DNA from: Siniperca chuatsi
Lineage: Eukaryota; Chordata; Actinopteri; Centrarchiformes; Sinipercidae
Direction: 5' to 3'
Length of the DNA stretch: 64,000 nucleotides
Assembly (NCBI RefSeq): GCF_020085105.1
Contig: NC_058046.1
Location: forward strand, 12,866,175 to 12,930,174
The notes below the pieces were generated by a model. The model saw nothing but the letters and a program-made list of their open reading frames with translations. It was not told the origin of the DNA and ran no database searches. Positions 1 through 64,000 of the stretch are shown here, one piece after another. Each line of letters begins with the position of its first letter. The first letter of the stretch is position 1. Both the position numbers and the translations under genes were made by a program.

Positions 1-3000
1 CTTTTGAATAAATTGCAAGATTACACAAGGAGACTGGCCTTGGAAGAAGGTGGACGCATGAGGGAGTGGGGCCCTGAGAAAGAGGAGTTATGCCGGCATG
101 GCGTGCTGGACGCGCCGGCCATAGAGATTAGAAAGGAGAGGAGAGAGCAAGCAGGCGCTGCCAGCGATAACAGCAGGAAAGATAATAAAGGAGGAAGGTG
201 TTTCCTGTGAGCATTCCCTCAGGAAAAGGCCTCTTCCATCCTCTACTATTGGTTTATTGTGGACTAGATGCAGGCTAAAGGCTTGATCACTTTCTTTAAC
301 TGATTTGCTGTAAGCTTGCAAATGAAATAAAACTCTACTGATATTTGCTATCACAGGAAGAGAGGGAATTGCAGTCCATTTAAAGCACATACTGCACATA
401 CAGATGGACATGCAAGCATATACAGATGCACGCATACACATCCAAGCTCTTAAGAGCCTATTGTGTTTGCTATCCTTCACCTTAGTCAAGACAAACAATG
501 CTTTTGGCTCGTAACACATGGCCTCACTGACTCAGATGGTTGCTGTCCCTCTTGTGATGCTATTAGCTATTGTCCTGATGTTCCGCTCCTCTAACTCTGA
601 AGATGAACTCATGTGTGATTCAGCTTTGGCCTCTCCAGATGTCACAGGTGCTCTCAATTTCATCACAAATTAGATGCTCAATCACGTTACTTCTAACTTC
701 TGTGAACCCCCATCACAGAGAAACGTCACCACCAATAGTGTTTAAAATTTCAGCCCCAACCGGAGCGTGCTGAATAAAGCTTTGTTTGGCTGTGCTGTGT
801 TTGCAAGCTGTTGGTTCCAGTTGAAAGAGCCGCTACCGCTAGGAACCAGAGCATGCCCCAGCTGACTTTTAATCACACTCACCCAAGCACTGGCTCAGTC
901 ACTGAAAGTAGTAGGCCTGTAATTAGATGACAATGGGCCCCTCTCTGGTGCACATATTGATTACTGACGGGTGGCCACAGAGTTATTGATCAAAGACATA
1001 GGCACAGGAAGTGTAGGGAGCGCAACAGGCCTGGTATAGATGGTTGGCTGTGTGAACAACAGGTGACAGACATCTTACAGGCCCAAATCTAGCTCTGGCC
1101 TGCTGTAAATAATTATATCTTGAGAAAATTTGCCACCCATGAGAAGCTATGCTTCAAGAAAGAAATCTAATGGCAAAGGTCCTTTGAGATGAAGCACAAC
1201 TAGCCATTATTACCCAGTTATAATGGAACTGATGGTACAGAGTCACTAAATGTAAGCTGTTAATACTGGATAGTGTACCTGAATTGACCATTTGTGATGC
1301 CCCATCCCTCTTTATTAATGTTGCTACGCCTGTCAGGCTTTCCATTCTCGCATGGCACTTCAGTTTACAATGAAACAGTGGCAGATTTATCAACTCAAAA
1401 TTCCTAGTCATTTTTGAAACAATCCTTCCTTGATTTCAGACAGAGGGGCGACAAACGCAGGCTTTTTAATTATAGCCGGCAACCATCGGTTAGCATAATT
1501 ATAGCTGGCTGAAATGACGTTAGCAGGTTTTATTAGCTGTAGCTAGCTAATTAACCTTCTTGAGTAAGTTTACGTTGTTTCCGGCTGACTTTATAATGTT
1601 CAAGCTCACTAATTTTAAAATGAGAATCTTGTAAAAGGGATCTTAAATATAAATTTGATGGCTATATATATTATATAATGCTAATATACTGAGTCTAAAG
1701 GTGCATGTCCCAGGTGAAAAGTCACCATGTGGAAGATATGGAAATAAATTTCTTGTTTTGCAGTGTAGTCCTAGTTAGCTAGTCCTCGTATTATAAGTAT
1801 AATAAGTAAAATGTAAGACCAGGCTATTTTGTTTTTGCATAACCCTTTTTGGATGCTTAGCTCACATACTTGGACAAGCAAGACATCAGTTAGATGTCGT
1901 TTGTAGTTTGTATTTTCACTTTAAACCTTACATGAAAAAAGTCTTTTAGGATGAGGTCTTACCTCAAGGTGTGTAAATGTTTGTATGAGTTCCAAGTTAT
2001 GTGAATATGATATGAGCAAAGCATAAGTTATATACAGCTAACATACTTTGTGTTGCACTGCAGCCAGCTAAACCGAGCGCGCACCCTGACCTCAGCCCCA
2101 GATGGACTTGGCTTAACCCCAGACCTTGTAAACTCCTAGAAACATCCCTGGTCGGATATGAAGAGGACTTTTTTATGTAACCTATAACCCCACAAAATAA
2201 TGTAATATGAATGCTCCTTGGCCTTGGAAGTAACGATGGATTAGATTACTACTGTAGGTAAGCAAGTTGGCCAGACAAGCTAACATTTGCAGCTTAGAGC
2301 AGACAAACACACTGTTTAATCCATTTGTTTTGAAAAGGCTAAAAGAACCCTCCAAACTCTTTTACTACAGCCTCATACACAACATTTCTGCATGTAGAGA
2401 AATCCAAAGCTTGACTGTGTTATGATTGCTAGGCTGCGATTGGTAAATTGCTGTTTGCGGGAGGGGTTTGGCGAGCAGTCAATAGACCGATCAATTTTCT
2501 GAGATGCATAAACTGTGGTCACTAGTAATAACTTGAGTTCCTTCTTGCAAATGATTAACTGCAGGGAGAAAAAAACAATAATGTTTAGCTGTATGTTATC
2601 TGATACTTGAAGGGATTTACTAAATTGGCCATAGTTAAGTATCCTTTAACTATTATAAATCCCACTTAGAGTTACATCAACATGAACTCTGAACTTTTGA
2701 GCAAAATCTCATCAGTTACCACTTGTTCCACAGTCATACATGGGCCAGAATGTGTAAAATACAGTAGCTCATTCAAGTATGAATAATCCCCAGTGTTGGT
2801 TGAATGAATCAAGGGGCTGCAAAACACGTGTTAGTACTGTGTGACGAGGCCTAGACTCTGGTGAGGTGGAAGTGGTCCAGCTGGGATTCCACCTCTCTCC
2901 TCCCCTGGCATGCTTGCCTCAGATATCACTCTGATGTCATGGGAGAGGCAGCAATGATCAGACCAGGAGGCCCTCCTCACCTCTGAGTGGAGGTGAAAAT

Positions 3001-3960
3001 GTCACAGGTTACAGATAGTTGAGTGGGGGAGAAAAAGTAATATGCATCAGGTTCCGTCTCTCAGCCCTGCTTCCTGCTTCCAACACGAATTGCATCATAT
3101 GAGAGCTGATATTGTGTCTGGTGGGTGTGCTTTCAGATATGTAGCTGAGCTCTCATGGCTGAAAGTGTAATAATGACTAGTTGTATGCCATACAGCCCTG
3201 TTCTAAAGACCCAGGGGCCCCTCAGGAAGTCATGGGTACCGGGAATCCGCTCGGTGTGACGACAGGAGCAGGCTGTCTCACATTGCACTCTGCTAATTAC
3301 TCCTGTTTGGCGCTTCAGTTTACAGTAGTGAAAACAGTAGTGAAAACAGTAGTGACGTTTCTCAAGGTCCAGGAAGAAATATGGCTCTTCTGATTCACAC
3401 CATGACTAATCCGTTGCTTTTCAGGAGAGGAACTAACAGAGTTTTTCCTGAGAGACTTGCAATACAGAGACGCAGTGTCTCGTGTGAAAGGCTTTTCAAG
3501 TGTCCCTCCCTTCACCCCCCACACTGTGAGAACATTAAAAACCATACACTGTATCCCCTCTCATACATGTACTTCAGCTTGCAGAGCTTTCCATGTTGAT
3601 GCAATTATCCCCTGGTAATTCCCCTGCTTTATAAAATACTTGATGTTTTAGTTGATGCTCTCTGTCTGCACGCCTCGTGCCTGTGGATAAAAGCCAGTGG
3701 TTTCTTCTTGTTTTTCTGCTTTTATGTGGGAAAACCATGTGCTTACAACGTCCAACCTTTGGTTTGAGTGTACTAGGACCATTACACAGGCATTGTGTTA
3801 TGTGTTTTGCTCATGAATTGTATCAGCCTATAAATGCACACTTATATACTAGTGGTTTGCACATCCCTCCCCCTGCATCTTCTTATCCTTGAAGTATTTT
3901 TGCATCATCTATCTTTGTTGACACTTTGTATTGATAGTTATGTTAGGTCTTTCATATTTT
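1..3960. other. Intergenic DNA, no gene seen
   Basis: Open frames here are short (the longest is 143 codons on the - strand at 88-519), begin or end without plausible splice sites, and resemble no family I know. The stretch is AT-rich with scattered homopolymers. A short tandem repeat of period 12 (unit about cagtagtgaaaa, nearly three copies) sits at 3322-3355. I see no RNA gene or other structured element. Confidence 0.6.
3322..3355. repeat. Short tandem repeat, 12-bp unit
   Basis: The unit cagtagtgaaaa recurs almost three times in direct succession. It lies in non-coding DNA and is probably a minor replication-slippage product. Confidence 0.7.
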
Positions 3961-3961
3961 A

Positions 3962-4212
3962 GGGCTGCAACAAATCATTATTTTCATTATTGATCAATCT
4001 GCAGATTCTTATATCCATTAGTTGATTAATCATGTTTTCTATAAAATGTCAGAAAATAGTGAAAAATGCGCATCATACTGTCACTTCCCAGAGCCTAAAG
4101 TGATGTCTTCATACTGTATGCCTTGTATTTTGTCCAACCAGCAGTTTAAAACCCAGCGATTAATCGATTATTAAAATAGTTGCCACTTAATTTTCTGTCG
4201 ATCTAATAATCA
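3962..4212 (+). repeat. 'GGGCTGCAAC' dispersed teleost repeat (hAT-like MITE)
   Basis: Starts with tagggctgcaacaaatcatt and continues with the 'ttgattaatc', 'ctataaaatgtcagaaaatag' and 'gattaatcgatta' blocks that I recognise from a very common fish short interspersed element of hAT type. The 3' terminal inverted repeat is missing or degraded, so the right edge is approximate. No coding capacity. Confidence 0.6.
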
Positions 4213-6385
4213 CGTCAGTTTCTAGTTCAAACATAAGACATAATGGACCACACTTTTTCTGTCCTGGCTGTTGGGTAATAATACTTCAGTCTCTCCTTCA
4301 CCCTGCTGTGTCTCTCATCTCTTCCTCTCCATTGCTGATCCCATTTTCTCCTTAGTAAAACAGGAAGAGGGTGTGTTTGGAGAACCAGAGCCTGAGGAAT
4401 CAAGCCGTTCACCACTGACTGACCGTAGTCTTTGTATGTGTGTGTGTATGCATGCCAGGATAATTGCTTTCAGGGAGCCCCTGAATGCCTTACCCTTGTT
4501 TCTTCAACTCTTCAGAGCTCTGCAGTATTTGCTTTGGGCATTGTGCCCCAAAGTCAACATCTTAAGCCTTGTGTATGTGACATGTTATCTGAAACATGCC
4601 GCTGCATGTGGGCCTTGCACACATGACCATATTACCAACTCACATGCAAGTGTGAGGAAATATCTGCATGCTCACATGGAAATTTTTCACTTGTCAGTCA
4701 TTTACCACACTATAGTTTCATTCTCTGTATGAGGCTCAGTAGGGGCTCTTCCTCTGGTCTAGTAGGGGCTTCTGCACTGTTGGGATGTGCAGGAATGTGA
4801 GTGCAGCATTGCAGACAGGGTACCAGCCTGGTGAAGCCTGATCTGGTGGGAATTAGAGGTGAGCTGTGCCTCACCCGTTCCCCTCCCAGCAGGAGCTGTC
4901 ATGTCAGCCGTGGCGTCCTGCTGCTGAGCTTCACTCCCATTGGGTGTAGGTCAGGGGCCAGCGTCAGGTCACACCGCTGGCTTCTGCAGCTTTTACTGAG
5001 CTTGCCCTCCTCTTACACAATGTACGACAGTCAGTGTACATGCGATCTGACAACCCACGCCTTGAGCAACAAAAGAAAAGACGAAGGCTGAGGGCATGCT
5101 CTGCATGTCCAGTGCTGTTGGATCGAAACAGTCTGGCCCTTTAATTGGAATCTGGAAAGTTTTTTTATTGCTAGATTTTGTTTTGTGATTCTGAGCTATT
5201 TAACTGCAAATATATGACATTTAGCATTTGGGAGTTGCTGCAAAGTTGCACAAAATTTCCATGGAGCATGGAATGTGCATGAGTTGTTTTATCACGGAAA
5301 ATTTACTTTAAATTACCTACTTTGGTGGCTAATTGCATGCTGGTGGCATTTTGTCTGATAAGATGTTCCTCTGTGAAAAGTCAACAGGCCCCCCTACTTT
5401 TCTGCCGAATGGTGCTTGTTAGCTGTGGAATTTGGTGGGTCTGTCCATGAACAATCAAGGTCAGATAGACACTGAAATAGAATGAGAGATATCTCCTCTC
5501 CTTAGAGTTATGCATGGGAAGGAGAAATGTATAGAGAGGGAGAGGAGCCAATGTGCAAGATGAGGACATATCTGAGGGTTGATGTACAGTATTTTCTGGT
5601 AATGTCAAATTTGTGATCAGTATGTTTCTGTTAGCTCCCTCCAAACAGCCTGTGGAGCATTAAATAAGCATTTGTAATAACTGTGTAATTTAATGCTTTA
5701 TATCCAGCTGTACAGAAGCCTGTAGTGGGAATATAGTGAGTTGATCTGCAGGGGCAGCTGGCTTTAACTCTAGAGGCTCAAAGTCATGACAGATGGCAGC
5801 TGGATGGCAGAAAGGAAATCTCAGCGTCTGCCTTTGAGACTTGCTGTATCTGATCTAAAGAGGTGTCTGCCTAGTGTAGCGTCTCCCGAACAATAACAGC
5901 AGCGGTGGCCAGGCTATTAACAGAACTGTTCCTGCCTGAGCCAAGTGCTGCCTGCTCCTCCTCTACTATATCCATACTTACAATGTAATGCTGTAATCCT
6001 TCCTGTGAAATTTATTATGAATACTATAAATCTTTCCAAGCTTGTCTCTCATTTCCCCCTTTAGCAGTGCAGCTGGGAAGACTCTTGTTCCTCATACCCT
6101 TTTTCTTCTGCCAGAGCAGCAAAATGTTTTCTCTGATGGCCATGTTGGCCTCTGTCACTCTTCTGCTGCTCAGTCCAACAAGCAAAATTCCTCCAACACA
6201 CTGGGTCACTCTTTTGACCCATATTCCGCCTGTATTCCTGCCAGAAGGTAAACTCCAATCAAGAGGCTGATGCGGATGAAAGTCTGGCTGGTTTTAGCAC
6301 TGTTATGCATGCAGATGGTAATTAACCCAAGATTGGAGCCTGATAAAATCTATCCTGCCATATTCAGGGGACCTTTTACAGAATT
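4213..6385. other. Intergenic DNA, no gene seen
   Basis: The longest open frame (4271-4732, 153 codons) has no recognisable domain and contains low-complexity translation. No splice-consistent gene structure, RNA gene or defined repeat edge was found. Confidence 0.55.
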
Positions 6386-6985
6386 TTTAGCCATGCTAGC
6401 AGCTTGGTTCTGGGGATGGCAATGTCGAGGTCCAGACAGAAATATCTTGACAGCAATTAGATGGATTGCCATGAAATTTTGTACAGACCTTTATGGTCCC
6501 CAGAGGATGAATCCTAATGACTTAAGTGATCCCCTGACTTTTCCTATAGTGTCATTAGTAGGTCACAGTTTTCACTTATCTTTGTAAATTTGGTGCAGAC
6601 AGTCACTGTTCACAGATGATGAATCCTTGTGATACCCTGTATTTTCTTAGGTCAAACTTTAATTTTACGATACTTTGGTTTGTGACAAAATACCTGCAAC
6701 ATTCCCATAAGCCTCAGCTGTGTTTAGTTCTAATTTGCTAAATTAGCATGCTAACATGCTAAACTAAGATGGGGAACATGGTAAACATTATACCTACTAA
6801 ACATCAGCATGTTAGCATTGTCATTGTGAACATGTTAGCATGCTGATTTTAGCCTTCAGCTCAAAGCCTCAAAGTACAGCCTCACAGAGCTGCTAGCATG
6901 GCTGCAGACTCCAGTCTTGCTTTTTTGTTTGTTTTTGTTTTTTATTGAATATCTTCCACTCTCTAATTTGTCCTTTGACTGGTGT
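6386..6985 (+). repeat. TTAGCATGCTAA-rich dispersed repeat, copy 1
   Basis: Carries ordered blocks that recur at about 10.42 kb and 46.02 kb: 'ggatggcaatgt', 'agatggattgccatgaaatt', 'ccagaggatgaatcctaat', 'gatcccctgacttttcc', 'cctcagctgtgtttagt', 'gctaacatgctaaactaaga', 'catcagcatgttagcattg' and 'cctcacagagctgctagcat'. It is a family widespread in teleosts, non-coding and of unclear class. Copies 1 and 2 also share the tail 'tattgaa-atcttccactctctaatt', which the 46-kb copy lacks. Confidence 0.75.
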
Positions 6986-8920
6986 TTTGGCACTGTTTCC
7001 TCCTTTTTTAATTGATCTTATTTTGACACTCCCTCAAAGGTCAGAGGTCAAACCTGAGTAATGAAATCTATTGCCTGTAGTGATTGCAGTGTAGACCTGT
7101 TGACCTGGGGATTATCTACGTCAGCCTCAGGTTCAATAGCCTGACAGGTTGAGGTGACTATGGTCAGTGGTGCTCTGTCACTTACTGCTCTCTGAGGAAT
7201 GTTACATCCATACAAATGCATTCCTGGAAGGGGCCCTTAAAAGTCTAAGAGTCTAAAGTCAAAGTGTGGCATAAATTCTACTAAATTCCTTCTTCTGACG
7301 TACTCCATTATGTCGTTGCTGTTGCAGTACCAAGGAATTTGTGTTGCAACAAGTGTCATGCCACAGTCACAGTAGAGCTTTACTATGAGTAACCTACTGT
7401 ATGTCTGTATTATAAACAGTAATATCTGCTGATTTAGACAGTGTTGAAAGAATAAGCAAGCACAATTTATCACCTCTGGGATTTCTTTTCGGGAGGGGGT
7501 TTCTTCAGTCCTGAGACAGCAGCACTGATAGCCTGACCAGCTGAGACATTTACCGCTTTTGTGCTCACTTGTTAAATTAAATCTTTCCTGTTTGTGTCTT
7601 GATGCCCTGAACTGATCCCCATTGGTGTTTCTTCCTTTTTTTTATTAATGGCACTTCAAGAGTGCCAACACAGGAGCAAAGTTTCATTCTCATACAAGGT
7701 CACGCTTTTTTGACATCTATCCACAAACAATGTCCAACACAATAGACTGTAGCTGTAACACCGTTTCTCAGACTCAGTAGTTCACAGTGCATTCACAGTT
7801 GACCAGCTGACCACAGGAGAGTTCATTCTCCATCCCCTGTGTGGTTTCCTCCATCTAGCCAGGGAGGATACTTCACTACCTCCTGTTTACACTTTACACT
7901 GGAGGCCAAAGACAGTGATGGGGACTGGGGAGAAAAATGCCTCAACACAGCAGGGGGCACACACGCCAGCTTGTTTTTAGACTCTAGTCATCCTGCTATT
8001 GTGGGTGCCTTACCCAAGAGTGGCAGGGAGGTCCACAGAGGAAGAAACCGACCACATTGCTACAGAGAGCAATCAGCGCCTACTGACTGGAGCTGATGAA
8101 GGATCATTTCTGTAAAGGAGAAACAAAGCCACTCTGACCTCTGTGAGCCTGGTTCGGCAGCACTGGAAAACATTCCCAGCAAGACAGTTGATTTAACGCA
8201 TGATATTCAGAACACACAAACATGCATGTGTGAGTTTCAATATATGTATATTATTATTTGGTCCAAGCTGAACAATTAGAGTGTTGACATTGAAATAAAA
8301 GTCACTTTGAGATCTGTTAAATTACACTTTAAAAAGAAATCTTAGCTGAGGTTCCCACATTGTTTATTGTGTGCACTTACACTGACTTTCAAATGTGAAT
8401 CAGTGGGTGCCAACTGAGGGGTTTATCAGGCCATGTTGTCCGAGGTGGATGGGGCAGGGCGTGGACCTGTCGTAATCTTGTTTCTAGTATATGAGAGTCT
8501 GGTCTGGACTGGGAGACAGATTTGACCAGTGCCCTCCTCTCTGCTCCAAGGAGGTCCGGCTGATGGATGGGCTCTAATCAGCAGCAGACAGACCTGCCAC
8601 AGGAAACATCTCCCCATCACGTTTACGGAAACCAGCACTTCTCCAGAGACCCCCTGATAGCTGCAGAAGGAGCGGGGGAGGGAAACGAAAAACAATTGGA
8701 TTCTCCCTCATTTTCTGCAAAGAAAATCAGCAGACTGTCTACTGTTCACTGACTAGATTATGATTTACAGGCCTGCTGCCAAATGGCACCCTTGAACAAT
8801 ACAGTGTCACACAGAGCTTGATTAACTTGGAAACAATTGCCAAAAACTTATTTTGGGAGTACGTGACTTGTTGACTTCCCACTGCATTCTGTGTAAAATT
8901 CCTACAACTCTTCTTAGTTA
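6986..8920. other. Intergenic DNA, no gene seen
   Basis: Short unconvincing open frames only. No RNA gene, clear repeat boundary or regulatory element could be supported. Confidence 0.55.
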
Positions 8921-9036
8921 CAACATTTTGGGAAGTATGCTTATTTGCTTTCTTGGTAAGAATGAGATGAGAAGATTGATACCACTCCAATATCTGCACA
9001 GTAAATATGAAACTACAGCCAGCAGCCAGTTGGAGT
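8921..9036 (+). repeat. 'ACATTTTGGGAA' dispersed repeat, 5' part
   Basis: Blocks 'caacattttgggaagtatgc', 'gagatgagaagattgatacc' and 'gaaactacagccagcagcc' match those of a second copy at 30188-30380. The family is one of the commonest short repeats of percomorph fishes. This copy lacks the right-hand inverted repeat. Confidence 0.65.
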
Positions 9037-10415
9037 TTCTCCAATATACATACATCTTAGTTGCTAGAAGTTTCCTGCCTCAATTCATACCATGTTTGCT
9101 TGCTAGTGTAACAAAAGTATAACCACAGCAAGGACTGAATATGTAGCATGTTTTATTCTGTGTTAATTTAAGTTTAAGTATATTTTTCCTGCGAAGCCCC
9201 TCCTCTTCATGTGTGTCTATCTGACCTGTCAGATTTTGTTATGCGCTTTGTGTCCTGGCCAAAGGGCATTTCTACCTCTGACAGGTGAGCTCCCCCCGCA
9301 TGTTGGGATGAGCAAGGCGATGAATTGCCATTGGCTCTGCATGTGAATAGACCGATCAGTCTGCCATGTTGGAATGCTGAGAGCTGTTTGCCTTTTGGGC
9401 CAGTGAAAGCTTGTCACTCTGTATTGTGGTAGCAGAGATTATCCCTTAAAAGAGCCTGTGTATCCTCCTCTCTCTTACCTTTTGTCAAACTCTCTGACCA
9501 TGATCTTGCTGTCATGCCGCATCCTGCCCACTGCATGGACCCATGCAGTCACACTTGCACAGACATGGGCGGTTGGGGGACGGAGGGTCTCCTGCCCTTT
9601 AATTATGGAGGTTTCAGTATTTCAGGTTTCCATTTTTTAAAGTCATCATAACTGAATTTTGTAATTAGGTGGTTTGTTTAATCAAATATCACCAGTATTT
9701 CATTCAACACAATTTTGCATCATGTGTTGTAGAGTCAGTGGTCTTTACAGGCTCATGAATGAAAGGTAAGACAGCAGGTTTAGGCTTGCTCTCTCAGCCG
9801 TAATCCTAAAGGCCCTCAGGGTTGTACCCACCTCAACCATCTGTTAAAAACAACACTCAGTTTCCATGATACTCATGAAAACAGGTACATAAGTTCCTCC
9901 AGGTTCTGTTGAATTTACAAATGAAATATCTCAAACTTCAACTGACACTGAAATGCAACATAAAGTGTGATCTTTCAGGAGGAACCTGTAGAGCAAGGGT
10001 CATGCACAAGAGCACCCCTGGTTGATGAAGGCGTGCCACCCTAAACAAAGACCAACAAAGGCAGGAAGGGCAGGGCCGTTGAACCCTACACCCGGGCCAA
10101 ACCATAGCATCAATTGTATGCATAGAGTGTCAGTGCAGTATGATGGGTAACGCAGACTGTTTTTCCTGTTTTAGTGTTCCCTCTCAGAGGATTCGCCCTC
10201 TGAGAGTAAAGACTAACTTTGGGTCTGCAGTGCAATGTAAACACTCTCAAATTATGGCTCTGGTGTGGATGTTTAGACATCAAAAATGTAACAGTATGAC
10301 TACACAGGGAGGCTGCTTATTGGGTGAAGGCCATTGTCACACACTTTGTTCTTCTTGGCTGCAAATGAAGGAAGACATTGGTTAAAAACAGGAGGGAGGT
10401 TCCTGGATTTTAGCT
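9037..10415. other. Intergenic DNA, no gene seen
   Basis: No open frame with domain-like sequence and no repeat with defined ends. Confidence 0.5.
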
Positions 10416-11115
10416 ACACTAGTAGCAAGGCTCTAAGGATGGCAATGTTGGCCGGTCTGTTCACCACTTTGGTCCAGTCTAAAATATCTCAACAACTATA
10501 GGATGGATTGCTGTGTTGTACAGGCAATCAGATCCCCAGAGGATGAATCCTGATGACTTTGGTGATCCTTTGACTTTTCATCTGGCACCACCATGACATT
10601 CAAATTGTGTCCAATAAGTTGTTTTACGACCTAATACTTGCAAAACTAATCTGCTTCAGCTGTACTTTGTGTTTAGTGCTAATTAGCTAATGTTAGCATG
10701 TGAACATCCTAAACTAAGGTGATAAATGTTACCCGCTAAACATCAGCATGTTACCATTGTTATTGTGAATACATTAGTATGCTAATGTATTATATATGTT
10801 TAGCTCAAAGAGCTGCTCGCATGGCTGTAGACTCTTAAGCTTTATTTATACTCACACGAGACACCGTGGCTCGGGCCTCAGCAGGCGGCATGCAAGCTAC
10901 GAGCATGCACAGAGGCGATTATGCTCAAAAATTTGGAATTGCACTACCACACGCAGTGACGACTTGTGGAGTCTTTGCACTTGACGCAAAATATGTCATG
11001 ATGTCATTTTTGGAGCGTGCACCCTCAGCCAGGGACATTGTAAACATAAACCTAGCATTAGTCTTGCTTTTTTGTTTGTTTGTTTTTTATTGAACATCTT
11101 CCACTCTCTAATTAG
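10416..11115 (+). repeat. TTAGCATGCTAA-rich dispersed repeat, copy 2, with insertion
   Basis: Same block order as the 6.4-kb copy. Relative to that copy, a piece of about 225 bp (roughly 10835-11059) interrupts it between 'ctgtagactc' and 'agtcttgcttttt'. The inserted piece begins ttaagctttatttatac and ends gtaaacataaacctagcatt, whose reverse complement gives a loosely similar end (imperfect inverted repeat). No transposase is encoded. Confidence 0.7.
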
Positions 11116-11523
11116 TCCTAGCACCACTGTGTACCAAGGGTTTGCTCAAATCAAACTAGTCTGTGCAACTTATCATTCAACCACGACAGAAGGCAAAAAG
11201 TGTTTATACCTGTTTCATTGAGAGGGCTAATTGTGCACACTTTTGAAAAATCTTTCTCCAAAGAATTCATGGTATTGCACTTATGGTTTGCACATACGTA
11301 AAGTGATGGAAATAGTTGTATTAAGAATGAAAAAAGAGACCTTAAGAGAGACGTTCAAATGCTGTCTCACTTCCACACACCTGGCCAGTTACTGCATGAA
11401 GTGGACATTCTTCGTCATTTTCTCGTAAGTTTTGGAAGGTTAAAAAAGCAAAAAAGCAAAAAGATGTGTGGGGAAGGCATTTCAGGTGTTGTTTGGTGAT
11501 CCAACAAGCACTTTATTCGATGC

Positions 11524-11660
11524 ATACAGAATCAGAATCAGAAATACTTTTACTATTGATCCCTGATGTGAAACTTTTGTTACAGCTGCTCGCCATCACG
11601 TCAGTGCACACAGGAATAGAAGTTCTAAGCAAATCAAAATATAATACACTATAATGCAGG
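11524..11660 (+). repeat. LINE/SINE-type tail fragment
   Basis: The run 'cagaatcagaatcagaaata' followed by 'cttttactattgatccctga' and 'gttacagctgct' is a degenerate form of a tail I know from fish non-LTR elements (…TCAGAAATACTTTATTGATCCC…). Edges are approximate and there is no coding capacity. Confidence 0.45.
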
Positions 11661-11715
11661 TACTGAATGCTGACCACTAAGTACAGACTTCAAAGTTGCT
11701 AACGTGGTTATAGAT

Positions 11716-12295
11716 TTAAAGTGGTCATATTATGCTTTTTGTCTTTTTCAATTTCTTTATGATGTTATATATCTTTTTTGTGCATGTAATAGGTTTGCAA
11801 TGTGAAAAAGTGAAAAGAGAGTTACCCTCTCTCACAGAAAACACTACACCTGAACTGCCTGAAAACAGCTCGATTGTAGTCCAGCCTTTACTTCTGTAAC
11901 ATATCTACATCACTATGTAACATGCGTCATAATGTACGAATTGAGCAGTTTCCCCAAGTACACCTAAATATGAAATTAAAGTTAGATACCCTCCAGGCTG
12001 TCAATGGGCATAAAGTTGTTACTGTGATGTAGAGACAGTGCACAGTTAAAATGTTACCTATGAAAGATGAATTAGTTACAAATTAATAACTTACCACTCT
12101 AAAACGTCTTGCTCCAGTCTCGGTTGTGAAGCTGGTTTGGGTTGTACAGCTGAACCGAAGCCATAGGTATCGGCTGAAGCGGCGTTGTTTTGGATCACAC
12201 TACATTTTTTGAAAATTAAACCATGTAAACCTGTTTTGGTACAAGCCCAAAATAAAATTATGAACCTGAAAATTAGCATAATATGACCACTTTAA
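11716..12295. mobile_element. MITE with 20-bp terminal inverted repeats
   Basis: The left end reads taaagtggtcatattatgct (from about 11717). The right end reads agcataatatgaccacttta (to about 12294), its exact reverse complement. The 580-bp body has no transposase-like open frame. The inverted ends are a known teleost type. I found no convincing target-site duplication, so the superfamily is left open (hAT is my guess). Confidence 0.75.
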
Positions 12296-12299
12296 GTGT

Positions 12300-14990
12300 T
12301 AACCAGAACATTGAAACACAGTATGTATAATCAGTTGCAGACAAAGATAAATGAAACTCAACAGTGTTACTCCACTTTTTTTTAATGTGCCTGGCTGTCA
12401 CAGTTGGACAGAAGAGATCATATTTCAAGATGGTTCTTCCAGATTGTTCAACAGTATTATGGCCATATCGCAGCCATGCATATAACAACATAGAGCTGCA
12501 AAGATTTGTGAGGAGGCATCAGATCAAATCACATTTCATGTCCAGGTTAGCATTAGTCACAGCTATTACGCCTATTCCTTACACTGTTTTGATTTATGTG
12601 CAGTATCATATTTTGGCGATGTATATGGATTAGTACTGTATATGTGGAAGGTTGTCACTTTTCAGTGATGTTAAACTAAATGCTGAGAGTGTTTTTTTGT
12701 GGTGGTTAGCAGTAGATTAAAAGAGGGATGGTGTTGGGGCAGGGGAGACGTGGTCTGCAGCTGTCTGTTTCAGCTAAATCATAGCTTGATGAGTGTGGGG
12801 TGCAAACATTTGGCTTCATAAGAGATTGTGCTGCCAGCCGACACATATGCTGCCATCATGGCCGCCCTGACACGCAGGAGCCCTCTAGCCCTCAAGAAAC
12901 GCTGTCATAGAACACCCTGGTAGTTTAAAAGATTAGGCCACATGCTGTATTATGAGTGTGGATCCACATTATGAACTTTATCATAGGCCAAAGCATCGTT
13001 TCCTGCCACTCTCACCTGTGTTTTACCATCTAAAGTCAAAAAAGGTGTTGTAATGTTAGAAATGTCCTCTCTATTCATTAATAATGCAAGAGCTCTTATT
13101 AAATCCTTCAGCTGTGTTTCAAAGCCCTCAATCCTTGAATGAGATGAAGTGCAACAACATGTGCTGAGTGCCGAGTATGTGGATGAACCCATTTTGGAGG
13201 CTGAAATAGTGCAGGGCTTTGTCCAAATATTTTCTTAGAGTCCCAGCTTCTTTTTGGAGGCACTTAGCCTTCCCACACAGGGCTCAGAAGAGTGACACAT
13301 GGCTTTGACATTGACTTTAGGCCTGTTTTGGGATCGTTAAAGGCCAATTTGTCAGCATTCAACACGAGCCAGACAGTGAGATGTGTTTCAAGGGGCCTCA
13401 CATCTGGACCTTTTGTGTTTTAACAGTGTCCCGCTTCCTCTTTTAGAAACCTGACATACACATATAATGGGAAGGCCACGTTCCACAACCAGTTGGTCTC
13501 GGTTCATTAGCACGTTTGAGCCGCGGTCTCTTATTCAAACACAGTCTATCCCTGCTGGCCCAGTCCTACCCTGGACACACACTTTCCTTCTTCCTCCAGT
13601 CACATTTTATGATAATAATCATCAGTTGTAATGAGTTAATGTAATTATCAGCTGTCTCCTGAAAGGAAAAGGATAGTATTATTGAGGGGAAAGCCTTGTA
13701 GAGTTTAACATGAGTTGCACAGTAAGCAGAGATAGAGAGACAGGCCAGGCAAGGCCAAGGTCTGGTCTGCCAATCAGTCACTGTGAGGGCAGCTTGATTA
13801 AAGGAAATGAACCAAGTGGAAACTTTGAGTGTGTGTTTTCAGTTGTGTTTTCAGCCTGTCTGGGTGATAGCAACATTAAAAACAGATGCTGAAACAATTA
13901 GGGCAAGTTGGAGGATGTTTTTACTCCCTGTCTGTCCCCCCTCCCCTCCTCTCGCCTTGTGATTGCACATCAAAGTTGTCAACAGAGTGTTAAAGTTGAT
14001 TTTATTGTTTGACTCCTTAAAGCAGTTGTCAGTTTTTAAAGGAGCCATAGCTTCTGGTGGCAGACAAGCAGAGAGCCCAGACAGCCTCAGAATAGACCAG
14101 CCCCTGCAAAGGCACAATGTCAAGTGGTGGAATCTACTCAGGCACAAATACACACAGTTAAAAAAAAAAAAAGTGGCATGATTGTACAATTGTCCTTCCT
14201 AATTTTTTGTTATATTTATGTACTATATGCATCACAAGAACAACTTTCAGTTTTAGACTATGTAACTTTTGCTGAACAGAAACCACTGGGGCCCAAGTGG
14301 TAATTACAAGATAATGGAATATTGAATTTGCATGTATTTCCCAAGATTCTCTTTATTTAGTTGCTTTAAAGATGTTATCATAATCTTTTTCCATTCAAAT
14401 GTGAGGCAAAATTTTACAGAATTTCCAGAAAATCAGCAAAAGAAAATGTGAATTAATGTGGTTGTCATTATTAGGAGTTGAGAACATTGAGATAAACAGT
14501 TGGTGGCGCTAATTCTTTAGTCGGAATCCATTAAACCATTGCAGAAGATGAAGTAATTCATTCATTAAGAGCGCAGACAAACCTCAAACAAACAAAAACA
14601 ATGTAGAAAAGGTGTTGGAAATATGGCATTTATGTTTGTTTCGTTTATTAAATTGAGGAACGTTACAGTCACCGCAAAATACAGCAAAGCTTTTTAGCGC
14701 TGTTTCGAGTTTTGTTTAGTTTTTTCACCATTTCCAGTCAGGTTTTTTTATGCGCAAATTGAAAATGCACAAGTTTGTCTGTTTAAAGTCACCAAACTAA
14801 TGCCAGTTAATCTTTATCTATGCTAATATTGGCTACTGTAAGCTACTGGTCAAACCAGACCAAGTAGGCTTGTAGCAGCAAAACCACAGAGTGTATCAAA
14901 TTTATCAAGGGTGCATTTTATTGCCTATGAATTCAACTTTTCATTCATAACATGAATATTTTGTTTTTTGTCTTAAAAAAGTTAAATAGT
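12300..14990. other. Intergenic DNA, no gene seen
   Basis: Open frames up to 112 codons without domain signature. Poly-A tract at about 14161-14172. Nothing else could be supported. Confidence 0.5.
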
Positions 14991-14995
14991 CTCAC

Positions 14996-16577
14996 TTTAA
15001 AGGGGCAATATGTAAGAACTGAGACGACTCTCCACCTGTCAAATTCATACTCCAAAAAAATAGGGGGCAGCATATCACATATCAGGTCATAACTGCTGTT
15101 AGCTAGTTAGCTCAGTTAGCCGTGCAGCTAAGTTTGTGGTTATATTAGCTGACTAAGTCCGGAATGTGCACCAGAACCGGAGCTGGGTGAGCAGCCACCC
15201 AGTGAACATCACCAGACCGGGACCGAACACAGCCTCCAAGACCGACGGAGGCCAGTTTGACGACAGTGAATATAGTACCGAGGTGATTTACCAGGACTCT
15301 GACAGAGACATTGCGGCTTCAGGCGGGGCAGGAGATGCAGAACATTTTGCACATCTAATTCAGTGATTGCTGGAACAGTTTAAAGACTACCCAAGATGGT
15401 TTTGATGAGTTATATTTTGTTTCTGTCGGAGTTTGAATTAAGTAATAATAATAATAAAATTTTATTTATAGAGCACTTATCAAAACAATGTACAAAGTGC
15501 TTCACAACAAGAGAAATAAAATACCACAAGAAATAAAACACATAATATACACAAAAGCAATAAAATAAACAATAAAATAAACAGCCAGTTCAGGTAAAAT
15601 CAGGATATAAACAAAGACACTGACTCAGGCAACCTAATTTCTTCAGGCAAGTTGTTCCAGAGCCTCGGGCCCTGATAGCAAAAGCTCTGTCCCCCCTTGG
15701 TTTTCGACCTCAGGAACAGACAGGAGACCCCTGCCCGAAGAACAAAAAACTACGTGAAAGTTCATAAGGGATTACAAGGTCTAAAATATAGTCTGGAGCC
15801 AGGCCATGAAGAGCCTTAAAAGTAATCAATAAAACAAACAGGGAGCCAATGTAAAGAGGCTAAAACAGGTGTTATGTGGTCGTACTTCTTGGTCCTGGTT
15901 AACAGCCGAGCAGCTGAGTTCTGTACAGTCTGCAGTCGTGTCAAAGTTTTTTGATTAAGACAAGTGAACAGGCTGTTACAATAATGATGGCGTGAGGAGA
16001 TAAAAGTATGTACAACAGTTTCTGCATCACTAAGATTTAGAATAGATCGGATTTTTGTAATGTTTCTGAGGTGATAAAAACATGATAGGACAAGCTTAGA
16101 GATAAAAAGTGTGTTTTACGATGTAATAGTTCATTGAAAGAGAAGAATGTGAATTCAGAAGCTGTACGGTTGTATTTTTCAGTTTGATAAGGAATATAGG
16201 TGTAAAAATATTTACTTTGATATTTTGTGAGTTTATTTTGTTTATTTATTAGACTAAAAAAGGTAAGAGAGCTTGTGTAATGTAGTGAACTTGCCGCTGG
16301 CACTTGTCACGCAGCTGGAACTACCTGAGCTATACTATCGGACTAGTTATCGCCCTTTGAGGCACAAGTGCTATTACAACACATTCTGGGCCAGAACGAG
16401 CCCAGGGCCAGCAGGTTAGCATGCTAATTTCAGTAGATATCTCTGCGACACAATACAATGACGTCGTTGACATAGCGTCTGAACTTACTTCTTCACATTC
16501 TGTTGTTAAGGTTAGTTCATTTTGTGAATGTTTTAAAATAAAATTCTGGCCAAATCTTACATATTGCCCCTTTAAAA
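14996..16577. mobile_element. 1.58-kb TIR element carrying a second repeat
   Basis: Left end tttaaaggggcaatatgtaa (from 14996) and right end ttacatattgcccctttaaa (to 16576) are exact reverse complements over at least 20 bp. The flanks read tcactt and agcactt, an imperfect hint of a duplication. The body includes a 66-codon frame at 15166-15366 with no domain I recognise, and a second dispersed repeat at about 15437-16060 that has inflated the element. No transposase is visible, so it is non-autonomous. Confidence 0.7.
15437..16060 (+). repeat. Dispersed teleost repeat inside the TIR element
   Basis: Contains the ordered words 'attttatttatagagcactt', 'tgtacaaagtgcttcaca', 'ttgttccagagcctcgggcc', 'aaaagctctgtccccc', 'ccaggccatgaagagcctta', 'gggagccaatgtaaagaggc', 'gttatgtggtcgtacttctt' and 'gagcagctgagttctgtaca', all from a repeat very common in fish genomes. 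Class uncertain (non-LTR-like tail), no coding frame. Confidence 0.7.
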
Positions 16578-16682
16578 GCACTTTATCCTAAAATTTGGCT
16601 CCACTTGACCCACTTGATAGCGATATAGCATCAGCACCACATGACACAGGTAAAGGAAGCGGACTGTGCACTGTCAGGGTGA

Positions 16683-16684
<2 letters not shown>

Positions 16685-16722
<38 letters not shown>

Positions 16723-16728
16723 ACACTC
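16685..16728. repeat. (AC)n microsatellite
   Basis: Near-perfect dinucleotide array with one AAAC interruption. Confidence 0.95.
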
Positions 16729-18740
16729 CCTATGGTTTGTTTGCTCTGAGCAGGGAGAGGGCCGGCCTCATCTCAGAGGTGACTGATTTACAGTTTGTTG
16801 CTGTCTGTCAAACAGCTGACAGATGGGGAAAACAGTGCAGCCTCCGCCACACTGTCGCCACTGTTAGATGCTTTGCAGTTTCACCAGTGGCAAGAATGCT
16901 GAGGACTGCTCCTTAAGTTTGATGGGAAGGTTAACAGCTACTATAAAAGTGTAACAGTAGAGCATACACTTTATTGTTTTGTACCTGTGATGACCATTGA
17001 ACCTGCTAAATATCCTTTAACAGAGCTGACTGCAGGGCTAATCTGCCCTCAGTTAAACTGCATTTAGCAGTGGTTGGCACTGAATCCAAACTATACCCAC
17101 AAGGTAAATAAACACAGCTGCTCAAATTTGAAAGGGCTTTTTAAAACTCTTAGAAAAACATTGTCATACTTGGCCTTAAAATAAGAACAAAAATGTAACA
17201 CAGTGTTTGTCTGTGATGAAATCGCAGTAGTGGACATCGTTTTGGCTGTAAATCTTCTGAGATATAAATAGTCTAGATATTCCTGACATGCTCATAGTGT
17301 GGGACACAACTTGTTTCTTATTTTAGCTGTTTTTATAAAAGGGTCCTGTAGATTTTCTAGGGCAAGGCTCCAGTTTTGGGTTGGACTTTCAGCACTTGCC
17401 ATTCAACTGCCATTAACCTGTTTGTGCTTTTTGTGCCCTGCTGCATAGAGCACATTTTTAGGCTTTTAAATCATATAAAGAGTAAGTTGGATGTAAAAAG
17501 TTAGCAATTAAAGTGCACTGATTGTCTCAGATTTTTCGTTTATGGTTTTGCTCACAAAGCATTTTTGTCTCCATCCTGGTCTTTCTCAGTGCCAGTCAGG
17601 TCCGTGACAGCTCTTTCATTCCCGTCCTGAAGGAAATGAGAGTATAACAGACAAACGTAGTGAGACTGTGGATGAAAAGTTTGCAGAGCACCTGGTTTTC
17701 ACATGGGCTGCTGTTTGAGGTTTTCACTTTGACTTCTCATAACAGGGACAGTATTTAAGTTTCTGTGTCTCTAGTTTAAAGGAAAACAGGCTCAGACTGG
17801 CACAGAGCGCTTATTGATTATGAGACCCAGATATTTCCTGTCACTTCCGAATAAGTCTCCTAGTCTAACAATTAAGAATAAGCATTTAACTTTAAAGAAA
17901 CAACCAGGCAATCTTAAAAGCAGCACAGCTATTTGACTTTGAATAACATATTAACACTCACACTACCCATTTCAGAAGTAACAGTGCAGTGAAGAAGCAG
18001 TGAAATAAGTGTAGCAGAGTGAGTGAAATGTGAATGTGGAAGGAGAGACTAATTTCCTCCTAATTGAGCCACAGAGTTTTTGTTTTGTCAGGAGATTTTA
18101 GGCCAAATGGAGTCAGATTCCTGCAGATCTCCTGGGATGATGGGAGGGCCAGACTGATGTCTAGCAGAGGCTGGAGATCCCAGCAGTCCCCTCGGCTCCT
18201 TAATCCCTGTCATTAACTCTACTACACAGAGAGAACTGGCCTGCCTGTCAGCCACTACCCTCTCATCACCCCTGTCCTTTGTCCTTTCATTTCTTCCTCT
18301 CTTTCATTAGACTCATCTCCCGCTTATTTTCTCCCGTGTTATTGTTTCCTACTTTTTCTACAAGTAGGAAACTATCTCCCCTGTGAGTGCAGGTGAATCA
18401 CAAATCACAAGTGGTTCACCTGCACACTTCATTTAAAAAAAATAACTTGTCTCATAGAAACAATTCATTTAAGTGAAGAATGAAGAATGAGAAATGATCA
18501 TGTCACATCTTTTCATATAACCACCAATCTCACCTATTTTTACAACTCTATAAAAACGACAGTCTGGGAATGTAAGTCAAAAAATATAATATTTATATTA
18601 TCACTCAAGCACGCCATCCCTTGAATAAATAGCTTACCACAAGCAGCTATAAAACAAAAGTCTGACAGAAGCATCTCAGTTGGAGAGGACAAACCGTCCT
18701 ATTATAGCACATCCTGTGATGCTTGCTGTTTTGTCAATTG

Positions 18741-18759
18741 ACACGCACACACACACACA
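18741..18759. repeat. (AC)n microsatellite, short
   Basis: Nine AC units with one CG interruption near the start. Confidence 0.85.
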
Positions 18760-20015
18760 GTATAGAGGGGAGAGAGAGGATGGGTGTGGGGGTGGTCCAG
18801 GGTCCTGAGAAGGGAGAGGGGAAACACCTTGCGACCCCGTTGTTCCTGACCAAGCTACTGGAGGTGCGGAGACAACAAGGATGGACGAGCAGAGAGCACC
18901 GCTGGACAGCTGCCTTGATTTGGGTCAATCAGTATTGTTAGCTCACAATTAACATCATGATTACTTCCACTACTATCTGTTGCATGCATGAAGTGTTAAA
19001 AACATTCTAATCAGGAAGAAAAAGTATTAAAAAGTGCTAATCTAACCTAAGCAGAGGCTCAAATGAATTGAAATGTCTAAGTAAAAATCATTCTGCCCTC
19101 ATTGTGTGCGTGTGTGTTTTTTTTATTTCTTGGCAGACGTGCAATAAGGAAGGTAGATAAGTTATAAATAAACAGTCAGGATTTTGTTTTTCATGGCAAC
19201 AACAGTAACTGACTTGCAAACAGTGCTGTAGTTTGTCTCCGGCAGGGCCGTGTTTGGGTTTTGATGTGGATGGAACACAACCGTCTCCCAGGCACAGACA
19301 GCATGACTTGTGCTGCAGATAAACCCTCTGCTCCATTTGAGCCATCCAAGGAAAACTTTGCTTTGATGCACGCACATGTTAACAGAATAAATGTTGAAAT
19401 AAGTCAGTCTGGATGGGTTTACCTCTTCATACTGCAGCATCAAATACAAAATAAATAGGAAGCAACAAGGTCAAGTGCATTACAGTTCTCTACTGATTTA
19501 GCATTGCACCCCTATAATGTTATCAGACTCACAATGGATAGTTTAAATAAGGATCAGAATCAATGTAGCAGTGCCAGATATACCGTCTTTTTTTATTCCA
19601 CGCATTCCTCTTCCTTGTCAAAACCTGGCACCTGCATTACCCACAATGCAACTCGGTTGCTGACAATTTGGTCGGAGATTTGGGTGTGTCATGCTAATTG
19701 CGGCTAATGTAGCCTCGAACTGCTAGCCTAAAGCAGAGATGAGGAGCGAGCTACAGTGGTCTGGTAACCTCACTTCCTTTTAACTTCACAACCTTAGTTT
19801 TTTTTTTTATTTAAACTTGTAGTCTCCAGCCCCAACTGACGCTGACTCAAGCGACATCACTTGAAATTTGCAACAGCTCCCTCCGAAGCCACAAAAGGCT
19901 TTATACAACTATTTTCCCATATGCAGTAGCACTCCAGTAGTACAAAGTAGTAAACAGACTTTGATGTGTAAAATCGGTTCTCCTTTAAGTGAAAAGTTTT
20001 TGTCTCAAGTAGTTA

Positions 20016-20590
20016 AGGGACTGTCCAAAAATGATTAGGGGAAAAGGGTGGTCAGAAAACAGGGAGGGTTATATATTTTTTGTTAAAGGGAGGCTAGTCA
20101 AAGATTTTTTGGAGAGCAGCGGAGGGTCTTTTAACTTTTTCTCATCCTAGATTTATATCATATTTTATTCTTCCCTTGTGAGATATATTGCAATTTTAAA
20201 AAAAGTCTCACATAAAGCATTGCGTTTGTGTGCGCCACAGGTCACAAAGGTACATTTGGTCATATGCAGAGGACTGCTATAATTACGACAGGATTGTTCC
20301 TGTCGTAATTATAGCAGTTGGTGGCTGTGTGAAAATGATTGTTGCTTTAACATTTAAGGTTTTATTGGGTTACATTATCTTAAATTCTTAATACACTTTT
20401 AGTTATTATTGGTGAAAATAATTGTACCAATTTTGTGAGTTAGTATGTAAATAGAAATATATATTTTTGTCTCTCACTCGAAGGGAGGGTGCAAGGAGAA
20501 ATGTATTAACACTGGGGAGGGGAAACTTTATAAAGTGAAACATTAGGTTCAGCCCCATCTGCCCACTAAAATAATTTGTGAACAATCCCT
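20016..20590. mobile_element. MITE-like element with perfect central hairpin
   Basis: The ends agggactgtccaaaaatgat and the reverse complement of the right end (agggattgttcacaaattat) form imperfect inverted repeats. Both halves carry polypurine blocks (gggagggtt, gaagggagggtgc). The centre holds a perfect inverted repeat: arms of 21 bp at 20273-20293 and 20298-20318 around a 4-nt loop, almost exactly at the element midpoint. No coding capacity. I recognise the general sequence type from fish genomes but not a family name. Confidence 0.65.
20273..20318. repeat. Perfect 21-bp inverted repeat (hairpin)
   Basis: The arm actgctataattacgacagg plus one base is followed by loop ttgt and its exact reverse complement. 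A transcript would form a 21-bp stem without mismatch. Confidence 0.95.
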
Positions 20591-23500
20591 AAACAATGTA
20601 CCTAACCATACTACAAGGAGATGGTACAGCCACAAAAAAAAAAATCACCAAAATCTCTAAACAAGATGAATTTTCTGTCAGGAAACAAAAAAATGATTTG
20701 CAGCTGTTGTTTTGACTTAATCTCGGATACATGATGAAATTTTAAAACACCCTCTAACAACAGGTGCATTGCTCATTAAGAGAAAAGTGCTTAGAGCAAC
20801 AAAAATGAAACAATAGAGCAGCCTTATCAGTGCAAACATTTCTCATGATTGGGTGGAGGTCTCTATTCAGTTCAATGATGAGGTCAAGAGTAAGCAGATG
20901 TGGGGAAAAGATAGCTGTTTTTGTTACGGCTGGCCTCGAGTATAATTATGCACATACAGTACAATACAATGCCCTCTGGAAGTTAGTTACAGAACTTTCC
21001 ATTACACACTATGAGAATGTATCTTATTCTTGTGATCTTTTGATTTTGTATTGCACTGCAAATGCAGACATGCAGAAGCAAATTGTCACGCAGGAGTAGC
21101 AGACACACAACAGCCAGTGATCCTCACAGAACCTGCAGTTCAACAAGGTGCTCTGCCAATTAGCAAACCCCTCAGCGGGAGCAGTGCCCTCGCACATCTG
21201 AGGGTGTGGCACTGGCTCTATGGCACAGGAGCGCGACGTCGTCTGACACAGCACAGTCAGCACTTAGCAGGCCGATGTGAAAGGTCCGCGGCTGTGGCTC
21301 ACAGTTAGCTATAAGATTTGACTAGATGGAAACACAAATTGGGGTCCAGTGTGAATTATTGTTATCTTTATTCTACATAAATTGTTTTCTGCAGGGACAG
21401 TGTGCACTTGGGGACCAACGTTGTCTCTCAAATGACACCACACTGTGACCCTAGAACCCCTTTGACCCTGGTCCCTGGGTGCCTCAGCATGATTTGTGGG
21501 GCCTGGGGTCTGCTGTATTGGCCACAAATCAAGGAAGGGGGGGGTCAGTGTGCTGCCATCAATTTTTACACTTCAAACAAACCTCAGGTCATAGATTACA
21601 CCTTCAATCACTTATCTCCTCCACTGACCAGACTGGAGCTGACGTGCGTCCATTACAAATGTCCCCCAAGTCGCCTGTCATTGACTCCACTGAACTCTGT
21701 AAAGATAAATATCACACACACCTCCCTCTATTTACGAAAAAATATCAGCTGTTACAAAGCATGTGATCAACTAGCAGCAACTTTCCATGGAAGGGCTACA
21801 GAAGTATCTGGGAAAATTCAGCCAATGGTCAGAGCAAGACAGAAGCATATCATGTGTGTCATATCACAGCAGCAGGGTCTTTACAGCAGCAGATCAAAAG
21901 CAGTCACAGCTGTGGCAGGCACACGTGTGGCCCAGGCCAAGGAGAGAAAACCCTGTGATGCAATGCAGCTATAGGTGGCAAGGAAAATATGACACCAATT
22001 AAAAGCATGCTATAGTGTATGGTTAAAAATGCATTGAATATATTTTGCTCATATTTTATTTGGAATGAAATGTAAGTAAATCCTGACTCCCAGCTGATAA
22101 TCATCACCCCACCCCACCCCCATAAAACTGACCTCAGGATCAGCAGCAGGACTTTATCTTGGCACCTATAAAGGCAACGATTAACAAGTGAGGAGGTCCT
22201 CTGAAGATATCCAAGACGATGGTCTAATCTGACCATCTGTTTCTTATCTACTCGCCTTTATTTTTTAAATTTGCAAATTTATTTGTCTAAAGGATACCGG
22301 GCCAGCAAGCAGCAGGCGGCCAATCCTCTCCCTGGGGAATGAGGTAGAGGTGGGACCCACCTTGTGTGTGTGTGTTTGCGTGTTTGTGTGAGTGCTTGTG
22401 TGTGATTTTCTAAGGTAGAGGATCAAGTACAAGCAGAATAAGCATGGTGCATCTTTCTTTTATCATAGCTAATATAACTTTCACTTTTTTATATGAACTT
22501 TTTTCACATACAAACACAAAATCATGTAAGTAGAGCTCAGTGTTTCTCACCTGAGGTGCAGTGCAACAGTTGTGTCTCCACAGAGAAGAAACTGGGGCAC
22601 CAACTTCTCCTTGTTGAAAGAAGAATAGAGTCTCTGCCATGTTAGACTCCCCTCGAATGGCTACAGTACAATCACCAGTCACTCACTGCAGGCTGATAAG
22701 CTGTGATCCACAGAGTCCTTCCTTTCACCAAAGACATTTCTCAAAGCCGGTGCATTTACAGTGTAATAATCCACTGTGAGGATTCATGTAGTAACTCCCT
22801 GTTATCACCACTAGGAGGCCTGTTTTGGACAGATTAGCCAAACTAAACCTGCTGTAAATAATGTTCAGCACTGCTCAGACTTGTCCACTCTTTGTTTCAC
22901 TGAAGGTAATTCAGCTGGCTTGGAGTCTCACTGTAAGTCTACAAACAACAAATTTTGTGAGCTGATTGAATCATTTGTCAAACTTTTGTTTTGCAGATGG
23001 TTGTGCTCGGTAAATCTCCATAAGGTTGAAACAGCCTTTTGTAAACTTCTGTAAAAAAAATAAAATAAAATAAAAATTGTAGTGGAGTGTTTTTTAATGT
23101 TGGGGAGTTACTGTATGCTAAGTCAGTAATAGGTGCAACCAAATCTATTTCCATGTGCAGTAAGTAAAAACAGCAAAATGTGCACACTTTACACAAACCA
23201 CTTATAAACTCCTAAACAAACCTTATATGGACCAATGTTCAGATATTCATCAGTCATTTGCTTATTTCTTGCCTTGCAAGTTGCAGTGGATTAAGTCCTC
23301 ATATGATGCAATCAGCAGTTAAATGAACATGTATTAACCAAAAGGTGAAAAGGATTTAGAAATAGACATTGTTAGCACAATGATGGTGTCAATGTGAGGT
23401 TTCCTTTTGTTTTTGCTTCAAACCGGTGTGTTTGCTTGTCCCTTTATCATGGAAATGAATCCCCAGACTTGAGAATTAAATTCACACATCCCTTGAGCTG

Positions 23501-24440
23501 CCCACTGACATTTAATCTTCAAACAGTTTGCAATTCACTGTCGATCTGATTACGATGCAATTTCAATGCACCTCGTAATATTTCTGGTGTGTTTAAGTTT
23601 TTTATATTATCAATGGGCGCACAGATGAGACGAAATGTGACGCTTCTGGCATTTTGCATGTTTAACTGCCGTTTAATTGTGATTGTGATGTAAAACCAGA
23701 GGAGTGGAAATGTCCAGACCTGTTCCGCACATGAATCCACCTTTACAAACGAAATCGCTGGCAAACTAATGCAACACTGAAAAGTAACTTTTTATGCCGA
23801 TTAAAAGATAAAAAGGAGAGTGAGGCGGGGTGGTGCAGCCTGACAAACAGGTCTGCTTCTGTCTGTTTACATGATGTCATTTATTCACTACAGTAGGCCT
23901 AATGGACAAAAACTGATTCAATCAACTGTTCGATTATTAATATTTTTGTATTAATTAATATTGTTATAATCATTGTTATTAGAACTTGCTGACGATCTCC
24001 AGTTAAAATGTTGTTAAATATTTGCTCTTCGGTACAAAAACAAAGTTAAGTGGATTAAACTTCACACTTTAAAAATCGATTGACTGATTGATTGATTGAT
24101 GTCTTTTATTTATCAGATGCAACTTGTTTCGACTGGACCCCAGGGTGGGATCGTGTGTCGACCAATGCTTAATTTCCTTAAGGTTTTTTTGCACTTATTG
24201 AATTCGTCTTTCCCTGAAAGTCCTAAAAGTTGATTATTAATTTCGCAAAGTGTAAAAACGTTACATTCAGTAATGAGGGTTTGACCCTTGTTTGTCTACA
24301 AGTGGATTGTATCGGGGGGCTCTTCGTCGTCCGGGCGGAGGGTTCCGCCAGAAGAGGTGAGAGAGAGGAGGAGTGGGAGGGCTGAGAGATGTTTTACTGG
24401 AGGGGGGGGTCGTCCTGGGAGGGAACCAGGGGTGTAGAGG
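20591..24440. other. Intergenic DNA upstream of aplnr, no gene seen
   Basis: The longest frame (21402-21974, + strand, 190 codons) has no domain, hydrophobic pattern or splice context that would support a gene. There is a short ATTG/ATTGATTG run near 24079-24101. Cis-regulatory elements of the receptor gene could lie here, but none can be assigned from sequence alone. Confidence 0.5.
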
Positions 24441-24447
24441 GCCGAGT

Positions 24448-24456
24448 TTAAAAAGG
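24448..24456 (+). promoter_or_regulatory. aplnra: TATA-like box of aplnr
   Basis: tttaaaaag lies in a GC-rich context about 210 bp before the receptor start codon. It is followed about 25-30 bp downstream by a pyrimidine-rich stretch (cactcactctcacacaca), which is a plausible transcription start. Confidence 0.5.
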
Positions 24457-24663
24457 CAGACAGCGCCAACAGTCACTCACTCTCACACACAATCTGATCT
24501 CTCCTCCAATTCCCACCAGCAGTCAACTCAGCAGAACCTACAGCTCCTGTGATTCCCTGATTTCTGCTTTGATTCACCTCTGACGACTTGGAACTGTACA
24601 GGACTCTTACCTTTTGTTTTCTGAAAACGAAGGATTTTTTTAAAAGATCTTTTCCACTGCAGC

Positions 24664-25749
24664 ATGGAGATCCCCACTGTGGAATATGTTGATAACTATG
24701 AGTATTATGATGACAACGAGACTGCCTGTGACTTCTCAGAGTGGGAGCCCTCTTACTCCCTCATCCCGGTCCTCTACATGCTCATCTTCATCCTGGGCCT
24801 GTCAGGTAACGGCGTTGTCATCTTCACTGTGTGGAGATCCAAATCTAAACGTCGGGCTGCTGACGTCTACATCGGAAACCTGGCCCTTGCTGACCTCACC
24901 TTTGTTGTAACCCTACCTCTCTGGGCCGTCTACACAGCGCTGGGCTACCACTGGCCCTTCGGTGTGGCTCTGTGCAAGATCAGCAGCTATGTTGTTCTGG
25001 TCAACATGTATGCCAGTGTTTTCTGCCTCACCTGCCTGAGCTTTGACCGCTACCTGGCCATCGTGCACTCTCTGTCCAGCAGCAGGCTGCGCTCGCGGGG
25101 CACCATGCTGGCATCCTTGGGTGCTATTTGGTTCCTGTCCGGCCTGCTGGCTGTGCCCACGCTGCTCTTCCGCACCACCGTAAATGACCAAAACAGCAAC
25201 CGGACCACATGCGCCATGGACTTCAGCCTGGTGACCATGAACCAGAGGCACGAGTCCCTCTGGATTGCCGGGCTCAGCCTGTCCTCCTCTGCCTTGGGTT
25301 TTCTCCTACCTTTCTTGGCCATGACCATCTTCTACTGCTTCATCGGCTGCACCGTCACACGTCACTTCAACAACGTGCGCAAGGAGGACCAGAAGAAGAA
25401 GCGGCTGCTGAAGATCATCACCACACTGGTGGTGGTGTTTGCCATCTGCTGGACTCCCTTCCACGTCCTAAAGAGCATGGACGCCCTCTCCTACCTGAAC
25501 CTGGCTCCGAGCTCCTGCGGATTCCTGCGCTTCCTGCTGCTGGCTCACCCCTACGCCACCTGCCTGGCCTACGTCAACAGCTGCCTCAACCCGTTCTTGT
25601 ACGCCTTCTTCGACCTGCGCTTTCGTTCCCAGTGCCTGTGTCTGCTCAACCTGAAGAAGGCTATGCATGGCCAGATGAGCTCCATGTCGTCCACGCTCAG
25701 CGCCCAGACTCAGAAGTCAGAGATTCAGTCTCTGGCCACCAAGGTGTAG
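24664..25749 (+). CDS. aplnra: Apelin receptor (class A GPCR)
   Basis: An intact single-exon frame of 361 residues, the usual length and intronless layout of apelin receptors. The receptor binds apelin and Elabela/Toddler peptides at the cell surface. It signals mainly through Gi, and in fish guides mesendoderm and heart-progenitor movement. Visible features: an acidic, tyrosine-rich N-terminus with sequon N18-E-T; seven hydrophobic segments from about residue 33 to 315; the TM1 GN motif (49-50); LALAD (73-77); C104 and C183 for the ECL1-ECL2 disulfide; sequon N179; DRY 128-130; CWTPFH 262-267; NPFLY 309-313; a cysteine-rich segment QCLCLL after helix 8; and a C-terminus ending SLATKV. The N-terminus and the STLSAQTQKSE tail look more like teleost paralogue a than b. 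That choice is from memory, so the family is certain and the paralogue is not. Confidence 0.95.
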   Translation: MEIPTVEYVDNYEYYDDNETACDFSEWEPSYSLIPVLYMLIFILGLSGNGVVIFTVWRSKSKRRAADVYIGNLALADLTFVVTLPLWAVYTALGYHWPFGVALCKISSYVVLVNMYASVFCLTCLSFDRYLAIVHSLSSSRLRSRGTMLASLGAIWFLSGLLAVPTLLFRTTVNDQNSNRTTCAMDFSLVTMNQRHESLWIAGLSLSSSALGFLLPFLAMTIFYCFIGCTVTRHFNNVRKEDQKKKRLLKIITTLVVVFAICWTPFHVLKSMDALSYLNLAPSSCGFLRFLLLAHPYATCLAYVNSCLNPFLYAFFDLRFRSQCLCLLNLKKAMHGQMSSMSSTLSAQTQKSEIQSLATKV

Positions 25750-26510
25750 AGAGTTAAAGGAAAGGTGGAGCGGGGCTGCAGGCCGGCCCCAGCTCCAACC
25801 ACTGGAACACAGACTTTACGTGTCCATTGTTCAAAGCCGGTAAGATGAGATGATGAACTTTGAATGGTCACTGCTCACAGTCATGAAATCCATAATGTGT
25901 TCCTCCTATTCTACAGTGAGAGAGGTGGATGCTCTGTATGTTGTGCGGACTTGAAGCTGGAGCCAGCCGGCTGAGCTCCTTAGCTACTTTGTTCCTCAAA
26001 TTCTCAGAGAAAAAAAGTCTATTTTTTGTTGTGTCCCGCTCTGCAAACGTTCTCATTTCTATCACAAAAGAGGGCAGAATTATGATTTTAAAAACACACA
26101 CTGATGTCGGGAATTGTGAATCAATTTACATGGAAATCTGTTTACACTGGATGAAACATAAAGCTGTACAGTATTTTCATACTATAGCATTTTTCTTTTG
26201 ATCAGATCTATTGCTGTTTTGTTTTAGAAGCACTTGTTTAAAAAAAATGTGTGAGCAGGGAAATCAAACAGAGCAGTGTCCTCTTAGAAGCTTGTTGTTT
26301 GTGAAGGTAGAAGTCTGCAGGAGCAGGGGGGCGTAAGAGGAGAAAAGGTGTTGCAGATTAATTATATAGTTTGTGGAGAGGAGACGGGGGGCAGACAGGC
26401 AGATGGCAGTTGACAAATGTTGTTGGGGAACAGGAACCGAGTGGGGTGGGGTGGAGGGCTTTCGCAGTGTAGTCACGGCACTAAAGGGGACAAAGAAACT
26501 GTAAATAAAT
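25750..26510 (+). other. aplnra: Probable aplnr 3' UTR
   Basis: Non-coding sequence after the aplnr stop codon with an AATAAA hexamer at about 26504-26509 (within gtaaataaatgttcc). The 3' end would lie shortly after. Assignment rests on distance and hexamer only. Confidence 0.45.
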
Positions 26511-29294
26511 GTTCCAATTTGGTGTATATGTTTTATTTTTTGACATCACTGTAACTAACTACTGTATTAAAGATGTGCTCTATGAACCAGATCTCTTGTA
26601 AGTGTTTGTGAAAACCAAAGTGATACTTTAGTTAACAGCTTTGAAAATGTCATTTAAAAGGTGGAGAGGAGAAAGTAAAGAAAATCTTAATACTACATTT
26701 AAATATTTGCACAAAGGCGGCCTTTTGACTTGTCTTTCTTTTCATTAAACCTGTAGTATCACATCTGTTTCATTACACCATCCTGTTATTTCAGTGTTAA
26801 GTATCTCCAGAGGGTTCAAGCTTTGTTATGAATGCGTTGCATTTGGTTTACACCTTCAGACTAACAGATCTCTAATCTCTATTGATTTACAGCCAGTATC
26901 CAGACTGTAACCGGATAATGCAAAATAACCGTCATCCTGAGAGTGTGTATTCGATACCCAGCTGTGACTTCCATCAGATGTAGTACTTTAACTATTTGAT
27001 GACACAGTCCTGTTGGTTACAATCAAAGGTTTTTGAATTTGAAAGACTGTGTTTATTTATAACCAGCAGAAGGATGCACCAACCAAGTATTGTGAGTAAT
27101 GTGTTTTTAGTTAATAGGCAAGTCCATTCTAAAGTTCCTAAAGCAATGTTATTTACTGTCACAAAAAAACACTGTCAGCATCTAGACTGGACTATCTATC
27201 CACAGGAGGTAAAGCCAACCAAACCCCACATGTTCACTGAATAATAGGGTCATTACCAACGAGTGACTCTTCTGAGCGCTCCTTTGATTTGACAGTAATG
27301 AGCTCTGTTGGACATAATCACTGTTTAGAGATGGCGGCGGCTGCGGCGGCAGGGGGAAGTGGGGCTCTAATCCTGGCAGAAGTCGGGCCACCGAACAAGT
27401 CAATATTTGTCCCTGCTGACAAGAGATTGCAGTTAGAGCGGTTGTTGTGGTGCAGGGCGGGGCTGGGGGGGGGGCTGACTGCAGATGCTCTGACACACTG
27501 AGCGGAGGGGCTTTGCTCGGAAAATGAGAAAAAAGAGAAATTGCGAATGAGGTGAGAAAGTTAGGAAAAAATCACAGCCTTACGAGGCCGTCTTGCATCA
27601 CATCTTAAAGTAACAACATGTGTGAAACAGCGAGAGTGTGAAGCCGCATGATTCATCTTCTCTTTGTGTGTGAGAGATCATATGTTACTTATTGTCCATC
27701 CTGGCAATATGGAGCAGATCTGACAGCGGTGGAGCTTGAAGTAGATCACAAGATGGTTCACTGTGATGGATGTGAGAAACAGGATTGCTTAAACCCACCG
27801 TTATTCTTCATATAGTTGAGTCAGATGCCATTTGGAAGCATTTATAAGTGGAGATTTTTAAGGACCTTTGCGTACCTTAAAACCAAGTTAATATATGAAG
27901 CACAGAGGGAATGAAACCCATAACACAGGCTTTTACAGCATCGTTAAACAATATAGGACCATAACAAAAGCATTCAGCCTTCATCTGGTTTATCTTTAAA
28001 CAGTAGATATGAGTTTGACAATAAGACAGGGTGGAGTCAATCATGCATGCGGGACTGGCCAGACTTGTTGTTGTTATTGAGATGAGCTGGGCTGACAGCT
28101 TGTCTGATGCTGTTAGCCAGCAAGTCCACTTTGGGATAACTCACCCAGAATACCAGCTGACCAAAGCACCGGGGGTACACAGGCTAGACCGCCAACACAA
28201 AAACAACAGTTGTGTAGGCCTCCGAATGTACATAAATGTTGTCTGTGTTCGTGTGTGGCCTGTGTGACCTGTATGAATGTTTGGGTGTGGGCTTTACAGT
28301 GCTCCCAAAGTACTCTAAGAGGCAGTTCTACCATGGTAATCCACTGGCCCCTTTTTATTTTTTATTTTTCCTCATCAGGAGAGTAGAGCATGAACTTTCC
28401 CATTAATGTACTGGGTTTGGTTTATTCTGACCAACAGCCTCTACCTCTTGTCAAAACAAAAAAGACCCTTCAGCCTTTTGCATGCTTTACTTCACGACAC
28501 ATTAAATGAGGTGCATTCACACTTTAATTCCTCTAGAATGAAAATCAACTCAGTATTTTTATTTCTTTTCATTATTTCTTAAGGTATGGGTCTGTTTTAC
28601 TGACTTTTATTTTATGGACTTTCTGTCATGTTTAAAGATCACATGACAAATTTGATACCTTCCATCTTAAAGGATAAAGTTGCTGATGTTCGATATTTGT
28701 GATATTTGTGAAAAGACCAAAACCAACAATGTATAAGTCTGTCTCTCAGTGCTTTCTGACGTCCGTTTGTTGGGGACTATTTTCAGCTGCGGATTAATAC
28801 ACATTTGGTGCTCTAGTGAGTATTTACAGCAGCAGGATGGTGTATGTGGTTGTGACTAAAAATAAACTACAGTACCTATGTTCATGGTAATAAAAAAAAC
28901 ATGTCACCTAGTGCAACACTGTGGTTCATTAATGTGTTTTTGAACAATAATGGAGTGCTATGGCAGACAGGAATAAGGTCAGCCTTTAACTACACAGACA
29001 ATACTTAATTTATTACTGGTTTTGGGCTTTTCACAAGATTTATTGAGACTGAGAAGAATATAGTATATCACCACACATATCCTTTAATCTCACTGGTAGC
29101 ACTACCACTCAGCATCTCCAGTCCAAACTACAAGTGAAACACATTAAAGCAGCAGACACAGGTGCCTGCTCTGAGTGTTGTCGTCAGTGTGAGCTGCCAC
29201 ACCCAAATGGGACATCTGAACCAAAACACAACTGCTCGCCTCTCCTCAGATCTCCCTGCTGTCCCATCCCACCCAAGCAGCAACAAATGCAATG

Positions 29295-29295
<1 letters not shown>

Positions 29296-29364
<69 letters not shown>
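29296..29364. repeat. (GT)n microsatellite, about 35 units
   Basis: Uninterrupted GT/TG array of 69 bp. It creates spurious poly-Cys/Val and poly-His/Thr frames on the two strands. Confidence 0.97.
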
Positions 29365-29365
<1 letters not shown>

Positions 29366-29462
29366 CATATGCACATGTAAACAGAGATTTGACACATTCC
29401 ATGGGCTGTCAACGCTAACCCTACTTTCTCTGTAGCATTTGTCCACCTGTTGCCAGACTACA

Positions 29463-29480
29463 ACACACACACACACACAC
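29463..29480. repeat. (AC)n microsatellite, short
   Basis: Nine AC units about 100 bp after the (GT)n tract. Confidence 0.85.
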
Positions 29481-30187
29481 GATCAGCTCCACATTCCTAT
29501 AATCACTCCTAAGACAAACAGCAAAAATGATTCACAAAAGACGCAGTTAGGGAAAGTATCTCTCCATACAATCCATCCATTAGTTGGTTTAACACAGAGC
29601 AGAGTGAGGGGGGTGGAGGTGGAAGGGGGGTGAGAGCATCGCTTATTATCTGTCCAAAAACCTTTGTCTGAAAGATCAAAAGGACCTTTGGGTGCCCCTC
29701 TCCCTGCCCTGTCTGTTGTCTTACCTGTGAATCTGGAGCACAAAGGGTCTACTGGAGCCCCAAAAACTCAGGAAAGAGGACTTGCGGAAGGGGGGTGAGG
29801 GTGTTGAAGTGTGGGCTGTCACATACATCCACGCACTAATCAGAGTTTGGCAGCATTTGAATCAAAACATAATGACAGTTGTGAGGTTACATGTTTATAT
29901 TGCCAGCAGTCAGTTCTGATCAAACCACACCCACACAGTCCTCACTTTGCTGATTAGCTGAATGTTTGAGTGTTAAACTCTTAATGAATATACTAAGAAT
30001 GTTTTTTTCCCCCAAATTATAACTTTGATTGTTGAATATTTAATGTGAATTTGAAACCAAATTTTTAGGGGCTCTAAAATGTTTTTGTTTTATTTGTAAT
30101 CTGCACATAAAGAAACAGGCATTTATAAGGGTGACTCAAACTAGATGTGACAATCTTGGATTATTAACTTTTTATTACAGTCAAACA

Positions 30188-30380
30188 AATAGTTTGACAT
30201 TTTGGGAAATACGCTTATTCGCTTGATAAGAAGATCGATACCACTCTCAAATCTGTCCGTTCAATATAAATCGGGAGCCAGCAGTGGTTAGCTTAGCTTA
30301 GCAGAAAGACTGGAAACAGTGCCTGCCAGCACCTCTAAAGCTCACTAATTAATACGCATTGCCCAAAATGTTGAACTATT
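30188..30380. mobile_element. Short MITE of the 'ACATTTTGGGAA' family
   Basis: Left end aatagtttgacattttggg (30188-30206) and right end cccaaaatgttgaactatt (30362-30380) are inverted repeats with two mismatches. Internal words 'gaagatcgataccactctca' and 'agcagtggttagcttagctt' identify the family shared with 8921-9036. At 193 bp it is probably internally deleted. Confidence 0.7.
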
Positions 30381-30952
30381 GCTTTAAACAAAAGATAAAA
30401 TTAAAAGCTGCATGATTGTGTAACCCAGATTTCTCTGTAGAAAAATTTACATAAGTGAACATTTTGTTTGAGGAACCTTCTTTTAAGCCTTGGATTGACA
30501 GTTTTGTGATAAGAAACTGTCCAGAGGATTAAGGCTCATACTGTACTGTTAATAACATAAAGTGTCTGAGTCAGTGGTCTCAGTATGAGCCCAGCACCAG
30601 TCTAGACAGCAGAGCCTCTGATCCACCAAAACAAGTCAGTCCAACCTGACGCAGAAACCTGCGTCCCCTCTGCCATCCCCTCCCACTAATGCTATGTTGC
30701 ACTGCTTGTTTACAGTGTACACACCTTGAACATGAAGCATTTCTCTTTTCAGTCTTCTCTGTCTCACTGACGTTGATGAAAACCCATTTCCATTGTATTG
30801 AATTGTTAGCTACAAGACAAGCTAACATGTTACAGAGCTACACATCTTAAATGTTCACTATCCAAAGATGATGGTGGGGCTTTAAGAATCATGATAATAA
30901 TAAAAACTATAAAATCTTAGCCATAAGAGACACTTGTATTGTATATATGTAT

Positions 30953-31266
30953 ATAATTTCTAGCTGAAATTATTAGTCGATTATGTGACTATAAAATTAA
31001 TTAGCAACAATTTTGATTAATTGTTTAAGTGATTTTTTAAGTAAAAATGCCAACATTTCGCTGGTTCCAGGCTCTCAAATGTAAATATTTGCTGTTTTTT
31101 TTAGTTCTCTGCAGTATGATAGTGAGTTAAATGTTTTTAGGTTTTGGACTGTTGGTAGGGCAAAAGACTTTATCTTGGACTCTGGGAAACTGTGGTAGAC
31201 ATTTTACACTATTTCATAGAGAAAACGATTAATCAAGAGAATAATCTGCAGATTAATTGATAACTT
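30953..31266. mobile_element. 'AGCTGAAATTATT' hAT-like MITE, copy 1
   Basis: Shares 'agctgaaattatt', 'aaaatgccaacattt…ggttcc', 'gactttatcttggactctgg' and 'attaatctgcagatt' type blocks with the element at 51459-51770. The flanks tatataat (left) and tatataaa (right, 31281-31288) resemble an 8-bp duplication, as expected of hAT elements. Edges approximate. Confidence 0.55.
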
Positions 31267-31269
31267 TTA

Positions 31270-33470
<2,201 letters not shown>

Positions 33471-33478
33471 TGAGTTTA

Positions 33479-34289
33479 CAGCTTTTCTCATTCGCTTTGG
33501 CTCAATTCTTGAATGAGAAATATTTTTTTCAAAACAATAAGTTCAAATCTGTGAACAATTAGTTTGTTGATTAGAATTTCTCATTCATTCAAGCAAATTG
33601 CACATGTTTTGGCACATGTGTGCAAAAGTATAACTGTCTACAATTTGCACAATAACCACTTGCACATGGCTTGCTGTTCAAAACTGATAAGTTGATTCTC
33701 AGCGAAACTGTCGTACTCTTCACAACTTCTAAACATTCTTTCATCGTTTGAGCAACACAACACATTTCTACACAACACATTTCTACACAAATAAATGTAC
33801 TGTATACATACAAATGTGCATATCCTTTTTGTGTGTGCTACTGTATTGTACAGTATTGACTTTTCCCAGTAAACATTTACCTACTATTGAAATCTGAATC
33901 CAAAAAGCTCAGTGCGATACACAATAGCATTCAGCTAGACAAAACTGACATTCTTGTTTAGTACGGTGAGCAGTCAGTGTCAACAAAATAGCAGAACAAA
34001 ACAGAGATTTGTATATAAGAAACATCTCCAGGCTTGACTGCCATGGTGAAAAAACATCTAAACATTTTGACCCGCACGGCTCACGCGATGACAAAACAAC
34101 TTTTCATTTTTTGGGGGGCATTGGCCAATTTACTGACACAATAACTAGGTTTTGAAGCATGAATGAAATGTTTTGGGTGAGTTTCTACCTTTTGCAGACA
34201 TGCAATAGAGTTGTGATGTCCCATGAAACAGTTGTGACAATTATACTTACTGTTTCAAACAATGAGCCAAAGCAATTGAGAAAAAACTG
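33479..34289. mobile_element. 811-bp TA-flanked Tc1/mariner-like non-autonomous element
   Basis: Both ends carry long inverted repeats: the left starts cagcttttctcattcgcttt, and the reverse complement of the right end starts cagttttttctcaattgctt. Similarity continues for about 40 bp ('ggctcaattcttgaa' against 'ggctcattgtttgaa'). Each end abuts a TA dinucleotide (33477-33478 and 34290-34291), the expected duplication for the IS630/Tc1/mariner group. The inside has only frames of up to 74 codons and no DDE transposase motif I can see. Confidence 0.7.
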
Positions 34290-34299
34290 TAAACTGGCC

Positions 34300-34697
34300 A
34301 GTTTAACACATTTAAACAATAGCTTTCAGTCCTTTTGTGCTGTAATCTAAGTTGAGCATTTAAACAGAATCCTATAATCAACTCCCCCCATAGTTTGAAG
34401 CGCTAAGTAATGGCACAAAAATGCAATGGCTATATTGAAGTGAATAGGAAATCGCTTCAAAACTCTCACAAGATGTTTGATTATTTTCATTCATTATAAT
34501 TGCAATTTTCAAACATACTTTTTATTTCTATAAAAAGCTAATAATATGGCTGAAAGTGACAGCCCCCTCAGTAAATCCTATAACTGGACAGCAGTGTAGC
34601 AGGTACAGTAATGGTCACACCTGAATGCTTTTGTTCCTGGTTTGTTGTCAGTCCAGTCGTATAATGATCAAGATTTCCTTAGGCTCCCAAGTCAGAG
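34300..34697. other. 3' flank of the coiled-coil gene
   Basis: Non-coding. On the - strand an AATAAA hexamer (tttatt on + at about 34521-34526) lies about 175 bp past the stop codon of the coiled-coil gene and is a plausible polyadenylation signal for it. Confidence 0.4.
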
Positions 34698-35690
34698 TCA
34701 GTTCCCTGCTTTAGCTTTTGCCCGGACGGGCTTTTTGCGCTGATGCAGTGGGGGGCAAGCAGGCGGGAGCAGCGGCTTGTAGCCCTGGCACAGCTGGTTG
34801 CCTGGTAGGGAGAGCACTGGATCTCTCAGAAGTCGAGAGCTTTTACTCTTCGAGGAGCTCAGTGTCTCTGATTTGGCGCGTGGGCCAATGATGACAGGGG
34901 CACAGGTCTTAGGGATGATGGTGGTCATGGTGCGAGTCAGGACTCTACCTCTTCTGGACACCAGTGAAGGAGCTGCTGAAGACTTCTGTTTCTTGTCTGG
35001 ACCTTTGCTCTCTTGTTGTTTGGGATGTGCCTGTTGTAGATTGTGGGACTGCCAGCTCTGTGTCTTACACTCCAAGACTTTCAGAGCCTGGTCAGTGTAG
35101 GCCTGCATTTCTTTACGCACCTGGGAAATCTGTACTTCAAACTCATCCCTTAAGGCCTTTTTACTAGCCTCAAGTTTTTTTTCAAAAATTGCACACAACT
35201 CCTCCTCCTTTAGATCCATCTCATCTTTGCTCTCATCTGTCAACGTCTCTGCTTGTTTCTTCTCCTCCTTGCTGACATTCTTGCCCTTAGGTTCACTGTT
35301 CACCTGTGCAATCTCTATTTCTCTGTCTTTGACTTTTTGCACTAGCTCCAGCATGCTGCTCTTTGGGGCCTTCATACCCACTTGTGATCTGATCTGGTTA
35401 CGTACCTGTTGGAAAACAGACTTCACCTTTGCTTGTGTCTCCTTTTCTGCAGCAACGCTGTCCTCCGAACATTCATCCTCCAGACTGACAGAGAAGATCT
35501 GCTCTTCTGCTGTAACAGCGTCGTCCCGCTGCTGCTCCTTTTGCTCACCATTCACCAGTATTTGTGGATTTGTTTCAGATGATAATTCACTCATTTTTAT
35601 TTCTTGATTTCTTGTCCCTTGAACTGGAGCTACTTCAATTATGTGAGGAGTGCTGGTGTGGGAAGGACCCAATTGACTGAGACGTTTGTC
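34698..35690 (-). CDS. Uncharacterised coiled-coil protein (probable last exon)
   Basis: A long - strand frame ends at 34698. The first ATG is at 35594 (MSELSSETNPQILVNGEQ…), giving 298 residues. The frame stays open further upstream to a TAG, and a pyrimidine-tract acceptor (tatcctctctaag) sits just before 35690. So this may be the last exon of a longer protein, or the frame may start at 35594 after a 5' UTR. What is seen: an acidic N-terminal third, a Lys/Glu-rich middle with a predicted coiled coil (about residues 145-195, EKKLEASKKALRDEFEVQIS), then a basic Ser/Lys-rich tail with RVLTRTMTTIIPK and a C-terminus HQRKKPVRAKAKAGN. There is no catalytic motif, signal peptide or membrane segment. 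Its composition is clearly protein-like. I do not recognise the family. It lies head-to-head with hpd, about 2.5 kb away. Confidence 0.7.
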   Translation of the reverse strand, partial: DKRLSQLGPSHTSTPHIIEVAPVQGTRNQEIKMSELSSETNPQILVNGEQKEQQRDDAVTAEEQIFSVSLEDECSEDSVAAEKETQAKVKSVFQQVRNQIRSQVGMKAPKSSMLELVQKVKDREIEIAQVNSEPKGKNVSKEEKKQAETLTDESKDEMDLKEEELCAIFEKKLEASKKALRDEFEVQISQVRKEMQAYTDQALKVLECKTQSWQSHNLQQAHPKQQESKGPDKKQKSSAAPSLVSRRGRVLTRTMTTIIPKTCAPVIIGPRAKSETLSSSKSKSSRLLRDPVLSLPGNQLCQGYKPLLPPACPPLHQRKKPVRAKAKAGN

Positions 35691-36270
35691 CTTAGAGAGG
35701 ATAAATACCAGGGGATTTAGGCCTATAGTCTAGTGTAATGCAGCATGACATATGAGATAACGTTTAAAAACATTGTAGTGAGACAACAGCAATGCAAGTT
35801 AAACCAGTTAAAACATCAAATCTATCAACATCCAGCGTTTTCAAGTAGATGACACCATTAAAAGCCTGGAATAACTGCTTCTGCTCTGGCAGAGCAGCAC
35901 TGTAAGTGTAGTGTAAGTGCAACTCTGTCCAATGGCACTTACAACAAACAACACCTCCCATATCACACTTTTAAATGATCTAAAAGCCGCAGTTGTGTAA
36001 AGCAGCCAATATTATTGAATCCCGCATGTTGTGTTTCTCTGTCTGAGTGTGTGTAGTTGCATCCCATGACAACAGTGAACCTCCTGGTAACAGCATGAAA
36101 AACAAAGATCTTCAGGGACAGTCGCAGAGGGAGCGCAGGGGGGCGGGCATGAAATTCTCATTAGTGGTTAGTGAGCTGTTACTCGATTGAAGAGTTACAA
36201 CACACAACTAACAAACCTTGCTCCAGTAGTTCATCAACATGTTTTCTATGGAGGACTTGAATAAGAAGAG
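35691..36270. other. Upstream flank of the coiled-coil gene
   Basis: A 65-codon - strand frame (35764-35961, starting MGGVVCCKCHW) could be an upstream exon but has no clear donor. A 36-codon - strand frame near 35,990-36,100 is equally undecided. No promoter element stands out. Confidence 0.35.
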
Positions 36271-36650
36271 TGGTAACACTTAACAATACACTACACAAGA
36301 ATGTGAGTAGTTACTTAAGAATGAGTGAGGGACAAATGAGAAACAACCTGATTAATGAATAATTAATGATTAATGAATCGTTAATGAGTAGTTCCTGAAT
36401 AACTCTGAATCGGCCGCTGAGCAGCACAACAACTCATTAATAAGAATCAGAATCAAGACGTTTCGGCTCCCATCCGGAAGGGAGCCGAAAACGTCTTGAT
36501 TCTGAAAACAGTGTCCAGATGACTACGACTGAAACCTTTTCTACGATAGAACACTCCTGGACGAATGAGGGACTACACCGTCTAACTCATTAATAACTTA
36601 ATCATTACTCTTTTTGTGCACCCCCAAGTAAAGTGACACATCACACTGAG
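36271..36650. mobile_element. 'GGTAACACTT' MITE interrupted by a fold-back insertion
   Basis: Starts ggtaacacttaacaatac and runs through repeated 'attaatgattaatgaatcg' type blocks to a right end (ccaagtaaagtgacac) whose reverse complement roughly matches the left. This is an imperfect member of the GGTAACACTT…AAGTGTTACC repeats common in fish. It is split by a 140-bp insertion at 36444-36583. Confidence 0.5.
36444..36583. mobile_element. 140-bp fold-back insertion with 13-bp TSD (Penelope-like tail?)
   Basis: Perfect direct repeats aactcattaataa flank it (36431-36443 and 36584-36596). Inside, arms at 36448-36471 and 36480-36504 are reverse complements (24 bp, one inserted A) around an 8-nt loop (atccggaa). 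They contain gggagccgaaa-acgtcttg. A single-copy tail follows (gtccagatgactacgactga … gaatgagggactacacc). The word ggagccgaaacgtctt and the short inverted 5' copy recall 3' ends of Penelope-like retroelements of fish, but that family name is an inference. Confidence 0.65.
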
Positions 36651-38145
36651 TGTCTCATTACTTTATGATTATCTGACCATTACTTACCCAATATTTTGTA
36701 ATTTTTTTCAGCTTCTCTACAAGTCTCAACTCATTTTTACTATTTTTATAGACGCTGAGACATTTTTTAAATATGTGAATACTCAGTACACCTTGTGAAA
36801 GCAGTTTGTGTTTGGACTTTCCACACAGCTCCATGGTCAAATCTCACTTACACTGGTATCTATTATATAGTCCCAGATTCCCCGAGTTATTCAGAAACTA
36901 CTCATTAATTATTGTACCTTTGTACCTAAAACTACAACTAAACAACAAACTTAGAGGGCAACTGACCAGTAGGGTTATTTTTATTTTATTTATTTTAAGT
37001 TCATCTGTTGTCATTGCATATCATTATCTGGTCAGGTAGATAATTTGTAGGCCTAAATCCCAGTTTAATGTAATCACTCTGCTCTTCGCCTGCTGCTATA
37101 TTATAAATATAGATTTTTTTACAGTCAGTATCTTATGTTTTTATTATATAAATTATAGAGAAAACGGTAGTTAACAATACAGGTACATATGACTGTATGT
37201 GGTTCTCATGCTGTGATACTGCAGCTGGAATCTGGAGTTGTTCCAGTTCCAGTTAAAATTATACATATTCTTTTATATTATCTTTTGCTCTCTTATGTCA
37301 TAAAGTATACAGTTTAATAAATGGATTTAGTGTCATTCTGGACATTTTTCAAGTACTGCACTGTTGTCTTTAAGACCACTCAGTGTGCACAAATTAAAAC
37401 AGCTGCACCTTGGCACCAGCTGAAACCTATGAATTCAACCAGTACAACCACTACTACTGGATCAACTCGATTTTAGATGTATAACATTTTTACAAAGTGT
37501 AAAAATGTTTTCCAGTAACTCTTTAACTGGAATAATCACAATTATTGGAATGCTATTTGGGGAGGGGGATTGATGGGATGGGAGTATTTCAAGGCACACA
37601 AGGGTTCACTCAACTGAGCCAATGAGAGTCCTACATGAGCGAGCCGCCTCTCGCCACTAAACACTAACATATGGACTTCTTCTTCTAGAAAAATGCACTT
37701 GTAATTCCAAACCTGTGAGGACAGAAAAACATTTGGATTTATTCATATCTAAATCTGATTATTTAAGATGTGTTATGAAGCAGGAAAGCCATGACAAATA
37801 ACTCAGTCATTCAGACTTGTTTCTTATTTGCAAAATAAAATTTACCCAAGTCTCTAGGCAGACAAATTTCTTGATATGACATTTATTGTAAGCATCATAG
37901 TCAGTGGCATCAAACTGACAGTGAATTAAGTGATGATGAGGTCTAATCAGACCTGTGGTATGTTGACATGTTTTCCCAAGTAATCACTGAATAACAGCTA
38001 AAGTGCACCAAGCATCACTACACTCCCTCCTCCTCCTCCTCCTCCTCCTCACCAGTGGGTGTGGATTTAGAAACTTCCTTCTCAGCGTTTAAATTCAGAA
38101 GTTCATTGTAGATTTCATTCTGACAGTCAGGTCACCAGGAGCACA
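36651..38145. other. Upstream region and 5' UTR of hpd
   Basis: AT-rich and non-coding. A (CCT)n tract (38025-38050) lies about 100 bp before the hpd start codon and may overlap its promoter. The sequence tttaaattcag at about 38088-38098 is only a weak TATA candidate. No other gene is seen. Confidence 0.45.
38025..38050. repeat. (CCT)n polypyrimidine tract near the hpd promoter
   Basis: About eight CCT units ending roughly 95 bp before the hpd ATG. Such tracts can act as promoter elements, but here only position suggests it. Confidence 0.8.
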
Positions 38146-41913
<3,768 letters not shown>

Positions 41914-42732
41914 TCTCAGTGTTATAATTGCTTTAGTTCTGGAAAGTCTCAATGAATTTCAACTATGAAAAGACAATGTCTGTTGAGGGCCCTGTTTACT
42001 TTTTAGGAGTATTTTACTAATAATGTGCTACATCAATGTTCTGATATCATGAGATACAAAATAAGAATGCACAAAGCATGTTTATTAATGCTGTCATTCT
42101 TTAATGTTTTGTGACTTGCATGTTTTATTACAATGTAACATTTATTTTATACGTATTTGTAATCTCATCAATCTCATCTGTTGTTCATGAAAGATCGCCA
42201 GTTATCAAGAAGAGTACATCCCAACTTAACATTCATAATGCAACACTTTCTTTTTATACAATGTTAACAAGAAATCCAATGTTATTGATACAAGCTTGAC
42301 TCAAGCAAAACACCATTTAAGCTCTCATGAATGAAAACATTTAACTATAAACTTTTGTTATCATTTGGACAATGAGGTCAAAAGACATTTCATTGTAACA
42401 GAGGGCTTTTGCGTGATGTCTGGAGTGCCCATTTCCCCCTCCATGTGGGAAGAGGCAACAATTGCAATTTGTGAAACAGTTGTTCATAAACTGTAATGTA
42501 CAAGCAAATATTTTTTTTTTTGTAATGTTGCTTTTGTAATGATTTACCAGTGGTTACCAGTGCTTGCAGGTGGTACATTATCATTCCATGTCAGACCTAA
42601 ATTGATAAAGTAAAGTTCTTGGTCCCATTTCTGTCTTAAGTGCTGTTTAGGGCAGTTTATTAAATCATTATTCACTGAGCAGCACCACCACGCTGCAGTC
42701 TATTATGAGCTCCTGTATGAGATCATTAGAGA
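41914..42732. other. Convergent 3' UTRs of hpd and setd1b
   Basis: No coding sequence. On the - strand an AATAAA hexamer (tttatt on + at 42656-42661) lies about 70 bp after the setd1b stop and is a good polyadenylation signal. No canonical AATAAA for hpd was found. ATTAAA or AATAAG variants (for example at about 42060) are possible. Confidence 0.5.
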
Positions 42733-45700
42733 TCAGTTCAAGGAACCCCGGCAGCTATCTGCTCCACACAAACAAGGAATCTTTGTTTCCTCGATGGGAA
42801 ACTTGTAGTCGTATGTGATCTCTTCGTTGATGCTTATCGGCTGCCGGGAGTATATCACTATCTTCTTCTGAGACTCCACAGTGATGATCTTTGCATAACA
42901 GTTAGGCTGCAAGACAAAAAAAATCCTCAAATGCAAGTTTTGTAATGATAATGTAAAGTTATTTTGCATTAAGGATCCTATTAAACAAATCTTGATCTTA
43001 TTCAGAATCACTTCAGTCTCTAACCACAGCACCACCAGCTCTTACTCACATTGCAGCTGTGGTTGATAAACCTGGCCAAGTTCCCACATTTAGTAGCATC
43101 AATGATGGTGTCCTGATCAACTCGGAACAAATAGCTGCTTCCAATGCCCTCCTCCTCGTATCTCTGCTCCCTCATGTCAGCGATGCCCTAAGAAGAAAAA
43201 AAACAGATACGCCTATTCATAGTTGTTAATCACTATCACCCAACTCACACACCTGGAAAGCACCCAGAACAACCAGAGGATCCTAATGGTTCACTGGGGC
43301 AATTCAACGGAAACAACAAGGGGGAAAGTGGCTTGCTTAAAAGTTCGACAGTGACATTCATTATTTCCAAGCCTGGTCATTAGTTTGCTTTCGCTCATAC
43401 CTGTCTGATGATTTGGCCCACATACTCAATCACCATCTCATCTGCTGCTATAGGCTCCATTGCAAACAGGCCCCACTCATGGATGTGACTCCGGCTGAAA
43501 CGAATCCTCTTCTTTCGGAACTGATATAAGAAGATATGAAGACTTTTATGACAAAATGAGACATTTTCCATTTGTTAACACAGGCTCCAGCTGCTGCAAA
43601 TACTGACATGACAGTTAACTCCTTTCAAGTAATCATTCAAATTACTGTGTTCTACCTTGGGTAGAAAAGTCTGACCACAGCAAAGTCTGTGCATCTGGAC
43701 AGACACATTACTGTTGAGTTTATTTAAATGTGTCATATGTAGCCTCTTTGTTGTCATGCATCAACCTTTCAGTGCTAAAGCATGACATTCCCCACTATTG
43801 TATTGGTGTGATAGCAGCAATCTCAGCGGCAGTTATCTCAAAACCTCTGCAAATAAAACCGAAACTATCTGAATGGCTAGATACCACCAGGGCTTAGAGA
43901 AAATGTATATACATATACATATATACTGTATATATAACAAAGTTACATACACACACACAAACACAGTACCCGATGACTTATAATCTAATTAACAAACCTG
44001 GACTTACACACTGATAAAACATTGTACTGTTCCATTTGCTAGCAGTTCACATCAAATTCATAGCAAATTGTTAGTTGAAGGCAGGGTTTTTACAGTTGAG
44101 TGTCTTTACTAATACCTTACTAACCTTCAGCTGGTTGAACTTGACCAGGTCACTATCACAGCTGAAAGAGGACAGCAGGCGACGCTGTTCAGACCTGAAG
44201 TCAGATCCAGCACGCAGTGAGGTCGGATGCTGGGCTGGGATGCACATTCCCTGCTGAAATATATGTTGACATTAAGCACAAGAATGGAATAAACTGGGCA
44301 CTGAGATCATCACAATTTCCTCTCTTTAATACCTGAGTACTAGTATATGGAAGCTCAGTGGTCAGCTTTGTGTTGCTGAGGTATTTCATTTTGTCTTTCA
44401 TGCTGATTTTGTAGAAACCTTCACTGCGAGCAGAGCCGGTCCTGTGGTGTGGCAGCCAGCATTTGTGTTTCTCACTCTTCTCTGTGACGACTTTAGTCAG
44501 TGAGCAGCAATTAAGGATGTCAAGCACAGATGATGATATACAGTATTGATTGATCTGAATTCATCATTTATGTTTAAAATGTTTCAATAGCAAACCTTTC
44601 AAGGAATCCGCAACAGTGCCATACACATGACACTTAATTATTTAAGCCTTCTCAATTTACAGCGTTTAATTGTTTAGACTTTTTTCAAAAATATCAGAAT
44701 TTAAATACAATGCAATATTTTTCCAAAATAAATATGTACAATTGTGGAGTTAATCTAAGTCATTTGTGCATGGTACAATACAACTTTTGAGATAATCACA
44801 CCTATTAGTACATTATCAGTTACTTAGTTCACGTACTGTAAACTCACTCTGATCTAATTTAATTTGAACATGAAACTCTGTTTAAAAGGATATGAGGATG
44901 AGGTATCCACAGGGTGTCACTGAGCCACCCAAAGCTATTATCCTGCTCTTGCAGCCTTTCATACGTGCACTGCAGCAGCCTTGCATCTTCTTCATCCAGG
45001 CCCTCCTTCCAAACCCTATGAAGTATCCTCCTCTCCTCACAGAGAGAACGCCACCTGTGAGGACGACTGTGAGAGGAGAGAGAACCTGTGATTCTTTTAA
45101 GTGACTTCTGCCGATGATGGATTCTCCACCTCCTTTTTAGCCTCCTCAGCTGCTTTCTCCTCAATAAGGATTTCTCTGTCTCTCTCCTATTCTCCTCAAC
45201 CAGAAGCCCAGGCATATTCTCCAGTCCCTGCAAGGGCTTTGTTCTCACACCTGAACTGGTCCACATGCCTCTCCCTTCAGCAGAGTCAGATGAGGACTCA
45301 GACAGGCTCCATGGAGAGGACACTGAGATGGGAGAGCCTCTGAGAGAATCACATAACAGGGGCTGTAAGGAGGTCACCATTTGCGTTTTCCTCTTGTGGA
45401 CTATGGCTCTTCGGGGTAGGATGATGTCTCTTCCAGGAGTCTTTGGGGCTGAGATGTATGGATTCCTAGAGAGGCATGGCACAGGAGGTGGGCTGCTAAT
45501 TGTTGGGCACATCCCTAAGCTACCTTCTGACATGGTCGTCTCTCTGCCTGGTGTTGCCGGAGCTCTCCCAGAGCTGTACTGAGTCCATCCACGTCTATCC
45601 TCTCTACCAGGAGTTTTGGGCATATCCTGGTATGATAGGTATGAGACCGGGGGATCATAGGGAGCTAGAACGAGTTCAGTGCTTGTTGGAGAGAGGGAGA

Positions 45701-48700
45701 GCACCTCATCGGCAGAGTCCCCACTTTCCAGTTCAGCAACTATCCCTTTGCCTGGTGTTTGTGGTCGTTCCACCTCCTCCACTGCTGGGGATGTTGGTTT
45801 GCTTCTTATCAGAAGGTCAGGGTCACTGTCCATCAAGCAGCCAGTAGGAGTGAGAGGCCTCAGGTTTTCTATGTTCTCGAGTGACTCCACCCTCCATTCG
45901 GGGCTCTCCACCGCTACATCAAGGTGTGGCTCCACCTCTACACAGATAAAAAACAAGAAAATATTACAAAATCACATTTTCAACATTCTGTCAATACTTG
46001 TTCCAGTCCATTCCTTTTTAGCCATGCTAGGGATGGCAAAGTCAGTCTGTCAGTCGGTCCACCACTTTGGTCCAGACTGAAATATGTCAACAGTTAATAG
46101 ATTGCCATGGAATTTTATACAGAAATTCATTGTCGCTAAGAGGATGAATTCAGATTAAAATACCTTGACAACTATTAAATGGATTGACATGTTATTTGCT
46201 AGAGATATTCAAGGTCCTTAGAGGATAAATTCTAATTACTTTGGTGATCCCCTGACCCTCCCTCTAGCATCACCATGAGGTTGACATTTTTGGTTTTCAC
46301 TGAAATGTTGTCTCCATAACTATGGGACGGGACAATCATGGTGCCCAGATGATGAATTGTATTAACTTTGTTCCTCTGACTTTTTATCTAGCACTATAAT
46401 TAGGTGAATATTTCTTTTTGTCCAATACTTAAAGATACCTGCAAAACTAATGACATTCCCATCAGCCTCAGCTGTACTATGTGTTTAGTGCTAATTGGTA
46501 AATGTTAGCATGCTAATATGCTAAACATTGTGTTTATTATCACATGATAAACTCTATACCTGCTAAACATCAACATGCTAGCATTATATTTGTGAGCATG
46601 TTAGCATGCTGACATTAGCATTTAGCTCAAAGCACTGCTGTGCCTAAGTACAGCCTCACAGAACAGCTAGCATGTAGATTCTTAGTCTTGTTTAAGTTAC
46701 TAGGATGATCTGTAAACATGAAAACCATGCACATTGAGGATTCATGTATTACATATGTATACATATGTCAAGCAATATCTGTAAATGCTTTCATTGTTGA
46801 TTTTATCCCAATTAGGAAAACTGAGAAACTTTCTGGCATCTAATGGGAACTTTTTGAATGCCAATTTAGCAATTTCCTAATGCTGTGAACTATTTCTATC
46901 TACTGCTATACAGCATGCTGGACATATAACCTGGAAGTCCTATAGGTGACAGGAGCTGTAGATGATCCTGGGTTTCACTGGTTTGGAGCTCCATCACGGC
47001 ATCCAAGCCACAGGTGTCTTGTTGACAGGATGTGTACTGGTTCTCCGCGGATTCCTCCCTATAAAATAGATCTGACCAGTCCCGCAGGCCCAGCTCCAGC
47101 TGCGCACCAGGGGTTAGCGGGGCTGAGGGGGTGACGGGGGGCTCAAGCTCCATCGACTCTTCTGACGATATGACTATACACTCGCCGTTCCTGTCATCCT
47201 CGCTGTCGTCCTCCATGTCTTCATCTTCAGGACTGAGGTCAGAGTAGGACGAGTCCTCAAAACTCTCTGAAGAGAACGAGTCAGAGGAGTCGAAGTCTGA
47301 CGAGTACTCACTTTCCTCTGAGGAGCTGCTCTCTGCAAACCTCTCTATAATTGAAAAAAGAAACAAAAATTAAATACTTACGCATAGGTATGTGATTATT
47401 CATTAGTGTTCAGTGTTGCAACTGTATGATCTTTTAACGTACCGCTATCTAAGCACTGCACTCCATCACCAGTTTGGAAGATGACAGCATCTACATCCTT
47501 AGTGTGTTTTTCTGCCAACTCCTTTTCTTCCTCAGTATGATTACTTTCATCACCATCATCATGTTCCTCTCTGTCACACTTATAAGAGCACCAGTAATAT
47601 TATGCAGTCTTAGGAATTTCATACTTTCAGCATATAGACAGTTTATCATATTAATACTTTGTATAGATTCTGGAAAAGTTGCATGAGGAAAATCATTTTA
47701 AAAAATTGTAACCCACCACAGCCGATTATGGGCTTCTTAAGGAAATACATGTAAGATTTATATTTCAAGACATGACTTCAAGTCAATAATTTTGAAAGCA
47801 AAGTTTTCTATTAAAACTGTAAACAAAGTAGTAATTTAAATGTAACCTTTCATGCAAAATCCCTATTTACCAGGATTTGAGGATCATTATCAACTGGCAC
47901 AATGGTCTCCACTTTGTCTGATATTGTTCCTTCATCTTGAAGGGTGTTATCTTCTTCGTTCCCTTCATCATCACTGTCCAGCTCATGTGGTCTTGCATGT
48001 CTGCGTTTGGCTCTCTCAGATGTAGGTCTAAATATGTCATCTGCCTGTTTCACATCTAAAACCACATGAAAAGAGAGCAACACAGTTGATCAAGCTACAG
48101 TCTAGAATAGACAGTTGAGTTAATATATAATAAATGAGGATTAATTGCATTAAAAGCACTGACCAACACTTTCATGAGTAGAACATGACACATTTTCTAT
48201 CTCTTCTGATGTAGCAGGATCATCAGCTCTTTTCCTTTTTACCTGCATAACAATAAGTTATTTGACATAACATTAAGTTATCACTCACAGGTCAAATGCT
48301 GGTCCATTTCATATTACAGTAAGCAGAATAGTTTACCTTGAAGGACGGCAGTGGAGGTTTTCTGCCCTGGCCACTGATGTGACTGAGGGGATTTATTACT
48401 TTGGTCCTCTCTTCCACACTTTCTGCTCCACTTTTCAAAGGACAAACTTGCACCTAATGAATAAAACAACAATAATAATGAACCTACTGGCTCCATACGT
48501 GTATTGCCATCAAAATGACACAGAAAACATTTTTTTCCTCATTTATGTGATTTCATTGACCCCTTAATGAGTTAATAAAGGGTGTAAAGAACATACCTTT
48601 GTTTTCTTCTCCTGACAGTCCCACCAGTCCTCAAAAGCCTTGAAAGCATTCCCTTCAATCATTCTACGTGTAATGTCCTTCTTAATGATTGACCTCAGTT

Positions 48701-51700
48701 CATCCATGATGACTTCTAAAACTTTTTCTACTGTGACTTTATGAGGGTTTTCCCACACAAGCGGGTAGTCTGGTGGTGGCACAAAGGGGTTAAACCTGGG
48801 AAAAGGTGGAGCGGGCCACAGTAGTCGAGGGAATGGTAAAGGTGCACTGCCATGCCTTGGAGGATTCCCCTTATCCAATGGGCCTGCAGGCTGTATGGGT
48901 AAGGGGTACGTGTGCACGGGAGGTGGAACAGAAGGCGGCGCCATCAAAGGTTGAGGGGGTCTAAGAAAATTTGGTGGGGGAGGAAAAGAAGGAGAAGGTG
49001 GAATATGGGGAGGAGGAATGGGGATGACGGTGTGATGGCCCGGAGGTGGGATCCAGCCTGGAGGTGGGATAGGGATGGTGCCATTTGGCAGGCGCGGTGG
49101 GACAGGTGGAATAGATGGGGGAAAGAGAGGAATAGGGAAAGGGAAAGGGGTGACTAATGGATGGGAGCATCCAGACCTAATGGCAGGAGGAGCTTTGGAG
49201 GTAAGGAGATGAGTGGTGCTATTGAGAGAAGAAAAGTATGGAGGCTGAGGAAGAGAGGAGATTTCTTTTGTTGAGTGCTCCTTATCCTCATTTGCTGCAT
49301 GATGCTCCTGAATAAGATAGAAGAAGAAAAAACTGAAAGACTGATTTACAACAACATGAATACTTTTACATAGATAACAACATAATAACTACTACTTTTA
49401 TTGTCTTCATGATGTATGTAGAGGATTTACCTTTGGACATAACAACTGGAACCTTTCTGCATCTTTTTCATTGTTTACATGAGCCCTCCTTTCAAAATGT
49501 GTGAAATCAGATGGAGTGGGAGACTGGCAGTCTCTTGTAAGAAACGAAACAGCTTGAGTAGTTTCATCCTCTTCATTTTCAACGAGCGATCTTTGACTGA
49601 CATCCACCACATCATTGTGGGAGTGCTGGTGGCTGGTCGGAGTGTAAACAAGCGAGTCATCTGAGAGAGGGGAGGCATTGGCTGAGCAAGGTGAAGTTGG
49701 GCTGTCCTGAGAGTGCACATCAGCCTCCAAAGACTTTCTAACAAAGTATGAGGGTTCAGTACTCTGGCTGTTTATCAGCAAACTTTCAATGCGGGAGTCC
49801 AAACTCTCTACCTCTGTTTGGGGGCTACTAGGGGAACAGTTAACAGCAGGTGGAGATACGTCTGTTATGCATGCATGACCATCAGGTGGGGAGGATGCTG
49901 CTGTCTGCTGGTCAGCTGTGAAATTAATGCTCAGGATGCTAAAAGAGTTGCAGTTCAGATGTAAAGCCTTGGAGGTAGTGGGGACCACGTCTCTGGACTC
50001 CTGACAAGGAGAGGCAAGGTCAAAGGAAGACTCTACATTATTGTGAGTAGAGGATTGTGCATTGTGACCCCACAGTGCAGGGTGTTGGCTGCTAGTTTGT
50101 ATTTGGGTAGAGGGGGGGTGTGGTGGCAGTGGTTGGCAATGCTTCAAAATTAAGTTGACATCTGAGACTTCGCCGGATCCCCTGTGATACCTTGCTGGTT
50201 TACGATGGCAGAGCTCTCGTCTTAAAGGTTTGTGAACACTAAAGGTGGAGGGCTCCCCCTGGAGGATCGGAGTTGCCTGAAGACTGGAGTAGCAAGAGTC
50301 CTGAGAGAGAGGAGTCGCAGACAAGCAAGGAGTGTGGGGGGTTCCCTGAGAACGTGGTGTAAGCCCAAAGCTGCAAGGTGTATCCTGCCAAATACTGGAG
50401 TAGGCTGTGTCCAGAGAGAGGGGTGTAGCGATGCTGATGGGGCTGGAGGCACTCCCCTGTCGCTGCGTGGCTGCGCTGCCCTGTAAGAGATGGATAATAC
50501 AGAGAAAACAAGATAACAACTGAGAAATATCCTTAAAAAACATTAATTTAACAGCTGGTTTCTAAATATTGAATACACGATTACTTCAATGTTCACACTA
50601 TTATAAGGAGCTGTAAAATGTTTACCAGCAAACTGTCGATTACGCTTTGAAGAGCTCGCCCACTGCTGCCCACTGGCATCCAAGGAGTATAAAGGCCACG
50701 TAAGAGGAACTGGAGATATCGTGCCCTGTTTTCACCTGAGGAAGGTTGCATGTTACAATTAATTCAGTTCAACAAGAGTGACATTTATACTTTCAATACA
50801 TAATAATTTGAGGAATTCCTAAAATCAGCGTTACCTTTAGGATCAATTTCCACGTGAATAACATTTCCCATCACTGACGTCTGATGGAGGTGCTGAACAG
50901 CGTCTTTTGCGGCCCTCACTGTGTCAAAGACGACCTTTGCAATCCCTAAATGCTTCTTGTTCTTAGGATTGTAAAATATTTCCACTTCTTCAATGTTTCC
51001 ATATTTATTGCACATATTAGTCAAGAACGCCTCCCTTACATTGTCATTCAACCTGGAAAATGTCACTTCTTTGGGAGGAACAGGTCCAACATACCACTCA
51101 TCAACCTGAAAGGGTATAGGTAGACAACAAGAACTATTATTAATATCATTATTAGCATGGTTATTATGATTATTATGGTGATTATAAAGATCAGTGGCGT
51201 AATGTGACTTTTACTCATGTACTCTACTTAAGTACAAATTTGAGGTACTTGCACTTAACTTGAGTATTTTCATTTCATGCTACTTTATACTTCTACTCCA
51301 CTACAATTCAGAGGGAAATATTGTACTTTTTACACCTGCATTCATTTGACAACTGTTTCTAGTTACTTTACCAATTAAGAGTTGCATACACAACATATGA
51401 AGACCTTATATAAAATATGATGCACTGTTATAGATTAAACTACCCAACAGTATATAAACTTAGAGCTGAAATTATTTGTTGATGAATCGATTAGTTGATT
51501 GACAGAAAATTAACACAATTTTGATAACTGATTAATTGTTTTGGAATTTTTCGTGCAGAAATGCCATTTCATGGTTCCAGCTTCTGAAAAGTGAGGATTT
51601 GCTGCTTTTTCTTGTCTTAAATTGCAGTAAACACTTCTGAAGTTAGCAATTTGAAGGTGTCACTTTGGCTCTGGGTAATTGTGATGAGCACAAGTTTTAC

Positions 51701-52421
51701 AAAACAAACAATCCCTCGCTTATTCATCAGCAGATTCTTCCATAATGAAAATTGTCATTAGTTGCAGCCCTATATAAAATTGTTAAAAAGTAGCTGCTTA
51801 CACATTAATGCATGAATAATAAAGAGCTAATCATATATCAGTCACAGGGGCCATATTTCTGCATTGAATACTTTTACTTTTGATACTTTAAGTACATTTT
51901 CCTGATAATACTTACATACGTTTACTGAACTAACATTTTCACTGCAGGACTTACTTGTAATGGAGTATTTTTACAGTGTGGTATTAGTATCTACTTTTAC
52001 TTTAGTAAAGGACCCCTCACAACTGAAAAAGATTACCTTCAATTTAGGAACCAAAAGGTCAGTCTTGTGGCATTTGCTCCACAGGCGGCAGATACGGGGA
52101 TCTCTGACTGTATCCACAGGAAACAGACCTAAGTCCTCAACCTGTTCAGGTAAACAAGACCCATCATCATCATAATGGAAAACATACATGCTTGTTTGGC
52201 GCAATGTTATAGCGGGAAAATGTGTTGACAGGCAATTATCTATGAAAGACGGAGACAATAAACAAATATTTAAAAATGCTCACGGGTATGTTAAAGTGTT
52301 GCCCATCATAACGGTACACTTTGTACAGGCCTTTTGTCAATGCAGGGTCAATAATCAACTTGCAACTTCTCCAGTGCTGAGGCGGTGTCTCTCTCTCAGA
52401 AGTTTGTTTTTCGCTTTCCAT
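42733..52421 (-). CDS. setd1b: Histone H3K4 methyltransferase SETD1B
   Basis: Catalytic subunit of the nuclear SET1/COMPASS complex. Seventeen coding exons, in transcription order: 52421-52284, 52141-52037, 51105-50835, 50735-50626, 50480-49431, 49307-48597, 48453-48337, 48242-48164, 48055-47871, 47578-47443, 47344-46931, 45937-44870, 44490-44333, 44253-44125, 43520-43401, 43187-43050, 42906-42733. They total 5,103 nt in frame (1,700 residues). In order: [13 protein letters not shown] near the N-terminus; an RRM (about 85-165, HLGIAKVVF); a Ser/Pro-rich region; a proline-rich run (about 600-720); an acidic serine tract (about 970-1020); four TPGR/K motifs; the WDR5-binding WIN motif [12 protein letters not shown] ([14 protein letters not shown]); and post-[11 protein letters not shown]. 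The 5' UTR appears split, with acceptor before 52436 and donor at 52659. The exon 12 donor (t|gttcaa) is weak, so that junction is uncertain. SETD1B rather than SETD1A is judged from linkage to hpd and orai1. Confidence 0.93.
46020..46690 (+). repeat. TTAGCATGCTAA-rich dispersed repeat, copy 3 (setd1b intron 11)
   Basis: Same blocks as the 6.4- and 10.4-kb copies ('accactttggtccagactga', 'catcagcctcagctgtacta', 'atgttagcatgctaatatgc', 'cctcacagaacagctagcat'). It fills most of the 993-bp intron between the exons ending at 46931 and starting at 45937. It lacks the 'atcttccactctctaatt' tail of the other two copies. Confidence 0.75.
51191..52013 (+). mobile_element. 'TACTTAAGTAC' repeat filling setd1b intron 2, with nested hAT MITE
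   Basis: Left part (51191-51458) and right part (51771-52013) contain 'actctacttaagtacaaatt', 'tacttctactccactacaat', 'agattaaactacccaacagt', 'gcttacacattaatgcatga', 'gatactttaagtacattttc' and 'taatggagtatttttacagt'. These are blocks of one very common fish repeat whose ends are inverted. The repeat ends about 24 bp from the splice donor of setd1b exon 2, so this intron is almost entirely transposon. A second element is nested at 51459-51770. Confidence 0.75.
51459..51770. mobile_element. hAT MITE nested in another repeat, 8-bp TSD
   Basis: Flanked by perfect direct repeats tatataaa (51451-51458 and 51771-51778). The interior starts with ttagagctgaaattatttg and ends gtcattagttgcagccc, the pattern of the fish 'GGGCTGCAACTAA' / 'AGAGCTGAAA' elements. 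An 8-bp duplication is the hallmark of hAT transposition. It is related to the copy at 30953-31266. Confidence 0.8.
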
Positions 52422-52800
52422 TACATTCGTCAAAACCTGGAAATATAACAAAATAAACACCGTATGCTGTCATTTGTTCCACGATAAATACAGCTGTTAG
52501 CTAGCATACATTAGTCCTCCACTGCAGGTTAACACGCCCCGACAGGTGATGAGGAGCATCACCTGTAACGTTATCCTTCTCTAAAAGATAACAGGTTGTG
52601 AAATGAAACATATCCAAATACTCAAAGATAACTTAAGAAAACCGTTTTGTTTCGCTTACCTGTGCCAAAGTGTTATCCTTTGATGGAGCAACATTGTGGA
52701 ACAGCTGTTGTTATTTTCGGTGTTTTCACAGCTCGTCACCCAGGTTAGAGAATGGATCCATCCGCTAGCAGACAGACACGGAATATAGACCCTTACGTGA
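52422..52800 (-). promoter_or_regulatory. setd1b: setd1b 5' UTR exon and promoter region
   Basis: An acceptor (ttatatttccag) precedes the exon that carries the start codon at 52421. A matching donor (acag|gtaagc, at 52659-52654 on the - strand) marks the end of an upstream non-coding exon that begins somewhere between about 52,680 and 52,790. The promoter would lie just beyond and may once have been shared with the divergent Rho gene. No TATA box seen. Confidence 0.5.
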
Positions 52801-53674
52801 GGCGGAAGAATACCACACATTGGAGGACGGTGGGTTAACAGGTGACAGGTGTGCAATTTAATGTACCTTCAGGAGTTTCTATGCACCTTTATAATATAAA
52901 AATGTGTTGTTAGATAGAAAATCATGTTCATGTATATAATTATCACACTATCATGTAGCTATGACTGCAGGCTATACCGGTACAATACATCCAATGGCAA
53001 CGTGTATGTTTTACTTTCTCTTAGCATTTTGAATGAAAATGGGGGGGATGACATAGTAGATACAATAGATTTAGAATGTATATTTATATATATGAGCATG
53101 TATGAATAATGAATATAATCAAGCATAATATGAAAAATGTTAATATGAACAATCTATGGAAATATGAGTATGTCATATAGCCTATATGTTTGTATAACAC
53201 ATACATAAATATGATATATATGAATAAATACAAGAGAAAATACAATGAAATACAGTAGCATAGTATAAGAACATGACATAATAAAGACAGATAGTATATC
53301 ATTGTACATTAGGATAGTGTAGTGGTTATGTATAATAACAATAGATATAGATAATAAATAAATATTTTTTTGATATTCAATAGAATATTGTAGCTAATGA
53401 AATGTATATTTGATTATTTCCAAACCCTTACATCTGTGCATACCGCCGCCTCCATCATGATGATAGCTGCTATTGCAGTCACAGTTTCTGTTTTTCTCTG
53501 GATTGTCTCTACAGTACAGTATACACACTGCCAGGCCCAGCAGTCACTGGAAGCATCCTTCCTCATCTGTCTTTTCACAAATTTTAATGTAAAAACTAAA
53601 CAGAATAAAATGTTTATAATTTAAATAAACATCAGCAGTCAAGTATTGAGAGACAAAAATGTTTTTTTTTTCAG
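52801..53674. other. AT-rich spacer between setd1b and the Rho relic
   Basis: Very AT-rich, with atatat-type runs. The GTP-binding P-loop exon of a Rho gene would be expected here on the + strand, but I find no GDGxxGKT-like coding segment in any frame. Confidence 0.5.
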
Positions 53675-54221
53675 GAATATGTCCCATCTGTGTTCGACAA
53701 AAGTGCTGTCAATTCGAGGTATAGAGGGCAACAGTTTCAGCTACATCTCATCTTACCTCCATCATATGACACTGCAGGTAAGTAAGATCTCATTCTTTAC
53801 TTGCACTTTTGATATCAGCTTGATGAACAGGTAACCCATGTTTGTGGAAGGCGTGCCATGTTATTCCTCAACAGGATCAGAGAAATACAAGCTTGCCCTT
53901 TTGTCTTTGGTCAAAATAACCTAAACACTACAATTATGTTGGTTAAAATGACCTGAGATGTTTTTTAATTGTTCTTTTATTTATTTATTCGTTATTTTAG
54001 TTTTAGTTTTGATTCATTACGAAGCCCTGAATTTTTTTGGCAATCATGATGGTAGCATTGGCAGTGGTGGACCTTGTAAGTTCAAATGCAGGTTTTGATG
54101 TTGTTAATATCAAGTCAAGAGGACGATGACCACCTGTTGCCTCTCTCCTACCACAATGTTAACATGGTGCTGGTCTGCTACGATGTCGTGTCCTTCAAGC
54201 TTCGATAATGTCTTCATAAAG
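53675..54221 (+). pseudogene. rhof: Decayed Rho GTPase, two exons (rhof relic)
   Basis: Two + strand exon remnants align to a Rho-family GTPase. Exon A (53675-53777, acceptor tttttttcag, donor g|gtaagt) reads YVPSVFDK … YDTAG, matching the switch I segment and G3 motif, but the stretch between is altered in length and sequence. Exon B (about 54115-54221, donor aag|gtattt) reads QEDDDHLLPLSYHNVNMVLV then CYDVV, matching the segment after DTAG. Lesions: exon B lacks a base at its acceptor, so the DTAG-Q junction is out of frame. The reading frame also shifts after CYDVV, so DNVFIK is only recovered in another frame, with a stop (taa) in the first. The P-loop exon and all exons after DNVFIK are not found. 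The divergent position beside setd1b and before orai1 is that of RHOF in human, so I call it rhof by synteny. Confidence 0.7.
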
Positions 54222-56838
54222 GTATTTCTAAGTTGTGTCTTTAATGTTTTTGTTCTGGTTGAGGAGAATATCAGAGTTGGTGTAAATTCACTTTTAACTA
54301 CTCCAATTCATTTCTTTAAGACAGTTTAAAATACATTTTGTGTAAGATAATAGTGTTTCCTTGTTTGTTTTTTGTGGCTTTTTTATACATGCAAATGTTT
54401 AAAAAGAACATACCAATAAAACATGAATATAAAACTCACAGATCATCTCAGATGTTTTTTTATTCTCAAACCGGCAACAAAAAGAAACAGTCCTGGTCAC
54501 TCTCAACAGGTTAAAAAGCCGCAGCATTGTTTCGCTGCTAACAACACACATAAGCTTTACTTTAAAACTGTGCATTGACACAAGCAGTGGAACCTCTCTA
54601 TTTACAGCAACATAAACTGGGTTAAAAAAATAAACCACAAAAATGAACCAAAGAAGCATGCCTTTGTTTGCAGTGATCTGTTTCTAAAGAAGGCACATGT
54701 GGCGAGTGTCCCGGAGTGTGTGCAGTTGGCCTGAATAAACCTGTCTTCATTTCATCCCTTGTGAAAAATAAAAAATAAAATAAAAAATACTCTTAAAGCC
54801 ATCAACAATTCTTTGGAGAAGCATGAAAACCATTTTACTAAACAGTCTGTAAGTTTTTAATCCCTTCTAGCTCCTTGTTCTCTATTACGTGTCACAGAGA
54901 TATTATCATCTGGTCGGGACAATTTGAATGCAAATTTTGGGAGCTTGTGTCCTACAGAAGCTGTTACATTACCATGACTATAAACCATGTGTAGGGGGTG
55001 GGTAATACAGACAAAACTGTATAATATATAATATTGCAATAATGCCCACAGCATTACCTTTCTATAAATACAGTATGTTACAATATTAAGAATTCAAAAT
55101 CACTTGATAAAAATGCAAACTCATGTTCATCACATAGATCAAAATGGTTGTACTGTGTTTGTTGACCAAAAGCCAAAATATAACATGTATATATACTCAT
55201 GTTGTGAAATACACTAATTCAACATATTTAAGGAAGAATATTATGGGATATGATATAATGATATGAAACTTTTGTCATGACACCATCACATGAGAGAACA
55301 ACTGATATTGACAAATTTGGCATCCAGCTCTAAATATGTGCACATTCCCTCATTTGAGCTTGGACAGAGTTTTTGTACCAATGTTAGAGTAAAGACAATA
55401 AAAAAACACACCCCATATTCCACACTTCAACAATCTTTAACATAAACAATGTGTGAACATGCTCAAGCTTGTAAACTATGAAAAGTACAAAACATAAAAA
55501 CTGAAACACATTTCCAATACGCGCATGCTTTGTAATAATACATTTAACAATACTTCTTCAAAGCCAGTAACCATTTGTATGGATTACAGTATATTGGAAT
55601 TGCAAAAGCAACGTGACATTGAGCAAATTCCTCAAACTTTTACCCCGAGATTGATTTTACAAGAGGATGACTGGATAAAGAAAAATGAGTGTTGAACACA
55701 GACTCCACCACCAGGCTCCAAAACGTGTCTTTAATAACTGATTTTTATTCTCCCAAAAATATGTTCACTGCAATAACACACTTTGGTTTGGCATTAATTT
55801 TTCTTTTGCATCAGATTTCACATGAATACTGTTGGCTGTTAACATTAAGATATTATTTTTGTTTTGTTAAAGATAAAAACAATAGCTGGAAAGGACGGGA
55901 GCAAACATTTGACACAACCTAAAACAAAACTTGGTAACTAAAATAAAAAGTCCCTACAAGTAACCATTTAGTCCAGTGAGTATGGACGTGTGTGTATCAA
56001 TCAAACCAAAGCACTAAGGCCTTTTAAAAGCATGTAACTTGTTCTATAATTTTGGTTTTAAAGCATGCGGACAGTGATTCTAATATAACTGATATTTCAG
56101 TCAGACAATTCACACCTTGAATATGAACATCTGTATTGGTGATAAAGGCTTGGTAATGCTTCCTACAAAGTCTAATTTAAAGCCAGGCAAATGTGAGAAC
56201 AGGAGAAACTAATGCAACCCACCATGGGACACAGAATAAAGTGTGAGTTGTGTAAACTACACATAGAAAAGCCCAGACAGAGCAGCACCACAATTTTTCT
56301 ACCTGAAGTAAAAACAGGCTTCACCGCAGACTTCATTTTTAGTGAATATTGAAAATAAGTCCTGGCTTTGTCGAGTTCTATTCAAACAAGGAAGTGCACT
56401 TTTAACGTATTCGTTAACGTCATTGTTGATCTCATATGGATCTTCCTCAGGTCAACCATTTGACCCAGATTTCCCTGGTGTTGGTGATCTCTATGACAGT
56501 ACATGTGTGAAGTCCTCAAGTGGCTTTAGTCCTGAAATATGTAATATTACAATACGATATGATATGTCATTACACAAGCCACTGAAAAGTTTAGTGCCTC
56601 AGAGCAAAAGATTTACCTTCAAGTTAAAGGTAAAGCTATTTTCCTAAAATATGATGTGTAGAAGTTTGTGAACATGCATTATCTAAGTGGACTGAGTCAA
56701 AACCTGCAACGCTCGACGGATGAAGCTTGCAATTCCAAAAGAAGCATCTGAGCACAGTTCATAAACATAAAAATAAAGCTTCTATAAGAGATTTCCCATG
56801 TTGAATGTCCGCTGCTGCTGTATGCTAGCTGGCTATAA
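54222..56838. other. Region between Rho relic and orai1 (orai1 3' UTR likely)
   Basis: AT-rich and non-coding in both strands as far as I can see. Human synteny would place TMEM120B and MORN3 here, but no exon of either is recognised. Part of it is probably the long 3' UTR of orai1 (- strand). The polyadenylation site cannot be chosen among several tttatt hexamers. A + strand frame at 56342-56647 has no support. Confidence 0.45.
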
Positions 56839-59383
56839 TCAAGGGTAATGGACAGCGGACTTCAGGTCGTCATTCTCAGCCCTGTGGTCCAGCTGGTTCT
56901 GGAGCCGAATGACCTGCTCCAGCTCTCGGATCTGTCGGTCCGTTTTGTGACTGACGAGTGTGCGGTAAAAGTGGACGGCGAACACGATAAAAACGATTCC
57001 AAACGGCACCATGATGCAGGTGGAGGCGATGGCTGCGGCCTCACCAGAACTTATGGTGCCATTGTTTTCTTCAGTGGCGCTTTTGAGAGGCAAGAACTTC
57101 ACCCAGCACAAGAGCATCACCTCGGTCAGAAAGAGGAGGGTGCCGATGACAGTGGAGAAAGCCCAGGCCAGTTCTATGTGGTGGTGCATGCGCTCATGAG
57201 GAGACTCGTTGACAGAGTTGAGGTTGTGAACGTTGCTGACAGCCTCAAGATTAGGGAGGATGCAGGTGCTGATCATGAGGGCAAAGAGGTGTACCGCAAC
57301 CAGGACTGTGGTACAGGCACTGAAGGCTATCAGCAGCCCTGGAGGATACTTATAATCCCGCTCCAGCTGTACTTCCACCATGGCAACCTGGGAAAATCAT
57401 ACAAGAAAAATGTCAATATTTGCAACAAATATAGGTAGAGAAAGTCTCTGCATTAATCTTAATTTGCATATTGGGCACATTTTATTATGATTGCTTTATG
57501 TACCTTCAGAGCAGTGATTTTTGCATCTGCACTCTTAAGGTGGTTCTTTGTGTTTGTCAAAAAATTAAGAAGCTTTGGAATTAAAATTGGGGCTGATGTC
57601 AGTGTTACATGAGTCTTTACTAATGTAGTAAACTGGCACTGAAAATGTACTTTTTTCTCCAGCTGAGAATTGAATATTAACATATGACTATGCAAAAAAA
57701 AACCAAACATCTTACCTACCTGAACCCCTTTCAAACCATCGGTAAGAAACACAATAAACGTGTTTGTACATAAAATAATAAACAAAGACAACTTTGATCA
57801 CTGCTTGCTTTCTTCCTGTTGATGCCTCTACCACCTCCACCACACAGCAAAGACAGCTATATATATCAATCAAATCAAATGTAACAATAAAAAACGTCTC
57901 AGAAGTGGTTTCTTCTGCTGAATCTTACCAAATAGCAATTTGTGGTGAAAAGTTTCAATTTACATGGTATTATAAGAAGATTGGAGGGCCCCTGAAACCT
58001 TTAAAAAAGCAGCCATTTGTTTAGCCTTGCTTTTGCTTAGTTTTAGTGTCTTATTTAACCTTTATTCTTTTTACGTTTTTAGCTTGATGTCTGCATTTCA
58101 TGTCTTTCACGTGCTTGTTTGTCTTTTATTGTGAGGCACTTTGTGACATCTGCCTTTGAAAGCTGCTATACAAATAAATGTTCTTACTTACTTACTTATA
58201 AGAGCAGGGCACCTGCATTACTGTAACTGCATTGCTTACATACAGATTTGAGCATCAACTGTACATTGATGTAGAAATAAGTGAATGGTGAGATAGAAGA
58301 ATAGGTGACAAGTCCATATCTGATTAACCCAAATGAATCCGTTATTTATATACTTATATATGGACTTTTTCACGAATAGTCTATGGACAGAGGAGCATTA
58401 GAATATACATTTTTATATATATTCATATACTTTTTTTGTCATGGTGTTTAATACTTTGCATGTTTATGTTCATTATTAGCCTGCATAGTTTCACAAATAT
58501 CTTACTGCTGACTATTCTAATTTTGTGGATTTTGGATTATTATTGATATTTTTATACTCACACCTTTATTGATATGTTATACTTGCACTCCTTCCTACTT
58601 TACACTGCAACTGCTGCGCAACAATTTCCCTCGTGATAAATGAAGTTCTATCTTATCTTAATAGCGTCATAAATATTGGCAGTGTTATACACTTCAGAAA
58701 TAAATTTGGCTATTTCTCAACTTTTTGTATGTACATATATGAAGTTGGTGTTATTTGTACGTTGAAAAATAAAATAAAAAAGGATTTTGTTTTTTTTTTA
58801 AATGGTGTGGACGCTTCAGCAGCGCTGCGGTCTACTTGTTATGGCGGAAGACAAACCCGGATTTGAGGGTGTGTAAGCAAGAAGCCCTCTAAAGTTTAAA
58901 TAAACTGTTTTCTTGGTCCGTTATCATTGCACTGTTGCACCGTGACATAGGCTACACCTCGTGCAAACCCACACATGACTAAAAGGACGAGTAGTGTTTC
59001 TTTTTGATATTGTGACCCTTTTGTATCAAGTACTCAGTTGACGACGCTGTCCTTACGGAAACAAAACGCTCGTTAATGGTAAAAAATTAAGGCACGGGAG
59101 CCGTCATTAGGCCTGGAAAGGGTCATGCTCGCCACAGCCCTTGAAAACAATCATCTGCGTCACATATGTACCTGCGGTTAATGCCGATGGCCTAAGTTGA
59201 GTTTGCATTCATGCAGTAAACATTGTGACTACTGTAACGGAAACCAGTGAAGTCAAAAACATAACTTACCATCGCGAATCCCGACAACAGAGCTGAAGTG
59301 CGACTGGTGGCTTTTAACTTGGCTCGACTCAAGTACAGTTTTCTCCATGACAGAGCCTGCATGGAGTGCTCGTTTAAACTCAT
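56839..59383 (-). CDS. orai1: ORAI1, calcium release-activated calcium channel subunit
   Basis: Pore subunit of the store-operated calcium channel in the plasma membrane, opened by STIM proteins when endoplasmic reticulum calcium falls. Two coding exons: 59383-59270 (donor atg|gtaagt) and 57387-56839 (acceptor cccag), 220 residues. Residue 1 ([13 protein letters not shown]) corresponds to human Met64, so numbering is offset by 63. Arg28 equals human Arg91 (gating, SCID site) and Glu43 (VAMVEVQLE) equals the selectivity-filter Glu106. Four hydrophobic segments follow: about 25-45, 56-80, 105-130 and 165-185. A sequon NGT lies in the TM3-TM4 loop, and the C-terminal helix (RLQNQLDHR) is the STIM-binding segment. 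The proline/arginine-rich N-terminus of the long human form is absent. An in-frame TGA lies eight codons upstream of the start, so this exon cannot extend. Frames on the + strand over exon 2 are antisense shadows. Confidence 0.96.
57388..59263. other. orai1 intron
   Basis: A single intron of about 1.88 kb with a canonical gtaagt donor and ccag acceptor. It contains a LINE/SINE-type tail at 58121-58199 and AT-rich sequence. No other gene. Confidence 0.75.
58121..58199 (+). repeat. Non-LTR retroposon 3' tail
   Basis: The words gaggcactttgtgacatctg and aaagctgctatacaaataaa followed by a (CTTA)n run are a degenerate form of the 'AAGCACTTTGTGA … AAAGTGCTATATAAATAAA' tail shared by fish LINE2-like and V-SINE elements. 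Confidence 0.6.
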
Positions 59384-61076
59384 TCCGAGAGTTGTTTCAA
59401 GTTGTCAGTTGTTGTTGGTTTTTTTGTTGTTGTTTTTTTTATATATGGTTATAACCCGGATGGATTTACAGGACGGTAGTCGATGAAGTAGATTGATGAA
59501 ACGCGCGCACAGGAAAATTGGTTCCGGTGAGGTATGCGAGATCTAATGAACACTAGACATAGATGTCAAAACTTTCCTGCAACAGCTGACTGACTTTCAG
59601 AGTCTGTCAGGAAACACAAGATACCCACAATCCAATGCTCTTGTCAGGCCGCTGCAACAGTTCGCCTCCTTGCGCCAGAAATTCGTCATGAGGCTGATTT
59701 GTCTCCTCATCTACTAATATGTAGTCTCTTCAACATACACCCACATTTTGCAGTCCACTTTTGCGCAACTTTTAGTGGCTTGTCATTGCTGCCCACACTG
59801 GCCTCTGTATCAGCAGTTTTGAATGAATCTGGTGAAATTTGTCTCAGACCAAAAGTCTGACCAATTCAGCAAAAAATATGCATGAATCTAACTGAAGTCT
59901 GGTAATGTCTTTTATTTTAAAGAGCCATTAAAGTTCCTTAAAATTGTCACTACCCTCCAGAAAGAAAAGGTTACAAAATGGTATCCATTTATGTATACCA
60001 ATAACTACTTGTATTGCTGTATCCCTTTTTCTTATTTACATTAATTGAGTGATATTAATTACTCATTCATATTAACTGTCACAGTACAGGAGATCGATAG
60101 ATTTATTTGACAATAATAAAGGTAAATACAAGCATGCAGTCACCCACTCCTACACATCAAATTCAATTCAAGTTAAAAACACAATAAAGCTAAAAGCTTA
60201 CAGTATCTCTCTTGTGGTGCTGCTGCGGTGCAGGAGAGAGTTCGAATAATCTGAACTGTCAGAAACGGCAGAAATCAGAAATGGGGAGTTGATTTGAGAG
60301 AGAGTAGAATAAGGAGTTTTCTGTGTGTGCTCCCCGTTACCACAGTGGAAACTCTGCTCACTGCACATTCAGTACATTGTTAACAGAAGAGGCACATAAT
60401 GGTTTTTCATGAAAGTAGATGTGAAGCCTACTATTTGATCCACAATATAGGAAGAAAGGAGTTTCTTATTGTCCAAGGTACAAATTTGTATCAATTAATT
60501 TATAAATAAAGCACCTGGGGGAGAGAAACCAGGGTTCAATCCCTGGCTGCGATGCTTTTGGCTTGGCCCCATCAAACACAAGTGGCGGTAAGGGATCACG
60601 TCTTTTTACAGTAGTTGGTCTGTCTAGGTCAGTAAGGTGCTTGACAGCCCTCAGTCAGTGACTGGACCTCTGTGTGACATCGTAGTTAGGCCATCATCAC
60701 CATTAGCAGCACCAGTAAAGTGAAATTGTACAACAGCCTGTTTTATTTGTAACAATGTACATTTTTAAGATACACACTGTGTGCAGTATCACATCCTGCA
60801 AATGCTGGATCTGTGTTGTCCTCTGAAGTGCACTCTGATGGGGGCGAAGCAGTGTAAACTGCTCCTGTTTAGTAAACTTGAAAAGTTAGTTATTTGCACT
60901 GGCACAGGGACAGGCTGATTAGATTTTTGGTGAAATCCTGATTTTGAGCACAATGAAATCTGATCTCACATCACTCAGGTTGTAGATTTATAAAGGACAC
61001 TTATGAATCTGTCCCTGCACAGTCGGAGATTTTAATTTGAAGTCTTTTATCACCAGGGGCGATTCTAAAACATGAA
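59384..61076. other. Upstream of orai1, no further gene seen
   Basis: Includes the orai1 5' UTR and promoter (59384 onward, - strand) and otherwise anonymous sequence. At about 60529-60546 the words accagggttcaatccctgg form a perfect T-arm-like stem and loop, perhaps a decayed tRNA-derived SINE head, but no tRNA cloverleaf could be completed. Confidence 0.45.
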
Positions 61077-61086
61077 TGTAGCTCTA

Positions 61087-62717
61087 ATGCAACCACAAGG
61101 GGGCACAAGCCAGTGTCTTCTTGTGCCAGTCCCAAGTCTGGATAAATGCAGAGGGTTGTGTCAGGAAGGGCATCCGACGTACTCGGTGTGTCATCTGGAA
61201 AGAGGAAAGTGGACAAGGAGACTTGGTGGCGGAACGAGGAAGTTCAGGAGTGTATACAGAGAAAGAGGTTAGCTAAGAAGAAGTGGGACACTGAGAGGAC
61301 TGAAGAGAGTAGACAGGAGTACAGGGAGATGCAGCGTAAGGTGAAGGGAGAGGTGGCAAAGGCAAAACAAAGAGCATATGAGGACTTGTATGCTAGGTTG
61401 GACACTAAAGAGGGAGAGGTGGATTTGTAGAGGTCGGCCAGACAAAGAGATAGAGATGGGAAGGATGTGCAGCAGGTTAGGGTGATTAAAGATAAGGATG
61501 GAAATGTATTGACAAGTGCCAGGAGTGTGATGGGAAGATGGAAGGAGTACTTTGAAGAGTTGATGAATGAGGAAAATGAAAGGGAACGAAGAGTAAAAGA
61601 GGTGACTGGTGTGGAGCAGGAAGTAGCAAAGATTAGCAAGAGTGAAGTGAGGAGGACGTTGAAGAGGATGAAGAGTGGAAAGGCAGTTGGTCCTGATGAC
61701 ATACCTGTGGAGGTATGGAAGTGTCTAGGAGAGGTGGCAGTAGAGTTTCTGACTAGTTTGTTTAACAAAATCTTGGAGAGTGAGAGGATGCCCGAGGAAT
61801 GAAGGAGAAGTGTACTGGTGCCAATTTTTAAGAACAAGGGAGATGTGCAGAGCTGTGGCACCTACAGAGGAATAAAGCTGATGAGCCATACAATGAAGTT
61901 GTGGGAAAGAGTAGTGGAAGCTAGGCTAAGGGCAGAGGTGAGCATTTGCGAGCAGCAATATGGTTTCATGCCTAGAAAGAGTACAACAGATGCAGTATTT
62001 GCTTTGAGGATGCTGATGGAGAAGTACAGAGAAGGTCATAGGGAGTTGCATTGTGTCTTCGTAGATTTAGAGAAAGCGTATGACAGGGTGCCGAGAGAGG
62101 AGCTGTGGTATTGTATGAGGAAGTCTGGAGTGGCAGAGAAGTATGTTAGAGTGGTGCAGGACATGTATGAGAGCTGTAAGACCGTGGTGAGGTGTGCTGT
62201 AGGTGTGACAGAGGAGTTCAAGGTGGAGGTGGGTTTGCATCAAGGATCGGCTCTGAGCCCCTTCTTGTTTGCTCTGGTGCAATGGAGACTGTGGAAAAGA
62301 GGTGAAGAGGCGAGTGCAAGCAGGTTGGAACGGGTGGAGAAAAGTGTCAGGTGTGTTGTGTGATAAGAGTATCAGCAAGAATGAAAGGAAAGGTGTTCAA
62401 GACGGTGGTGAGACCAGCGATGTTGTACAGCTTAGAGACAGTGGCACTGAAGAAAAGACAAGAGGCAGAGCTGGAGGTAGCAGAGATGTTGAGGTTCTCT
62501 TTGGGAGTGACGAGGACGGACAGAATCAGGAATGAGTACATCAGAGAGACAGCTCATGTTAGACGTTTCAGAGATAAAGTCAGGATGTAGTGAGAGAGGA
62601 CATGAAGTTAATTGGTGTGAGTGAAGAGGATGCAGAGGACAGGGTTAGATGGAGGCAGATGATTCGCTGTGGCGACCCCTGAAAGGGAACAGGAAAAGGA
62701 AAAGAAGAAGAATAGAG
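61087..62717 (+). mobile_element. Non-LTR retrotransposon (LINE) relic, 5'-truncated
   Basis: A 1,631-bp piece flanked by direct repeats tgtagctcta (61077-61086 and 62718-62727). One frame runs through most of it and encodes part of a reverse transcriptase: GKAVGPDDIPVEVW (from 61679), [23 protein letters not shown], motif [14 protein letters not shown] (62058-62096) and motif [12 protein letters not shown] (about 62233). Two in-frame stops interrupt it (TAG at 61428-61430 and TGA at 61800-61802, where Trp is expected in EEWRRS). Directly after FLFAL an internal deletion of roughly 80 codons, judged against the family as I remember it, removes the catalytic FADD motif. Later parts ([29 protein letters not shown]) continue in another frame. 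The endonuclease domain is absent. The clade is probably RTE-like, by memory only. Confidence 0.88.
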
Positions 62718-62727
62718 TGTAGCTCTA

Positions 62728-64000
62728 AAAGAGCGTGCAGTATGGCTAATAATACAAAATATCAGCATATTAAGACAAAAAAAAAACAGTTTTCATATTA
62801 GATAGGCTATATGAATTACTGAAATAAATCTTCTAAATTCTCCTTCACTTTTATTTCAGCTTTAGTAGTCTTCCCAAACTGCCTGCCATAGACTAATTCT
62901 TGATACTACCACTGGATGACGCCAAAGTAAGACATTTTCAAACCCTAAACATAGTGGCTTTACATGATTCATTGTATCATCATCATTATATCATACAGTC
63001 CAGTCCTGAGTAAGCCAGTGACACATTTCTTGTTGTGTTGGCTCTGTACCCAAGTACATTGGATCCAAAATGAAGTAATACGTTTGAGGTTAATTTCATT
63101 ATCAACATCAGCATTTATCACCAACAGTGTGAGTGTGGTAACTGTAAATGTTAAATACATAACTACTCCCCCAATTTCAGGGGAACAAAATGTATTGGAC
63201 AAGTGAACAGTCATCAGATTTAATATCTGGTTGCAAATCTCTTGCAATCAATGATGAGGTCTGTGACTCACAGACATCAGGACACACACACAGGAAATAT
63301 TGATGATACCTGTAGTTCAGATCTTGCTAATTTCTATGGCTTTTCGCTTTTTGTCTGGTGTTCAGCAGGTGAAACACCTGAGGTCAGGTGACTGACATAG
63401 CCACTCAAGAATCATTGCACTGTTTGGCGATTAAGCTACAGCATATAGAAAATATGAATAACCATTACTGACACCAAACCTATTACACATGTCGCGTGCG
63501 GCGTGTCGCGATAAAATCATTAGTAACCTACTAAACCCTTAAGGATTAAGATGTTAAATAAATCAAATTAACCTTTGACGAATTTAACCCGTACCGTCAC
63601 TCACTGACTCACACATCCCACAAACAGAAACAGAAGCAGAAGCGAAGACGGACTTGTGTAGGAGTGAACTTTCTTGTTTCAGCTGCTTATCTTCTTTTCC
63701 TGTTAGAATCGATGCTGCGGTCACGTCGCACGTTAATAACAGTAGCAACGGATGGCAGGGTTTTTATATTTAGCCTACTTTAGTTTTTACCTTACTTCAC
63801 TGTTTTACACACTCTTTTATATTTAGAACACGTGTATAATCACTGTTGTCTGCCTTCACGCGTTTCGGTCGACTGTTTTATGCTAACCCTAAAGCTGCGA
63901 GCACGTTAAGAAAGCAGGAAAATGGTGTTTACCATGCTTCCCTTGTTTCCTGAACACAACACAATGAACATAGCCAGCAGCTGCCTGTGTTGGTGTGATG
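62728..64000. other. Terminal intergenic stretch, no gene seen
   Basis: Short open frames only. The block around 63,600-63,720 (gaaacagaagcagaagcgaa…) and the CpG-containing stretch near 63,480-63,900 could be the 5' end of a gene lying beyond the window, but no splice donor after an ATG-started frame can be supported. Confidence 0.45.

Follow-up and report, generated by a model that had tools for sequence, protein, structure and literature searches.

Two exon remnants of a putative rhof pseudogene on C5 and an open rhof gene in a collinear block on C18 of Siniperca chuatsi

A 64-kb stretch of the Siniperca chuatsi genome (C5:12866175–12930174; hereafter the window) contains, between setd1b and orai1, two + strand segments that read as Rho GTPase and correspond to exon 2 and exon 3 only of rhof. 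Judged from their sequence, these segments constitute a rhof pseudogene and not a rhof gene, because exons 1, 4, and 5 were not found. The relic is almost certainly what is left of one of the two rhof genes produced by the teleost whole-genome duplication, that is, a case of ohnolog fractionation. No gene is missing from the animal on this account: C18 has an open rhof, a tmem120b, and a morn3. The first-pass annotation of the window had read the relic as the death of the gene in this lineage; that reading used the one human locus for comparison and left the teleost genome duplication out of account, and it is contradicted by the open five-exon rhof on C18.

The relic is located ~1.25 kb from the start codon of setd1b, divergent from that gene and on its orai1 side, as expected of rhof. 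Its neighbors are the C5 duplicates of setd1b (42733..52421, − strand), in which SET and RRM exons were recognized and for which C18 has matching exons, and of orai1 (56839..59383, − strand), whose two coding exons include an exon 2 with 80% identity to its C18 match. In tblastn of the C18 rhof exons against the whole 64-kb window, the relic was the top match for both exon 3 (E = 2e-7) and exon 2 (E = 3e-4), and the order, strand, and phase of the two matches were all as expected. Comparison of the setd1b–orai1 intervals of C5 and C18 by blastn gave a match of 117 bp at 65.8% identity (E = 1.3e-8) and a second one of 30 bp at 83% (E = 0.014), and nothing besides the two relic exons at E values up to 1. 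The two Rho GTPase remnants on the + strand reported in the first pass are confirmed at their place by both searches. Rfam gave 0 matches over the window. An assembly gap as the cause of the missing parts was rejected, the window being without any N.

The borders of the relic exons were set by alignment to the open C18 rhof. The exon 2 remnant (53675..53777, + strand) spans 103 nt versus 88 nt in C18, a net insertion of 15 nt, and retains both its acceptor (TTTCAG) and its donor (GTAAGT), with a phase 1 junction as in C18 rhof. The exon 3 remnant (54114..54221, + strand), which was found by tblastn and blastn as well as by alignment, has 108 nt versus 110 nt in C18. Its 3′ splice site (54112..54113, + strand) is lost, with AA in the place of the AG of the C18 gene. 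A 2-nt deletion directly after CYDVV causes a frameshift, beyond which PSSFDNVFIK is read in the next frame up to the retained donor GTATTT. In the QxDYDRLRP stretch common to the canonical Rho segments compared, the Tyr and both Arg residues are altered. The broken exon junction, the frameshift after CYDVV, and the end coordinate noted earlier all hold on this alignment. Beside the lost acceptor, 6 nt into exon 3 (54114–54119), the bases CAAG, the last of them at 54119, may form a cryptic acceptor that is in frame.

Searches of the genome (719 Mb, 65 contigs) with the relic and with the orai1 of the window both lead to C18. The 60 kb of C18 compared (C18:13480001–13540000) are collinear with the window for setd1b, the rhof exons, and orai1, with strands alike, and the two collinear blocks lie on different chromosomes, C5 and C18. 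The first-pass annotation had suggested that an intact rhof be sought elsewhere in the genome, and one of 209 codons was found in this block. The C18 rhof (C18:13518407–13521040) has five exons, GT-AG introns, and an open frame that ends in CVVL. In the PDB, it is matched best by RhoD (E = 2.7e-69); RHOF/Rif is a member of the RhoD–RhoF subfamily of Rho GTPases. Between rhof and orai1 stand tmem120b (C18:13523723–13527650, − strand) and morn3 (C18:13531664–13532630, + strand). At 13.499–13.536 Mb, C18 accordingly carries setd1b, rhof, tmem120b, morn3, and orai1 in the human order, which an excerpt of one paper gives as ORAI1, MORN3, TMEM120B, RHOF, LINC01089, SETD1B, HPD (PMC11867633).

Several other features of the window were observed. 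Segments 6754–6893 and 46403–46644 both match one spot near C18:13494500 and are probably copies of one repeat. The exons at 40882–41356 (+ strand), which we take to be hpd, the expected neighbor of setd1b, are unmatched in the 60 kb of C18 compared, and Pfam assigned no family to 40882–41130. A single-exon open frame of 374 amino acids at 24625–25749 (+ strand) presumably encodes a rhodopsin-like GPCR, most like the apelin receptor. Beyond orai1, two adjoining open frames at 61431–62363 (+ strand) are, as we assume from their motifs, a fragment of a non-LTR (LINE-type) reverse transcriptase.

The relic does not provide an intact GTPase with a P-loop and a CAAX end. When rhof exons 1, 4, and 5 were sought in 52.4–57.0 kb of the window, the scores were 15.8, 18.1, and 16.2 bits, all under a line of 21.5 bits that shuffled sequence exceeded in 0/100, 2/100, and 0/100 trials, respectively. 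No P-loop or C-terminal rhof exon was detected near the relic by tblastn of the window or by this targeted search, in agreement with the first-pass annotation. In simulations of decay to 66–70% identity, exon 4 was recovered in 83–91 of 100 trials, exon 5 in 78–94, and exon 1 in 41–55. Judged by these recovery rates, the negative result is fairly firm for exons 4 and 5, which have probably disappeared or are badly eroded, but weak for exon 1, which may be too decayed for detection.

The interval 54222..56838 would be expected to hold rhof exons 4–5, tmem120b, and morn3, and none of these was detected in it. From the relic downstream to orai1, the distance is 2.6 kb on C5 versus about 15 kb on C18. 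Seven tmem120b and three morn3 pieces compared with 52.4–57.0 kb gave nothing above chance in 10/10 cases, no fewer than 10 of 100 shuffles reaching the best score of each piece. For tmem120b and morn3, a comparison of all open frames of C18 with the window likewise gave scattered weak matches only, among the matches listed. Genome-wide, the 22 TMEM120 matches include none on C5, and those off C18 are on C7 and C14; of the four morn3 matches, the sole one off C18 is weak and located on C20. The earlier remark that TMEM120B and MORN3 are not visible stands for the C5 interval, where no trace of them was found, but its suggestion that the segment may have moved is not supported, as both genes are in the C18 duplicate block.

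The divergence of the flanking genes indicates that the two blocks are old. Pooled over eight stretches of setd1b and orai1, the C5–C18 comparison gave a pS of 0.79 (saturated) and a dN of 0.147, with differences at 114 of 172 fourfold sites. Saturation was seen in seven of the eight stretches; one stretch in the SET domain is unsaturated, with a dS of 1.03. Saturated synonymous sites fit the age of the teleost event, although they show great age and not the event itself. A recent segmental duplication is therefore excluded by the pooled synonymous saturation, together with the fact that the relic DNA matches only itself in the genome. In the excerpts available from the literature, two setd1b genes are described for most of six fishes examined (cod, medaka, two pufferfishes, stickleback, and zebrafish) and credited to the teleost-specific duplication (PMC3348894), and zebrafish setd1ba adjoins rhoF with a lncRNA between them (PMC6347452, PMC5024134). 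Synteny, saturation, and the published setd1b pairs suggest that the C5 and C18 blocks are most likely old duplicates from the teleost genome duplication.

The time at which the C5 copy died was considered from its differences from C18 rhof. There are 40 differences in 47 alignable codons (34/36 from exon 3 and 13/29 from exon 2), with 9, 5, and 26 at the first, second, and third codon positions, respectively; the middle of exon 2, which could not be aligned, and two codons at the deletion were left out, which biases the counts toward conservation. The measure of dN/dS proposed in the first pass gives a dN of 0.19 and a pS of 0.71 over these codons. The residues are equal at 31/47 positions, a value reached in a fraction of 0.0004 of 5000 simulations in which 40 changes were placed randomly on the C18 codons. 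The dN is little above the 0.147 of the surviving neighbors, which, being other genes, are a loose yardstick. Because the differences fall mainly at third codon positions, the C5 rhof was probably functional and held by purifying selection during much of its existence. Conserved Rho residues are altered in the relic at 4 of 23 positions, with a best fit of ~0.09 neutral changes per site (roughly 0.02–0.25); the 23 residues, identical in rhof, RhoD, and RhoA/B-, cdc42-, and TC10-like segments, were chosen after the relic had been seen, and atypical Rho segments (Rnd-like and others) deviate at some of them. At an assumed neutral rate of 3–8e-9 per site and year, the death of C5 rhof would fall roughly 10–30 million years ago, with limits from a few to some 80 million years, as an indication only. 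The death may have been late relative to the duplication. Of the first-pass statement that the loss may be recent, this much is retained, given the dN and the 26 of 40 differences at third positions, but what was lost is not the rhof of the animal.

The assignment of the relic to rhof has to be weighed against an origin from another Rho gene, of the cdc42, TC10, or RhoA type, by recent segmental duplication or retrocopying. The first 33 columns of the exon 3 remnant are not decisive: the score is 111 against rhof (19 identities) and nearly as high, 103 (20 identities), against cdc42-like genes. Exon 2 alone found no Pfam family, and its best PDB match, TC10, was not significant (E = 0.084). 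For exon 3 alone, Pfam gave Ras under the cut-off (E = 0.19), and PDB gave a RHO1 (E = 0.0033) with cdc42 about equal; such single-exon PDB searches show Rho, not which Rho. Over all 36 columns of exon 3, the scores are 120 with rhof versus 102 with cdc42-like genes. Asp at column 23 is shared by the relic, rhof, and RhoD only and is Ser in 14 other Rho segments compared, and Ile at column 35 occurs in the relic and rhof only, among the eight segments compared there (rhof included). In a tree of exons 2–3 with 11 rows, one of them a chimera, the relic and C18 rhof group with a support of 95/96; the program marks the relic as a long row, and support for the larger group including RhoD is weak (51/87). 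The sequence is nearer to rhof than to other Rho genes, by a small margin on exon 3 alone. A retrocopy was rejected because the remains of an intron and of splice sites are present. In addition, a genome search with the relic DNA returned itself as the only match, and its place and strand are those of rhof. An origin from another Rho gene, which the first-pass annotation had named as grounds for abandoning its reading, is therefore most improbable and was not borne out; the rhof identity and the ancestral place it had proposed are upheld.

Two further explanations accept the rhof identity. The relic in its ancestral place, with neither tmem120b nor morn3 detected in the interval, is also what would be seen if the sole rhof gene, along with the RHOF–MORN3 segment, had been lost or relocated in the lineage. 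There is hardly any room for this explanation, because C18 has another setd1b and another orai1, with an open rhof, a tmem120b, and a morn3 between them in the human order; loss of rhof from the animal is already refuted, and loss of one duplicate is what remains. Alternatively, the exons may be retained as part of a non-coding transcript, for example, a conserved lncRNA divergent from setd1b. Exon 2 still has both of its splice sites and exon 3 its donor, and excerpts of two papers describe a lncRNA divergent from setd1b and beside rhof whose conservation extends from fish to human (PMC5024134, PMC6347452). However, blastn of both setd1b–orai1 intervals found no shared block but the exons, a late death accounts for the surviving similarity, and zebrafish lnc-setd1ba mutants are described, again in an excerpt, as viable and fertile (PMC6347452). 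We regard this retention as improbable. Similarly doubtful is the fuller scenario in which a working second rhof beside orai1 would have persisted through most of the period after the duplication and died not more than some tens of millions of years ago, with exons 2–3 perhaps now belonging to a setd1b-divergent non-coding transcript.

We propose the following account of the fractionation of a duplicated rhof. The teleost duplication would have produced two setd1b–rhof–tmem120b–morn3–orai1 blocks, one now on C5 and the other on C18. The ancestral five-gene set is complete on C18, and the C5 block kept setd1b and orai1, its tmem120b and morn3 leaving no detectable trace. With RhoF supplied by the C18 copy, the C5 copy would have been dispensable through redundancy. 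C5 rhof was inactivated, exon 3 having lost its acceptor and frame; exons 4–5 (probably also exon 1) would have been deleted or eroded, and the remainder would now be decaying as non-coding DNA.

Comparison with human at a single locus can make a half-lost duplicate look like gene death. The value of the present case is modest: it would be a datable late ohnolog loss if sister fishes retain an intact rhof here, in which case its branch of the tree and the succession of its lesions could be read off. Among the literature matches listed on rhof, the Rho family, and ohnolog loss, titles and abstract openings make no mention of a rhof pseudogene, which is no proof of unpublished status.

The relic and C18 rhof are alike in the sequence of exons 2–3, in their intron phases, in their orientation divergent from setd1b, and in having orai1 beyond. 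Unlike C18 rhof, the relic has no exons 1, 4, and 5 that could be found, its exon 3 lacks the acceptor and is frameshifted, and its conserved switch-II residues are altered, so that a GTPase is not encodable in its present state. That one of two ohnologs is lost, whether early or late, is well known. As in other fractionated teleost ohnologs, one collinear block carries the gene and the other carries a remnant or nothing, and the synonymous sites are saturated. An ohnolog lost this long ago usually leaves nothing recognizable; unlike the usual cases, two exons of the C5 rhof are still recognizable, which suggests a late death.
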